Below, piece after piece: positions 1 through 53,394 of a stretch of 53,394 nt of DNA. A program made the translations under genes and the position numbers. This stretch comes from Coriobacteriia bacterium (GTDB lineage: Bacteria > Actinomycetota > Coriobacteriia > Coriobacteriales > Atopobiaceae). Within the stretch, counting starts at the first letter, position 1. Every line of letters begins with the position of its first letter. The stretch lies in assembly GCA_030530145.1 (NCBI GenBank), contig JAUMVN010000016.1, positions 1 through 53,394 on the forward strand. The letters are read 5' to 3'. The notes beneath the pieces are model-generated. The model saw only the letters and a program-made list of their open reading frames with translations, did not search any database and had not been told where the DNA came from.

Positions 1-2
1 GC

Positions 3-1172
3 CGGGCTGCCGCCGTGGGAGGGGTGACTTTATGCGTCAGGTCGTGGGCCATATTCTCCGACATGTTCAGCCGCGCCTTCCAGGTCTCCGGCGTCGTGAC
101 TCAGGTTGAGGTCGCCACGGCCCTCGCCCTGAACACCTACGGCACCGAGGTCGCCCTGGTCATGGTTCTCGGCTTCATCATGAACCTGGTCTTCGCCAAG
201 ATCACCCCGTTCAAGGCGGTCTTCCTTACTGGCCAGCACTTCCTGTACTTCGCCTGCGTCCTCGCCTTGGTCTTCATCGCCCTCGGCGCCCCGATGCTCG
301 TCACCGTTGTTCTCGGCGGCGTGATCCTCGGTATCTGCGGCGCGGCCCTGCCGTCCCTGTGCCAGCCGTTCGTCAACAAGCTGACCGGTACCGACAACAT
401 CGCTATCGGCCACTTCAACTGCATCGGCTACGCTTTCTCCGGTTACGTGGGCAAGCTCTTCGCCGGCAAGCACGAGGCTGAGGGCGAGCAGGACGAGAAG
501 AAGCTCCCTGAGTTCTTCAAGCTCTTCAAGGACTTCGTCTTCTCCGTCGCTCTGTTCATGATCGTGCTCTTCTACATCGTGACCATCGCCTGCTTCGTGA
601 CCGGCCACTTCGGCGACGAGCTCGCTTCCGGCAAGGCCTTCACCTCCTACTTCGGCAACGACGTCTGGTGGATCTGGCCGTTCCTCGCTGGCCTCAAGTT
701 CGCTGCTGGCATGTCCGTCCTGGTCTACGGCGTCCGTCAGTTCATCGCCGAGATCACCGCTGCCTTCGTCGGCATCTCCGAGAAGCTCATCCCGGATGCC
801 AAGCCCGCAGTCGACTGCCCGGCTATCTTCCCGTTCGCTCCTAACGCGGTCATCATCGGCTTCATCGGCTCCTTCCTTGGTGGCCTCGTTGCCATGGCCC
901 TCATGGTCGCCTTCCACTCCGAGACCATCATGATCCCGGCTGCCGGCATCTGCTTCTTCTCCGGCGGCACCTGCGGCGTCTGCGGTTACGCCTACGGCGG
1001 TTGGCGTGGCGCCCTGCTCGGTTCCTTCCTCGTCGGCATCGTTCTGTGCGCCGGTCCGCTGGTGCTCTACCCTGCCTTCGCGAACCTCGGAATCGCTGGC
1101 GCTTCCTTCCCGAACGTCGACTACAACATCGTCGGCTCCATCATCTACGGCATCGGCAGCATCTTCGCCTAA
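3..1172 (+). CDS. PTS ascorbate-type EIIC (UlaA family), 5' end outside window
   Basis: Membrane permease subunit of a phosphotransferase system of the UlaA/SgaT family. The frame is open from the first bases of the window; aligned with the complete paralogue at 6596-8014 about 80 N-terminal residues are missing, so the GTG at 15 is not a real start. Family landmarks include GVRQFIAEITAAFVGIS followed by LIPDAKPAVDCPAIFPFAPN, which matches the conserved UlaA loop (AELSEAFNGI, then the IDC and FAPNAV stretches). Many hydrophobic segments alternate with one charged cytoplasmic loop near KHEAEGEQDEKK. Its EIIA and EIIB partners probably lie upstream of the window. The substrate cannot be read from sequence; the aldolase operon downstream suggests a sugar acid or ketose. 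A hairpin at 1221 follows the stop. Confidence 0.88.
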   Translation, partial: RAAAVGGVTLCVRSWAIFSDMFSRAFQVSGVVTQVEVATALALNTYGTEVALVMVLGFIMNLVFAKITPFKAVFLTGQHFLYFACVLALVFIALGAPMLVTVVLGGVILGICGAALPSLCQPFVNKLTGTDNIAIGHFNCIGYAFSGYVGKLFAGKHEAEGEQDEKKLPEFFKLFKDFVFSVALFMIVLFYIVTIACFVTGHFGDELASGKAFTSYFGNDVWWIWPFLAGLKFAAGMSVLVYGVRQFIAEITAAFVGISEKLIPDAKPAVDCPAIFPFAPNAVIIGFIGSFLGGLVAMALMVAFHSETIMIPAAGICFFSGGTCGVCGYAYGGWRGALLGSFLVGIVLCAGPLVLYPAFANLGIAGASFPNVDYNIVGSIIYGIGSIFA

Positions 1173-1220
1173 GCCCTAGGTTCGGGATTGCACTACCTAC
1201 TCAGCTCTAAGGTCTAAGGC

Positions 1221-1258
1221 CGGGGGCGCTCGTGGAAGCAAGCCCACGGGCGCCCCCG
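1221..1258 (+). terminator. Hairpin terminator after the first EIIC
   Basis: CGGGGGCG at 1221-1228 pairs with CGCCCCCG at 1251-1258, and CGTGG at 1231-1235 pairs inside it with CCACG at 1244-1248. The tail TTCAATTT is only moderately T-rich, so this may be a partial terminator that lets some transcription pass into the aldolase operon. Confidence 0.55.
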
Positions 1259-1298
1259 TTCAATTTCAGCGCCAAGACTGGATTTTGGAGGAAGCCAA

Positions 1299-2054
1299 AT
1301 GGATTCGAGAACGATCAGCGAGCAAAGGCTCGGCGGACTGTTTGTCCAGGTTCTCGACAACGCGCCGTGTGTCTTGATGGCTAAGGCCGCCGGCTTCGAC
1401 TTCCTCTTCTTTGATGGTGAACACGGGGACATTGACTACGCCCGCCTGAGCGCGCTCATGCTGCTCGGCAACTCGATTGGGATCCCCTCGCTTGTCCGTG
1501 CGCCGCAGCTGGCGCGGGCGGACGTGTCGAGGATTCTCGATTTGGGCGCAACCGGCGTCATGGTCCCTATGGTGGAGACGGCCTCGCAGGCTCGACAGCT
1601 CGTCGAGTGGGCCAAGTACCCGACGCTCGGGAGGCGCAGCTACTCCGGCGGCGCCCATACCGGGTACGGCCCGAGCGGCAACCACCAGCAGAACATGGAG
1701 CGCGCTAATGCTTCCGTGCTTGCCATCGCGCAGATCGAGACGGTCGAGGGCGTGAGGAACTGCGACGAGATCCTGTCCGTCGAGGGCCTCGACGCCGCGA
1801 TCATCGGTCCTTGCGACCTCGCCATCTCGATGGGCGAGCCCGACAACGTGGGCTGCGACGAGGAGCTTGCGCTCATCGACGAGGTCCGGGACGCCTGCAA
1901 GAAGCACGGCAAGGGTTTTGGAATCATCGGCGGGAACGCACTTCTTGCCCGCTACGCGAACGACATCAACCTCATGGTCTCGGCGATCGACACGCACATC
2001 CTGCGCGACTCGTTTGCGGCGGCTGTGGATGACTACAGGAAAATCGGGGAGTAG
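1299..2054 (+). CDS. HpcH/HpaI-family aldolase
   Basis: Class II pyruvate aldolase of the HpcH/HpaI (citrate lyase beta/RhmA) family, 251 aa, the normal length. Such enzymes cleave 2-keto-3-deoxy or 4-hydroxy-2-oxo acids to pyruvate plus an aldehyde using a divalent metal. Visible landmarks are FFDGEHGDIDY with catalytic-type His42, LVRAP with Arg67, AQIETVEGV with metal-ligand Glu147 and IIGPCDLAISMG with Asp173. The ATG follows TTTGGAGGAAGCC, a good ribosome site. It opens a tight run that continues with a membrane protein, a SIS isomerase and two more aldolase-fold enzymes, so it probably acts on an intermediate of an imported sugar acid. Exact substrate unknown. Confidence 0.88.
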   Translation: MDSRTISEQRLGGLFVQVLDNAPCVLMAKAAGFDFLFFDGEHGDIDYARLSALMLLGNSIGIPSLVRAPQLARADVSRILDLGATGVMVPMVETASQARQLVEWAKYPTLGRRSYSGGAHTGYGPSGNHQQNMERANASVLAIAQIETVEGVRNCDEILSVEGLDAAIIGPCDLAISMGEPDNVGCDEELALIDEVRDACKKHGKGFGIIGGNALLARYANDINLMVSAIDTHILRDSFAAAVDDYRKIGE

Positions 2055-2058
2055 GCAC

Positions 2059-2610
2059 ATGGCGGACCTGAGCAAAGCGGATCTGCAGAACAAAGAAGGG
2101 CAAGAGACCAAGAAGTACGAGCTCGAGGTCGAGGAGGACCGCAAGCGCCTGGTCCTTCAGGGCGTCGGGATGCTCGTCCTCAACGTCGCGCTCCTCTTTG
2201 TGGCGCTCGGGGCCTGGGCGGCGGCGAACATAACCGGAAACGTCCTGCTTCTGATCGTCATCCTGGCTCTCTTTACCGTCGTTTGGTTCGTGTCCAAGGG
2301 TATGGGCAAGCGTTTCAATCGCTTTGCCACGAAGGTCCACGTCGTCGATTTCGGGCCTCGCGACATCGTCATCTACGAGAAGGCCGACCCCGAGAAGGCT
2401 CTCGTGGTCCCGTACAAGAAGGTCAAGAACTACAAGTGCATTCGCCAGGGCAGCTCGATTCGCCTGCTGCTCGCCGGCGATTGGGTCAAGCACCCTTCCG
2501 GCTTCCAGCTCGTGGACATCAACCGCCCCTTCATGTCGTCCACGCTCGACGGCCTTCAGGCGGACATCGCCGCGGTCATGAAGGCCCATCGCGTGAACGA
2601 GCGCAACTAG
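2059..2610 (+). CDS. Small membrane protein of unknown function
   Basis: I do not recognise a named family. The ATG at 2059 lies four bases after the aldolase stop; the same frame is open further upstream but only inside that gene. The 183 aa product has a charged N-terminus (about residues 1-30, Lys/Glu-rich), two hydrophobic helices at about 32-56 and 60-79, then a soluble domain of about 100 residues with a strand-rich look (KVHVVDFGPRDIVIYEK, then ALVVPYKKVKNYKCI), reminiscent of PH-like membrane-associated domains. Its place between two catabolic enzymes is unusual. Possible roles are membrane anchoring or sensing for the pathway; this is inference only. Confidence 0.75.
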   Translation: MADLSKADLQNKEGQETKKYELEVEEDRKRLVLQGVGMLVLNVALLFVALGAWAAANITGNVLLLIVILALFTVVWFVSKGMGKRFNRFATKVHVVDFGPRDIVIYEKADPEKALVVPYKKVKNYKCIRQGSSIRLLLAGDWVKHPSGFQLVDINRPFMSSTLDGLQADIAAVMKAHRVNERN

Positions 2611-2703
2611 GGGCACCTGCCTGAACGCCGCACAAGGCGTCGAAGGCACTTCTAACTCGTTTATAAACAGGGCGCTCGGCGCCCTCGATTAAAGGAGGAT
2701 TGC

Positions 2704-3312
2704 ATGGCAACCGATAAGGAACAGGTCCAGGAATTCCTGAGCATCGCCAAGGAATCGATCGAAGAGTACGTCGCGGGCATCGACTTCGAGGCGCTTTCCG
2801 CCGCGAAGCAGCTCATCCTCGACGCCGAGGCAAAGGGCGGCCGCCTGCACGTCACCGGCATCGGCAAGCCGGGCCACGTCTCGGGCTACGCCGCGTCGCT
2901 CTTCAGCTCCACGGGCACCCCGACCTACGAGCTTCACGGCACCGAGTGCGTCCACGGCTCCGCCGGCCAGACCAAGCCGGGAGACGTCGTGATCGCCATT
3001 TCCAACTCCGGCGAGACTAACGAGCTCAAGGCCACCGTCACCTGCCTCAAGGGCGTGGGCGTCCACATCATCGCGCTTACCGGCAACCCCAACAGCTGGC
3101 TTGCCAATGAGGCTGAGGTCGCGCTTATCGCCGGCGTCAAGCAGGAGGGCGACTCCATGAACAAGCCTCCCCGCGCCTCCATCCTGGCCGAGATCATGGA
3201 GCTCCAGTGCCTCTCGATCCTCCTCCAGAACGAGTTCGGCCTTGACCCGAAGCAGTACGTCAAGTGGCACCCGGGCGGCGCGCTCGGCGCTTCTTGCCGT
3301 GAGGGCAAGTAA
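2704..3312 (+). CDS. SIS-domain phosphosugar isomerase (KpsF/GutQ-like)
   Basis: Single sugar-isomerase (SIS) domain protein of 202 aa. Family landmarks are the nucleotide/sugar-phosphate loop VTGIGKPGHVS at residues 50-60 and the phosphate-binding SNSGET at 100-105. The closest recognised relatives are arabinose-5-phosphate isomerases (KdsD/GutQ) without their C-terminal CBS pair, and 6-phospho-3-hexuloisomerases. ATG 2704 follows AAAGGAGGATTGC. It lies between the membrane protein and the DHDPS-like enzyme, so it probably interconverts an aldose and ketose phosphate within this catabolic pathway. Confidence 0.85.
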   Translation: MATDKEQVQEFLSIAKESIEEYVAGIDFEALSAAKQLILDAEAKGGRLHVTGIGKPGHVSGYAASLFSSTGTPTYELHGTECVHGSAGQTKPGDVVIAISNSGETNELKATVTCLKGVGVHIIALTGNPNSWLANEAEVALIAGVKQEGDSMNKPPRASILAEIMELQCLSILLQNEFGLDPKQYVKWHPGGALGASCREGK

Positions 3313-3352
3313 CCCACGTTGCCAATAAACCCCAGTTCAAACAGGAGACAGC

Positions 3353-4249
3353 ATGTCTAAGTTCCAGGGCGTCATCGTCCCCATCGTCACCCCGTTCAAC
3401 CGTGACGACGCGCAGACCATCAACTACGAGGCCGGCGAGAAGCTCGTCGAGAAGGTCATCGCCGCCGGCGCCGACGGCATCTTTACCTTCGGCTCCAACG
3501 GCGAGTTCTTCGTGTGCTCCGCCGACGAGAAGATCGATTTCTCGAAGTTCGTCATCGAGAAGGTCGACGGCCGCGTGCCCGTGTACGTGGGCACCGGCGC
3601 CTGCTCGACCAAGGACGCCATCGAGATGTCCAAGCGCGCCGAGGCCATCGGCGCCGACGCCCTCTCGGTCATCAACCCGTACTTCATGGGCATCAGCGAC
3701 GACCAGCTCAAGAACTACTTCACCATGGTCGCCGAGAGCGTGAACATCCCCGTCATGCTCTACAACATCCCCAAGTGCACCGGCAAGAACATCGCCCCCG
3801 AGGTCGTGGCCGAGCTCGCCAAGGTGGACAACATCAAGGGCGTCAAGGACAGCTCCGGCAACATGGACAACCTCCAGGGCTACATCGACGCGGCCAAGGG
3901 CAACGACGTCGACGTCCTCGTCGGCTCCGACGGCAAGATCTCCGCTGCCCACGCCATGGGCGCCGCGGGCGCCGTCGCGGGCACCGCGAACCTGATCACC
4001 GACGTGGTCGTCAACCTCTGGCGCGCCCTCGAGGCCGGCGACGCGGCTGAGGCTGAGCGTCTGCAGGCCGAGATCGAGCCGATCCGCGACGTCCTGCACC
4101 TCGGCTCCACCCCGCAGACCCTGAAGCGCTCGCTCGAGCTTGCCGGCTACGAGGTCGGCCCCGCCCGCTTCCCCGTTACCGAGGTCGCTGACGGCATCGA
4201 CGAGAAGTGCATCGCCATGCTTGACCACTACGGCATCGCCCACAAGTAA
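3353..4249 (+). CDS. Dihydrodipicolinate synthase/N-acetylneuraminate lyase-family aldolase
   Basis: Class I pyruvate aldolase of the DHDPS/NAL superfamily, 298 aa, full length (TIM barrel). The Schiff-base lysine is Lys165 in IKGVKDSSGN and the catalytic tyrosine is Tyr137 in VMLYNIPKCTG. The usual GTTGE pocket motif reads FGSNGEF at 46-52, so it is not a standard lysine-biosynthesis DapA; 2-keto-3-deoxy sugar acid or sialic-acid-like substrates fit better. The neighbours (a KDPG-type aldolase 40 bases downstream and a SIS isomerase upstream) also argue for catabolism. The ATG follows ACAGGAGACAGC. Confidence 0.87.
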   Translation: MSKFQGVIVPIVTPFNRDDAQTINYEAGEKLVEKVIAAGADGIFTFGSNGEFFVCSADEKIDFSKFVIEKVDGRVPVYVGTGACSTKDAIEMSKRAEAIGADALSVINPYFMGISDDQLKNYFTMVAESVNIPVMLYNIPKCTGKNIAPEVVAELAKVDNIKGVKDSSGNMDNLQGYIDAAKGNDVDVLVGSDGKISAAHAMGAAGAVAGTANLITDVVVNLWRALEAGDAAEAERLQAEIEPIRDVLHLGSTPQTLKRSLELAGYEVGPARFPVTEVADGIDEKCIAMLDHYGIAHK

Positions 4250-4289
4250 TTCGGTGCTTTCAAACAGGTTTTAAGTGAGGAGAAGAACC

Positions 4290-4931
4290 ATGATTCTTCA
4301 GAAGGCTTCCGTCACCAAGGCGCTCTACGAGACCGGCGCGTTCGCCGTCGTCCGCGTCCCCACCGTCGAGCGCGGCTGCGAGATCGCTGAGGGCCTGATT
4401 CGCGGCGGCGTCCACGCCATGGAGATCAGCTACACCCTTCCGAACGCCGGCGAGGTCATTGCCGGTATTAAGGAGAAGTTCGGCGATCAGATGATCGTCG
4501 GCGCCGGCACCGTCATGGAGGCGACGACCGCCCGCCTGGCCATCATGTCCGGCGCTCAGTTCATCGTCGCGAACATGATGAGCGACGAGGTCGCGAGCAT
4601 CTGCAACCTCTATCAGATTCCCTACGCGCCCGGCTGCACCACGATGACCGAGGCCAACCACGCGCTCTCCATCGGCTCCGCCTTCATCAAGTGCTTCCCG
4701 ATCTCGAACACCTACGGCACCCAGCTCGTGGGCCTCTTCAAGACCCCGACGCCCTGGATGCCTCTCATGATCTCGGGCGGCATCAACCTGGACAACCTCG
4801 CCACCTGGGTCAAGTCCGGCGCCGAGTGCTACGGCATGGGCAGCCTGCTGACCAAGGGCACCGCGGACGAGATCGCCGCCAACGCCGCCCAGGTCCGCAA
4901 GATCATCGACGAGACCCGCGCAAGCATGTAG
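4290..4931 (+). CDS. KDPG/KHG aldolase-family protein (Eda-like)
   Basis: Class I aldolase of the 2-keto-3-deoxy-6-phosphogluconate aldolase family, 213 aa. The start at 4290 is preferred to the GTG at 4275 because GAGGAG (4277-4282) lies just before it. Catalytic Glu45 (HAMEISYTLPN) and Schiff-base Lys134 (AFIKCFPISN) are present, as is VGAGTVM. The family motif EVTLRTP here reads EISYTLP, so the substrate-binding Arg is replaced by Thr; the substrate may differ from KDPG. Last gene of the operon, ended by a strong terminator. Confidence 0.87.
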   Translation: MILQKASVTKALYETGAFAVVRVPTVERGCEIAEGLIRGGVHAMEISYTLPNAGEVIAGIKEKFGDQMIVGAGTVMEATTARLAIMSGAQFIVANMMSDEVASICNLYQIPYAPGCTTMTEANHALSIGSAFIKCFPISNTYGTQLVGLFKTPTPWMPLMISGGINLDNLATWVKSGAECYGMGSLLTKGTADEIAANAAQVRKIIDETRASM

Positions 4932-4982
4932 TCCTTTCCGGTGTCGCCGTCGACGGGCGAGACAAGAGCCAAGTTAGCATTG

Positions 4983-5014
4983 AAGGGCCTAGCAAACAGC
5001 TAGGCCCTTCTTTT
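4983..5014. terminator. Rho-independent terminator between convergent genes
   Basis: Perfect 10-bp stem, AAGGGCCTAG (4983-4992) against CTAGGCCCTT (5000-5009), with a seven-base loop and a CTTTT tail on the plus strand. It ends the aldolase operon; the stem may also serve the convergent DeoR gene, though the minus-strand side lacks a T run. Confidence 0.85.
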
Positions 5015-5038
5015 CATGCGGTTCTGTGGGAATTCTTG

Positions 5039-5845
5039 CTAACAACAGAGCGCCGGCGTGCCCGTCTGGGTGATTTTGCTCAGAATCTGGCGGTCGGTCT
5101 CGTCGGTGATGACGGCCGAGAAATCGTTGATGGACGAGAAACGATAGCCGCCTCGGATGTCGAACTTTGAGCGGTCGGCCAGGAGGAAGCGGTACGACGC
5201 GTTGTGGAGGACCTTCTCCTTGACCATGCCGTCGTCCATGCCGAACGCCGTGACGCCGTAGTCCTCGACGGAGCAGCCGTAGCAGCCGATGAACGCCTTG
5301 ACAAAGAGCAGCGGCTCCAGAAGGCTGATGGACGCGGACCCAATGAAGCCCGTGAGCTGCGGGTTCAGGACGCCTCCGGTAAGAAGCGCCGTGACCTTGG
5401 GGTTCGGCGCCAGGCGCTTGGGGATGTCCATCATGTTCGTGGTCACGATGAGGCGTTTATCTCCATTGGCAATCATGTCGGCGAGATAGAGGTTGGTCCG
5501 TGAGATGTCCAAGAACACCGCATCGCCGTCGTTGATCTCCATATAAGCGCGCGCGGCGACGGCACGGCGACCGGCGTCGGCGGCCGGATCGACGGCGGGC
5601 TCGAAGTAGGCGGGGCTTTGAGCTGGAGCGTCGGCTTGAGGAGCCGCGGCGGGGGAGTCGGCACGATCGACCTTGAATGCGCCGCCGTACTCGCGGCGAC
5701 AAAGGCCGGCCTTGGCAAGGGTGGCAAGGTCTTTGCGGATGCTGTCGACGCTCACAGAGAAACGCATGGCAAGATCCTCGACCGTGGCATAGCCAGTATT
5801 GTCGAGGATCTGTACGATCTGCTCTCTTCTCTGCTTTGGAAACAC
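5039..5845 (-). CDS. DeoR/GlpR-family transcriptional regulator
   Basis: Helix-turn-helix repressor of the DeoR family. The N-terminal winged helix reads RREQIVQILDNTGYATVEDL with recognition segment FSVSVDSIRKDLATL. The C-terminal sensor domain has the DeoRC landmarks VFLDISRTN, LIVTTNM, LLTGGVL and DRSKF. The GTG at 5845 is chosen because GAGGGG lies six bases before it; the upstream TTG at 5863 has no such site. Without the first six residues the product is 268 aa. An Ala/Pro-rich linker (about residues 65-85) separates the domains. It is divergent from the PTS EIIA gene at 6048, so it probably controls that operon, and perhaps the convergent aldolase operon, in response to a sugar phosphate. 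Confidence 0.9.
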   Translation of the reverse strand: MFPKQRREQIVQILDNTGYATVEDLAMRFSVSVDSIRKDLATLAKAGLCRREYGGAFKVDRADSPAAAPQADAPAQSPAYFEPAVDPAADAGRRAVAARAYMEINDGDAVFLDISRTNLYLADMIANGDKRLIVTTNMMDIPKRLAPNPKVTALLTGGVLNPQLTGFIGSASISLLEPLLFVKAFIGCYGCSVEDYGVTAFGMDDGMVKEKVLHNASYRFLLADRSKFDIRGGYRFSSINDFSAVITDETDRQILSKITQTGTPALCC

Positions 5846-5955
5846 CGATTGCCCCTCAATCAAACCCCAGCCATAAAAGGATATTCGCTACGAGCTCCTC
5901 ATGTCCCAACGAAAAAGCGCTGCTAAGAATATCCAAAACAAGATTTTCCCATAAT

Positions 5956-5994
5956 CAGGAAAGAAAAATCGACAAAACAGGAAAAAACAGGAAG
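5956..5994 (+). promoter_or_regulatory. Helically phased direct repeats, possible DeoR operator
   Basis: CAGGAAA occurs at 5956-5962 and 5978-5984 and CAGGAAG at 5988-5994, 22 and 10 bases apart, about two and one helical turns. They lie in an AT-rich divergent intergenic region between the DeoR gene and the EIIA gene. A possible -10 box TATAGT lies at 6004-6009, without a convincing -35. DeoR-family repressors often bind direct repeats, so an operator is plausible but unproven. Confidence 0.35.
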
Positions 5995-6047
5995 GAAATG
6001 AGTTATAGTAGCCCTGTCAAACGGAAAGACTCGGAAAGGAGAGCGCC

Positions 6048-6500
6048 GTGGCCGGAATGAGTTCCATGCTTAAGCGCGAGAATGTCCAGATCGTCGAGAA
6101 GGTCTCCGATTGGGAGGAGTCCGTCCACATTGCGGTCCAGCCCCTCGTTGATCAGGGTTTCGTCGAGTCCCGCTACATCGACGAAATCATCGGCAATGCC
6201 CGCGAGTTCGGCCCGTACTTCGTCATCTGCCCCGACCTCGCCCTTCTTCACGCCCGTCCCGACCAGGGCGTCATCAAGCGCCAGCTTGCCGTGACCGTCC
6301 TGCGCGAGCCCGTCCGCTTCAAGGAGGAGGGCCCGGACGTTCGCCTCCTCGTCACGCTCGCGGCAACCGACGCCGACGGCCACATCGAGGTCATGCGCCA
6401 GCTCGCCACCATGTTCGGCGATCCCGACAACATCACGAAGATCTGCGAGGCCGCCACGGCCGACGAGATCTACCACGCGTTCGCGGATTTCAAGGCTTAA
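6048..6500 (+). CDS. PTS EIIA, mannitol/fructose superfamily, UlaC-like
   Basis: Cytoplasmic phosphocarrier that takes phosphate from HPr and passes it to EIIB. 150 aa, a single EIIA type-2 domain. The phosphorylated histidine is His69 in CPDLALLHARP, matching the GIAMPHARP-type site of UlaC. GTG at 6048 follows AAAGGAGAGCGCC. First gene of an EIIA-EIIC-EIIB order; the downstream EIIC and EIIB are also of the ascorbate type, so the three form one transporter. Confidence 0.9.
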   Translation: MAGMSSMLKRENVQIVEKVSDWEESVHIAVQPLVDQGFVESRYIDEIIGNAREFGPYFVICPDLALLHARPDQGVIKRQLAVTVLREPVRFKEEGPDVRLLVTLAATDADGHIEVMRQLATMFGDPDNITKICEAATADEIYHAFADFKA

Positions 6501-6595
6501 CCGCTCGTTTCCCCATAGCTATTGCATCGGCGGTAGGGGGAATCCGTCGGCAACATAGAAATTAGGCAGTTCTAGGAAAGGAAAGAGGTAAGAAC

Positions 6596-8014
6596 ATGGC
6601 AGTACTCGACTTTATCGTCAATATTCTGTCCACACCGGCGATTCTCGTCGGCCTCCTCGCCCTCGTTGGCCTCGTGCTTCAGAAGAAGCCGGTCGAAGAG
6701 GTCGTCATGGGCACCATCAAGACCATCGTTGGCTTCCTGGTGCTTTCCGCCGGCGCAGCGTACCTGCAGTCCGGCTCCCTGCTCGCGTTCGGTGAGCTGT
6801 TCAACTACGCCTTCAACATGCAGGGCGTCGTGCCGAACAACGAGGCCGTCGTCTCGATGGCCCTCACCGACTTCGGCCAGGCTTCCGCGCTCATCATGTG
6901 CATCGGCATGGTCCTGAACATCGTTCTGGCCCGCTTCTCCCGCATGCACTACATCTTCCTCACCGGCCACCACACCCTGTACATGGCCTGCATGCTCGCC
7001 GTCGTTCTTTCCATCGGCGGACTTGAGGGCTGGAGCCTCTACATCGCCGGCGGCTGCGTGCTCGCTCTGATCATGGTTATTTCCCCCGCCTACTGCCAGC
7101 CGACCTTCAGGAAGGTCACCGGCTCCGACGGCGTTGCCCTCGGCCACTTCGGCGGCCTCGGCTATGCCATCGCCGGCAAGGTCGGCAGCCTCTTCAAGGG
7201 CGGCAAGTCCACCGAGGACATCAACTTCCCCAAGCGCCTCGTCTTCCTGCGCGACACCACCGTCTCCATCTCCCTCACGATGATCGCCCTCTTCGTCATC
7301 GTCACGGGCGTCGCCGTGGGCCGCGGCATCCTCACCGCCGACCCCACCCAGTTCTCTCACCTTGACGAGCTGCTGAACGTCGGCACCGAGACCAAGACCA
7401 ACTGGATCGTCTGGGCCTTCACCTGCGGCTGCGCCTTCGCCGGCGGCGTCTACATCGTCCTTTCTGGCGTCCGCCTGATCGTCGGCGAGATCGTCCCCGC
7501 TTTCAAGGGCATCGCCGACAAGCTCGTCCCCGGCGCCATCCCCGCCATCGACTGCCCCGTCGCGTACCCCTACGCCCCGAACGCCGTCATCATCGGCTTC
7601 CTGGTCTCCTTCGTCGCCGGCATCGTCGGCCTGGTGATCCTCTCCGCCATCGACGCGAGCATCGCTCCTGTGGCCCTCATCCTCCCCGGTGTCGTTCCTC
7701 ACTTCTTCTGCGGCGCTACCGCCGGTGTCTTCGGCAACGCCGAGGGCGGCGTCAAGGGCTGCGTGGCCGGCGCCTTCGTCCACGGCCTGCTGGTCACCTT
7801 CCTCCCCGCGATCTGCATGCCCGTCTTCACAGCCCTCGGCTTCACCGCCGCGACCTTCTCCGACGCCGACTTCTCTTGGCTGGGCATCCTCTTCGGCAAC
7901 CTGGCCCAGGCTGTCCCCGGCACCCCGCTGCTCGTCATCTGCATCGTTTGCTTCCTCGCGCCGATTGTCTACAACTTCGTCGCGCCCAAGCCCAAGGCCG
8001 CTGACGCCGAGTAA
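6596..8014 (+). CDS. PTS ascorbate-type EIIC (UlaA family)
   Basis: Complete membrane permease of the UlaA/SgaT family, 472 aa, similar to the usual 450-480. It has about ten hydrophobic segments and the conserved region GVRLIVGEIVPAFKGIADK, then VPGAIPAIDCPVAYPYAPN. It is a paralogue of the truncated EIIC at the window start, but differs throughout. ATG 6596 follows AGGAAAGGAAAGAGG. It sits between EIIA and EIIB and forms the membrane channel that takes up and phosphorylates the substrate. The UlaA family includes ascorbate transporters but also many of unknown specificity; the split transketolase and DeoC downstream favour a pentose, pentitol or ketose over ascorbate. Confidence 0.92.
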   Translation: MAVLDFIVNILSTPAILVGLLALVGLVLQKKPVEEVVMGTIKTIVGFLVLSAGAAYLQSGSLLAFGELFNYAFNMQGVVPNNEAVVSMALTDFGQASALIMCIGMVLNIVLARFSRMHYIFLTGHHTLYMACMLAVVLSIGGLEGWSLYIAGGCVLALIMVISPAYCQPTFRKVTGSDGVALGHFGGLGYAIAGKVGSLFKGGKSTEDINFPKRLVFLRDTTVSISLTMIALFVIVTGVAVGRGILTADPTQFSHLDELLNVGTETKTNWIVWAFTCGCAFAGGVYIVLSGVRLIVGEIVPAFKGIADKLVPGAIPAIDCPVAYPYAPNAVIIGFLVSFVAGIVGLVILSAIDASIAPVALILPGVVPHFFCGATAGVFGNAEGGVKGCVAGAFVHGLLVTFLPAICMPVFTALGFTAATFSDADFSWLGILFGNLAQAVPGTPLLVICIVCFLAPIVYNFVAPKPKAADAE

Positions 8015-8049
8015 TTCATTGCTCGTAATCGGGTAGGCTCCAAAGTAAA

Positions 8050-8075
8050 GCCCGGGTCGGACTCCCGGCCCGGGC
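8050..8075 (+). terminator. Hairpin between EIIC and EIIB genes
   Basis: GCCCGGG (8050-8056) pairs perfectly with CCCGGGC (8069-8075) around a 12-base loop, followed by ATCCTTT. It lies inside the transporter operon, so it is more likely an mRNA stabilising or attenuating element than a full terminator. Confidence 0.45.
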
Positions 8076-8125
8076 ATCCTTTAAAACGGTCCGTTAAGCG
8101 GGCCACGTCAAAGAAATGAGTCGTC

Positions 8126-8407
8126 ATGGCAGTCAAGAAGATCATGTGCGCGTGTGGTTCCGGCCTGGGCTCCAGCCTGATGGTCGAGATGAACATCAAC
8201 GATGTCCTCAAGAAGCTTGGCAAGAGCGACATTCAGGTCGTCCACACCACCACTTCCGACGTTAAGCCTGGCGCGGCCGACCTCTTCGTCGTGGGTCGCG
8301 ACCTCGCGGACTTCGTCAAGGGTGTGCCCGAGGAGGATGTTGTCGTTCTGAACAACATCATCGACAAGGGCGAGCTCGAGCAGAAGCTTGCTCCCAAGCT
8401 TGGCTAA
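8126..8407 (+). CDS. PTS EIIB, lactose/cellobiose superfamily, UlaB-like
   Basis: Cytoplasmic phosphocysteine carrier that hands phosphate to the incoming sugar. 93 aa, typical for UlaB. The active cysteine is Cys10 in MCACGSGLGSSLMVEM, matching the family loop C-G-x-G-x-G-S-S. Third component of the EIIA/EIIC/EIIB set; separated from EIIC by a hairpin and followed by a strong terminator. Confidence 0.92.
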   Translation: MAVKKIMCACGSGLGSSLMVEMNINDVLKKLGKSDIQVVHTTTSDVKPGAADLFVVGRDLADFVKGVPEEDVVVLNNIIDKGELEQKLAPKLG

Positions 8408-8418
8408 ACCTGCTCTTT

Positions 8419-8450
8419 GAGCCCGTAAGCCATGCTTGCGGGCTCTTTTT
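8419..8450 (+). terminator. Rho-independent terminator after EIIB
   Basis: GAGCCCGTAAGC (8419-8430) pairs with GCTTGCGGGCTC (8434-8445), 12 bp with one G-U, loop of three bases, then TTTTT (8446-8450). The transketolase gene starts 30 bases later, so its expression must come from read-through or a promoter hidden here. Confidence 0.88.
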
Positions 8451-8480
8451 ATGCCGATTCTCGCGAAAGGAGCGCCGCAT

Positions 8481-9335
8481 ATGACGCCAAATGAACTTGC
8501 AAAAGCCGAGCTTCTGGCAACAAAGATTCGCCGAGACGTGCTTCGGATGCTCGAGCACGTCGGCTCAGGGCACCTGGGCGGGTCCATGTCGATCGTGGAG
8601 CTGCTGAGCGTCCTGTACAGCCACCGCCTTCACATCGACCCGAAGAACCCCCGCTGGGAGGGCCGTGACCGCGTTGTTCTTTCCAAGGGCCACGCTGGTC
8701 CCGCCTGGTATGCGGCTCTTGCCGAGACCGGCTTCTTTGATACCGAGAAGCTCCTTACCTTGAACGACGGCGGCACCATGCTGCCGTCCCACCCGGACCG
8801 TACCAAGACCCCCGGTGTCGACATGACCACGGGCTCCCTTGGCCAGGGCACCTCTGCCGCCGCGGGCATTGCGACTGGTCTGCGCATGAAGGGCTCCGAC
8901 CGCCACGTGTATCTGATCGTCGGCGACGGTGAGCTCAACGAGGGCCAGTGCTGGGAGGCCTTCGAGTTCATCGCGGGCAACCGGATGGACAACTGCATCA
9001 CCATCATTGACTGGAACAAGCGCCAGCTCGACGGCACGCTCGAGGAAATGCTCGACCCCTTCGACATCCCGGCAAAGATGAAGGCCTTCGGATTCGACGT
9101 CCAGGTTGTCAACGGCCAGGATATGCAGGCCCTCGATTCCGCGCTCGAGCGCGCCGAGGCCACCGAGGGCGCTGCCCCCTGCATTGTCATGGATACCGTC
9201 AAGGGCGCGGGCATCCCGTTCTTCGAGACGTATCCCGGCAACCACTCCGTCAAGTTCAGCGACCCTGCCGTTGCCAAGGCCGCGCATGAGGCGCTTGCCG
9301 AGTACGACGTCGTTATCGAGGGGAGTGAGGCGTAG
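8481..9335 (+). CDS. Transketolase, N-terminal (ThDP/pyrophosphate-binding) subunit, first copy
   Basis: N-terminal half of a split transketolase, 284 aa. ATG 8481 is chosen because GCGAAAGGAGCGCC precedes it; the open frame upstream overlaps the terminator. Landmarks are SGHLGGSMS, SKGHAGPAWYA, TGSLGQGTS and the ThDP motif GDGELNEGQCWEA at 148-160. It works with the next gene as a two-subunit enzyme moving a two-carbon ketol unit between sugar phosphates. A second, more canonical pair lies at 11976-13747; this copy is linked to the PTS genes and DeoC and may have its own donor. Confidence 0.92.
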   Translation: MTPNELAKAELLATKIRRDVLRMLEHVGSGHLGGSMSIVELLSVLYSHRLHIDPKNPRWEGRDRVVLSKGHAGPAWYAALAETGFFDTEKLLTLNDGGTMLPSHPDRTKTPGVDMTTGSLGQGTSAAAGIATGLRMKGSDRHVYLIVGDGELNEGQCWEAFEFIAGNRMDNCITIIDWNKRQLDGTLEEMLDPFDIPAKMKAFGFDVQVVNGQDMQALDSALERAEATEGAAPCIVMDTVKGAGIPFFETYPGNHSVKFSDPAVAKAAHEALAEYDVVIEGSEA

Positions 9336-10295
9336 ATGTTCACGCTTGCAAAAGATCGCAGCCAGAAGGGCAAGGAGCTCCGCGTTGTAATGGTGGAGTC
9401 CATCGAGGCGGCCATGGACGCCGACGACCGCGTTGTGGCGCTCGAGGCGGACCTCGGCGGGGCCAGTAAGTTCACGAATATCCAGAAGAGCCACCCCGAG
9501 CGCTTTGTCCAGTGCGGCATTGCCGAGGCGGACATGGTGGGCATCGCGGCGGGTCTTTCGGTCGAGGGCTTCCGTCCCTTCACGCACACGTTCGGCCCCT
9601 TCGCGACGCGCCGCTGCTTCGACCAGATCTTCCTTTCGGGCGCGTATGCGCACAACACGCTGAACATCTACGGCTCCGACCCCGGCTTCTGCGTGGGAAC
9701 CAACGGCGGCACCCACACGACTTGGGAGGACATGGCGCTCATGCGCTCCATCCCGGGCGCCGTGGTGTGCGACCCGGCCGATGAGACCCAGCTGCGCTGG
9801 ATCGTCTCCGAGTTCGCGGCGACCGAGGGCATCCACTATATCCGCGCCAACCGCAAGGACGTGCGCAACGTCTACGAGCCCGGCTCGACCTTCCAGATGG
9901 GCAAGGGCAACCTGCTCGTCCAGGGCTCCGACGTCCTTCTTGTTGCCTGCGGCCAGCTTGTGAGCGAGGCGCTCGATGCGGCCGAGGCGCTTGCCGAGCA
10001 GGGCGTTTCTTGCTCCGTCATCGACATGTTCTGCGTGAAGCCGCTTGACGAGGAGCTGCTGCTTTCCGAGGCCGCGGGAAAGAAGCTCGTCGTGACCTTC
10101 GAGAACCACGGCGTCATCGGCGGCCTGGGCGATGCCTGTGCTGCGGTACTTGCGGAGTCCGGTTGCGGCGTTCGCCTTATCCGCCACGGCGTGAAGGAGC
10201 GCTTCGGCCAGGTCGGCACGCCCGCGTGGTTGCAGAAGGACTTCCACCTTACCGCCGAAGACCTGGTGAATACCGTCAAGGAGGGCTTGGCATGA
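9336..10295 (+). CDS. Transketolase, C-terminal subunit, first copy
   Basis: C-terminal half of the split transketolase, 319 aa, starting immediately after the stop of the N-terminal subunit behind GGGAGTGAGG. The pyrimidine-binding domain has [18 protein letters not shown] with the conserved Glu that activates ThDP, and the C-terminal domain has [11 protein letters not shown] and [13 protein letters not shown]. Its last bases overlap the start of deoC (ATGA), so translation of the two is probably coupled. Confidence 0.92.
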
Positions 10296-10939
10296 GCCTG
10301 AACAAGTACATCGACCACACCATCCTCAAGGCCAACGCCACGCGCGCACAGGTGGAGAAGCTCTGCGACGAGGCGGCGGAGCACGGGTTCGCCTCCGTGT
10401 GCGTCAACTCCTGCTGGGTGCCGCTGTGCGCCGAGCGGCTTGCGGGCACGGGCGTCAACGTGTGCACCGTGATCGGCTTCCCCTTGGGCGCCATGTCGAC
10501 GGCGGGCAAGGCCGCCGAGGCGGCTGCGGCCGTCGCCGACGGCGCCGATGAGCTTGACATGGTCATCAACGTCGGCTGGCTCGTGGCGGGGGAGGACGAC
10601 CTCGTGCGCGACGACATCGCCGCCGTCGTTGCCGCCGCCAAGGGCCGCTGTGTCAAGGTCATCATCGAGACCTGCCTGCTCGACGACGAGCAGAAAGTCC
10701 GTGCGTGCGAGCTCTCCGCCGAGGCGGGGGCGACCTTCGTCAAGACGAGCACGGGCTTCTCGACCGGCGGCGCGACCGTGCACGACGTTGAGCTCATGGC
10801 AAAGACGGTCGCCGGCCGCTGCAAGGTCAAGGCCTCCGGCGGCGTTCACAACGCCACCGAGGCGCAGGCCATGATCGACGCCGGCGCCGACCGCATCGGC
10901 ACATCCAGCGGGATTGCGATCGTTTCTGAGTCGGAATGA
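10292..10939 (+). CDS. deoC: Deoxyribose-phosphate aldolase
   Basis: Class I aldolase converting 2-deoxyribose 5-phosphate to acetaldehyde and glyceraldehyde 3-phosphate. 215 aa, normal for DeoC. Catalytic residues are visible: Asp89 in ADELDMVIN, Schiff-base Lys151 in TFVKTSTGF and Lys180 in KVKASGGV. The ATG at 10292 overlaps the transketolase stop. Its coupling to a PTS and a transketolase rather than to nucleoside phosphorylase genes suggests a role for the imported sugar, perhaps with a DERA-like but different substrate. Confidence 0.93.
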
Positions 10940-10965
10940 AAGGTGCTCGCTTAACCGCGCAAAAC

Positions 10966-10988
10966 GTTCGAACAATTCGAAATGTTCG
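10966..10988. promoter_or_regulatory. Nested palindromic operator upstream of transaldolase
   Basis: GTTCGAAC (10966-10973) is a perfect palindrome. The overlapping 20-mer at 10969-10988 (CGAACA, eight bases, TGTTCG, with TTCGAA in the centre) is palindromic at 18 of 20 positions. It lies in the 203-base gap between deoC and the transaldolase gene, a natural place for a repressor site. The regulator is unknown. Confidence 0.5.
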
Positions 10989-11142
10989 CAGGTAATCGTT
11001 GTAATTGCGACCGTTCGCGGGAAAAGTTCAGTACTTAAAGAGACGTTACGGTCCCATGCCTTTGCAGGTGGTATCTTCAATTGCAGACAAGGGGGTGGCG
11101 GGAGGCTGCCCCAAGGGTTGAATTCCAAACGAAGGGGGAAAC

Positions 11143-11826
11143 ATGAAGTTCTTCATCGACACCGCCGACATCGACGAGATCAAGGAGGCCATGAGCTGGG
11201 GCTGCCTGGCCGGCGTCACCACCAACCCGTCGCTGTACGCCCGCACCGGCGGCAAGCTCGCCGACTTCGAGGGCCACATGGTCAAGATCGCCGAGATTTG
11301 CGAGGGCCTGCCCGTCTCCGCCGAGTCCCAGGCAAAGACCACCATGGGCATGATCGAGGAGGGCCGCCACCTGGCCTCCCTTGCCCCGAACATCGTCGTT
11401 AAGCTCCCCATCTGCGCCGAGTCCCTGGCCGCCACCCACACGCTGGCCGCCGAGGGCGTCCGCATCAACATGACGCTCATCTTCAGCGCCCCGCAGGCAC
11501 TTCTTGCCGCCAACGCAGGCGCCCGCTACGTGAGCCCCTTCGTCGGCCGCTTCGATGACATCGGAGAGGACGGCATCTCCGAGCTCGCCAACGTGGTCAC
11601 CTGCATCCAGAACTACGACTGGACCGGCAAGAACGTCGACGACCAGGTCGAGATCATCACCGCCTCCGTGCGCACCCCGAACCACGTGACCCAGGCCGCT
11701 CTCATGGGCGCCGACATCGCCACCGTCCCGTTCGGCGCGCTCAAGAAGTGCCTCAAGCACCCCCTGACCGACCAGGGCATGGCTTCCTTCGACGCCGACT
11801 GGGCCAAGGTCGTCGCCGCCCAGTAA
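11143..11826 (+). CDS. Transaldolase/fructose-6-phosphate aldolase family protein
   Basis: 227 aa, the short TalC/FSA class. Asp6 (FFIDTAD), VTTNPSL and the Schiff-base Lys87 in NIVVKLPIC are present, with GARYVSPFVGR and the C-terminal lid LTDQGMASFDADW. It transfers dihydroxyacetone units between sugar phosphates or cleaves fructose 6-phosphate; the family cannot be split further by eye. ATG 11143 follows GAAGGGGGAAAC. With the transketolase pair just downstream it supplies the non-oxidative pentose phosphate pathway. Confidence 0.9.
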   Translation: MKFFIDTADIDEIKEAMSWGCLAGVTTNPSLYARTGGKLADFEGHMVKIAEICEGLPVSAESQAKTTMGMIEEGRHLASLAPNIVVKLPICAESLAATHTLAAEGVRINMTLIFSAPQALLAANAGARYVSPFVGRFDDIGEDGISELANVVTCIQNYDWTGKNVDDQVEIITASVRTPNHVTQAALMGADIATVPFGALKKCLKHPLTDQGMASFDADWAKVVAAQ

Positions 11827-11900
11827 CGACGCTAGGTAGACGGCGGACAAAACCGATGCCTGTCGTTTAGTGGTGAAGTAAAGTAATTTACTTGAATCTG

Positions 11901-11928
11901 CCGCGGCGGCGTTTAGGCGCCGCCGCGG
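11901..11928. terminator. Perfect GC hairpin upstream of second transketolase
   Basis: CCGCGGCGGCG (11901-11911) pairs perfectly with CGCCGCCGCGG (11918-11928) around a six-base loop. No T tract follows, so it may be a transcript-end stabiliser for the transaldolase mRNA or a leader structure. Just before it, AAGTAATTTACTT (11881-11893) is a 13-base palindrome. Confidence 0.45.
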
Positions 11929-11936
11929 TGCTAAGT

Positions 11937-11951
11937 TTGAAAGCGCTTCAA
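11937..11951. promoter_or_regulatory. cre/LacI-family-like operator before transketolase
   Basis: TTGAAAGCGCTTCAA at 11937-11951 is one base short of a perfect palindrome and resembles catabolite-responsive or LacI-family sites with a central GCGC/CG. It lies 24 bases before the ATG at 11976. The related perfect palindrome TGAAGCGCTTCA occurs at 18275-18286. Confidence 0.5.
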
Positions 11952-11975
11952 TCACACCGAGCTCAAGGAGGCACT

Positions 11976-12806
11976 ATGACCGACCAGGAGCTGGCTCGCG
12001 TCGCGAACGAGGTCCGTCGCGGCATCGTCACCGGCGTCCACGCCGCCAAGGCGGGCCACCCCGGCGGGTCGCTGTCCATCGCGGACATCCTGACCTACCT
12101 GTACTTTGAGGACATGAACGTCGACCCGGCCGACCCCCGCAAGGCCGACCGCGACCGCCTCGTCCTCTCCAAGGGCCACGCGGCCCCCGCGCTCTACTCC
12201 GTCCTCGCGAGCCGCGGGTTCTTCCCCGTCGAGGAGCTCGAGACGCTGCGCCACATCGGCAGCCGCCTGCAGGGCCACCCGAACATGAATGACACCCCGG
12301 GCGTCGACATGTCCACCGGCTCGCTCGGCCAGGGCATCAGCGCCGCCGTGGGCATGGCGCTCGCCGCCAAGCACTGGCACGAGGGCTGGCGCACCTACGC
12401 CGTCCTCGGTGACGGCGAGATCCAGGAGGGCCAGGTGTGGGAGGCCGCGATGTTCGCGGGCAACCAGCGCCTCGACAACCTCTGCCTCGTCGTGGACCAC
12501 AACCGCCTGCAGATCGACGGCTCGAACGAGGAGGTCAACTCCCCGATGCCCATCGCCGACAAGTTCCGCGCGTTCAAGTTCAACGTGATCGAGGTCGCCG
12601 ACGGCAACGACATGGCCCAGGTCCGCGAGGCCTTCCAGGCCGCCCGCGCCCACAAGGGCGAGCCCACCTGCATCGTGGCCGAGACCATTAAGGGCAAGGG
12701 CGTCTCGTTCATGGAGGACCAGGTCGGCTGGCACGGCAAGGCCCCCGACGACGAGCAGTACGCGCAGGCGATGGCCGAGCTCGAGGCCGCCGGGAAGGAG
12801 CTCTAA
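11976..12806 (+). CDS. Transketolase, N-terminal subunit, second copy
   Basis: 276 aa N-terminal subunit of a split transketolase. ATG 11976 follows CTCAAGGAGGCACT. Landmarks: AGHPGGSLS, SKGHAAPALYS, STGSLGQGIS and GDGEIQEGQVWEA for ThDP/metal binding. It overlaps the C-terminal subunit gene by one base (TAATG). The motifs are closer to the standard transketolase consensus than in the copy at 8481, so this is probably the housekeeping enzyme. Confidence 0.93.
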   Translation: MTDQELARVANEVRRGIVTGVHAAKAGHPGGSLSIADILTYLYFEDMNVDPADPRKADRDRLVLSKGHAAPALYSVLASRGFFPVEELETLRHIGSRLQGHPNMNDTPGVDMSTGSLGQGISAAVGMALAAKHWHEGWRTYAVLGDGEIQEGQVWEAAMFAGNQRLDNLCLVVDHNRLQIDGSNEEVNSPMPIADKFRAFKFNVIEVADGNDMAQVREAFQAARAHKGEPTCIVAETIKGKGVSFMEDQVGWHGKAPDDEQYAQAMAELEAAGKEL

Positions 12807-13747
12807 TGGCAGATATCAAGAAGGTCGCGACCCGCGCCAGCTATGGCGAGGAGCTTGTGGCGCTCGGCGCCGAGCGCGACGACTTCGTGGTCCTGGACGC
12901 GGATCTTGCCGCGGCCACGCAGACCGGCAAGTTCAAGGCCGCCTACCCCGAGCGGTTCTATGACGCCGGTATCGCCGAGGCAAACATGGTCGGCATCGCG
13001 GCCGGCATCGCCACCACGGGCAAGAAGGTCTTCTGCTCCACGTTCGCCATGTTCGCCGCCGGCCGCGCGTTCGAGCAGGTCCGCAACTCCATCGGCTACC
13101 CGCACCTCAACGTGAACATCTGCGCCACGCACGCCGGCATCTCGGTCGGCGAGGACGGCGCGACCCACCAGTGCAACGAGGACATCGCCCTCATGCGCTC
13201 CATCCCCGGCATGACCGTGATCGTCCCCGCCGACGACACCGAGGCCCGCGCCGCCGTGCGCGCCGCCCTCGACTTCGACGGCCCCGTCTACATGCGCCTC
13301 GGCCGCCTCGCCGTGCCTGTGTTCAACGATCCCGACACCTATGAGTTCGAGATCGGCAAGGGCATCGTCGTCCGCGAGGGCTCCGACGTGACCATCGTGG
13401 CAACCGGCCTTATGGTCGCTGCCGCGCTCGAGGCCGCCGAGTCCCTCGCCGCCAAGGGCGTCGACGCCGAGGTCATCAACATCCACACGGTGAAGCCGCT
13501 CGACGAGGAGCTCGTCCGCGCCTCCGCCCACAAGACCGGCCGCGTCGTCACCTGCGAGGAGCACTCCGTCATCGGCGGCCTCGGCGACGCCGTGCTCGCG
13601 GCCCTGGCGGCCGACCCGGTGCCTGTGCGCAAGGTCGGCGTCAACGACGTCTTCGGCGAGTCCGGCCCGGCTGTCGACCTGCTGGCCAAGTCCGGCCTCG
13701 ACGCCGCCGGCGTCGAGCGCCAGGTCCTGGACTTCCTGGGCAAGTAG
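12806..13747 (+). CDS. Transketolase, C-terminal subunit, second copy
   Basis: 313 aa partner of the preceding gene. The pyrimidine-binding domain contains RFYDAGIAEANMVGIAAG with the conserved Glu, then CATHAGISVGEDGATHQ, and the C-terminal domain has [12 protein letters not shown] and [14 protein letters not shown] weak hairpin (CCTCCC 13798-13803, GGGAGG 13820-13825) followed by TTCTGCTTT may end the transcript. Confidence 0.93.
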   Translation: MADIKKVATRASYGEELVALGAERDDFVVLDADLAAATQTGKFKAAYPERFYDAGIAEANMVGIAAGIATTGKKVFCSTFAMFAAGRAFEQVRNSIGYPHLNVNICATHAGISVGEDGATHQCNEDIALMRSIPGMTVIVPADDTEARAAVRAALDFDGPVYMRLGRLAVPVFNDPDTYEFEIGKGIVVREGSDVTIVATGLMVAAALEAAESLAAKGVDAEVINIHTVKPLDEELVRASAHKTGRVVTCEEHSVIGGLGDAVLAALAADPVPVRKVGVNDVFGESGPAVDLLAKSGLDAAGVERQVLDFLGK

Positions 13748-13877
13748 GCCGAGCCGCCCGGCGGCCGAACGCCCTTCTTGCCACATGATCTTTCGAGCCT
13801 CCCTGCGCGTTTCTGTGTGGGGAGGTTCTGCTTTATCGAGCGTACTTTTGCGACGAAATAGGCGGGAGCTGGGGTTT

Positions 13878-13886
13878 TGCTAAACT
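13878..13886 (+). promoter_or_regulatory. Extended -10 promoter for ftsE
   Basis: TGCTAAACT at 13878-13886 fits an extended -10 (TGn plus TAAACT) 45 bases before the ftsE start. No clear -35 is visible, as is usual for extended -10 promoters. Confidence 0.45.
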
Positions 13887-13931
13887 AAGGACCGCATCTG
13901 TCCGCTGTGAGCAAAAGGAAAAGGAGCTTTC

Positions 13932-14951
13932 GTGGCCAATCACTTTCGCAGCACTGAGCGACAGGAGTCGGACGGCGAAGACACGATCTTCGAGCCCGAG
14001 CCGACTATGGCAGCCGTAGCGCCGCAGGTCATCGATGACGCCGAGGTCGACGCCATTCTGTATCCCGGGTCCGTCCCGACGTCCGCCGCGCCCGCGGTCG
14101 ACGTTCTCGACGCAGCCGCTGACGAGGACCTCGCTGTGCACGCCGTTACCGCATCCGAGCCTGCTGACCCCACCAGCCAGCCGGGCTTCACGAGCGTCTT
14201 CGCGCCCCTCGCGGGCAACGACTCTCCTGCGGTTTCGCGCACCGGTACGCCGACCGTGTCGTTCAAAAACGTGTCACTCATCTACCCGGCCCAGCCCAAC
14301 AAGCCCGCTCTCGACGACGTCAGCCTCGACGTGTACCCCGGCGAGTTCGTCTTTGTCGTCGGCCACTCGGGGTCCGGCAAGTCCTCGCTTCTGCGCCTCA
14401 TCACGCGCGAGCTTAAGGCCACCCACGGTCAGGTGATCGTCGGCGGCCAGGACCTGACCAAGATGCGCAACAAGAAGGTCCCGTACCTCCGCCGCCAGAT
14501 CGGCACCGTCTACCAGGACTTCAAGCTCCTGCCGAACAAGACGGTCTATGAGAACGTCGCCTTCGCCCTCGAGTGCATCGGCAAACCCCGCTCGGTCATC
14601 AAGGCCCAGGTTCCCGAGGTGCTTCGCCTCGTCGGCCTCGCTGAGCGCATGGACCACTTCCCCGACCAGCTCTCCGGTGGCGAGCAGCAGCGCGTCTCCG
14701 TTGCCCGCGCCATGGTCAACCGCCCGCCGCTTCTGGTGTGCGACGAGCCTACCGGCAACCTCGACCCGGCCATCTCGCTGGGCATCATGAAGCTGCTGGA
14801 CCGAATCAACCGCGCCGGCACCACCATCGTCATGGCCACGCACGACCGTGAGATGGTCGACTCCATGCGCAAGCGCGTCATCGCCCTGGAGGCCGGCCAC
14901 GTGGTCCGCGACCAGGAGAAGGGAGGCTACGGCTACTATGGCGCCCTCTAA
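13932..14951 (+). CDS. ftsE: Cell-division ABC transporter ATPase FtsE with long N-terminal extension
   Basis: ATPase of the FtsEX complex, which couples septal peptidoglycan hydrolysis to division at the inner membrane. Walker A GHSGSGKS at 144-151, signature LSGGEQQR at 247-254, Walker B LLVCDEPTGNLD. The ATPase starts near residue 108 (TVSFKNVSLIYP); the first 107 residues are an acidic, Ala/Pro-rich low-complexity extension not found in the usual 225-230 aa FtsE. GTG 13932 follows AAAAGGAGCTTTC. Overlaps ftsX by 14 bases. Identity is clear from the downstream ftsX. Confidence 0.94.
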   Translation: MANHFRSTERQESDGEDTIFEPEPTMAAVAPQVIDDAEVDAILYPGSVPTSAAPAVDVLDAAADEDLAVHAVTASEPADPTSQPGFTSVFAPLAGNDSPAVSRTGTPTVSFKNVSLIYPAQPNKPALDDVSLDVYPGEFVFVVGHSGSGKSSLLRLITRELKATHGQVIVGGQDLTKMRNKKVPYLRRQIGTVYQDFKLLPNKTVYENVAFALECIGKPRSVIKAQVPEVLRLVGLAERMDHFPDQLSGGEQQRVSVARAMVNRPPLLVCDEPTGNLDPAISLGIMKLLDRINRAGTTIVMATHDREMVDSMRKRVIALEAGHVVRDQEKGGYGYYGAL

Positions 14952-15864
14952 CATCGGCTATTCGTTCCGCGAGGTCGGACAGCACTTCCGCCGCAACTGG
15001 ACCACCGTCCTCGGCGCGATCGTGACTATCTTCCTCTCGCTCTTCATCATCGGCGTCTTCGTGCTCGGCTCCGCGCTGATCAACAACATGATCGGCTCCG
15101 TCGAGGACGAGGTCACCATCCAGGCGTTTCTTTCCGACGACGCGACCGACGAGCAGATCCAGGCCTTCGCCACCAAGGTCCAGGGCTGGGACAACGTCGA
15201 GAGCGTGACCGTCCGCACCAAGGAAGAGGCCCTCGAGCAGTACCAGAACCAGATGTCCAACCGCAACGCGAGCGACGCCATCACCGCTCTTGACGGCGAG
15301 AACCCGCTGCCCGCCTCGCTGGTCATCAAGCTCGACGACCCGCAGCAGGTCGAGTCCACCGCGAACAAGATCGTCAGCGACTCCGACTTCGTCGCCATCT
15401 GCGACTCCAAGGACAGCCCGTCCTCCGACGTCAACTACGGCCGCGAGACGGTTGAGAAGCTCTTCAGCGTCACGAGCTACATCCGCGTCGCCGCGATCGT
15501 GCTCGTTGCGCTTCTCACCTTCGTCGCGTTCGTGTTCATCAACAACACGATTCGCCTGGCCATCACGGCCCGCCGCCGCGAGATCGGCATCATGCGCCTG
15601 GTCGGCGCCTCGAACGGCTTCATCAAGGGGCCCTTCATCCTGGAGGGCACGCTCGAGGCCATCATCGGCGCCGTGCTCGCCATCGTGGTGCTCGTCGCCG
15701 GCATGAACGTGCTGCTGCCCAAGCTGTCTTCCAGCATGCAGTTCCTTTCGTTCAACATCTCGTCCCACACGATGATCGCCTGCTCGGCGGGGCTTCTTGC
15801 CATCGGCGTCCTCATCGGCTGGTTCGGCTCGGCCATCGCCATGCGCCGCTACCTCAAGGTCTAG
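14938..15864 (+). CDS. ftsX: Cell-division permease-like protein FtsX
   Basis: 308 aa membrane partner of FtsE. The first helix (about residues 23-46) is followed by an extracellular domain with the FtsX fold (EVTIQAFLSDDATDEQIQ, KTKEEALEQYQNQM-like region) and three further helices in the C-terminal half around the FtsX motif RLVGASNGFIKGPFILEG. ATG 14938 (MAPSNIGYSFREVG) is preferred to earlier in-frame codons, which lie within ftsE; GGGAGG precedes it. A terminator at 15892 follows. Confidence 0.94.
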   Translation: MAPSNIGYSFREVGQHFRRNWTTVLGAIVTIFLSLFIIGVFVLGSALINNMIGSVEDEVTIQAFLSDDATDEQIQAFATKVQGWDNVESVTVRTKEEALEQYQNQMSNRNASDAITALDGENPLPASLVIKLDDPQQVESTANKIVSDSDFVAICDSKDSPSSDVNYGRETVEKLFSVTSYIRVAAIVLVALLTFVAFVFINNTIRLAITARRREIGIMRLVGASNGFIKGPFILEGTLEAIIGAVLAIVVLVAGMNVLLPKLSSSMQFLSFNISSHTMIACSAGLLAIGVLIGWFGSAIAMRRYLKV

Positions 15865-15891
15865 CGCCGCGGTAAGCATCCGGCAAGAAAC

Positions 15892-15929
15892 GAACGGGGG
15901 TGTCGCGAGCGCGGCGCCCCCGTTCTATT
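15892..15929 (+). terminator. Terminator after ftsEX
   Basis: GAACGGGGG (15892-15900) pairs with CCCCCGTTC (15917-15925), a perfect 9-bp stem with further GC pairing in the loop, then TATTATTT. Confidence 0.75.
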
Positions 15930-16080
15930 ATTTGGGGGCAGGTTGTGTCCCGCAGCCGTTCGGGAACGGGTTGAAGCCCGCGCCCCGCGACCGGGCCCTG
16001 CGCCCCGCCCCCCGCCCGCATCCTGCGCCCGTGCCCCCGCACCGCGCCCTGCCCCCGCGCCAACGAAGAGGAGAGAAACG

Positions 16081-18138
16081 ATGGCCCGCAAGCGCCCGCA
16101 CCATGGAAACACCCGCCGCGGCTCCGCCAAGGGGCCGCGCAAGCAGCGCCGCGCCATCACGGGTATCCTGCGCGTGCTGCGCCCGGGCTCGGCCACTGTC
16201 GAGACGGCCGAGGGCAGCTTCGAGGTAACCCGCTCGGGCGTCCACGAGGCCATGAGCGGCGACGAGGTCAGCGTCATTCTCGTCGGCGATAAGCGCACGG
16301 GCGCGAAGCGCGCCGTCGTCGACGCGGTGCTCAACCGCGCGACCCACAGCCTCCTCGGTCGGTTCGAGCTCGCGGGTCCGCTGGGCGCTGTTGTGCCGCT
16401 GGACAACCGCCTGAACCACGACTTCTTCGTGCTGCCGGAGGACAAGAGCCCCGAGCGGCTGGGCGTCGCGCCCGGGGACATCGTCGCGGCGCGCATCGTC
16501 GAGTACCCGACGCGCTACACGGCCGCGGTCGTGACCCTCGACCGGCGCGTGGGCTCGGCCGACGAGCTCGACATGAACATCGAGTCCGTCATCGCGAGCC
16601 ACGGCATCGCGACCGAGTTCAGCCCTTCCACGCTCGAGCAGGCGCAGGCGGTGCGCGCCGACGTGGCCGGCGCGCTCGCATCGGATGCGCGCCGCGTCGA
16701 CCTGCGCGACGTCATGTGCGTGACCATCGACCCGGCCGATGCCCGCGACTTCGACGACGCGGTCGGCGCGCGCGAGCGGGAGGATGGCGGCTTTGACCTC
16801 GATGTTCATATCGCCGACGTCACGCATTACCTGCCGTGGGGGTCGTCCATGGACCTCGAGGCGCGGGCGCGGACCTGCTCGGTGTATCTCGTGGACCGCG
16901 TGGTGCCGATGCTTCCCGAGCGCCTGTGCAACGACGTGTGCTCGCTGCGCCCGGGAGAGGACCGCCTGGCCATGACGGTGCGGATGCGCCTGGACGCGCA
17001 GGGCCGCGTGACCCGCGCGAAGGCGTGCACGTCGGCCATCTGCTCGAACGCGCGGCTTTGCTACGACGACGTGGACGCCCTGCTCGAGGGCCGGACCAAG
17101 GCGGCTGACCTGCATATGGTTGATCCGGCGGAAGCCGAGGGGGCGGCGCGGATGCTTCGGGTCCTCGACCGGATCCGCGACCTGCGCGAGCGGATTCGCC
17201 GCAGCCGCGGTGCCATCGACTTCGAGACGCGCGAGGCCAAGGTCGTGCTCGACGCCGACGGCCATCCGACCGGGGTGCGCGTACGCAACCGGACTCGCGC
17301 CACGGGCCTGGTGGAGGAGGCGATGCTCCTGGCTAACGAGTGCGTGGCAAAGATCCTGGCCGACTCCGAAGTCCCGGCTGCTTATCGCGTGCACGAGCAG
17401 CCGTCGCCCGACGACCTCCGCGCCACGATCGCGCCGCTCGACGAGCTCGGGCTGCTCGAGGCCGGCGACGCCGCTGCGGTGCTCGCGGGGGAGCCGCGAG
17501 CGATTCAGGCCGTCCTCGCCCGCGCCCGCGGCACCCGTGGCGAGTACCTGGCGAACACCCTGCTGCTCCGTGCGCAGAAAAGGGCCATCTACCTGCCGCA
17601 TAACGACGGTCACTATGCTCTCGGCGCGCAGGCGTACTGTCACTTCACCTCGCCGATTCGCCGCTATCCCGACGACATCGTGCACCGCGCGCTCAAGGCG
17701 CACCTTGCCGGCAAGGACGGCTGTCCCGAGCAGCGCGCGGTCGAGCGCGTGCTCCCGCAGCTGTGCTCGGATTGCTCGAGCATGGAGCGCACCGCCGACG
17801 CGGCCGCTCGCGACTCACAGAAGGTGAAGATGGCCGAGCTCTATGCCGAGCGGATCGGCGCGCGGGAGGCCGGCGTGGTCTCGGGCTGCGAGCGGTTCGG
17901 CCTCTTCGTCTGCCTCGACGATACCTGCGCCGACGGGCTTCTTCCCGTGCGCGACCTCGGCAACGAGTGGTTCTCCTACGACGAGAAGCGCATGACGTTG
18001 ACCGGCGAGGCCACGGGCGAGGTTTGGGGGCTGGGCCGGCGCGTGGTCGTGGAGGTGGCGGCGGTCGACATCCCGCGCGGTCGCATCGATTTCCGGCTTC
18101 CGAAGCGGGCGTCAGAATATAGCGCGTGTATTGTGTAA
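16081..18138 (+). CDS. rnr: Ribonuclease R (RNB-family 3'-5' exoribonuclease)
   Basis: Processive exoribonuclease that degrades structured RNA and aids tmRNA quality control. 685 aa. A basic N-terminus (residues 1-25) and cold-shock-like region are followed by the RNB domain with DPADARDFDD at 218-227 and a C-terminal S1 domain (residues about 600-680, GVVSGCERFGLFVCLDD). ATG 16081 follows AAGAGGAGAGAAACG; the frame is open upstream but without a start signal. The leader at about 15976-16065 is extremely C-rich and G-poor in places. smpB lies two genes downstream, a sensible partner for RNase R in trans-translation. Confidence 0.93.
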   Translation: MARKRPHHGNTRRGSAKGPRKQRRAITGILRVLRPGSATVETAEGSFEVTRSGVHEAMSGDEVSVILVGDKRTGAKRAVVDAVLNRATHSLLGRFELAGPLGAVVPLDNRLNHDFFVLPEDKSPERLGVAPGDIVAARIVEYPTRYTAAVVTLDRRVGSADELDMNIESVIASHGIATEFSPSTLEQAQAVRADVAGALASDARRVDLRDVMCVTIDPADARDFDDAVGAREREDGGFDLDVHIADVTHYLPWGSSMDLEARARTCSVYLVDRVVPMLPERLCNDVCSLRPGEDRLAMTVRMRLDAQGRVTRAKACTSAICSNARLCYDDVDALLEGRTKAADLHMVDPAEAEGAARMLRVLDRIRDLRERIRRSRGAIDFETREAKVVLDADGHPTGVRVRNRTRATGLVEEAMLLANECVAKILADSEVPAAYRVHEQPSPDDLRATIAPLDELGLLEAGDAAAVLAGEPRAIQAVLARARGTRGEYLANTLLLRAQKRAIYLPHNDGHYALGAQAYCHFTSPIRRYPDDIVHRALKAHLAGKDGCPEQRAVERVLPQLCSDCSSMERTADAAARDSQKVKMAELYAERIGAREAGVVSGCERFGLFVCLDDTCADGLLPVRDLGNEWFSYDEKRMTLTGEATGEVWGLGRRVVVEVAAVDIPRGRIDFRLPKRASEYSACIV

Positions 18139-18142
18139 CCTT

Positions 18143-18232
18143 ATTTGAACTTGCCGAGTAGCCGGGCCAAATCAAGGTGGTTTCCCTGCTTAAACGGTCC
18201 AAATAACGAACGGATACTCGGCAAACTCAAAT
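18143..18232. repeat. Hairpin element D (inverted-repeat element with GAGTAGCCGG core)
   Basis: Left arm ATTTGAACTTGCCGAGTA (18143-18160) and right arm TACTCGGCAAACTCAAAT (18215-18232) pair at 16 of 18 positions. The interior begins GCCGGGCC, so it carries the GAGTAGCCGG motif also seen in elements B (31968) and C (33893). It starts five bases after the RNase R stop. The rest of the 313-base gap to 18452 holds TGAAGCGCTTCA (18275-18286), a perfect palindrome of LacI/cre type, and no gene that I can support. Confidence 0.6.
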
Positions 18233-18451
18233 TAAGATACGCAATATGCGCAATCTATTTTGGAAGCAGCAATATGAAGCGCTTCAAATTACCGCCGCCG
18301 CACGCAAATAGGCGACAGAGCCTCGCTCGGCCTTCTCCGAGCCCTTTGCGCGGCCCTTTCTGGCTTAGCGCGGGCGCGAGCTAAACCGCGGCGGGGTATC
18401 ATCAGCAGAGTGAAAGCACCGATTTCGCCGGCCCGGCCGGCTGGAGGACCC

Positions 18452-19357
18452 ATGAACGAACCGCAGACCGAGCTCGCTGACGCGCTCGCCCAGGCAGAGG
18501 GCTACATGCTCCAGGGCCAGGACGAGGCCGCCGCCGAGCTTCTCCGCCGCCTTGCCGAGGACGCCGAGGAGTACGTCGACAAGAACTGCGCCGCCACCGA
18601 GGCGGGGCAGTGGTTCAGCTTCCCGACGCCGTTCGAGAAGCTCGCCTATCGCCGCGTCGAGGGCGACCCCCGCGAGCTGCGCGACGTCGGCGAGCCGCTC
18701 GACCGCCTGTACAGCGACCTTGCCCTGGCCAGTGTCCACGTCGGCGACTACGACGAGGCCAAGGCGGCGCTCAAGTCGGCCATCCGTTGGAACCCCATGG
18801 ACTGCGGAAGCCGCCTGAACCTCGCCGACCTCTACAAGATCGACGGCGACATGGACGAGTACCTCGGCCTCTCGTTCTCCGTTTTCGAGCGAGCGAGCGA
18901 GCCGCGCCACCTCGCGCGCGCCTTCGTTAACTTCTCCGCCTGGTTCCAGGTAAGCGAGAAGCCCCAGGTCGCCGCTGCCTGCCTGCGCGCCGCCCAGGCG
19001 CTCGACGTCCGCGACGGCGCCCTCGACGCCGCGCTCGACCAGGCGGCCGGCACGGACCGCGACCCGGCCGGCGTCTCCGAGTCCGAGGCGCGCTCGCTTC
19101 TTGCCGCCGAGGGCCTGCCCGCCGGTGCCAACGCCGAGATGGCCGCCTGCCTGCTCATTTGCGCGTCCAACGCCGCCCGCGCCGGCGAGAAGAACGATGC
19201 GACCAGCTTCACGCTGCGCGCCCGCGACCTCGTGGGCGAGCCGGCGGCGATGTCGCTTCTCCGCGCGATCCAGGCCGCCGAGGCCGAGGAGCTCGCCGGC
19301 GCGTCCGGCGCGGACGTCGCCGTCGACGCCGAGTCGGCCGCAAGGAGCGTGAACTAG
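18452..19357 (+). CDS. TPR-repeat protein
   Basis: 301 aa soluble, acidic, Ala-rich protein. Tetratricopeptide-like helices are visible: LADALAQAEGYMLQGQDEAA near the start, then LYSDLALASVHVGDYDEAKA and NPMDCGSRLNLADLYKIDGD (residues about 85-140), and helical repeats to the end. No catalytic motif. ATG 18452 follows CTGGAGGACC. It lies between rnr and smpB, two base pairs from smpB, so it is probably co-expressed with trans-translation functions; its own partner is unknown. Confidence 0.8.
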   Translation: MNEPQTELADALAQAEGYMLQGQDEAAAELLRRLAEDAEEYVDKNCAATEAGQWFSFPTPFEKLAYRRVEGDPRELRDVGEPLDRLYSDLALASVHVGDYDEAKAALKSAIRWNPMDCGSRLNLADLYKIDGDMDEYLGLSFSVFERASEPRHLARAFVNFSAWFQVSEKPQVAAACLRAAQALDVRDGALDAALDQAAGTDRDPAGVSESEARSLLAAEGLPAGANAEMAACLLICASNAARAGEKNDATSFTLRARDLVGEPAAMSLLRAIQAAEAEELAGASGADVAVDAESAARSVN

Positions 19358-19359
19358 CC

Positions 19360-19887
19360 ATGGCAAAGAAGCCCGTGCCCGTCGGCGGCGCCAAGTCGGG
19401 CGGTAAATCCGCCGTCAAGCAGGGTAAACCCGAAAAGAAGTCCATCGCCCGCAACCGCTCCGCCCGCCACGAGTACTTCATCGACGAGACGTTCGAGGCC
19501 GGCATCGAGCTCACCGGCACCGAGGTCAAGAGCCTGCGCGAGCGCGCGTCGCAGATCACCGACGCGTTCTGCCTCATCCGCGGCGGCCAGTGCTGGCTGC
19601 ACGGCGTCCACATCCACCCGTACTCCAACGGCGGCGTGTGGAACGTCGACCCCGACCGCAAGCGGCGCCTCTTGCTGCATCGTCAGCAGATCGACTACCT
19701 GGATGGGAAGCTCCGTCAGAAGGGGACGGCGCTCGTGCCGCTCGAGCTCTACTTCGACGAACACAACCGCGTGAAGCTCGCCATCGGCCTCGGCCGCGGC
19801 AAGAAGCTCTACGACAAGCGCGATGACATGGCCCGCCGCGACGTCGACCGCGAGATCGCCCGAGCCCTCAAGGCCCGCAGCCGCTAA
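19360..19887 (+). CDS. smpB: SsrA-binding protein SmpB
   Basis: tmRNA-binding protein needed for ribosome rescue. 175 aa; the core begins near residue 27 (KKSIARNRSARHEYFIDETF) after a Lys/Gly-rich tail. Conserved GIELTGTEVKSLR, LHGVHIHPY, RKRRLLLHR and the C-terminal LGRGKKLYDKRDD motif that enters the ribosomal A site are all present. ATG 19360 lies two bases after the TPR gene stop, with AAGGAG about 13 bases before. I see no ssrA gene in the following gap. Confidence 0.96.
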   Translation: MAKKPVPVGGAKSGGKSAVKQGKPEKKSIARNRSARHEYFIDETFEAGIELTGTEVKSLRERASQITDAFCLIRGGQCWLHGVHIHPYSNGGVWNVDPDRKRRLLLHRQQIDYLDGKLRQKGTALVPLELYFDEHNRVKLAIGLGRGKKLYDKRDDMARRDVDREIARALKARSR

Positions 19888-20059
19888 TAGCCTTCCGAAC
19901 TCGGGCGGCCCTCGGGCGGCTGCCCGGCCGCCCAGCCGCCCGCCCGCCGGCGGCCCCGTGTTACCTTTCTGAATCGCCCCCGGCGGCCTTCGCCTCTGCC
20001 GCGCCGGTCGCTGCCACAATAAACCGAGCAACCCACGCCGCCGGGAGGAGCCGCACCAC

Positions 20060-20776
20060 ATGATCCACGCGAAGCAGGAGTCCGAGTCCTTGGAGCTCGC
20101 TGTCCTTCTCGCGCTGTCGGGCGGCATCATGGACGCGTACTCCTACCTGGTGCGCGATCACGTCTTCGCGAATGCGCAGACCGGCAACATGCTCCTCTTC
20201 GGCATCCACCTGGCCGCCGGCCGCTGGATCGAGTGCCTGCATTACGGCGTCCCCGTCGTGTGCTTCGCCGCCGGCATCGCGCTCTGCCACGCCATCAAGA
20301 TCGCCGCGCGCGAGCGGCACCTCCACTGGCGGCAAGTCGCCCTTATCGCCGAGATCCTCATCCTCATCGTCGTCGCGGCCATCCCCGAAGGCCACAGCCT
20401 GTGGGCCAACGGCCTCACGTCGTTCGCCTGCGGCATCCAGGTCCAGGCGTTCCGCAAGTTCCACGGCCGCGCGCTGGCCACGACTATGTGCATCGGCAAC
20501 CTGCGCAGCGGCACGCAGTCCATCGTCAGCTGGTTCCACGAGAAGGACGAGAAGACCCTCAACACCGGCCTGCTCAGCTACTTCGTCATCGTGATGTTCG
20601 TGCTCGGCGCCGTCCTGGGCAACTGGTTCCGCCCGCTGCTGGGCACGCGCATGATCCTCCTGGCCCCGGCGCTCCAGCTCGTGGCCTTCCTCATCCTGTT
20701 CGTCGACCGAGAGGGGCGCGACGTCGAGAAGCGCCTGCGCGACCGATCCGCCCGCGCTGCCGGCACGCAGAAGTAA
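20060..20776 (+). CDS. YoaK-family (DUF1275) membrane protein
   Basis: 238 aa integral membrane protein with about six hydrophobic segments. YoaK/DUF1275 landmarks are LALSGGIMDAYSYL near residue 17, FANAQTGNMLLFG near 40 and ACGIQVQAFRKFHG near 130 followed by ATTMCIGNLRSG. Function of the family is not established. ATG follows CCGGGAGGAGCCGCACC. It converges on the Fic gene with only three bases between the stops. The preceding gap (19888-20059) is C-rich, with CTTCCGAAC at 19893-19901 echoing the repeats at 23389 and 26250. Confidence 0.85.
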   Translation: MIHAKQESESLELAVLLALSGGIMDAYSYLVRDHVFANAQTGNMLLFGIHLAAGRWIECLHYGVPVVCFAAGIALCHAIKIAARERHLHWRQVALIAEILILIVVAAIPEGHSLWANGLTSFACGIQVQAFRKFHGRALATTMCIGNLRSGTQSIVSWFHEKDEKTLNTGLLSYFVIVMFVLGAVLGNWFRPLLGTRMILLAPALQLVAFLILFVDREGRDVEKRLRDRSARAAGTQK

Positions 20777-20779
20777 AGC

Positions 20780-21844
20780 CTAGCCCACGGCGTCCGATCG
20801 CACGTACCGCGTCTTTCTTCCGGCCCCGAGCCTGACGAGGGCGCCTTCATCGACCAGCTTCTTCAGCGCGGACTCAACCGACGAGCTGCCGAGCACCGGG
20901 CAAGCTTCCATGACCTCTCGTTTCGAAAAAACGCCGAGCGTGTTGCGCGCGTACGCGAGAACCACGTCATAAGAAGTGCTCCTTGCACCCGCATCCTCAA
21001 CGATGGAAACGCGGCTTTCCAGATCGCGGTAGCACGCGAGCACAATTCCGAGCATATATTCGATGAACGGCTTCAGGTCGTTTCTTGCCTCGTGCCACCC
21101 GCTGTCCGCCAGCCCCAGCGCGTCGTAGTAAGCATCCTTGGTGTCGGCAATTGCTTTTTCAATTGATATATATCGTCCAACTGAGTAGCCGGCGCGATAG
21201 AGGAGCAGGAGCGTAAGAAGCCTGCTCATGCGTCCGTTTCCATCGTCGAAGGGGTGGATGCAGAGAAAATCAAGGACGAAGCAAGGGATAAGGATAAGGG
21301 GGTCGACGACGCCCTGGCCCAAGCCGCGGTCGTATGCGTCGCAGAGCGACTCCATGGCTTCGGGCACTTCATTCGGGGCGAGCGGGACGAACAGCGTCGT
21401 TCGTTCTCCGTTGGCAAGAATGGCATCGATCTCGTTCGGGGTCGACTTATAGGATCCGCCGAAAGAGGAGCCCGTATAGCGCATCAGGTCGCGATGAAGC
21501 TGGAGGATGTAGTTTGGTCGCACGGGAATGTAGTCGTGGCTCTCGTGTATGAGGTCAAGTACGTTGCGATACCCAAGAATTTCCTGCTCATCGCGGGTTT
21601 TGGGGGTCGTCTTGCTCGTTACCAGCTGGCGCAGCCGCGGGGCCGTGGTCCGGATTCCCTCGATTCTGTTGGAGCTTTCGGTGCTCTGTATGCGGGCAAC
21701 TTCGACGAGTCGCTCGATCGCGGCCGGTTTCTGCCTTAGAAAGAGCTCCTGCTTACCCCGGTATTCGTGAATCTTGGTCAGATAAGCGACGATTTCGTTG
21801 GACCATGTCCGATCCTTCAAGTAGCTGTAGTCGAAATCGCGCAT
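20780..21844 (-). CDS. Fic-family protein (probable AMP transferase) with N-terminal inhibitory motif
   Basis: 354 aa. The Fic motif HPFDDGNGRMSR lies at 197-208; His197 is the catalytic base. The N-terminal Fic_N domain carries S58-x3-E62-G63 (SSNRIEG), the inhibitory helix motif that blocks the ATP site in class II Fic proteins, so the protein should be self-inhibited. A winged-helix-like C-terminus (residues about 290-350, FSKREVMEACPVL) may bind DNA. ATG 21844 is chosen over the TTG at 21877 because GGGAG lies six bases before it. The start overlaps an array of four TTGGGAGAAAC sites, suggesting autoregulation. Target unknown. Confidence 0.9.
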   Translation of the reverse strand: MRDFDYSYLKDRTWSNEIVAYLTKIHEYRGKQELFLRQKPAAIERLVEVARIQSTESSNRIEGIRTTAPRLRQLVTSKTTPKTRDEQEILGYRNVLDLIHESHDYIPVRPNYILQLHRDLMRYTGSSFGGSYKSTPNEIDAILANGERTTLFVPLAPNEVPEAMESLCDAYDRGLGQGVVDPLILIPCFVLDFLCIHPFDDGNGRMSRLLTLLLLYRAGYSVGRYISIEKAIADTKDAYYDALGLADSGWHEARNDLKPFIEYMLGIVLACYRDLESRVSIVEDAGARSTSYDVVLAYARNTLGVFSKREVMEACPVLGSSSVESALKKLVDEGALVRLGAGRKTRYVRSDAVG

Positions 21845-21846
21845 GA

Positions 21847-21922
21847 GTTTCTCCCAACCGGCCGTTGTTTCTCCCAATATTAGCCCAGTTTTGGGAGAAA
21901 CGCCCGATGGGTTGGGAGAAAG
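21847..21922. promoter_or_regulatory. Four-copy operator array at the fic start
   Basis: GTTTCTCCCAA at 21847-21857 and 21867-21877, then its complement TTGGGAGAAAC at 21891-21901 and TTGGGAGAAAG at 21912-21922. Like copies are 20 and 21 bases apart, two helical turns, and the two pairs face each other around 21878-21890. The copy nearest the gene contains the ribosome site. Confidence 0.65.
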
Positions 21923-22089
21923 ACGGGGCCTGCTCGGGAGATTCGCTGCCGGTGCACGCCCGGCGCGTTGCGCCCGGGCGCGGTCTGTACCATAGAGAAG
22001 GGCGACGCGCCGCTGCTACGCCCGCCCCGCGCCCGTCGCGCCCGCCGCCCGCCGCCCCCCCCCGCCCGCATCCCAACCCCGGAGACCCC

Positions 22090-23319
22090 ATGACCGACCA
22101 GCTCAGCACCGACGCGCTCTACCTCATGCACCTCATGTCGTGCGCGCTGCGCGACGTGGCCCCGCAGCCCCTGCCCACGGACGCCTCCTGGGACACCGTC
22201 TACAGCCTCGCGCTGAGCAACTCCGTGACCACCACCTGCGCGTTCGCGGCGGCCAAGGCCCCCGGCATCGACGCCGCCGAGGCCAAGCGCTGGCGAGACG
22301 AGGTCTACAAGAACGCTGTCCGCCACTCCGTCTTCGCCGACGAGCGCGCCGCCATCTTCGCGGCCATGGACGCCGCCGGCCTCGCCCACCTGCCCGTCAA
22401 GGGCGTCGTGACCGCCCAGGCCTACCCCCACCCCGAGATGCGCTGGATGTGCGACAACGACTTCCTCTTCGGCCGCGCGCTCCCGGACGGCACGGTCCGC
22501 GTCGCCGACGAGAACGACCGCTTTGAGCTGCGGCGCATTATGGATGGTCGCGGCTACGAGCCCGAGACGTTCAACGAGCTGTACCACGACGCGTACCAGA
22601 AGGAGCCCTTCCTCAACTTCGAGCCGCACCTGCGCCTGTCCTACTCCGAGGACGCTTGGGGCGGCTATTACGCCGACTCCTGGGCGCGGGCGCGCCGCGC
22701 GGCCGGCGAGAAGGGCCTCGCCTACGAGTTCTCCCACGAGGACGCGTATCTTTACCACGTCGCCCACATGTACAAGCACTTCGAGTCGAGCGGCCACGGC
22801 GTGCGCGGCGTGGCCGACGAATGGGCGCTCCTGCGCGCCTGGCAAGAAACGATGGACCGCCCGTACCTCGACGCCGAGCTCGCCAAGCTTGGAATGGTCG
22901 ACTTTGAGGCGGACCTGCGCAGCGTCGCGTCTGCCGCGATCGACCAGGACGCGTGCGGCCGGGTGCTGGCCGGCGACCCCGAGGCCCTCGCGCCGAAAGA
23001 CGCTTACACGGTCGCGTACATGCTCAGCAGCGGCACGTACGGCACGCTCCAGAACCAGGCGCGCAACTGGGTCCGCGACGATGCTGCCGAGCACGGCGAG
23101 TCGCTCGCCCGCGTCCGCTACCTGCTGCATCGCCTCTTTCCGCCGACCGAGTCGCTCCTGCCGTACTACCCCGTCCTCAAGCGCGCGCCGTGGCTCCTGC
23201 CGGCGGTCCATCTGTACCGCCTCACGCTCCGCCCCATCCAGAAGCGCGCGAAGCTGCGCACCGAGCTCTCCGCCGTCATGGGCAAAAACGGGAAAGAAGC
23301 CCCGCCCAGCTCCAAGTAG
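22090..23319 (+). CDS. NTP_transf_5-type nucleotidyltransferase family protein
   Basis: 409 aa. The pattern fits the uncharacterised NTP_transf_5 family: an N-terminal helical region, then LAHLPVKGVVTAQAYPHPEMR (residues about 98-118) leading to the acidic MCDNDFLFG, and FEPHLRLSY near 180 replacing the usual VDLH. The first acidic pair reads DND rather than DID, so activity is uncertain. Related proteins often occur near peptide-modification clusters; the RiPP cluster starts 3 kb downstream but two accessory modules lie between. ATG 22090 follows CCCGGAGACCCC. The leader has a nine-C run and is C-rich, like that of rnr. Confidence 0.7.
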   Translation: MTDQLSTDALYLMHLMSCALRDVAPQPLPTDASWDTVYSLALSNSVTTTCAFAAAKAPGIDAAEAKRWRDEVYKNAVRHSVFADERAAIFAAMDAAGLAHLPVKGVVTAQAYPHPEMRWMCDNDFLFGRALPDGTVRVADENDRFELRRIMDGRGYEPETFNELYHDAYQKEPFLNFEPHLRLSYSEDAWGGYYADSWARARRAAGEKGLAYEFSHEDAYLYHVAHMYKHFESSGHGVRGVADEWALLRAWQETMDRPYLDAELAKLGMVDFEADLRSVASAAIDQDACGRVLAGDPEALAPKDAYTVAYMLSSGTYGTLQNQARNWVRDDAAEHGESLARVRYLLHRLFPPTESLLPYYPVLKRAPWLLPAVHLYRLTLRPIQKRAKLRTELSAVMGKNGKEAPPSSK

Positions 23320-23351
23320 CGCCCGCCCGGCGCCCCGCCCGACTTGCGAAC

Positions 23352-23382
23352 GTTCGCGAACACCAGCCATCCGTTCGCGAGC
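23352..23382. repeat. GTTCGCGAAC repeat, two units, 21-bp spacing
   Basis: The perfect palindrome GTTCGCGAAC is at 23352-23361 and 23373-23382, exactly 21 bases apart, with ACCAGCCATCC between. It is the same unit as the larger array at 24237-24340 on the far side of the toxin-antitoxin pair. Confidence 0.85.
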
Positions 23383-23388
23383 GCCTCG

Positions 23389-23426
23389 CGCCAAGAAGTT
23401 CGGAAGCCTTCCAAACCTGAAACGGC
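23389..23426. repeat. 38-bp dispersed repeat, copy 1
   Basis: Identical to 24142-24179 except for one base. Its core GTTCGGAAGCCTTCC is an imperfect form of the palindrome at 26253-26271. Directly before it is the two-unit GTTCGCGAAC repeat. The toxin gene ends 15 bases beyond. Confidence 0.85.
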
Positions 23427-23440
23427 ACCCGCCCGCCCGC

Positions 23441-23770
23441 CTACTCGCCGAGCACGGTGAACCGCGCCAATGGATCTCTCCGCTGGTCTTCGATCGCCAG
23501 CACGGTAGCCAGGCGTTTCCCCTCGTCAACGTGGTAATACACCCCGTAGCGTCCGCAGAAGAAGACGCGGCACTCTACGGGCGGCCGCGCGCTCTCGTAT
23601 GCGGGGTCGTACGCCTCCCCGTAGTAGGGGTGGAGGGCAAGAAAGTCGATGAGCGTGCCGATGCGGCCGTATATGTCTCCCGATGGAATCTCGGCGTAGG
23701 AGTAAAGCGCCTCGTCGGTCATCGAGATCTCGTAAGGATCCGCAGGCTCCTCTTCGTCGTCCCTACGCAT
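23441..23770 (-). CDS. RelE/ParE-superfamily toxin
   Basis: 109 aa; residues 10 onward fit the RelE/ParE fold: ISMTDEALYSYAEIP (first helix), LIDFLALHPYYGEAYDP, then strands CRVFFCGRYGVYYHVDEG and TVLAIEDQRRDP. RelE toxins cleave ribosomal mRNA and ParE toxins hit gyrase; which applies cannot be told here. The ATG at 23770 overlaps the antitoxin gene by eight bases, the usual coupling with antitoxin first. An acidic N-terminal tail (MRRDDEEEPADP) is unusual. Confidence 0.82.
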   Translation of the reverse strand: MRRDDEEEPADPYEISMTDEALYSYAEIPSGDIYGRIGTLIDFLALHPYYGEAYDPAYESARPPVECRVFFCGRYGVYYHVDEGKRLATVLAIEDQRRDPLARFTVLGE

Positions 23771-24062
23771 TTTCGCGCGCCGTTCTAATGCGATCGGCGT
23801 CCTGCTTGGCCTGGGCCCATGGGCGCGTGCACCCGTTCAACATGTCGTCGTAGCCGCGCGTTATCGCCCGCTGCACCCGCTCTTCCCGCTCGCTGACGAC
23901 GGAGAGCGCGCGCTGCCGGCGATCGAATTCCTCGGCGTCCATAAGCACGAGCGATGCGGAGCCGTTCTTGGTCAGATACACCGGCTCGTGCGACTCGTGG
24001 CAAACCTGGGCGATGGGACCGAGGTTGCGCTGAAGGTCCGAGATGGGTTTTACAACAGGCAT
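23763..24062 (-). CDS. Phd/YefM-family antitoxin
   Basis: 99 aa. The N-terminal half is the Phd/YefM DNA-binding domain: VVKPISDLQRNLGPIAQVCH, EPVYLTKNGSASLVLMD and AEEFDRRQ. The C-terminal half (about residues 60-99) is a flexible toxin-wrapping segment. ATG 24062 follows GTAAGGAGCTACGT. It should bind and neutralise the RelE/ParE-type product of the overlapping gene and repress the pair through the palindrome just upstream. Confidence 0.88.
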   Translation of the reverse strand: MPVVKPISDLQRNLGPIAQVCHESHEPVYLTKNGSASLVLMDAEEFDRRQRALSVVSEREERVQRAITRGYDDMLNGCTRPWAQAKQDADRIRTARENA

Positions 24063-24073
24063 ACGTAGCTCCT

Positions 24074-24091
24074 TACATTGAACCTAATGTA
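24074..24091. promoter_or_regulatory. Operator palindrome for the toxin-antitoxin pair
   Basis: TACATT (24074-24079), six bases, AATGTA (24086-24091). On the minus strand it runs straight into the AAGGAG ribosome site of the antitoxin, a position expected for autoregulation. Confidence 0.6.
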
Positions 24092-24141
24092 AAAGCATTC
24101 ATATCATAGCACCGGGGAGGCGCGTTCCTGCGAGCTTCCCC

Positions 24142-24179
24142 CGCCAAGAAGTTCGGAAGCCTTCCAAACCCGAAACGGC
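24142..24179. repeat. 38-bp dispersed repeat, copy 2
   Basis: Matches 23389-23426 at 37 of 38 bases, same orientation. The two copies bracket the toxin-antitoxin genes. The gap 24063-24540 holds, in order, the toxin-antitoxin operator, this repeat, the 21-bp array, and the promoter of the AAA ATPase; no gene is seen in it. Confidence 0.85.
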
Positions 24180-24236
24180 CCGCGCCGGCGCTCGGCCAGC
24201 CTTCCCGCGGCCTGACTCGCGAACGAACACGAACGC

Positions 24237-24340
24237 GTTCGCGAACGTTCGCGAACGCCAGCTGTCGGTTCGCGAACATCGGCTTCCCGTTCGCGAACAT
24301 CGGCCGCCCGTTCGCGAACGCCAGCCACCCGTTCGCGAAC
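24237..24340. repeat. Tandem array of 21-bp units with GTTCGCGAAC core
   Basis: GTTCGCGAAC begins at 24237, 24247, 24268, 24289, 24310 and 24331. The last five are spaced exactly 21 bases. The linkers vary (ATCGGCTTCCC, ATCGGCCGCCC, GCCAGCCACCC and GCCAGCTGTCG) while the palindrome is invariant. Spacing of two helical turns fits a phased protein-binding array or a replication/segregation-type iteron; CRISPR is excluded because the spacers are 11 bases and related to each other. Confidence 0.85.
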
Positions 24341-24466
24341 GCTCGCGAATGCCGTCGTCCAACTTTGATCGCCCGGATAGAGTCGCGTCGGAACCAAGCG
24401 CTCGTTGCGAGAGGCGGGCGTCGTCGGGAGCGGCCCCACTCGTTCTGCCTGTATAAATTGGCTACC

Positions 24467-24491
24467 GTGATAACGAAATTCTCGTTATCAC
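24467..24491. promoter_or_regulatory. 25-bp operator palindrome before the AAA ATPase
   Basis: GTGATAACGA (24467-24476), five bases, TCGTTATCAC (24482-24491): perfect 10-bp arms. It covers the expected -35 position (about 24482-24487) of the extended -10 at 24502-24510, so a bound repressor would block RNA polymerase. Confidence 0.7.
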
Positions 24492-24501
24492 ACTAGCCAC
24501 C

Positions 24502-24510
24502 TGCTAGAAT
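24502..24510 (+). promoter_or_regulatory. Extended -10 promoter of the AAA ATPase gene
   Basis: TGCTAGAAT at 24502-24510 (TGn plus TAGAAT), 31 bases before the start codon at 24541. Confidence 0.55.
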
Positions 24511-24540
24511 AAGGCTAATTCCTGCCTTAGGGAGGCGCAT

Positions 24541-25965
24541 ATGCTCAGTAAATTCCTGCTTCAGAACTTCCGATCTTTCGGAGAGGAGCCCCTCGTTCTG
24601 GACATGGTCTCGGAGCACGGCGTAAAGAGCCATGCGGCGCATGTCTGCAGGCCGGTTGAATCGCTCCGTGTTCTGCGCAACGCCGCCATCTATGGCGCAA
24701 ACGCTGCCGGAAAGAGCACGATTGTGCATGGCCTCAGCTTTATGAAGGCCGCCGTTCTTGGCGGCATGCTGCCGCAAGGCGCCCTGAACCAGTACTGCCG
24801 CGCGGGCGCGGACTACGCGGATGAAGATTCAACGTTTGAGATTCAGTTCACTTCGAATGGTTGTGCCTACGACTATGGATTTACCTGCTCGCTTAAGCGC
24901 TACGCGGTTAACTCCGAGTGGCTCTATGAGCTGAGTTCGGGTCAGCCGAAAGTGCTCTTTCGACGCGATGCCGGCTCGCAGATCGAGCTTGGCGTTGAGC
25001 TCGACCAGAGGCTAACGGCCGCGGAAAAGACCCGCTTCGAGATTTATCGCGACGACTTCATCTCGACTCTGCGCGACAACGCGGCGCTGCTGTTCTTGCC
25101 GGCTGTCGGGGTCGGCAAGCAATACGACGCGGGCTCCGGTTTCGCGGCTTTCGCAACTGCTTGCAACTGGTTCATCGGCCAGCTGCAAGTCATGGGCGCG
25201 GGCCAACCGTCCCCCACTTCAAAATTTTATTCAAGCTCCAAGACGCTCGACGACGTTGCGCGGGTCCTCGGGGCTCTCGACACGGGTATCTCGGGCCTTT
25301 CGAAGCGCGAGATCTCCCTCGATGACCTTGAGAAGTACGTGGATTTCGGCGTCGCGATGACCGTTCGGCAGTTCCTCGCGGCTCCTGCCACCCCGGGTAA
25401 CAGCGCATCTCTTGCCCTGACCGTCCGAACCGGTGCGTCTTTCATCGGCGTTGAGAAGGCCGTGGGCAAGGAGCCGAAGCTCACGGTTCTGGATATCCGT
25501 CACAGAGGGTCGTCCTACGGGTTCGACTTTGGCGAGGAGTCCGACGGCACAAAGAGGCTGTTCGACTTCATGGACTTCCTGTTCTCGCGGCGTAACGACT
25601 GCGTTTTTGTCGTCGACGAGATCGACAGGAGCCTTCACCCCATGCTCACCGAGAAGCTTGTCGGGCTGTTCAACGAGGTTCACAAGGCCGATTTTTCCCA
25701 ATTAATATTCACGACCCACGAGAGCGGGCTCATGGATTTTGCCTACTTCCTCAAGGACGAGATCTGGTTCGTCGATCGCGACGGCCGCGGCGAGAGTCGC
25801 CTGTACTCGCTCGCGGACTTCGACGGCGTGAGGTCGGATGCAAGGCTCGCGAAGAATTACCTGAATCGCAGGTACGGCGGCGTTCCCGTGCTCGAGATGG
25901 GCGAGGCCTTGGCTGCGCTGAGCTGCGAGGAGGCTGTCGATTCTGCACGTTCCGTATTCATATGA
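24541..25965 (+). CDS. AAA-family ATPase (AAA_15/RloA-like)
   Basis: 474 aa SMC-like ATPase of the type found in RloA, PtuA and related defence genes. N-terminal FLLQNFRSFGEE precedes Walker A YGANAAGKST at 51-60. The C-terminal half has SDGTKRLFDF (signature-like), Walker B CVFVVDEIDRSLHP and the switch histidine in IFTTHESGLMD. No Toprim or nuclease domain is visible, so an effector should be supplied separately; the 89 aa gene 10 bases downstream is the candidate. ATG follows TTAGGGAGGCGCAT. An operator palindrome lies on its promoter. An antiphage function is inference from family and setting. Confidence 0.85.
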   Translation: MLSKFLLQNFRSFGEEPLVLDMVSEHGVKSHAAHVCRPVESLRVLRNAAIYGANAAGKSTIVHGLSFMKAAVLGGMLPQGALNQYCRAGADYADEDSTFEIQFTSNGCAYDYGFTCSLKRYAVNSEWLYELSSGQPKVLFRRDAGSQIELGVELDQRLTAAEKTRFEIYRDDFISTLRDNAALLFLPAVGVGKQYDAGSGFAAFATACNWFIGQLQVMGAGQPSPTSKFYSSSKTLDDVARVLGALDTGISGLSKREISLDDLEKYVDFGVAMTVRQFLAAPATPGNSASLALTVRTGASFIGVEKAVGKEPKLTVLDIRHRGSSYGFDFGEESDGTKRLFDFMDFLFSRRNDCVFVVDEIDRSLHPMLTEKLVGLFNEVHKADFSQLIFTTHESGLMDFAYFLKDEIWFVDRDGRGESRLYSLADFDGVRSDARLAKNYLNRRYGGVPVLEMGEALAALSCEEAVDSARSVFI

Positions 25966-25975
25966 GGAGAAGATT

Positions 25976-26245
25976 GTGCCTCATGAGGGAGAGCTGATTG
26001 CGAATGCGCGGGGCAGCTCGGGCCATCGCCGGCTTGTGAGCGAGCTGGCTAACGAGGCGTGTGGCATGAACCTGAAGAGCAATCCAAACGTCGGCCGACT
26101 TGCGGAGCGCTTTGATATTGCGGTCGCGCAAGAGCCGAAGCTTAACCAGGAGCCGCGCGATGCGATGGGCAAGCTCACAAGCAACGTTGCAAAGGTCATC
26201 TGCGGTTTGGTCGACGCAGGGGCAGGGTTGCAGCCGCTACGTTAG
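25976..26245 (+). CDS. Small unrecognised partner of the AAA ATPase
   Basis: 89 aa, not recognised. GTG 25976 follows GAGGAG (25964-25969), which overlaps the ATPase stop, so translation is coupled. The product is mixed helical (VSELANEACGMNLKS, NVGRLAERFDIAVAQEPKLN, AMGKLTSNVAKVICGLVDAGA) without membrane segment, cysteine pattern or nuclease motif that I can name. It could be a true small subunit or the decayed end of a longer RloB- or PtuB-like gene; it ends just before a 19-base palindrome. Confidence 0.6.
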   Translation: MPHEGELIANARGSSGHRRLVSELANEACGMNLKSNPNVGRLAERFDIAVAQEPKLNQEPRDAMGKLTSNVAKVICGLVDAGAGLQPLR

Positions 26246-26249
26246 TCGG

Positions 26250-26275
26250 GAAGTTCGGAAGCCTTCCGAACCTGA
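26250..26275. repeat. Palindromic repeat GTTCGGAAG-C-CTTCCGAAC
   Basis: GTTCGGAAG (26253-26261) and CTTCCGAAC (26263-26271) are perfectly complementary. This is the intact form of the core in the 38-bp repeats at 23389 and 24142, which have one substitution in the right arm. It may end the ATPase transcript, though no T run follows. Confidence 0.7.
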
Positions 26276-26376
26276 CGGAGCAGGCCCCATGCTGCGGCGT
26301 TGCCCGTGCCCGTCCATTAAGGTAAACGCCTGGTTGCGGAGAATAAATGAGTGGTGGAGGGGGTCTGAATTCGGCC

Positions 26377-26382
26377 TATAAT
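26377..26382 (+). promoter_or_regulatory. -10 box of the RiPP precursor promoter
   Basis: Consensus TATAAT at 26377-26382, 40 bases before the first precursor start. The -35 position (about 26354) reads GTGGAG, which is poor, so an activator may be needed. Confidence 0.5.
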
Positions 26383-26421
26383 CGTTAAGATTTCCTTAGT
26401 CGACTCGGAAGGGATCATCTT

Positions 26422-26583
26422 ATGAAGAAGAAGTACGAGGCTCCCACCGCGGAGACCGTTAAGTTTGAGTACAAGGACCAGGTCGTCGCGGCCAGCGGCG
26501 GCAGCGAATGCCACACCTTTGCTGATGAGGGTTTTACGGGCTGTGATGATGAGCACCATGTTTCGCCCACTAGGAACTCCTAG
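26422..26583 (+). CDS. RiPP precursor peptide 1, two-cysteine core
   Basis: 53 aa. Leader MKKKYEAPTAETVKFEYKDQ continues VVAAS and is shared almost letter for letter with the peptides at 26644 and 28699. The rest (GGSECHTFADEGF, TGCDDEHHVSPTRNS) differs and has two cysteines ten residues apart, three histidines and many acidic residues. Start follows GGAAGGGATCATCTT. A small hairpin (ACTAGGA/TCCTAGT, 26569-26584) overlaps its stop. Expected fate: binding of the leader by the PqqD-like domain, thioether or related crosslinking by the radical SAM enzyme, leader removal and export. The chemistry is inferred. Confidence 0.82.
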   Translation: MKKKYEAPTAETVKFEYKDQVVAASGGSECHTFADEGFTGCDDEHHVSPTRNS

Positions 26584-26643
26584 TAGGAACGCCTAGAAAC
26601 TGATTGGCAAGAGATTATTTATGCGGCTTGATGGGATTTGGAT

Positions 26644-26802
26644 ATGAAAAAGAAATACGTTGCTCCCGCGGTGGATACTGTCAAGTTTGAGTATAAGGAC
26701 CAGGTTGTTGCGGCTAGTGGCGGTTGCAGCTATGTCTGGAAACTTTCTGGTCCGACTGAAGAATCGGAATGCTACGTCCCGACTCCCATGCCGAACAAGT
26801 AA
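26644..26802 (+). CDS. RiPP precursor peptide 2, two-cysteine core
   Basis: 52 aa. Leader MKKKYVAPAVDTVKFEYKDQ plus VVAASGG, then a core with Cys at GGCSYVW and ESECYVP, 14 residues between them, aromatic residues (Tyr, Trp) and a proline-rich end (YVPTPMPNK). Same leader as precursor 1 with few changes, yet the core is unrelated, the pattern of diversifying RiPP precursors. Followed after 23 bases by a terminator-like hairpin. Confidence 0.82.
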   Translation: MKKKYVAPAVDTVKFEYKDQVVAASGGCSYVWKLSGPTEESECYVPTPMPNK

Positions 26803-26825
26803 GGTTTCAGCTCCATCGTGATTTC

Positions 26826-26872
26826 GAGCAGGCTCTTGGTTGTATGTCGACCGGAGGGCCTGCTCTTGTTTC
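26826..26872 (+). terminator. Attenuator/terminator after the first two precursors
   Basis: GAGCAGGC (26826-26833) pairs perfectly with GCCTGCTC (26858-26865), followed by TTGTTTC. The 24-base loop is large. Partial termination here would give much more precursor than enzyme mRNA. Confidence 0.65.
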
Positions 26873-26935
26873 TGAGATAGTACGCTCCTGCCATGAATTG
26901 CAGTGAGTAAACCCAATTTATCGGAGGGACGACGG

Positions 26936-27412
26936 TTGACTGCGGCGAAGGTAAGGGGGCTTACGGTCGCCCAGTGGTGTGAACTCGCGCAAAGTGGCGT
27001 CTCTGTTCCTGTGACGACTTCCCTCGACGGTGTTAGCATGCAGCCGCTTATTCGCCGCAATCGCGACCTTGTCACTGTTGCCCCGCTTGACCGCGAGCCG
27101 CTCCCGGGTGATATCGTGCTCTTCGAGTGGCCCGCGGGCCACTTTGTCTGCCATCGTGTTCGTCAAATTGAAGGATCCCGCATTCAAACCTTCGGCGACA
27201 ACTGCTGGAACCCTGATGCTTGGATGGACCGGTCGCGGGTTTTGGGCATCGCGGTTTCCGTCGAGCGCAATGGTCGCGCAATTGCGCTTGACACCGGCCG
27301 TTCACGTGCGCTCGGCCGCGCCTGGATGGCTTTCCATCCCGTGCGCATGTACTGGCGGAAATTCCGCTCGCTCGGTGGTCGCGTCTTTCGCAAACTCGGA
27401 TTGGGGAGATAA
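26936..27412 (+). CDS. S24/S26-family signal-peptidase-like protease of the RiPP cluster
   Basis: 158 aa from TTG 26936, chosen because GGAGGG lies seven bases before it; a GTG at 26903 has no ribosome site. Nucleophile Ser34 sits in LDGVSMQPL. The second box reads PGDIVLFEWPAGHFVCHRV, placing His73 where bacterial signal peptidases carry Lys, as in SipW/Sec11-type Ser-His enzymes. The third box is FGDNCWNPDAW. No clear N-terminal membrane helix is seen. The ABC transporter of this cluster lacks a C39 peptidase domain, so this enzyme is the likely leader peptidase; a site near QVVA-A/T-S fits small residues at -1 and -3. That is inference. Confidence 0.78.
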   Translation: MTAAKVRGLTVAQWCELAQSGVSVPVTTSLDGVSMQPLIRRNRDLVTVAPLDREPLPGDIVLFEWPAGHFVCHRVRQIEGSRIQTFGDNCWNPDAWMDRSRVLGIAVSVERNGRAIALDTGRSRALGRAWMAFHPVRMYWRKFRSLGGRVFRKLGLGR

Positions 27413-27415
27413 TCC

Positions 27416-28633
27416 ATGGAAGACATCAAGCAGGAAACGACCGGCCCTGGCGCGGACGCCGTCCAGGAACCCGTTCTCGCCGCAACCGTTGCCGACGCCA
27501 AGCCCTTCTCCCCGAGTTCCCTCCGCGAGCTCCTCGACCACCTGGACTCCGAGGGCATCACTGATTTTCGTCGTTACCGCGAGGTCCGTAAGTTCATGAA
27601 CTTCAAGGCTCGGGAAAAGCATCTTCCCATCTCGGGCTGCTTCGAGCTCACGCCGCTCTGCAACCTCGACTGCAAGATGTGCTACGTCCACCTCAGCGCA
27701 GCGCAGCTCCACGGCGCGAAGCTCCTCCCCGTCGAGACCTGGAAGGACATCATGACCCAGGCGGTCGACGCCGGCATGATGTATGCCCGTCTCACGGGCG
27801 GTGAGTGCACAACCTACCCTGGCTTCAAGGAGCTCTATTTACACCTCGCAAATCTGGGAGTTGAGGTTACTGTCCTCTCCAACGCTGTTCTCATCGACGA
27901 CGTCATGGTTGATTTCTTTATTGCCCATCCCCCCGCAGGCGTGCAGGTCACGCTTTACGGTGCAAGCGAAGAGGCTTATGAGCGTGTGACCGGCCACCGC
28001 ATGTTCGCCCGCGTGCTGGGCAATATCCGCCGTATGCGCGACGCGGGTGTCCCGGTGACCATCGCCGTGACGCCCAACGCCTTTATGACTGACGGTCTTG
28101 AGGTTGTGCGTCTACTTCACGAAGAGGGCCTTCCCTTCAACATCAACCCCGGCATCATCGAGCCCAGGGAGGAGACCGGCCGAAAAATCGAGGATGCTAG
28201 CCTCGACGCCTACGTCGATATGCTGCGCCTTCAGTGCGAGCTCGAGGGCAGGCTGCCCGAGCCCGAGTGCGAGCCCGACGAGTTGCCCGACGTAGCTGAC
28301 GGCTGTGTTGAAGGCGAGGCCCCGCGCGGGGTGCGCTGCGGTGCCGGCCGCAGCTCGTTCTCGGTAGGCTGGAAGGGCGGGATGCTTCCGTGTAACACCT
28401 TCCCGTGCGAACCGGCAAACGTGGTCGAGCTAGGCTTTGCCGAGAGCTGGCGGCGTACAAACGCGCAGGCGCTGGACTACCCGCTCCCCGTCGAGTGTGA
28501 GGGTTGCTCCTACAAGAACGCCTGCAAGCACTGTGTTTCCGAGCATGCAAACGACGCGGAGCCGGGCCACGCCAGCCCGGCCGTCTGCCAGTGGGGAAAG
28601 CGCATGGTCGCGGAAGGTATCTTTAAACGGTAG
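27416..28633 (+). CDS. Radical SAM/SPASM peptide-modifying enzyme
   Basis: 405 aa. The AdoMet cluster motif is CNLDCKMC with Cys82, Cys86 and Cys89. The C-terminal SPASM region supplies further iron-sulfur ligands: Cys308, Cys326 (GGMLPC), Cys331, Cys361, Cys364, Cys370, Cys373 (CEGCSYKNACKHC) and Cys391. GGE at 128-130 follows the usual radical SAM strand (YARLTGGECTTYPGF). The N-terminal 70 residues are extra and may contact the precursor. SPASM enzymes of this shape make thioether, C-C or ether crosslinks in peptides; with two-Cys substrates a sactionine/ranthionine-type bond is the first guess. Starts four bases after the peptidase stop. Confidence 0.9.
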   Translation: MEDIKQETTGPGADAVQEPVLAATVADAKPFSPSSLRELLDHLDSEGITDFRRYREVRKFMNFKAREKHLPISGCFELTPLCNLDCKMCYVHLSAAQLHGAKLLPVETWKDIMTQAVDAGMMYARLTGGECTTYPGFKELYLHLANLGVEVTVLSNAVLIDDVMVDFFIAHPPAGVQVTLYGASEEAYERVTGHRMFARVLGNIRRMRDAGVPVTIAVTPNAFMTDGLEVVRLLHEEGLPFNINPGIIEPREETGRKIEDASLDAYVDMLRLQCELEGRLPEPECEPDELPDVADGCVEGEAPRGVRCGAGRSSFSVGWKGGMLPCNTFPCEPANVVELGFAESWRRTNAQALDYPLPVECEGCSYKNACKHCVSEHANDAEPGHASPAVCQWGKRMVAEGIFKR

Positions 28634-28698
28634 CGCACAGCCCCTACGTTCCTGGCGTAAAGTAGAAAAACCCAGTAAGCCGGCTTGGAGGAAGAAAC

Positions 28699-28848
28699 AT
28701 GGAGAAGAAGACGTACGAGGTTCCGGTCGCGGAGCTTGTTAAGTTCAACTACAAGGACCAGGTTGTTGCCACGAGTAATTGCAACATGGGTTATGAGGGC
28801 AACACTTCGAATCCTGAGGGCTGCAGCCCGGTTGGGTACACCAACTAG
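28699..28848 (+). CDS. RiPP precursor peptide 3, two-cysteine core
   Basis: 49 aa, start after CTTGGAGGAAGAAAC. Leader MEKKTYEVPVAELVKFNYKD then QVVATS aligns with precursors 1 and 2 after one inserted residue. The core NCNMGYEGNTSNPEGCSPVG has two cysteines with 13 residues between and is rich in Asn, Gly and Pro. It stands between the radical SAM gene and the HPr-kinase-like gene, apart from the other two precursors, so the cluster has gained peptides at two places. It is too short for default gene callers. Confidence 0.82.
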   Translation: MEKKTYEVPVAELVKFNYKDQVVATSNCNMGYEGNTSNPEGCSPVGYTN

Positions 28849-28858
28849 CGCCGCCTCT

Positions 28859-29932
28859 ATGACCCTCTTCTCGCAACTCGAGCAACAGATCGACGCGACG
28901 CCCGTTGCCGAGGCGCCCGCCGACGACGAGCTCACCCTCGCGGCGGACACCCGTGAGGTGCTCGTCTACCGCACGGTCGACGGCGGCTGGTTCTACCGCC
29001 TCAAGCTCGGCAACCCGCCCGCCGGCCTGCTCGTCAGCGGCGACTATGCTGACCTGCGCCGCGTTCCCGGGGAGCCTACCCCCGACGGCGCCATCGACCG
29101 CTCGCGCTTCCTTCTTCGCACGGCCTTCGAGTGCCGCTTTGCCTACGAGGGCATCGTTTCTCTCCACGGCGCGTGCGTCCAGAAGGATGGCATGGCGTTC
29201 GTCTTTACCGGCCGCAGCGGGGCGGGCAAGTCCACGCGCGCCTTCGCTTGGGCCGACCCCGCGGGCCTGGGTGCCGAGTTCATCTCCGGCGACCGTCCCG
29301 CCGTCCGTCTGGAGGCCGACGGCGGCGCCACGGCCTGCGGCGTGCCCTGGGACGGCAAGGAGCAGATCTTCCGCGACGTCGAGGTGCCGCTCAAGTGCAT
29401 CCTCGATGTCCGCCGCTCGCCGGCCAACTACGTCCGCCGCCTCTCCGCGCGCGAGGCCCAGAGCGTCCTGACCCAGCAGGCGTTCGTCCCCATGTGGGAC
29501 ACCGACGCGGCCGTGCTCGCGCTCGCGAACGTCCGCCGCCTGACCAAGGCGGTGCCGGTATTGCGCGTGTTCTGCGGAATGGGCCCGGAGGACGCCCAGG
29601 TCATTTACGATATTCTCGTCAACCATCCCGAGCTCATAAAGCCCGCAGAAGAGGAAGAGCAGCTCATGCAGATCAAGGAAGGCTTCACCCTGCGCAACGT
29701 CCTGGACGAGCACATGGTCATGCCCACTGGCGAGAACATCGGCAAGTTCGCCGGCACCGTCGTCCTCAACGACGTGTCCGCGTTCGTGTATGAGCAGCTG
29801 AAGATGCCCGTCTCGCGCGACGACGTCCTCGCGGCCATTCTTGCCGAGTACGAGGTGGACGAGGAGACCGCGGCCAAGGACCTCGACGCGCTGCTGGCCC
29901 AGTTCCGCGAGCTCGGCCTCATCGAGGAGTAA
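28859..29932 (+). CDS. HPr-kinase-like P-loop protein fused to a PqqD (RRE) domain
   Basis: 357 aa. Residues about 80-260 resemble HPr kinase: SLHGACV near 101-107, Walker A TGRSGAGKST at 117-126 and FISGDRPAV near 141-149. Residues about 270-357 are a PqqD-like winged helix: KEGFTLRNVLDEHMVMP, GTVVLNDVSAFVYEQL, EVDEETAAKDLDALL. PqqD domains are RiPP recognition elements that bind leaders. The kinase-like part may phosphorylate the precursor or only bind nucleotide. The start at 28859 lies 10 bases after precursor 3 without a clear ribosome site, so coupling is likely. The PqqD part could also start alone at the Met at 29668. Confidence 0.85.
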   Translation: MTLFSQLEQQIDATPVAEAPADDELTLAADTREVLVYRTVDGGWFYRLKLGNPPAGLLVSGDYADLRRVPGEPTPDGAIDRSRFLLRTAFECRFAYEGIVSLHGACVQKDGMAFVFTGRSGAGKSTRAFAWADPAGLGAEFISGDRPAVRLEADGGATACGVPWDGKEQIFRDVEVPLKCILDVRRSPANYVRRLSAREAQSVLTQQAFVPMWDTDAAVLALANVRRLTKAVPVLRVFCGMGPEDAQVIYDILVNHPELIKPAEEEEQLMQIKEGFTLRNVLDEHMVMPTGENIGKFAGTVVLNDVSAFVYEQLKMPVSRDDVLAAILAEYEVDEETAAKDLDALLAQFRELGLIEE

Positions 29933-29950
29933 CGGGAGCAGCCTGCCCGC

Positions 29951-31684
29951 ATGAAGACGCTCCTCAAAGCCATCTGGGAAAGCGACCGGCGCGCGTTTCT
30001 CACCATCCTCGGGTGGAACATCGCGGTGTCCGCGCTCTCGGGCGTGAGCACCGTGATGCTCATCCCGTTGCTGAACATGCTGCAGATAGGCAACAGCCCG
30101 CTGCCGGGTTGGTTCACGGCGCTGCCGTACGCCGCGCAGGTGGGCATGCTGCTCATCAGCTATATCGCGCTGGTCACGGTGAAGGCGGTTCTCTCCCGGG
30201 CGCTGACCATTCGGCAGACCGCCTTCATCGAGCAGACGGGCATGGACATGCGCGAGCGGCTCTACCGCACGGTCTCCAGCGCCAGTTGGGAGACGCTCGC
30301 CGCGCAGAAGGACGCCGAGCTCATTAATCTGTTTGCCAACCAGTGCAACCAGGTAAGCTACGGTATCTCGTCGGTGATCGGTTTTCTCTCGAGCATCGTG
30401 TCCGCCGCGGTGCAGCTGGCCATCGCGCTGTACATGAGCGTGCCGGTGACGGTGCTCGTGTGCGCGATGGGTGTCTGCATGCTGGGCGCCTTCGTGCCGC
30501 TGCGCAAGAAGTCGCACGAGTACGGCGAGGAGTTCATCGCCATCAACCGCGACTTCTACGGCGAGCTGCAGAACCAGCTGGCGAGCGTGAAGGAGGTCCG
30601 CGCGTACAGCGTCGAGGCCGAGCACGCTGAACTGTTCGAGCGAATCAGCGAATCTTTTATGACTGCGCGGATGAAGTACACGCGCCAGAGCTCCGTGCCG
30701 GGGCTCGTGTACTCCCTGACCGCCGCGGTGATGATCTCCATCGTCTACCTGGTCTGCACCCTCGGCATGAAGGTCGAGACCGACCGCTTGGTCGTGCTCG
30801 TGTACGTGTTCGCGCGTCTGTGGCCCGTGTTCTCCGGGTTCCAGGGACAGATCCAGAACATCGATAGCTGCGTGCCGGCGTACGAGAAGCTCGTCGAGGC
30901 GCAGAAGGCCATGGCGCCCGAGGACGAGGTCGAGGTGGAGGACGTGGACTACTCCGGGTGGCGCGAGCTGCGCTTCGACAACGTGCGGTTCGCTTACCAC
31001 GACTCCGACGAGGACACGCTGCGCGGCGTCTCGTTCGGGCTGGCCCGCGGGGAAAAGGTGGCGTTGCTGGGGCGCAACGGCGCGGGCAAGACCACGGCAG
31101 TTAACCTCTTGATGGGATTCCTGCTGCCGAGCGGCGGCGCGATCGAGGTCGACGGCGGCGCGCTGACCCGCGCGAACATCGCGTCGTGGCGCCGACAGGT
31201 GGGCTATGTGCCCCAGGACCCGCTGATCCTCAACGCCTCGGTGCGCGAGAACCTTAAGCGATTCCACCCCGACGCGACCGACGACGAGCTGGTGGACGCG
31301 CTGAAGAAGGCGTATGCCTGGGGCTTCGTGAGCCGGATGCCCGAGGGGCTGGATACCGTCCTCGGGGACCGCGGCCTGCGGCTTTCCGGCGGCGAGCGCC
31401 AGCGCATCGTGCTGGCGAGGGTGCTTCTGGGCCATCCGAGCATGATCGTTCTGGACGAGGCCACGAGCGCGCTCGACTACGAGAGCGAGACCGCGTTCCA
31501 CGACGTCATCGCTTCGCTGGGGGAGGAGTCCGCGGTGGTGCTCATCGCCCACAGCCTGGCGACGGTTCGCATGGCCGACCGCGCCGTGGTCCTGGCGGAT
31601 GGCGCGGTCGTCGAGCAAGGCGCCATTGACGAGTTGGTCGCGGATCCGAAGAGCTATCTCGCCGGCATGACCGAGCCGGCGTAG
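29951..31684 (+). CDS. ABC transporter, fused membrane and ATPase domains, probable peptide exporter
   Basis: 577 aa. Residues 1-300 carry about six membrane helices; the ATPase has Walker A GRNGAGKTT at 374-382, signature LSGGERQR at 478-485 and Walker B MIVLDEATS at 498-506. There is no N-terminal C39 peptidase, so it should export peptides already cut. It starts 18 bases after the HPrK-PqqD gene and ends the cluster; a weak hairpin GCGGGC-TAC-GCCCGC lies at 31692-31706. Confidence 0.9.
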   Translation: MKTLLKAIWESDRRAFLTILGWNIAVSALSGVSTVMLIPLLNMLQIGNSPLPGWFTALPYAAQVGMLLISYIALVTVKAVLSRALTIRQTAFIEQTGMDMRERLYRTVSSASWETLAAQKDAELINLFANQCNQVSYGISSVIGFLSSIVSAAVQLAIALYMSVPVTVLVCAMGVCMLGAFVPLRKKSHEYGEEFIAINRDFYGELQNQLASVKEVRAYSVEAEHAELFERISESFMTARMKYTRQSSVPGLVYSLTAAVMISIVYLVCTLGMKVETDRLVVLVYVFARLWPVFSGFQGQIQNIDSCVPAYEKLVEAQKAMAPEDEVEVEDVDYSGWRELRFDNVRFAYHDSDEDTLRGVSFGLARGEKVALLGRNGAGKTTAVNLLMGFLLPSGGAIEVDGGALTRANIASWRRQVGYVPQDPLILNASVRENLKRFHPDATDDELVDALKKAYAWGFVSRMPEGLDTVLGDRGLRLSGGERQRIVLARVLLGHPSMIVLDEATSALDYESETAFHDVIASLGEESAVVLIAHSLATVRMADRAVVLADGAVVEQGAIDELVADPKSYLAGMTEPA

Positions 31685-31719
31685 CCGGCGCGCGGGCTAC
31701 GCCCGCCAAATTTCTGCCA

Positions 31720-31877
31720 GTGGCGCATAAACTCTGACTTTTCGCACTATAAAATCCAGACCGTCGAGTAGTTATGCGTTCCGCGTTGACGTTTGCCCAG
31801 TTGAAAGGCTACGCCAGGCCTACCGCTACTTGGCGGTCCCCATTTTAAACAGCAAAAAGTCAGAGTTTATGCACCAC
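31720..31877. repeat. Hairpin element A (158 bp, long inverted repeats)
   Basis: GTGGCGCATAAACTCTGACT and on to 31742 pairs with 31855-31877 at 22 of 23 positions. Pairing continues inward (TATAAAATCCAGACCG against CGGTCCCCATTTTAAA) and again as AGTAG/CTACT. The loop contains GTTTGCCCAGTTG, also found in elements B and C although their outer arms differ. The 568-base gap 31685-32252 holds a weak terminator, A, then B; no gene is seen. Confidence 0.8.
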
Positions 31878-31967
31878 GGAACCCGACTCGGAGAGCTTTG
31901 GGCCCGTCGTTCTTTTAGGATGGCTCCATCGCTCCTGTTTTGGGGCGTGGTCTGGGATGTCTGTTAA

Positions 31968-32111
31968 CCAAACTCCTGAGAATGTACGATTGAAATCCGA
32001 CGGGGCGAGTAGCCGGCCTCAAATCAGCCGCATTTGCCCAGTTGGCCATTCGCCAAAAGGGTGGGGCTACTAAGCCACTCGCCAGTCAATCGTACATTCT
32101 CAGGAGTTTGG
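31968..32111. repeat. Hairpin element B, upstream of AbiE
   Basis: Perfect 26-bp arms, 31968-31993 (starts CCAAACTCCTGAGAATGTAC) against 32086-32111. Inside, GGCGAGT pairs with ACTCGCC, and AGTAGCC can instead pair with GGCTACT. The loop has ATTTGCCCAGTTGG. Conserved flanks (about 31930-31967 and 32112-32135) are shared with element C, so the duplicated unit is about 200 bp. Confidence 0.85.
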
Positions 32112-32252
32112 GTTTCGCAGGCTCGCGCATCGGCGCCCTTGGTTGCTGCGGGGAGAACACATTACGTTGCTAGTGCTCAATCGTCTCCAATTCGTCTATA
32201 GCTAAACTGACGCATATTGTACAAACTAACGAAAACCATTAGAATATGCAAT

Positions 32253-33071
32253 ATGCATCAGTATATCGAACATATCTCCAGAGGTTCAGTGTCCGCGCCG
32301 GAGCTGTCTGATTGGGCCCTCTCGCACGGCGTGACCTCCCTCACCACGGAAGACGTATCGCACCTATGCGGCGTGCCGACGAACCAGGTCCCGCAGCGCC
32401 TTGCGCCGCAGCGCCAGAGGTCGCGCATTTTCTCGCCGGCAAGAGGGCTGTGGGTGCCCGTGCCGGCTGAGTATCGGACATGGGGCGCGCCCGATCCGCT
32501 TCTCTACATCGACGACATGATGCGGCACCTTGGCATGGGCTATCTGGTCGGTTGGCTCACTGCGGCCGCGCGCCACGGTGCGAGCCATCAGGCTCCGCAG
32601 ACATTCCAGGTTGCCACATCGAGGAACCTGAGAGACCGCGACCTCGGCCGCTCGCGCGTGCGGTTCTTCGCGCGCTCTTACGTTGTGTCCGCCCCTTGCT
32701 CACAGCGCGATCTCGCAAATACAGGCGCGCGCGTGGCTACGTCGGGGATGACTATGCTCATGCTGGCCGCCGACCCCGGTTTCTGCGGTGGGATGGGTAA
32801 CGTGGCAACGGCAATCGTGGAGCTCTCCGAGGAGAACCCTGGCTATGTGAACGAGCTGCTGGCAACGGCCGCCTTCTTTGCCGACGCTGCTCCTCGCCGC
32901 GTCGGGTACATTCTGGAAGAGTTCGGCGGCGGTGCACCGGACAGTCTTCGGGAATATTGCGCCGCGCTTACCAGCCAGCCGTCGTATCTCTCGCCGACCT
33001 CGCCCAAGGCCGGCGCTCTTGATCGCGCTTGGAACGTGGTCCTCAATGAGGAGGTTGACCCCGACCTATGA
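32253..33071 (+). CDS. AbiEi-type antitoxin of a type IV toxin-antitoxin system
   Basis: 272 aa. N-terminal winged helix (ISRGSVSAPELSDWALSHGV, then HLCGVPTNQVPQRL) and the AbiEi domain with YIDDMMRHLGMGYLVGWLTAAARHG. It represses the pair and blocks the AbiEii nucleotidyltransferase toxin. ATG 32253 is the likely start (MHQYIEH); a TTG at 32217 is in frame but lies in AT-rich promoter-like sequence. The stop overlaps the toxin start (ATGA). The pair sits between hairpin elements B and C. Confidence 0.88.
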   Translation: MHQYIEHISRGSVSAPELSDWALSHGVTSLTTEDVSHLCGVPTNQVPQRLAPQRQRSRIFSPARGLWVPVPAEYRTWGAPDPLLYIDDMMRHLGMGYLVGWLTAAARHGASHQAPQTFQVATSRNLRDRDLGRSRVRFFARSYVVSAPCSQRDLANTGARVATSGMTMLMLAADPGFCGGMGNVATAIVELSEENPGYVNELLATAAFFADAAPRRVGYILEEFGGGAPDSLREYCAALTSQPSYLSPTSPKAGALDRAWNVVLNEEVDPDL

Positions 33072-33841
33072 TCAGAAGAAGCGACATCGTTCAGTGGAGC
33101 GTCGCGCACCCGTGGCAGAACGAGGACCAGGTCGAGCAGGATTTGTTGCTCTCGCGCGCCATGATCGAGATCGCGAACGACCCGCTGTTGGGAGAGGAGC
33201 TCGTCCTACGGGGCGGCACGGCCTTCCATAAGCTTTTCCTGCCTGAGCCTTACCGCTACAGCGAGGATCTCGACTTCGTGCGCACCACGGGCGGCGGCAT
33301 TGGAGACGTGATGAAGCGACTTACCGCGCTGGGGCAGGAGCTCGGCTTCGACGTCCGCACCAAGATGGGCATGTACCCGAAGGTCATGTGGCGCTTCGCC
33401 TTTGCCGACGGCGTGCCGGGAAAGATCAAGCTCGAGATAAACACCTTCGAGCGGTCGCCCATGATGGAGCTGACTGCGCACGCGCATTCGGTTGAGAACG
33501 GCTTCTACACCGGCCGCGCCCTCATTCCGACGTTCCAGCCCGAGGAGCTGGTGGCCACGAAGCTCCGTGCCCTCTATCAGCGCAAGAAGGGCCGCGACCT
33601 GTACGACCTGTGGCTCGCGCTGACCGTGCTCGAGCTGGACCCGGAGAAGATTGTGGCCGCCTTCCCGGCGTATCGTCCCGAGGGCGTGACCGGTGAGGAC
33701 GTCCTGGCGAACTTGCGCCTGAAGCTGCAGGATCCAGAGTTCCGCAACGACGTGTGCGCCATGATTAAAGTTGGCGCGCCAGCCTACGACCCGGATGCGG
33801 CGGGCGAGCTGGTGGCCAACGAGCTCCTGGCGAAAATCTAA
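33068..33841 (+). CDS. AbiEii-type nucleotidyltransferase toxin
   Basis: 257 aa. DNA polymerase-beta-like nucleotidyltransferase: LRGGTAFHKLF at 47-57, then YSEDLDF at 64-70 with the catalytic acidic pair, KLEIN near residue 118 and the later KLRALYQRKKGRDLYDLWLA. Toxins of this family stop growth by adding nucleotides to tRNA or related targets and give abortive infection. The ATGA overlap with the antitoxin gene supports one transcript. Confidence 0.9.
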   Translation: MIRRSDIVQWSVAHPWQNEDQVEQDLLLSRAMIEIANDPLLGEELVLRGGTAFHKLFLPEPYRYSEDLDFVRTTGGGIGDVMKRLTALGQELGFDVRTKMGMYPKVMWRFAFADGVPGKIKLEINTFERSPMMELTAHAHSVENGFYTGRALIPTFQPEELVATKLRALYQRKKGRDLYDLWLALTVLELDPEKIVAAFPAYRPEGVTGEDVLANLRLKLQDPEFRNDVCAMIKVGAPAYDPDAAGELVANELLAKI

Positions 33842-33892
33842 TGCGAGATGGGCCCCGCTCCCGTTTTGGGCGTGGTCTGGGGTGTCTGTTAA

Positions 33893-34036
33893 CCAAACTC
33901 CTGAGAATGTACGATTGAAATCCGACCGGGCGAGTAGCCGGCTCCCATTCGCCTGCGTTTGCCCAGTTGGCTGTTCGCCAACGGGGCGGAGCTACTCGGT
34001 CGGTCGCCAGCCAATCGTACATTCTCGCGACTTTGG
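33893..34036. repeat. Hairpin element C, downstream of AbiE
   Basis: Left arm 33893-33917 is identical to that of element B. The right arm 34012-34036 has three changes (CTCGCGACTTTGG instead of CTCAGGAGTTTGG), so it is slightly decayed. Same orientation as B, same core (GGGCGAGTAGCCGG, GTTTGCCCAGTTGG, GGAGCTACTC) and same flanks. Confidence 0.85.
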
Positions 34037-34127
34037 TTTCCGCAGGCCCGCGCATCCGCACCGTCGGCCGGAGGCCACGTTAATTTCGCAGCTCGTGAGT
34101 GGGATTCGGTTTGAATCGAACGACCCC

Positions 34128-34485
34128 CTACGGCTCCCGACCTTGTTGCTCGGCTGCTTGCAGCAGCAATTTGGAAATCGCCGCAATGTCCGATTCTGAA
34201 AACCTGCCGATTCGGCCTGCCGTTCCAAAGTAGTCTGCAGGAATTGCGGCGATGCGGTCAATACGCGCAATTGACGGCTTTACGAGCCCGGCCTCTTTCC
34301 AGTTGGCCAGATGGTAATCGTGCTCCATGCGCAGTTTGTTCATCGCGCTTGTGACCATCATCACAAGTGTGTCGTCGGCTGTTGCATCAACGATGATGAC
34401 GGGCCCGAACTTGTAGCCCTTTCCCCCCTTCGTAATTGAACCTGGCGTGCCAGATATCCCATCTTTGCGGCCCGGCTTCATTCAT
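34128..34485 (-). pseudogene. MazF/PemK-family toxin, frameshifted in a G6 tract
   Basis: The ATG at 34485 opens MNEAGPQRWDIWHARFNYE, the conserved MazF/PemK start, but after GGKG the frame runs out. The rest of the toxin (YKFGPVIIVDATADDTLVMM to the end at 34128) is in the next frame. The switch lies at six G (plus-strand C6, 34423-34428); five would restore one 118-residue reading frame. An ATG at 34481 reads into the second frame but with an unrelated N-terminus. Either phase variation, a pseudogene or a sequencing error. The start overlaps the antitoxin stop. Confidence 0.78.
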
Positions 34486-34753
34486 CGTAGTCGTCCCAGT
34501 CTGCGGGCAAAATAGCAACGCCGTTTGAGTCGATGGGGGCGTGATAGGCCATCGAGGCAATCTGGCTGTGGCTGGGCATCTCGGGGCGCATCTCAAAAGG
34601 CAGGCCACCAACCTCTACGGACTTAACGAGGAAAACGTTGATGGCGTCAGAGAGGCTCAGGCCCCATTTGGAATAAACCTCTGTGGCGCGTTCTTTGATA
34701 TCTGCGCTAGTGCGGAATTTGCCTTCCGTCTTACGCGTGGCTGTGGCAGGCAT
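34478..34753 (-). CDS. RelB/DinJ-family antitoxin
   Basis: 91 aa. Ribbon-helix-helix RelB/DinJ landmarks: TEGKFRTSADIKERATEVY, KWGLSLSDAINVFLVKSVEVGGLPFEM. ATG 34753 is preferred to a TTG at 34765. RelB/DinJ antitoxins normally pair with RelE/YafQ toxins; here the partner is a MazF/PemK-like protein, a mixed pairing. An inverted repeat CACTCT/AGAGTG (34774-34799) upstream may be its operator. Confidence 0.85.
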   Translation of the reverse strand: MPATATRKTEGKFRTSADIKERATEVYSKWGLSLSDAINVFLVKSVEVGGLPFEMRPEMPSHSQIASMAYHAPIDSNGVAILPADWDDYDE

Positions 34754-34773
34754 TGATGACCCCAATCCGGACC

Positions 34774-34799
34774 CACTCTGTACCCTATTTGAGAGAGTG
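34774..34799. promoter_or_regulatory. Inverted repeat upstream of DinJ-like gene
   Basis: CACTCT (34774-34779) and AGAGTG (34794-34799), 20 bases start to start, just upstream of the antitoxin gene on the minus strand. The rest of 34800-35130 shows no gene that I can support, only short unconvincing open frames. Confidence 0.4.
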
Positions 34800-35159
34800 T
34801 TCTACCCAAAGGCTTGACCTGAATGCGCTTTGAAGGAAGACGGGCCGCCCGAACGACACGTTGACAAGATGAGGCATGCGGGGTGATTGACTCGAGGCGG
34901 TGCCCGGAAGCTCAACGAGGCAGATCAATTGTGACTGAGCGTCAGCTATTGGCTTGCCAGGCAGGTGGCAACCGATGTTCATCTGAGTGCCGACGACTGC
35001 CGGGAAAGATGGAAAACCCAGCAAAGCCGGTCTTTTCCGTTGTTTGGCGACCAGGTCGCCCCCGAGCTCCCGCCGCGCGTCCACGCCTCCGCGTCAATCG
35101 CTCGCCAGCGAGACAAATCTAAAAAACTAGAGCGCATCCGCAAGCGGACACGCCCTTAC

Positions 35160-35180
35160 AAAACCCCGAAAGGGGTTTTT
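35160..35180 (+). terminator. Strong plus-strand terminator without a visible gene
   Basis: AAAACCCC, GAAA loop, GGGGTTTTT. Directly before it TCCGC-AA-GCGGA forms another hairpin. It would end a transcript coming from about 34800-35150, where no gene is apparent. Confidence 0.8.
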
Positions 35181-35280
35181 CATCCAACCGAATTATGGCT
35201 GACCAGCGGTTCGTTCGTCAACCGATTGCGCATCAAACTACAAGTGCCGGGGTGCTATGGGGGCCCTATACAAAACTGGA

Positions 35281-35325
35281 GCGGAGCCACGAAGTGGTTC
35301 CGCCCCTACAAACCCGAAGGTTTTA
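35281..35325. terminator. Second hairpin pair, terminator of the Abi gene
   Basis: GCGGAGCCAC (35281-35290) pairs with GTGGTTCCGC (35294-35303); then AAACC-CGAA-GGTTT (35310-35323) touches the stop codon of the minus-strand Abi gene. It repeats the layout of 35132-35180, including the CGCCCYTACAAA linker. Confidence 0.6.
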
Positions 35326-36354
35326 CATCTGAGAATATTCTGCGCTCGATGGCACCCAGATGTCAACAAGTTTGAAGAAGAAATCGAAGAACGACGTTAT
35401 GGTCGGGTTCTTCTGAAAGATGGCGCGGACGTCCTTCCACGCGGACCGAAGGCTCCCGAGCATCCTTGCGTGTCTTTCTGTGGTGTGGGGGCGCGTGCAG
35501 AACACGCTGTCGGCGAAGAGGGTTTCAGCGATTTGAGTGATCCGGAGGTTTGAGAGCTTGTCTCGCCTGGATTTGGTGCGCCTCATTCCGTGTTCATTGA
35601 GAGAATCGGTAACAAGCCTGCTGGTGATCCAGTCGCCCCGCTTCGACGCCTTGCCGACGCCGTTAAGTATGCAACTATTGTGCGCGCATGCGTTGCGAAG
35701 CGCCCGGACGCTCTTGAGCACGTAGTGCCGCTGCAGCATCTCTCCGTCACCCCATCGCTCGGCGCAGAACAGGTAGAAGTCGGTAAAGACGCGGAACTCG
35801 ATGGTCTCCAGGAATACCCACGCGGGCATCCTGTCCAGGTGCTCGTCCGTGTCGTAGTGCTTGGCGATGAGGTCGCCTGAGTATTCGTCGTGAGTGTCGC
35901 CATCAGCCCCTCGGGCCTTTAGCCCTCCCTCGATATGGTTGCGACCCTTATGGTTCAGCTTGATGTGCAAGTAATCCAGAACTATGCCATAGCCGTCTTC
36001 GCCGTGCTCCTCGCATGCGTCTAGGATTTCGATGCGTGCGAAATGCTCGATATCCAGGGCTATGGAGAGGAGACATGCCCTGAGCATCCTGTCGAGCGAC
36101 GAGAGCGCTCGCAGGTGCTCGAAATCGAGCCCCGCATACTCGCCGGCATGGGCGCCGGCGGCCTTTATGGGAAAGAGCTTACGGTAAGAAGAGGCTCTAA
36201 GAAGGTTGTTTGCCGTGCGCAGGTAGTCGGCGGCTTCCGCTTCTGAACAGAGCTCGAACGTGACGCCCCTGGACTTGAGGTGGGCGATTTGCTCCGAGAC
36301 AGCGAGCGTTGGCTTGGGTCCCCGGCTCACGTTTTCTGCGAGCGCGTCTGTCAT
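35323..36354 (-). CDS. Abi_2 (AbiD/AbiF)-family abortive infection protein
   Basis: 343 aa. Abi_2 family features: an opening TLAVSEQIAHLKSRGVTF, then RASSYRKLFPIK, LDRMLRACLLSIALDIEHFARI, and the HEPN-type RNase motif R220-NACA-H225 within SVRALRNACAHNSCILNG. Members are thought to be RNases activated during phage infection. ATG 36354 follows GGGAGGAGGCCCGAG, a strong site. It is divergent from the capsule genes and closes the defence island. The 273-base gap to 36628 holds the palindrome GCGGCTAAGCCGC (36583-36595) and no gene. Confidence 0.88.
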   Translation of the reverse strand: MTDALAENVSRGPKPTLAVSEQIAHLKSRGVTFELCSEAEAADYLRTANNLLRASSYRKLFPIKAAGAHAGEYAGLDFEHLRALSSLDRMLRACLLSIALDIEHFARIEILDACEEHGEDGYGIVLDYLHIKLNHKGRNHIEGGLKARGADGDTHDEYSGDLIAKHYDTDEHLDRMPAWVFLETIEFRVFTDFYLFCAERWGDGEMLQRHYVLKSVRALRNACAHNSCILNGVGKASKRGDWITSRLVTDSLNEHGMRRTKSRRDKLSNLRITQIAETLFADSVFCTRPHTTERHARMLGSLRSAWKDVRAIFQKNPTITSFFDFFFKLVDIWVPSSAEYSQM

Positions 36355-36627
36355 CTCGGGCCTCCTCCCAACCGATGATTCGTGGATGCGGATTATACGC
36401 TGCGGAGGGGACAGAAATGCCTGCTTGGCGGCGGGGTGGCGCTCCTGTGCTCGCCCTGCGTGCCTGCGTCTCCGTCGCACCCGCCCCGCTGCGCCATCAG
36501 CCCGAGGAGAATTGTTGCAATTCCTTCCCGAAAGCTCAAAAGGCCCGCCGCGACGCTTAAGCTGGTAAGAGCAAATTTCGCTGCGGCTAAGCCGCCGCTG
36601 ACCGCGTAAAACCTGGGACGGAGCTGC

Positions 36628-37446
36628 TTGAACATCGCGGAAGGACAACTGACGCTCGATGCCGCCGGGACGGCGCAGCCCTTCGCTGACGCCATGTTCG
36701 CCGAGGCGGCCGCACCCGCGCCCTCGTCTGCCGCTGGCGAGAAGCCCGTCTCCCTCACGGCGGCGGAGGCCGACGGCATGAGCGACCCCAACCCCGACCC
36801 CGCCACGGAAGCCGCGGCCGAGCGCCTGTACGGCCGCCGCATCGTCTACCGCTTCCTCAAGCGCGCGTTCGACATCGTTTTCAGCGCAGCCGCGCTCGTC
36901 TGCCTGAGCTGGCTCTACCTCATCGTGGCCATCGCCATCAAGCTCGACGACCCGGCCGGCCCCGTCTTCTTCGTGCAGGAGCGCGTGGGCCGCAACGGCA
37001 AGCGCTTCCGCATGTGGAAGTTCCGCAGCATGTGCTCCGACGCCGAGGCCAAGCTCGCGGCCCTGCAGGCGCAGAACGAGAAGGACGGCCCCGTCTTCAA
37101 GATGGCCGAGGACCCGCGCGTCACCCGCGTGGGCCGCTTTATCCGCAAGACCTCGATCGACGAGCTGCCGCAGTTCGCGAACGTGCTGCTCGGCCACATG
37201 TCCGTGGTCGGTCCGCGCCCCGCGCTGCCCAGGGAAGTGGCCGCCTACACCCCCCGCCAGCGCCAGCGCCTGCTGGTCAAGCCCGGCATAACCTGCTACT
37301 GGCAGACCCGTCGCAACCGCGACTCCATCAGCTTCGACGAGTGGGTCGCCCTGGACCTCCTCTACATAAAGAAGTGTTCCATCTGGACGGACTTCAAGTT
37401 GATCATCCAGACCATCGGCGTCGTGCTGACCGCGCAGGGGAGCTAG
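36628..37446 (+). CDS. Polyprenyl-phosphate sugar-1-phosphate transferase (initiating enzyme)
   Basis: 272 aa membrane enzyme that loads the first sugar phosphate onto undecaprenyl phosphate. One membrane segment (about residues 82-104), then the bacterial sugar transferase domain: PVFFVQERVGRNGKRFRMWK, KFRSM, FIRKTSIDELPQ, VGPRPALPREV and PGITCYWQ. It lacks the four-helix N-terminal domain of WbaP and so is of the small PglC/WcaJ C-terminal type, with a 65-residue acidic N-terminal extension. TTG 36628 follows GGGACGGAGCTGC. First gene of the polysaccharide locus. Confidence 0.9.
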   Translation: MNIAEGQLTLDAAGTAQPFADAMFAEAAAPAPSSAAGEKPVSLTAAEADGMSDPNPDPATEAAAERLYGRRIVYRFLKRAFDIVFSAAALVCLSWLYLIVAIAIKLDDPAGPVFFVQERVGRNGKRFRMWKFRSMCSDAEAKLAALQAQNEKDGPVFKMAEDPRVTRVGRFIRKTSIDELPQFANVLLGHMSVVGPRPALPREVAAYTPRQRQRLLVKPGITCYWQTRRNRDSISFDEWVALDLLYIKKCSIWTDFKLIIQTIGVVLTAQGS

Positions 37447-38238
37447 GTGACCCCTTTGGCAAATGCTGCGTTCCAGAAAGCGCCTAACCGCTTTCCGATA
37501 CTCAATACCTACGTAAATGCCCTTTCGCTTGACGAGACGGTCGCCGAGGTTGAGGGCATCATCGCCCGCGGCGTTCCGACGCAACACGTCGTGGTTAACG
37601 CTTCGAAGGTCAACCTTATGGAAGCCGACCCTGAGCTAGCCAAAATCGTAAACGCCTGCCCGCTCATTAACGCCGACGGCGCCTCCATCGTCTGGGCGGC
37701 AAAGAAACTCGGCATTCCTCTTGCCGAGCGCGTTACGGGCATCGACCTGTTTCTCCGCCTGGTTGAAGTCGCCGCCGAGAAGGGCCACGGCATCTACCTC
37801 TTCGGGGCCAAGGAAGAGGTTGTGGCCAAGGTCAAGGCCATCTTCGAGGAGAAGTACCCGGCCCTTCGAATTTGTGGATATCGCAACGGGTACTTCGCCG
37901 AAGCGGACGAGCCCCAGATAGTCTCCGATATGGCTGCCTCTGGCGCGGACATGATGTTCGTGGCATTCAGCTCCCCTAAAAAAGAGTACTGGGTTCACAA
38001 GTATCTCGACGCGATCGGTATTCCCTTCGTGATGGGCGTGGGCGGCAGCTTCGACGTGGTCGCGGGCGTTACTGACCGAGCTCCTAAATGGATGCAAGAC
38101 CACGGCCTCGAATGGTTTTATCGTTTTGCGCAGGAGCCCGGCCGCCTTTGGAAGCGCTACACCATCGGCAACGCGAAATTCGTGTTGCTTACCCTCAAGT
38201 ACAAATTCACGAAGAAAGGCGAGCGACAGAATGGTTAA
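37447..38238 (+). CDS. WecG/TagA/CpsF-family glycosyltransferase
   Basis: 263 aa. Family landmarks: QHVVVNASKVNLMEADPELA, INADGASIVWAAKKLG, RVTGIDLF, GIYLFGAKEEV, FVAFSSPKKEYW and MGVGGSFDVVAG. WecG/TagA transfer ManNAcA or ManNAc to a lipid-linked acceptor, which fits the ManNAc pathway genes just downstream. GTG 37447 directly follows the previous stop, behind GGGGAG. Overlaps the next gene by eight bases. Confidence 0.92.
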   Translation: MTPLANAAFQKAPNRFPILNTYVNALSLDETVAEVEGIIARGVPTQHVVVNASKVNLMEADPELAKIVNACPLINADGASIVWAAKKLGIPLAERVTGIDLFLRLVEVAAEKGHGIYLFGAKEEVVAKVKAIFEEKYPALRICGYRNGYFAEADEPQIVSDMAASGADMMFVAFSSPKKEYWVHKYLDAIGIPFVMGVGGSFDVVAGVTDRAPKWMQDHGLEWFYRFAQEPGRLWKRYTIGNAKFVLLTLKYKFTKKGERQNG

Positions 38239-39448
38239 TGTCATCGGCCTTGGTTACATAGGTCTGCCGACCGCACTCATGATGGCGTCCCATGGCGTGG
38301 AGGTGGTGGGCACCGACTACAACAAGGAGCTTGTGGCCACGCTGAACGCAGGCAAGACAACCTTCAAGGAGGATGGCCTTGACGGGCTGTTCGCTGACGC
38401 GCTGAACGCTGGTATCAAGTTCACAACCGAGTACCAGGTGTGTGACACCTACATCGTGAGCGTGCCGACGCCCTACGACAAGTTGGACAAGAAGATCGAC
38501 CCCTGCTATGTGGTTGCTGCCTGCAAGACCGTGCTGGAGGTAGCCCCGGAGGGCGCCGTGCTGGTCGTTGAGTCCACCGTGTCCCCGAACACCATCGACC
38601 GCTTCGTGCGCCCGCTTCTGGCCGAGGCTGGCCGCGAGGACGTGAAGCTGGTGCACGCGCCCGAGCGCATCATCCCCGGAAATATGGTCTATGAGCTGCT
38701 GCACAACAACCGCACCATTGGCGCGGACGACCCTGAGGTGGGCGAGGCCATCGCCAAGGTGTACGCGAGCTCCTGCGAGGGCGAGATATCCGTCACCGAC
38801 ATCCGCACCGCCGAGATGACCAAGGTTGTGGAGAACACCTTCCGCGCGGTGAACATCGCCTTCTCCAACGAACTGGCCAAGATTTGTCGAATCGGCGGGA
38901 TGGACGTGGCTGAGGTCATCCGCATCGCCAACAAGCACCCGCGCGTGAACATCCTGCAGCCCGGCCCCGGCGTGGGCGGCCACTGCATCCCCGTGGACCC
39001 CTGGTTCCTGGTGGGCGACTACCCCGAGACCGCGAACTTCATCCGCCTGGCCCTGCAGACCAACGCCAGCATGCCCGAGTACGTGCTTCGCCGCGCCCAC
39101 GAGGTTATGGCAGAGCGCGGCATCACGGACGCTTCCAAGGTGGGCATCTATGGCCTGACCTACAAGGAAAACGTTGATGACGTGCGCGAGAGCCCGACCC
39201 TTCAGATGCTGGAGGCCATGGGCGAGCACCTGTGTGCCGGGTCCATGAAGGTCTATGACCCCTGGGTAGAGCGCGACGAGGTCCCAGGCCAGGTCCACTC
39301 TATTGAGGAGTTCCTGGACGGCTTAGAGATGGTGATCGTGATGGTCGGTCACTCCGAGATCAAGGGCAAGCCCGAGGTCTTCGGCGACCGCATTCTGATT
39401 GATCCGCGTAACGTGTGCGGCGACGGCGAGAACGTCTACAAGCTCTAG
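38231..39448 (+). CDS. wecC: UDP-N-acetyl-D-mannosamine dehydrogenase (WecC-like)
   Basis: 405 aa nucleotide-sugar dehydrogenase making UDP-ManNAcA from UDP-ManNAc with two NAD+. N-terminal Rossmann loop VIGLGYIGLPTA, VPTPYDK, ESTVSPNT, then the catalytic cysteine Cys252 in PGVGGHCIPVDPW and C-terminal YGLTYKENVDDVRESP. ATG 38231 lies within the end of wecG. The ManNAc (rather than glucose) specificity is inferred from the HAPERIIPGN motif and from the adjacent 2-epimerase. Confidence 0.9.
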   Translation: MVNVIGLGYIGLPTALMMASHGVEVVGTDYNKELVATLNAGKTTFKEDGLDGLFADALNAGIKFTTEYQVCDTYIVSVPTPYDKLDKKIDPCYVVAACKTVLEVAPEGAVLVVESTVSPNTIDRFVRPLLAEAGREDVKLVHAPERIIPGNMVYELLHNNRTIGADDPEVGEAIAKVYASSCEGEISVTDIRTAEMTKVVENTFRAVNIAFSNELAKICRIGGMDVAEVIRIANKHPRVNILQPGPGVGGHCIPVDPWFLVGDYPETANFIRLALQTNASMPEYVLRRAHEVMAERGITDASKVGIYGLTYKENVDDVRESPTLQMLEAMGEHLCAGSMKVYDPWVERDEVPGQVHSIEEFLDGLEMVIVMVGHSEIKGKPEVFGDRILIDPRNVCGDGENVYKL

Positions 39449-39460
39449 GGTCAAAGCGGC

Positions 39461-40579
39461 ATGCGGAGAGAAGCAACTTTGAAGAAGGTCATGCTCGTCT
39501 TCGGGACGCGCCCGGAGGCCATAAAGATGTGCCCGCTGGTCAAGGAGCTCAAGTCGCGCCCCGGCGAGTTCGAAACCGTGGTCACCGTTACTGGCCAACA
39601 TCGCGAGATGTTGGACCAGGTTCTGCGCGCCTTTGATGTGACGCCGGACTACGACTTGGCCATCATGAAACCAGGGCAGACGCTGTTCGACGTGACGTGC
39701 GACGTGTTGCTTAAGCTTAAGGGCGTGCTGGAAGACGAGAAGCCCGATGTGGTGCTGGTCCACGGCGACACGACCACGAGCTTCGCTGCAGCGCTGGCCT
39801 GTTTCTACCTGCGGATTCCCGTCGGCCACGTGGAAGCCGGCCTTCGCACCCACGACATCTACAGTCCGTGGCCGGAAGAGTTCAACCGTCAAGCCGTGGA
39901 TATCGTGAGCGAGTACTACTTCGCTCCCACCGAGGCCAGTAAGCAGAATCTGTTGGGCGAAGGCAAGCCCGCCGAGAAAATCTGGGTTACCGGCAATACC
40001 GGCATCGACGCTCTTCGTACGACAGTGCGCGAGAGCTTCAGTAGTCCTGAGCTCGACTGGACCCATGGTAGCCGCCTGATCCTGATCACGGCGCATCGTC
40101 GCGAGAACCTGGGCGAGCCCATGCACCAGATGTTCCGCGCCATTCGCCGCGTGATGGAGGAGCATCCGGACACCAAGGCAATTTACCCCATACACATGAA
40201 CCCGCTGGTCCGAAAGGCGGCTCACGAGGAGTTGGATGGTTTCGATCGCCTGCGCATTATTGACCCGCTGGAAGTCCTGGATTTCCACAACTTCCTGGCG
40301 GCGAGCTACCTGGTTCTTACCGATTCGGGCGGTATCCAGGAAGAGGCCCCGAGTCTGGGTAAGCCTGTCTTGGTGATGCGCGACGTGACCGAGCGCCCGG
40401 AGGGCGTTGCCGCCGGCACGCTGAAGCTGGTGGGCACTGAGGAGGACGTAATCTACCGCGAGTTCTCCCGCTTGCTTTCCGACGATGAGGAGTACGCAGC
40501 CATGAGCTATGCATCGAATCCATATGGCGATGGCCATGCGAGCGAGCGCATTGCGGACGTGCTGGTGGGGTGCCGCTAA
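39461..40579 (+). CDS. wecB: UDP-N-acetylglucosamine 2-epimerase (WecB/MnaA)
   Basis: 372 aa, non-hydrolysing epimerase forming UDP-ManNAc. Landmarks: VFGTRPEAIKM, TGQHREMLDQ, VHGDTTTSFAAALA, VGHVEAGLRT, EEFNRQAVD, TAHRRENLG and DSGGIQEEAPSLG. The TTG at 39479 (after GGAGAG at 39464-39469) may be the true start instead of ATG 39461, removing six residues. Its stop overlaps the next ATG (TAATG). Confidence 0.94.
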   Translation: MRREATLKKVMLVFGTRPEAIKMCPLVKELKSRPGEFETVVTVTGQHREMLDQVLRAFDVTPDYDLAIMKPGQTLFDVTCDVLLKLKGVLEDEKPDVVLVHGDTTTSFAAALACFYLRIPVGHVEAGLRTHDIYSPWPEEFNRQAVDIVSEYYFAPTEASKQNLLGEGKPAEKIWVTGNTGIDALRTTVRESFSSPELDWTHGSRLILITAHRRENLGEPMHQMFRAIRRVMEEHPDTKAIYPIHMNPLVRKAAHEELDGFDRLRIIDPLEVLDFHNFLAASYLVLTDSGGIQEEAPSLGKPVLVMRDVTERPEGVAAGTLKLVGTEEDVIYREFSRLLSDDEEYAAMSYASNPYGDGHASERIADVLVGCR

Positions 40580-41604
40580 TGTCCGCGCCGAAGCCGAACG
40601 GTACCTTCAAGGTCAGCGTTGTCGTGCCCGTCTACAACACCGCCGAGTACCTGCCCGAGTGCCTTGACTCGCTAGTGGGGCAGAGCATCGGCCTCGACGC
40701 GATTCAGATCGTCATTGTGGACGACGGCTCCACCGACGGTTCGGATGAGGTCGTCAAGGCTTACGCTGAGCGCTACCCCGCCAACATCGTGTGCCTTAGC
40801 CAGGAGAATGGCGGGCAAGGCGCGGCACGCAACCTCGGTCTCTCGCGCTGCGAGGGTGAGTACGTCGGGTTTATGGACTCCGACGACTTTGCAGATGTGA
40901 ATATGTACGAAGCCATGTACGCGGCCGCCAAGGAAGCGGATGCCGACATGTGCGTATGCGGCATAGATAGCTTCTGCGATGAGGGCGGAAAGCGAGTTTC
41001 CGGCATGCAGTGCCAGCTTCCGCCGAATCCGTTGACGCCCATGAGTCTCTTTCTGGCACCTCAGACGCAACCTCCGATTCGCCTGGTTCGTCGCCGGATG
41101 CTGGTGAATAATGGTGTGCGCTTTCCAGTAACCCGAGGAAGCGAAGACAATGGATTTCACTTCAAGATGGCACCGTTTTGCCAGACGGTTGTGGCTGTAC
41201 GGGCGCCGATGATCAGAAGACGGCTGAGATCAGAATCAACGGCCTCGACCATTTCCGCGGCTTTCTGTGAGCAGTTTTTCTCGGTTGCGGACGACGTCCT
41301 GGAGTTTTACTCGGAGCACGGCCTGTTTGACGATTATGGCGAGCTTCTGGAAGCGGCCCTGGTTAGGATGCTGCTGTGCTCTCGGCTGGGGTGTATTGGC
41401 TTGGTAGAGGGCAGAGTCATGCGAGGGGCTCTTACGGATAAGACCCTGGATTACATCGAAAAGCATTTCCCACATAGGAAGAAAAACCGATATCTATCGG
41501 GTCTTATGGGGCTGTATCTGAAGAATGCCGGTCGCCTGACGGTTGGGTTATCTCGGGCTTTCTTTGCCGCGAGATACAAGCAACTGATCTGCATAGGGGG
41601 TTGA
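40579..41604 (+). CDS. Family 2 glycosyltransferase
   Basis: 341 aa, GT-A fold. Nucleotide-binding start VSVVVPVYNTAEYL, VDDGSTDGSDE, ENGGQGAARNLGLSR and the metal-binding FMDSDDF. The C-terminal half is helical with short hydrophobic stretches, and may associate with the membrane. ATG 40579 overlaps the wecB stop. Sugar and linkage unknown. Confidence 0.9.
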   Translation: MSAPKPNGTFKVSVVVPVYNTAEYLPECLDSLVGQSIGLDAIQIVIVDDGSTDGSDEVVKAYAERYPANIVCLSQENGGQGAARNLGLSRCEGEYVGFMDSDDFADVNMYEAMYAAAKEADADMCVCGIDSFCDEGGKRVSGMQCQLPPNPLTPMSLFLAPQTQPPIRLVRRRMLVNNGVRFPVTRGSEDNGFHFKMAPFCQTVVAVRAPMIRRRLRSESTASTISAAFCEQFFSVADDVLEFYSEHGLFDDYGELLEAALVRMLLCSRLGCIGLVEGRVMRGALTDKTLDYIEKHFPHRKKNRYLSGLMGLYLKNAGRLTVGLSRAFFAARYKQLICIGG

Positions 41605-41615
41605 GGGCCTGTATC

Positions 41616-42407
41616 ATGCGGAAAAAGATAAAAAAGATATACGGGTACCTCTACGCGAAGGCCGCGAAGGCCCGATACGAGAGGCATTTCACGGGCGATG
41701 TGGACCTAAAGTACCTCAAGATGGGGCCGGCGCAGGGAGATACGCTCATCGTGGTGTTCAGCTCCTTCACGCGGCAAGGCGTCGCGGCGCGCTACAACTA
41801 CGTAAGGACGCTTAAAGACATTAACACGCCAAAGCTGTTTGTTCTTGATGACTTCGGCTTGGACGGAAGGGGCTCGTATCATCTGGGCCAAGACGGGGGA
41901 GACGAGATTTATCGGACGACCTGCGACCTTATCGCTCAAGCTAAGGCCGACGCGCATGCCACTAACGTGATTTACTGCGGCTCTTCCAAAGGCGGGTGGG
42001 TCGCCTTGAGGTGTGGAGTCGCTGACCCGAACGGAACGGTCATAGCAGGGTCGCCACAATACCTTCTTGGTAACTATGCCGTGGAAGAATACGAGAAGGA
42101 GAACGGAAACAAGCTGTTGTTGCCGTACTTGTCCTCGAATCTAAACGAGGAGAGCCGGATACGTTGGCTGAACGGGCTTCTGAGGCGCGAAATCGAGCGA
42201 CACACCTCGGTAAACCCCGTGTATCTCTGCTACTCGACTGAGGAGCATACCTACGGTGATCACATACAGTTCCTGCTGAGCGACTTGCGGGCCGCAGGCC
42301 GAAAGGTCTCCACTCGCGAGGAGAGCTTTAGCAACCACGGCGATATCGCGCTGTATTTCCCGGGTTTTTTGCACTCGACGATTATGAAAATGATGGTCAG
42401 CGAATGA
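41616..42407 (+). CDS. Hydrolase-like capsule protein (XcbB/CpsF- or Asp2-like)
   Basis: 263 aa. The central GSSKGGWVALRCG is a nucleophile elbow of an alpha/beta-hydrolase-type fold; earlier TLIVVFSSF, LDDFGLDGRGSYHLGQDG and later SNHGDIALYFPGF (possible catalytic His) match proteins of capsule loci such as XcbB/CpsF and of accessory secretion (Asp2). It may deacylate, acylate or phosphotransfer on the polymer. ATG 41616 follows TTGAGGGCCTGTATC; a TTG at 41601 is in frame. Overlaps the next gene (ATGA). Confidence 0.65.
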   Translation: MRKKIKKIYGYLYAKAAKARYERHFTGDVDLKYLKMGPAQGDTLIVVFSSFTRQGVAARYNYVRTLKDINTPKLFVLDDFGLDGRGSYHLGQDGGDEIYRTTCDLIAQAKADAHATNVIYCGSSKGGWVALRCGVADPNGTVIAGSPQYLLGNYAVEEYEKENGNKLLLPYLSSNLNEESRIRWLNGLLRREIERHTSVNPVYLCYSTEEHTYGDHIQFLLSDLRAAGRKVSTREESFSNHGDIALYFPGFLHSTIMKMMVSE

Positions 42408-43324
42408 AGACATCGGTCATTATCTCAACATACAACGGCGAGGCATTCGTAGAAGAACAGCTCAGATCGATACTCAATCAGAGCGTTCAGCCTGATGAGG
42501 TGCTGATTCGGGACGACTGCTCGACTGACCGTACTGTAGAGTTGATCCAATCATTCGTAGCTGAGAACGGCCTCGACAATTGGCGACTTGTAGTGAACGA
42601 TTGCAACGAGGGTTTCAGGAAGAACTTCCGGGCCTTGGCAGAGGCGGCGGCCGGCGACATCGTCTTTTTCTGTGACCAGGACGACGTGTGGGGGAGACGC
42701 AAGATTGAGTCGTGCGTTGACTATATGAACGACTTCCCGGACGTTAACCTGGTGTGCACCGACTATATCGCCTCAAGCAATCGAGCCGATGCTGATCCTC
42801 TACACGGTGCGACCTCGTGCAATGGCTGGAATGCCGAAAGGGTGCCCCCTCATCGAGGTAAGCCTTACGTCTGGCTGGGGTGCGCCATGGCTGTGCGGTT
42901 GAGCTTCATTCGCGATATCCTGCCCTACTGGCCGGACGACTGGGCGCACGATGAATGCGTGTGGTGCATGGCTGAGGCGTCCGGCACCAGCGTCATCCTA
43001 CACGAAAGCCACCTGTGGCATAGGGTACATGGCGGCAACGCGACCGGCAAGAAGGTCCACAACAAGTCTCGCCGGCTTGCCTTGATTGAAGAAAAGGCTA
43101 AGGGTTACGCAGAAGTGGTCAGGTTTTGCGAGGACGCGGGGATTGCTGGAAAGGGATTACAACTATTCGAGGGTATGAAAGACTGTCAGCAGGCTCGCGC
43201 CTCTTTTTTGAAAAAGCCGACCGTGGGGAAGGCCGTGTTGCTCCTGCGAAACCTCGGGTATTATCCAGAGGCCAAGTCATATCTTGTTGATGTAGCAATC
43301 GCCTCCGGAATGGTAGAAAGATGA
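42404..43324 (+). CDS. Family 2 glycosyltransferase, rhamnosyltransferase-like
   Basis: 306 aa. TSVIISTYNGEAFVEEQL, IRDDCSTDRTVELIQ and FCDQDDVWGRRK are typical of the RfbF/rhamnosyltransferase group of GT2. The acceptor-side HDECVW replaces the usual HDWW. ATGA overlaps at both ends couple it to its neighbours. A paralogue lies at 45120. Confidence 0.9.
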   Translation: MKTSVIISTYNGEAFVEEQLRSILNQSVQPDEVLIRDDCSTDRTVELIQSFVAENGLDNWRLVVNDCNEGFRKNFRALAEAAAGDIVFFCDQDDVWGRRKIESCVDYMNDFPDVNLVCTDYIASSNRADADPLHGATSCNGWNAERVPPHRGKPYVWLGCAMAVRLSFIRDILPYWPDDWAHDECVWCMAEASGTSVILHESHLWHRVHGGNATGKKVHNKSRRLALIEEKAKGYAEVVRFCEDAGIAGKGLQLFEGMKDCQQARASFLKKPTVGKAVLLLRNLGYYPEAKSYLVDVAIASGMVER

Positions 43325-44814
43325 GTCCTGCGCAGTCAAGCACGTACGTGAGGTACAAGGAAGCCAGAGAGAAGCGCTCTGAGAAGCGTGCCAAGAAGCG
43401 GTTCTCCGGCTTTCAGAAGCTCTGCTTCGTGTATTTATTTGCAGTGTTCGGATTGCCGCAGTACTTCGGCGTACCGCTGCCGGGCTTTGCTCTTACGGCA
43501 CAGCGCATCGCCATGGTCTGCCTCTTTTTTAGTATTTGCCTTTCGCGCAAGCGCGTGGATGACTTCCTGTCTTCGACGACTGGGGCAATGATTGGGCCGG
43601 TAGCTGTGTTAGCGCCGTTCCTTTTCGTAACCTTGATTACGGCTGTGCTTCGCTCCGACCCCAACTCCTTTCTCTACTTTTTCGTCGACGCTTTCTTGCC
43701 CATGCTGCTGATGATGTACATTGCCGCGAAGGTCATAAGCTTAGAGGAGCTCCTCAAGCTTTTTAAGCTAATCCTGGTTGTGGTATGTCTCTCTTGCTAT
43801 CTGGATGCCCTGATCTTGCATTGGAACCCTTATCAGCTACTCCATACTATTGCGAGTATCGGCGGTGGATCTGTGTACAGGGCCAGCTCATATCGGGTTG
43901 CCGCTATGGCGAGTCATCCAATCGCTCTAGGCATCTACTTAGTTCTCATGACCCCTTTAATGTGCATCGATCTGAAGAGGAAGAGAATCAATATAGGAGA
44001 GAACTGGTTTTTGCTGCTACTCATTTGCGGGTCGATGCTGTTATGCGGGTCACGTATGCCGCAGGCCACGTTCCTAGTCGAGCTTCTCTTTCTTTTTTTG
44101 CTTACGGATCGCGAGGCGAAGCGTGTTCTGGTTCCGTACGTCATGGTGGTCGGCACGCTTTTGGTGCTGTTGGTTGTGTTGCTTCATGACGAGCAGCATG
44201 TACGTCGCTACATCATTCTGAATGTATATCAGATGATTGACTCGGTCTTTGGCACCAAGCTCGTATTAGAGGAGTTCGGGTATTGGCAATGGGCCTACAT
44301 TCAGAGTTGGGATTACCGGAACCTTCTCCCGCTACTCTTCTTTTCGGATGACTATGATCCTATCTTGGGCCTCGGCATTACGTTGGCCAATCGTTCGGGC
44401 TCTTCAATTTTTATCGGGGGCAGAACTGTTTCCTCGATTGACAACTATTACGTAATGGCATACTTGCAATTTGCTTGGCCTGGACTTATTGCCATAGGCA
44501 GCGCCTTGCTGTATACGGTTGCGCGCTGCATAGCAGGGATAAAGAAGGGTGGGGGAGGGCTCGTTTGCAAAATGCTGTTCGCCTCGTTATTTTTGTATCT
44601 TGTTAACCTGTGGTTTGTCGCCGACCTCGGTACCTTTAAGTATGCCTTCTCACTCTTCGGTTTGGCGTATGTCTACAGTAAAGGCGCTGGAATTTTGCAG
44701 AAAGAGCCTTCTGATTGCGAGTTTGCGGAGAAGGCGGGTGGCGGTACCCATCAATATCTCGACGCTCGCTTCAAAGGGGTGAAAGGGGCGCAGAATCGTT
44801 TTTTGGAGGGCTGA
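43321..44814 (+). CDS. Wzy-like polysaccharide polymerase (O-antigen ligase/polymerase type)
   Basis: 497 aa hydrophobic protein with roughly ten to eleven membrane segments and one longer external loop (about residues 330-380: SWDYRNLLPLLFFSDDYD, SIFIGGRTVSSIDNYYV), the typical shape of Wzy. No recognisable sequence motif beyond this, as is normal. It lies between glycosyltransferases and a flippase. Codons are richer in A/T than in the core genes, suggesting transfer. The 305 bases after it (44815-45119) hold no gene or hairpin that I can support. Confidence 0.75.
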   Translation: MSPAQSSTYVRYKEAREKRSEKRAKKRFSGFQKLCFVYLFAVFGLPQYFGVPLPGFALTAQRIAMVCLFFSICLSRKRVDDFLSSTTGAMIGPVAVLAPFLFVTLITAVLRSDPNSFLYFFVDAFLPMLLMMYIAAKVISLEELLKLFKLILVVVCLSCYLDALILHWNPYQLLHTIASIGGGSVYRASSYRVAAMASHPIALGIYLVLMTPLMCIDLKRKRINIGENWFLLLLICGSMLLCGSRMPQATFLVELLFLFLLTDREAKRVLVPYVMVVGTLLVLLVVLLHDEQHVRRYIILNVYQMIDSVFGTKLVLEEFGYWQWAYIQSWDYRNLLPLLFFSDDYDPILGLGITLANRSGSSIFIGGRTVSSIDNYYVMAYLQFAWPGLIAIGSALLYTVARCIAGIKKGGGGLVCKMLFASLFLYLVNLWFVADLGTFKYAFSLFGLAYVYSKGAGILQKEPSDCEFAEKAGGGTHQYLDARFKGVKGAQNRFLEG

Positions 44815-45119
44815 AGACGTTGCTCAACCAGTTCCCATAGGTTAACCGCTCGATGGATGTATTCTTCCGCAGCGTCTCTACAGTGTCGCTGCATCTGGCA
44901 TTTCGGCCCACTGTTTATCTTGAGCTCAGGGCAGGGGGATGAAGAGAGGCTTGGCCTGCGCGTATAGAGACCTTTCTGTTGCCGCCGCTAGAATTGTGCC
45001 GGCTGAGGGATGATGAGACGAGCAGGGTCCACCCTTAATGCTTGCCGAATTGGGTTTGTTCGCGCGGCTGCAAAAGGGGCTGTTTTAGGCGCTGGAGAAC
45101 ATGGACACGGGGTGATGGT

Positions 45120-46106
45120 TTGTCTGAGCCGCTTATTGACATACTTATGGCCACCTACAACGGCGAGCGCTTCGTGGGTGAGCAGATTGAGTCCATCCAG
45201 GCGCAGACCTACGGAAACTGGCGCCTTCTGGTCTCCGACGATTGTTCGAGTGATGGAACGCTCGATATTGTGCGTCGATATGCTGCCGAGGACGAACGAA
45301 TCCGCATTGTTTCGGAGGGGGTTCGTTATGGCGGTGCCAAGGAGAACTTCTTCGCTCTTATGAGGCAGACTAACGCTGCGTACGTCATGTTCTGCGATCA
45401 GGATGATGTGTGGCGAGAGGATAAGATTGAAGTTGAGGTGAGCGCGGTTCTGGACAACGAGCGCGGACACGGGTCTTCGTGTCCGATTATGGTCCATAGC
45501 GACCTCGCGCTAATTGATAGAGATGGCCGCGCTCTTAACGTTACCATGCGTGAGATTATTACTGATGCTGATATTAAAACCGCCAGCCCTGAGCAAGTAT
45601 TGCTTACCAGTGTTGCTACCGGATGCACGATGGCTTTAAACCGTCCGTGTATCGATGAGTGCTTAAAAGTCGGGCGTCTTGGTGATGTTGTTATGCACGA
45701 TTGGTGGGCGACGCTGACTGCTTGCATGCTTGGTGTGCGCGTATACATAGATGAGAGCTTGGTGTTTTACCGTCAGCACGAGAATAGCGTTGTCGGTGCA
45801 TTGGGAAAACAAGCCTCCGTGCGGGCGAAAATTCTAAATTATGCCGCGATTGGTATTGAAAGTGGCTTGATAGCCATAGGGCAAAATACGGCTCATGGTG
45901 AGCTTGGGCATATTCGTCAAGCCCAGAATTTCTATCGCACTCATCAGGACCGGGTTAAAGCCGAGCTACTGGAGCCACTGGTTAACGTTTGCGGTTTGCC
46001 GGAGTCTTCTTTCAGCCATAGATTGGCAATCCTGACCAGGCATCATCTCTGGCGAAAGGAGTTTAAACGCAATTTGCGCTTGCTTCTTGCCATGGTTAAT
46101 TTGTAA
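45120..46106 (+). CDS. Family 2 glycosyltransferase, rhamnosyltransferase-like
   Basis: 328 aa. IDILMATYNGERFVGEQIES, SDDCSSDGTLDIV, FCDQDDVWREDK, a cysteine-containing GCTMALNRP and HDWWATLTA are all typical of this GT2 subgroup. TTG 45120 is the probable start, after GGGGTGATGG; upstream codons in the same frame lack a signal. An ATG at 45115 is in another frame. Lower GC than the core genes. Confidence 0.88.
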   Translation: MSEPLIDILMATYNGERFVGEQIESIQAQTYGNWRLLVSDDCSSDGTLDIVRRYAAEDERIRIVSEGVRYGGAKENFFALMRQTNAAYVMFCDQDDVWREDKIEVEVSAVLDNERGHGSSCPIMVHSDLALIDRDGRALNVTMREIITDADIKTASPEQVLLTSVATGCTMALNRPCIDECLKVGRLGDVVMHDWWATLTACMLGVRVYIDESLVFYRQHENSVVGALGKQASVRAKILNYAAIGIESGLIAIGQNTAHGELGHIRQAQNFYRTHQDRVKAELLEPLVNVCGLPESSFSHRLAILTRHHLWRKEFKRNLRLLLAMVNL

Positions 46107-46299
46107 TGCGCTTTGCGATAACTACTGTCACTTAGTGCTGTCGGGTTTGTGCAGCGGTGTTGGTCCTTATATCGTTGCGTTGAGACGGCCGGCGGCTGAT
46201 GTTAATCACTTTGGCGTGGGTGCTAAAAGCGTCGCCTCTAGTCATTGAAATGCGGCTGACTTGCTTGCGCCGTCGATTCTGTCATCTTTGGGGTTTGGA

Positions 46300-47724
46300 A
46301 TGATAAAATTTGATATAGGTGCTGGGTCAGAATCAATCAAAGCGGCCTCGTTTATTCAGCTCGGGTCGAAAATCATAGGCATAATTGTCCAATTCCTAGT
46401 CACAATGGTGCTCGCAAGGCTCCTTACGCCCGAGCAGTACGGCGTGGTGGCTGTCCTAACGGCTTTTTCCTCACTATTTAACATGCTTGCCGACGCAGGA
46501 ATTTCTACAGCTGTCGTGCAGTTCCAAGATTTAAAGCATGAGGAACACGAGAGGCTATTCTTCTTTAGCTTGCTGTTGGGCCTTGTCCTGGCTGGCTTCT
46601 ACGTATTGTTGTCTTTTGGAATTGCCTGGTTCTATGAGGACGGCATCTATGTCCCGCTTGGAATCGTGCTGACGCTGTCAATCTTGTTCAACTCGCTAAA
46701 CATGGTCCCTAACGGGCTTCTTCAAAAGGAGAGGAAGTTTTCTCTCATAGGATTGCGCCTTATCGTGTGCAACGTTGTTGTGGGTGCGTTGGCCATTATT
46801 CTTGCATTTGCTGGTTTGGGGGTGTTTGCGATTGTTCTGCAAACAGTACTCACCTCTCTATTTGTGCTTGTTTGGAACCTGGCTACTTCTAATCTAAAAA
46901 TGTCGTTTGGAGACGTGCGACCTGTCCTGCAAAAGGTTGGAAGGTATTCTGCTAATCTGCTCGGAAACAACGTCATTGTATGGCTGTCTGGAAATGTCGA
47001 CTCTCTCCTAGCGGGCAAGATGTTCGGGGCCGAAGCCCTTGGATACTACAATAAGGCCTTTCAAATCTATGGTTATCCGAACACTATATTGGCCGTGCCG
47101 ATTACGAGCACCCTTATCCCTTTCCTGACGCCTCTTCAGGATAATCTAGCTGCGCTGCGCTCGAAATTTCTTGGCGTCGTGAACAAGGTCTCCTTCATCT
47201 GTGCTTTGTGCACGGTGGGGACCAGCGTCTGTTCATACGAGATTATTCAAATTGTCTTTGGGGATAACTGGGCACCTGCGGCGCCTTTGCTGCAGGTTCT
47301 CGCTCTGGCAATTTACGCACGTGGCGTTAACGGTGCCCACGCGCCGCTTTTACTTGCCTCGAACCGCTCGGAACTTTTAATACGTTCAACTTTAATAAAC
47401 ACTTGTATGACCGTCGCGATGATTTGCTTGGGCGGCGTTCTTGGCTCCGTCCAAACACTTGCTATCTGTCTTGCAATTGCATACAACCTCGAGCTTTTTA
47501 TTCCCGTGTATCTTTGTTCAAGGTTCTGCCTGAGTATGGGCGTTTGGGAGTACTTCAAGGAACTCGTCCCCGACATACTCATATCTGTTGCGACGCTTGT
47601 CATCTGCGCCCTCTTTCCTTGGGGGATCGGGAATGTGTTCCTGTCCCTTTTGGCAAAGGCGGGGTTGCTGGTCGGGCTTATGGTCTCGCTTAGGCTCCTT
47701 TCTGACAAGCTAACTGCTCGATAG
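46300..47724 (+). CDS. Wzx-type flippase (MOP superfamily polysaccharide transporter)
   Basis: 474 aa, about 12-14 membrane helices. The N-terminal half has the family features SFIQLGSKIIGIIVQF, LARLLTPEQYGVVAVL, LADAGISTAVVQ, NGLLQKERKF, later GAEALGYYNKAFQI. It moves lipid-linked repeat units to the outer face. ATG 46300 (MIKFDIGAG) is chosen; the frame is open to 46261 from a TTG without ribosome site. The gap before it is AT-rich with no other gene. Confidence 0.9.
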   Translation: MIKFDIGAGSESIKAASFIQLGSKIIGIIVQFLVTMVLARLLTPEQYGVVAVLTAFSSLFNMLADAGISTAVVQFQDLKHEEHERLFFFSLLLGLVLAGFYVLLSFGIAWFYEDGIYVPLGIVLTLSILFNSLNMVPNGLLQKERKFSLIGLRLIVCNVVVGALAIILAFAGLGVFAIVLQTVLTSLFVLVWNLATSNLKMSFGDVRPVLQKVGRYSANLLGNNVIVWLSGNVDSLLAGKMFGAEALGYYNKAFQIYGYPNTILAVPITSTLIPFLTPLQDNLAALRSKFLGVVNKVSFICALCTVGTSVCSYEIIQIVFGDNWAPAAPLLQVLALAIYARGVNGAHAPLLLASNRSELLIRSTLINTCMTVAMICLGGVLGSVQTLAICLAIAYNLELFIPVYLCSRFCLSMGVWEYFKELVPDILISVATLVICALFPWGIGNVFLSLLAKAGLLVGLMVSLRLLSDKLTAR

Positions 47725-47878
47725 CGCTACTGCAGTATGAACGGCGCTTCCTAGGGCTCTACTTGAGTGACTGATTGGCGCACAATAATGTTGGTGCGTG
47801 CAACGGCATTCCGGTGCTGTTGAGGCAGACGTGGTGTCATTATGTGCAGCGAATGCCTGGTAAGAAAGCTGGTACATC

Positions 47879-48976
47879 ATGAATGAAGTGGTTCGGCTCA
47901 ATTATTGCGCTAGTTGGACCAGTGATCGCGCAAAGACCTGGAGTGGTACTACCTGGTCTTTAGAACAGGCCCTAAAAAAGAGCTTTAGAGTGAATGAGGT
48001 TGACCTTGCTGGTCGGACGCTTGCTGACCGAGCATTCAGGAAGGTTCGTCGCGCCATTGGGGAGGACGACTTCGATCTGGGCATCATGCGCAGGCAGCAA
48101 ATACGCTTCGAAAGGGAGGCGCATCCGCAGGCGGACGTTTGGTTTCAGTTCAGCGAGGTGCCGATGCCGGTGAAGGGCGAGCGGCACTATGTTTACCAGG
48201 ACCTAGCGGTGGAATGGCTTGCGCGTTGCATGACAGATGATCCGGGGACCTTTGTGCACACGGGCTTTGCTGACGTGTCGCATAAGGCTATGAGGCGTCG
48301 TGCGCAAGTTCAACGGGAGTTTTACGAAAAAGCGTCCGGCGTTTTCACAATGGGGAAGTGGATGGCGGATTTCCTCGTTAATGACGCGGGGTTGCCCGCT
48401 GAAAAAGTACATCATGTAGGAGGGGGGTTGAACACCTGCGCCTCGCCGGATTTCAGCGCGCGTGATGGAAGGACGTTCATTTTTGCAGGTAGGGACTTCC
48501 GTCGCAAGGGAGGGGACCTGGTCCTGGCAGCGTTCAACATCCTGCATTCGCGCGACAAGGACCTGAGACTTCTGATTGCGGGCCCGAAGAGCGATTATGC
48601 TTCCGGTCATGAGGGCGTAGAGTTTGTGGGTGACCTTGCTAATGATGCTCTGGGGGCTCTTTTCGCACAATCGGATTGCTTCGTTATGCCTTCACGCTTT
48701 GAGGCGTATGGCCTGGTTTTTCCCGAGGCACTCGCTTGCGCCCTTCCCTGTGTCGGGAGGAAGGCTTTCGAGATGCAGCATTTCATTAAGGACGGGGCGA
48801 CCGGGCGTCTTGTGGGCTCGGATGACCCGGAGGAGCTTGCTGAGGCGATGCTGGATTGCCTGACGAATTCCACGATTAAGCAAAATGTAATAGAGGGGGC
48901 CCCTGACATCGCGAAGCAATACTGCTGGGATGCCGTTGCAGATAGGATATACAGCGTCGTTGTGCAAGGCGCTTAG
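47879..48976 (+). CDS. Family 4 glycosyltransferase
   Basis: 365 aa, GT-B fold. C-terminal Glycos_transf_1 features: TFIFAGRDFRRKGGDLVLAA, LLIAGPKSDY, VEFVGDLANDALGALF and the nucleotide-binding VMPSRFEAYGLVFPEALACA. The N-terminal acceptor domain is less conserved. Substrate unknown. Monocistronic-looking, with a 154-base gap before and 78 after. Confidence 0.9.
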   Translation: MNEVVRLNYCASWTSDRAKTWSGTTWSLEQALKKSFRVNEVDLAGRTLADRAFRKVRRAIGEDDFDLGIMRRQQIRFEREAHPQADVWFQFSEVPMPVKGERHYVYQDLAVEWLARCMTDDPGTFVHTGFADVSHKAMRRRAQVQREFYEKASGVFTMGKWMADFLVNDAGLPAEKVHHVGGGLNTCASPDFSARDGRTFIFAGRDFRRKGGDLVLAAFNILHSRDKDLRLLIAGPKSDYASGHEGVEFVGDLANDALGALFAQSDCFVMPSRFEAYGLVFPEALACALPCVGRKAFEMQHFIKDGATGRLVGSDDPEELAEAMLDCLTNSTIKQNVIEGAPDIAKQYCWDAVADRIYSVVVQGA

Positions 48977-49054
48977 CTGGTCGAGGTCAGGGCAATGTGT
49001 CCTGCGTGTAGCCGAAAGCAGCGCTATGTTCCTGTTGTGCCTTTGGGGGGTTAA

Positions 49055-50845
49055 GTGGCTTCTATACATGGGAATCCGTTCCTAGGGTTCGGTTGCGGTG
49101 GTTATCGCTCGTTCTGCGGGGCAGAGCCTGCTCATGTCGGGCCTTTCGACAGGGTCCAGGTTATCGCCGGGCAGAACAACTGCGGAAAATCGGCCATGGT
49201 CGACTACTTTATCAAGGTGGTTGGCGCCATCAACGAGCGCGGCGAGATTCCGAAGGACAAGAACCCTTATCAGCAGCCAGATGTTCCTATGGGCAATCAC
49301 GAAGGAGAACCCTTGCCGTCAGTCTCGTTTTGCCTTGACTTGAGCGCCCTTGATCAGAGAGTAGAGACTGTCTTAAATCCAACGGCACGACACCTGTATG
49401 CCGAGAGTCTCTCGAAGCTATTTCGAAGCGCGGCTTATGTTACTCCTGACTGCGGCGCTGTCTGGATTGATTTCTCTTTTGAGGCTGGTGGTAGAGCTTT
49501 CGGATACGAAGGCTATCTACGGGCGATTTACTCTCAGTATGTCTCTTCGGGCGTGGCCGTGAATCTTCAGGACGCCTCCCTGAGGATTTGCAATAGCGCT
49601 AGCGATGACGGGTCGAACTACGCCAACATTGTCCGGGCTATGATGCCATGGGATGCTTTGCCGGATTTCCTCAAGGTTGAGGCTATCAGGTCAATCGATG
49701 ATACTAATGCCGCCGGAGGTGAAGGCGTTATCAACAGTGGGCATGGCCTTCCGGCTGCTTTGTTGCGTCTTTTCAATCCCGAACCGGATAAATTCGAACA
49801 GTCCAGTCGCCGGCGAGCCAAGCTCGAAGGGTTTGTGCGCGACGTTCTTAACGACCAGGGCGCTTCGATTCTCGTCTCGCATGATAGCCATGGGATTGCC
49901 GTCAAGACGTCCGATACAGGCTATCTTCCGCTGGAATCCCTCGGCACTGGTCTTACCGAGCTGGTTATTCTTGCGGCGGTCGTTGCTTGCAACACCGGCA
50001 AGATTATCTGTCTTGAGGAGCCTGAGATTCACCTGCACCCTGCTCTTCAGGCTCGGTTTATGCAGTACCTGCTGTCCGACGAGTTCAATCGTTTCATCGT
50101 TACAACTCATTCGCCGACGGTTATCAATGCGCCTGGCGTGAGGGTGGCACATGTTACCAAGCGAGGTGGTGTGTCGACATGCCGCCAGCTCGATGGGATG
50201 GTCGTTGCCCGTGACCTCCTGGACGACCTGGGCGCACGGGCTTCTGATCTTCTTCAGTCGAACTACGTCATTTGGGTTGAGGGACCCTCCGACCGCATCT
50301 ACCTGAACTACTGGATAAAAAGGTGGTGTGATGAGAACGACGCCGATCTTGTTGAGGGAATCAACTACAGCGTAATGCTGTATGGAGGCAAGCTTTTAAA
50401 TGCGCTGGACGCGAGTGCGAACGATGGCGATGAGAAGTTGGTGGCCCTTTTCCGCATTAACACTCATTTTTGCGTGCTTATGGACTCCGACAGGAAAACT
50501 CCAGGCGCGAGAATCGGAAAAACGAAGCAGAGAATCGTCCAACAATGCAGGGCCTCTGACGCGATTTCCTGGGTGACCTGGGGATCGACCATTGAGAACT
50601 ACGTGCCGAGGGAAATTCTTAGCGCGGCCATCAAGTCCGTCCATTCCGGCAAACACTGGAAGCATGAACTGGGAGATCGGAATATTTGCCCATTGAGCTT
50701 TACGTTCGAGGGGGCAAAGTCCTTGAAGCCAAACAAAATTGCCGTTGCGCGGGCTGCGTGTGAAGCGGGCTTTGAGTCTTTAGGTGATTGCTCCAAGAAG
50801 GTGGCAAAGCTCTGCAAGGCCATATGCGATGCGAACGGGATTTAG
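49055..50845 (+). CDS. OLD-family ATPase with Toprim nuclease domain
   Basis: 596 aa. N-terminal ABC-type ATPase with Walker A IAGQNNCGKSA (37-47), signature-like ESLGTGLTEL, Walker B IICLEEPEIHLHP and FIVTTHSPTVIN. The C-terminal Toprim part has IWVEGPSDRIYLNYWI (acidic Glu) and LMDSDRK (DxD). OLD nucleases act on DNA or tRNA in phage defence. GTG 49055 follows GGGGGG. It stands alone within the polysaccharide locus, between a glycosyltransferase and an acyltransferase, so it is probably an inserted defence gene. Confidence 0.88.
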   Translation: MASIHGNPFLGFGCGGYRSFCGAEPAHVGPFDRVQVIAGQNNCGKSAMVDYFIKVVGAINERGEIPKDKNPYQQPDVPMGNHEGEPLPSVSFCLDLSALDQRVETVLNPTARHLYAESLSKLFRSAAYVTPDCGAVWIDFSFEAGGRAFGYEGYLRAIYSQYVSSGVAVNLQDASLRICNSASDDGSNYANIVRAMMPWDALPDFLKVEAIRSIDDTNAAGGEGVINSGHGLPAALLRLFNPEPDKFEQSSRRRAKLEGFVRDVLNDQGASILVSHDSHGIAVKTSDTGYLPLESLGTGLTELVILAAVVACNTGKIICLEEPEIHLHPALQARFMQYLLSDEFNRFIVTTHSPTVINAPGVRVAHVTKRGGVSTCRQLDGMVVARDLLDDLGARASDLLQSNYVIWVEGPSDRIYLNYWIKRWCDENDADLVEGINYSVMLYGGKLLNALDASANDGDEKLVALFRINTHFCVLMDSDRKTPGARIGKTKQRIVQQCRASDAISWVTWGSTIENYVPREILSAAIKSVHSGKHWKHELGDRNICPLSFTFEGAKSLKPNKIAVARAACEAGFESLGDCSKKVAKLCKAICDANGI

Positions 50846-50973
50846 TCAGGCGGCTTGTTCACTGGGGCACAGATTTGTGCCTCCCGAAGGATGGGCCTAT
50901 GTCCAAACGAACGGGCCTTACTTTAGCAGGTGCTGAATGATGTGGCCATAGAAGTTCCGATAGGAGGAAATCG

Positions 50974-52135
50974 ATGCAAGGGGAACCAATGGGGCGCTGC
51001 GCGTCCTGTAATACCAAGGCCGTAGGGGGGGGCTGGTCAAGCGCGGAACTCAGCGATTGAGCTGCTCAGAATCCTGTCGATGTTTCTGATCTTGGCGCAC
51101 CACTTTCTTGTCTACAACGCACTCGACTACACAATGTTGCCCTTCGGCGGCTTTCGTTTCCTTCTGCAGCTATTTCTGGAGAGCGGCGGCAAGATTGGTG
51201 TCGCAATCTTCTTCACTATTTCTGCCTGGTATTTGCTCGAGCGCGAGCAGACTCTAAGGGGTTGCCTAAGGAGGGTGTGGAACCTCGAGAAAGAGGTTCT
51301 TTTCTACAGTCTCGTGTTCGCTGGGCTGTTCTTCCTCTTTTTCAGGACACATATCGGAGCCCGTTATCTGCTGAAGAGCTTCATGCCTTTGACTCAGCAG
51401 GTCTGGTGGTACCCGACCTCATACGCGATTTTCCTGCTGTTGCTGCCGTTTCTTGTGAGTGGGCTTAGGGCGCTCGGCCGTCGGCGACACCTCGCGCTCT
51501 GCCTGATCCTGGTGGCGCTCTACGGTGTGCTGGCTATGGTTCCCGGTACTCAGATGGTGAGCCAGGCTTGGAGTTTCGTTTACATGTTCGTCCTGATTGC
51601 GGGTTATCGCTGGTATGTCGAGGGGGAGCGGGATTTCCGGCCCCTGCCGATGATCGCTGCCGGCATGGGGCTTCTCGCCGCGTTCGTGGTGCTTTCCATG
51701 GGAGCGTGGGCCATCGCCGGGGTGCAGCTGGGCGCCAAGTACGGCAATTTCGTTTCCGACGGGGTCAGGCTCCCGGTGCTTCTCGTGGGTTTCGGGGTGT
51801 TCCTCCTGTTCCGGGGGAAGGTGTTTTACAGTAGGGCGATCAACGGCGTGGCTCGCGGCGCGTTCGCCGTGTACCTCATAACGGAGTACCCGCCGGCCCG
51901 GGAGGTGCTCTGGTGCGGGGCGCTCGACCTAGGCTCGCTTATGGTCGATCCCTGGGGCCTCTTTGTCGCGCTCGGGCTTTTGCTGGGCATATACCTTTGC
52001 TGCACGGCGCTCGACCTCGTTCGTCGGCGGGTGTTCAAGGTGACCATCGACCCTCTGTGGGACCGCTTGTTCGAGGTCTTGTACGGCTGGGCGCGGACTG
52101 CGGCGGACGTCCTGATGCGGAGACTTGAGGGGTAG
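50974..52135 (+). CDS. Acyltransferase 3 family O-acetyltransferase, frame broken at a G8 tract
   Basis: The perfect site AGGAGGAAATCG precedes ATG 50974, which reads MQGEPMGRCASCNTKAV and then stops at 51060. The acyltransferase itself, in the next frame, is open from the G run (51025-51032) to 52135: RNSAIELLRILSMFLILAHH is the family opening, with the catalytic-type His in AHH, then about ten membrane helices. Removing one G would join the two into one protein of about 386 residues. From the internal ATG at 51080 only 351 residues without the first motif could be made. Enzymes of this family O-acetylate surface polysaccharide; the tract suggests on/off switching, here off, or an assembly error. 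Confidence 0.8.
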
Positions 52136-52466
52136 GGGGTTTCTTTGCAACGCGAGCTTGCGGCCTTCATGCTTTGCGTGCCCGGTAAAGTGCTCCTGCG
52201 GTTCCGACATTACGCTCGGGGACTTCTGGGGCGTGCAGGCCGCGCATCCCGAGGTCGACTACGAGGGCGGCGTTTCCGCCGTGCTGTGCAACACGGCGAA
52301 GGGCGCTGCCGCGATTGAGGCGCTGAAGTCTCGCGTCCAATGGGGCGGGTCCTCGCTGGAGAAGGTCCTGCCCGGAAACCCGAGCCTCGTGAGGTCGGTG
52401 ACGCCCTACGATGTGTTTGATAGCATCCGCTTTACGGGTCTGAGCACGGAAAGTTTGGGGTTCTGA
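52136..52466 (+). pseudogene. Remnant of an FrhB-type (F420 hydrogenase beta subunit family) polysaccharide gene
   Basis: Only the C-terminal part of the family is seen: NASLRPSCFACPVKCSCGSD, then DITLGDFWGVQAAHPEVDYE and GGVSAVLCNTAKGAAAIEAL. Full-length relatives have about 400 residues with N-terminal ferredoxin-like cysteines, and occur in capsule loci beside pyruvyltransferases. Here homology begins abruptly at the end of the acyltransferase gene and no start is visible, so an internal deletion or recombination removed the front. The end runs into a 23-bp tandem repeat. Confidence 0.75.
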
Positions 52467-52495
52467 GCACGAAAAATTTTCGGGTCTCAGCACGG
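52436..52495. repeat. 23-bp tandem repeat, three units
   Basis: GGGTCTGAGCACGGAAAGTT starts at 52436, GGTTCTGAGCACGAAAAATT at 52459 and GGGTCTCAGCACGG at 52482, a 23-base period. Multiple terminal repeats of this kind occur at ends of some insertion sequences (for example the IS21 type); no transposase is present. The stretch 52467-53080 otherwise holds only weak reading frames: one from ATG 52571 (after GAGAGGAA) broken near 52678 and continued in another frame to 52974, perhaps one frameshifted remnant of an unknown gene. Confidence 0.6.
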
Positions 52496-53080
52496 CCGCG
52501 CCGACCATCCCAACACGGGGCCCACCATGTCTTTACCTAGTTAACCGACATGGAGGGAGCCAGAGAGGAAATGATCGGCGTGGACAAGATAGAGGATATA
52601 CGCAGGAGGGGCCGGGCGGGCGAGAGCGTCTTCGGCGAGGGCTGGAACCCCAAGGCGTATCTGAGCGACGCGTCCCTGTGTATTGCCGGTATTACCTCTC
52701 CGACCCGAGAGAGCTCCTTTGCGATAAGGAACGTGAGCGGTACCTTGGGAACCTAAAGCGCTTTCTGTGGCTTGGTCGTATCAGAAAGTGCTTGGCCGAC
52801 TTAATCAAGCACCGGTCCTCGATGACGAAGGCAAAGTTGTTCAAGTCTCTGAAGATCCACAAGAGGCCCGATAAGATTCGTATGTTATTTCCGGCCTTGG
52901 TGCGCGCGATGGGGATGAGGCTTGGGTTTCGTAATTGTGCTGGCTGTGTCCTTTGTTGTAATTGCTGCGGTTAAGAAGTTCTTGCCTAAGGTGTTTAAGC
53001 TGACCCGCGCCGTTTAGGATTGGGCTGGAGTACATGACGTTGGGCCTGGATGGACTTAACTAGACGACGGGAAGGTGAAG

Positions 53081-53368
53081 ATGAAGAGAATCGATCTACA
53101 TATCCATACGGTTAGAACCGTATGCGATCCGCAAAACTACAACTTCGACCTTGATGTCTTGAAGCGCTATGTCATGACAGCGCGGCTAGACGCAATCGCC
53201 GTTACCAACCACAACCTTTTTGACAGAGCAAATTATGATGCCGTTTGCGCCGGTGTCGACATACCGGTCTTTCCTGGCGTAGAGATTAACGTGAAGACGC
53301 CCGGCAAATATGGTCACGTTCTTGTGGTCGCGCCCAAAGACGAGGTAGTGTCGGAAAAGTTGGTGTAA
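53081..53368 (+). CDS. PHP-domain protein, short or truncated (TrlF-like start)
   Basis: 95 aa. KRIDLHIHTVRTVCDP carries the first PHP metal motif (DLHIHT), VTNHNLFD the second (NHN) and VFPGVEINV the third. The pattern matches the N-terminus of large PHP-plus-ATPase proteins such as TrlF, which run to about 900-1000 residues, but a stop follows at 53366-53368 and then a GC hairpin (CCGGCC-GAA-GGCCGG). So it is probably truncated, although the window ends here. ATG 53081 follows GGGAAGGTGAAG. Confidence 0.65.
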   Translation: MKRIDLHIHTVRTVCDPQNYNFDLDVLKRYVMTARLDAIAVTNHNLFDRANYDAVCAGVDIPVFPGVEINVKTPGKYGHVLVVAPKDEVVSEKLV

Positions 53369-53394
53369 GCGCCCGGCCGAAGGCCGGCGCGGGC

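Follow-up and report, generated by a model that had tools for sequence, protein, structure and literature searches.

Constant-centre hairpins with changing but complementary arms: an apparently undescribed class of intergenic elements in Atopobiaceae

We think it somewhat probable that four inverted-repeat elements, A to D, belong to a non-autonomous, MITE/REPIN-like class of short (ca. 79-160 bp), non-coding, intergenic inverted repeats that is widespread in Atopobiaceae. All four lie in a 53,394-nucleotide stretch of DNA from a Coriobacteriia bacterium of this family (contig JAUMVN010000016.1), which we analyzed at its full length and refer to as the window. On our best reading their architecture is new, combining a constant asymmetric centre, CRTTTSCSCAGKT (here in its TTTGCCCAGTTG subtype), with arms that change quickly but stay complementary to one another. 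This suggests a class of small DNA elements, mobile or read by a protein, that has so far gone undescribed. The evidence lies in their copy number, the central position of the core, the compensation between arms, the intergenic location and strand neutrality of the copies, and the different terminal repeats carried by REP-associated tyrosine transposases (RAYTs); what we infer is that the elements move and that their centre is recognised by a trans-acting factor.

Several general features of a MITE are present: the elements have inverted ends, are short and non-coding, and occur in many copies, with several arm families per genome that each number from several to dozens of copies. In the mechanism that we propose, the element would be copied or inserted by a factor whose gene lies elsewhere in the genome and which would read a cruciform or single-strand hairpin that has the constant motif at its centre or apex. 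Any arm sequence would work provided that both arms match, which would explain why unrelated arms are found on a common centre.

Table 1. Coordinates of the hairpin elements and associated features in the window
Feature	Position	Strand	Details
Element A, inverted repeat	31720..31877	.	Arms 31720-31771 / 31826-31877, 52 nt, 81% complementary; own-genome arm family 3 (..ACTCTGACTTTTCGCAC..), same arms in L005, L008, L022 and others
Element A, central core	31792..31803	+	Exact TTTGCCCAGTTG; extended form CG-core-A
Element B, inverted repeat	31966..32111	.	Arms 31968-32014 / 32065-32111, 47 nt, 81% complementary; arm family 1 (ACCAAACTCNNGAGAATGTACGATTGA), upstream of abiEi
Element B, central core	32033..32044	+	Exact TTTGCCCAGTTG
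Element C, inverted repeat	33891..34038	.	Arms 33891-33938 / 33991-34038, 48 nt, 79% complementary; arm family 1, downstream of abiEii
Element C, central core	33958..33969	+	Exact TTTGCCCAGTTG
Element D, diverged member	18113..18262	.	Arms 18113-18164 / 18211-18262, 52 nt, 75% complementary; inner arms GAGTAGCC..GGATACTC
Element D, diverged central motif	18183..18194	-	TTTAAGCAGGGA; exact dyad centre 18187.5
204-bp duplicated block, left copy	31939..32142	+	Element B and outer flanks; 84% identical to 33864-34067
204-bp duplicated block, right copy	33864..34067	+	Element C and outer flanks
abiEi antitoxin gene	32253..33071	+	Pfam AbiEi_1, E 7e-20; start codon uncertain
abiEii toxin gene	33068..33841	+	Pfam AbiEii, E 4e-31

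A first-pass annotation of this DNA had described A, B and C as long hairpins built on one core. All three are genuine inverted repeats at the places it gave, with arms of 47-52 nt that are 79-81% complementary (Table 1), and their folding z-scores as ssDNA range from -6.4 to -10.8. The window contains three exact matches to TTTGCCCAGTTG, one in each of these elements and none besides. The arms of A and B do differ and yet stay complementary, as had been claimed; because B and C share one arm family and a 204-bp duplication, however, this finding covers two arm families rather than three. The common core likewise stood. In element A, GAGTAG does not pair with the GGCTAC copy; it is matched in the right arm by CTACTTG. 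Element D, put forward as a further relative, qualifies through its hairpin structure, but it is larger than had been indicated and the 12-mer TTTGCCCAGTTG is absent from it. Its folding is weaker than that of A-C (z = -3.35), and its central motif is a weak match, differing from the variant core TTTCCGCAGGT at three positions. Within the window, GAGTAGCCGG alone is not significant, with seven matches at up to one mismatch versus 4.3 expected.

The genome-wide search that had been recommended recovered a family of cores. The genome of origin (2.47 Mb in 57 contigs) contains 25 exact copies of TTTGCCCAGTTG versus none of a reversed control pattern, and its only congener contains 11. Across Atopobiaceae, TTTGCCCAGTTG is matched in 90 of 140 genomes, with almost no matches for the reversed control, and copies per genome range from 0 to 103 (103 in G042, 37 in G038, 30 in G045; 8-29 exact cores in each genome of the genus that we call g34). 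When the sampling was extended to more of the class, a single genome stood out beyond this family: G220, from a neighbouring family, has 12 copies, every one of them in a hairpin. In reference genomes and viral contigs, a 14-mer of the core matched a scatter of unrelated taxa, which is what chance would produce, and phage and plasmid records yielded no match to the core. The variant pattern CRTTTSCSCAGGT, counted with the original 12-mer excluded, is enriched over its reversed control in 130 of the 140 Atopobiaceae genomes (G042, 107 versus 2; G130, 45 versus 0, among others); the loci examined include several hairpins (L601, L605, L607) and many sites inside coding sequence. Broad enrichment of the core across nearly the whole bacterial family is thus seen in counts and in a modest sample of loci. 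Fetched loci were mostly chosen via the exact 12-mer, which makes conservation of the core in that set partly a matter of construction; copies recovered by their arms alone and the variant-core search serve as unbiased checks.

It is the core, and not the arms, that unites these elements across genera. The flanks of 231 sites fall into 97 groups (<50% identity), of which 48 are clear hairpins; most of the non-hairpin groups are matches that arose by chance in low-copy genomes. The 48 hairpin groups have only ca. 17 positions in common, RCR-TTTGCCCAGTTG-RS (positions -3 to +14), and pairing peaks with the dyad centre at core position 7-7.5. Arms score 15.6 on average against their own partners and 8.0 against arms of other groups, with a score of at least 15 reached in 46 of the 97 flank groups versus 0.9% of crossed pairs. 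The off-centre exceptions (family 2 of the genome of origin, and G038) bear an extra insert on one side, and the stretch between core and arms is frequently unpaired. Unrelated arm families coexist even within the genome of origin, among them ..GAGAATGTACGATTGA.., ..TCGAGATTCTGCGTG.., that of element A and ..AAAGTTCGACTTTGCGGCA..; the congener carries further families, and other genera have yet other arm sequences. The family-1 arm occurs as 29 half-sites genome-wide, nearly all of them paired ca. 107-112 bp apart.

Families 1 and 3 of the genome of origin also keep an inner pair, GAGTAGC..GCTACTC. This GAGTAGC contains GTAG, which like CGTC can tag one end of a REP palindrome, and is missing from arm families A and B of genus g34, both of which are exactly 79 bp long and have the core at one fixed offset. 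Copies of the latter two families found by their arms alone often centre on TTTCCGCAGGTC, TTTGCCCAGGTA or TTTGCGCAGGTC, and the core is accordingly broader and more degenerate than the 12-mer, being best written as CRTTTSCSCAGKT. Several arm families start with TGCACMAAA, including a 152-bp repeat of g34 that is described below.

Covariation of the arms was measured in an alignment of 33 sequences from g34 families A and B. Standard pairs occupy 91.6% of the arm cells, and 14 of the 21 arm pairs have changed on both sides. The covariation score is 0.528, compared with 0.183 after shuffling (0 of 500 shuffles as high) and 0.10-0.17 when the partners were slid. Much of this covariation is the difference between families A and B; some pairs have also changed on both sides within a single family (8/72 in A; 4/76 and 5/75 in B). 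The prediction that arms would covary once many copies were aligned, which had been set beforehand as a refutation test, therefore survived. The first-pass annotation had taken compensating arms and a conserved core to suggest selection for structure. Both features are there, but selection and the copying of one arm from the other look alike in these data. Copying is central to a version that we regard as improbable, in which the constant centre (13-17 nt) is the true element and an as yet undescribed enzyme reads it at the hairpin apex, making, lengthening or mending the palindrome around it, perhaps through snap-back synthesis; any local sequence could then serve as an arm, and copying, not selection, would keep the two arms complementary. 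Insertion into pre-existing hairpins, which should leave flank complementarity specific to each copy, is unsupported in g34 families A and B and in the 152-bp repeat, and a weak signal of such complementarity appears within family-1 arms alone.

Nearly all copies examined are intergenic. According to a crude gene caller, the core runs with tandem genes in 17 cases and against them in 16, and copies lie in 20 convergent and 9 divergent gaps, counts taken without a genome-wide baseline. Foremost among the rivals, though in our estimate unlikely, is a host DNA-architecture site, in which the dyad and constant centre are bound or cleaved by a chromosomal protein (gyrase or a nucleoid protein) and selected near gene ends; gyrase binding or cleavage has reportedly been proposed for the BIMEs of E. 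coli. A constant centre in otherwise unrelated elements, core variants enriched in nearly every Atopobiaceae genome, the excess of convergent over divergent gene ends and the random orientation all agree with such a site, and host selection could also keep both centre and arms. However, a double-strand binding site needs no matched arms, the arm families with near-identical copies look amplified, and a copy number that runs from 0 to 103 between genomes also counts against it. Third in our order, behind the ordinary MITEs considered below and with a distinctly small chance of being right, is a structured RNA whose apical loop is conserved (a small RNA, a terminator or a stabiliser of mRNA ends). 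A conserved loop on a compensating stem is the classic signature of an RNA, and some G001 copies resemble intrinsic terminators whose loop contains the core. That neither strand is preferred nevertheless argues against a role inside host transcripts; given this random orientation, a DNA-level site is favored over the structured mRNA element that had been offered as one option. In addition, most families lack a T-run, the core-to-arm stretch is often unpaired, and Rfam gave no gathering-score match in the window and, on seven element loci, only a neighbouring tRNA and sub-threshold chance models (microRNA).

Several signs point to mobility: there are several recent-looking arm families of fixed length, tandem arrays of elements occur in two genomes, and different elements fill the same intergenic site in two species. 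Copies are also lost by deletion or recombination, and one locus lost 2.3 kb between two copies, whose arms were joined. Many copies are orthologous between different species, and some copies must therefore be old. Comparison of relatives, as had been suggested, gave no clean empty site; the candidates are deletions inside or between copies, the best of them a deletion within a copy. Target-site duplications showed no consistent signal in four families, where short ones could be eroded. Among the three options originally offered, the non-autonomous mobile element is still the best one, albeit with neither a clean empty site nor a target duplication to its credit. The second-ranked rival, which we also consider unlikely, is that these are ordinary MITEs: insertion sequences with internal deletions, their arms being the TIRs of several DDE-type transposons with a coincidentally common centre. 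Fixed-length arm families with abrupt ends, the TGCACMAAA start of several of them and a size in the typical MITE range fit this well. Beyond the missing target-site duplication, though, a genome-wide search in the genome of origin with the family-1 arm found no transposon-sized pair, different transposons have no reason to share a centre, and in a deletion derivative one would expect the centre to be conserved least. Least probable, and already largely refuted, is that the elements are REPINs moved by RAYTs, which are HUH enzymes. Inverted pairs, tandem arrays, the lack of target duplication and GTAG inside several families are all as expected of REPINs, and RAYT-type transposase genes are present in 95 of the 140 Atopobiaceae genomes. 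Yet when 19 RAYT loci were taken from genomes that carry the elements, neither the core nor any tested arm lay next to the gene at any of them, and most of these 19 genes have clear terminal repeats of another kind (e.g., TGAGACAAAGGGACAG..). The only Y1 transposase of the genome of origin, a RAYT, is bordered by inverted sets of 35-bp GGGGACAC repeats (L309, 955-1021 and 2108-2203), and no Y1 transposase was matched in G120, which carries 25 cores. RAYTs were thus rejected as the driver both by co-occurrence and by gene flanks, and no other candidate driver turned up in the searches made.

The proposed class can be set against known systems. Integron attC sites are likewise variable, imperfect hairpins in which pairing is kept rather than sequence. 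They keep outer 7-bp boxes and not a central motif, whereas a central motif is kept here, and the genes between element pairs are ordinary chromosomal ones, on which ground the idea of gene cassettes was rejected. Bacterial MITEs resemble our elements in size, inverted ends, intergenic spread and lack of coding capacity; they differ in that we found no target duplication or parental insertion sequence and in that unrelated arm families here share one centre. To our knowledge, the known short palindromic repeats of bacteria keep their ends while the middle drifts. REPINs are the closest in lifestyle, sharing with our elements (as do BIMEs) short intergenic inverted pairs, hairpins, many copies, tandem clusters, genome-specific sequences and no target duplication. 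Their ends (REPs) are conserved and their spacer less so (Bertels and Rainey 2011, PMC3116915); the present elements, in contrast, keep the centre across genera rather than the arms (48 groups) and have no association with RAYTs. The TIR repeats of TIRYTs are moderately abundant inverted-repeat families in species without GTAG REPs, and they have GGGGWSAS-like motifs and flank a transposase gene (Di Nocera et al. 2013, PMC3733652). Our elements do neither, but the flanks of the Y1 transposase in the genome of origin do have a TIRYT-type arrangement, and GGGGACAC fits the GGGGWSAS type of that study. Other Atopobiaceae RAYTs have palindromic ends such as TGAGACAAAGGGACAGTCCCTTTGTCTCA.

A middle that is fixed across a bacterial family, with arms that are replaced wholesale and yet matched, points to a new recognition mechanism for hairpin or cruciform DNA, and 48 arm families on one centre form a natural library for testing such recognition. 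The proposed class would also account for an abundant repeat of this group of Actinomycetota that is missing from the annotation searched; in the open literature that we searched, we found no description of elements with this core.

A few further observations concern the neighbourhood of the elements and related repeats. The abiEi-abiEii operon (32253-33841) is flanked by both copies of the 204-bp block, each with its hairpin, and in G114 and G119 the start of an abiEi-like gene is also close to such an element. A PemK/MazF-like toxin gene (- strand) and a gene for an Abi_2-domain protein lie beside abiE (34128-37587), and the whole region is likely a defence or toxin-antitoxin island. Element A sits downstream (3') of an ABC-transporter gene. 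A radical SAM protein, a PqqD-domain protein and an ABC transporter are encoded in a row at 27416-31684, resembling a modification and export cluster for ribosomal peptides (RiPPs). Elsewhere in the window, clustered TTCGCGAA palindromes form nested inverted repeats (24229-24358). Variant cores CATTTCCGCAGGTC and CGTTTCCGCAGGTAGA occur just 3' of apparent tRNA 3' ends in L589 and L604 (around position 1500), which come from two different genomes. The core resembles the tRNA D-arm, a likeness that we put down to chance. At L037 (ca. 1525-1650), a family-1 element has its arms in reversed order (GAGTAG outside) around the variant core GCGTTTGCCCAGGTAAC and looks as if built from the junction of two elements. 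Genus g34 also carries a separate repeat of ca. 152-156 bp (L407, 4082-4241; further copies in L408, L528, L540 and L545-L557), for which Rfam has no family. It is well conserved, with dozens of copies per genome and compensatory arm variants, and has the ends TGCCCAAAATTTGCGG..CCGCAAATTTTGGGCA and the conserved interior GAGTACGA..CCGCAGGTAGGGAAATGGCACC..GGTGATACT.
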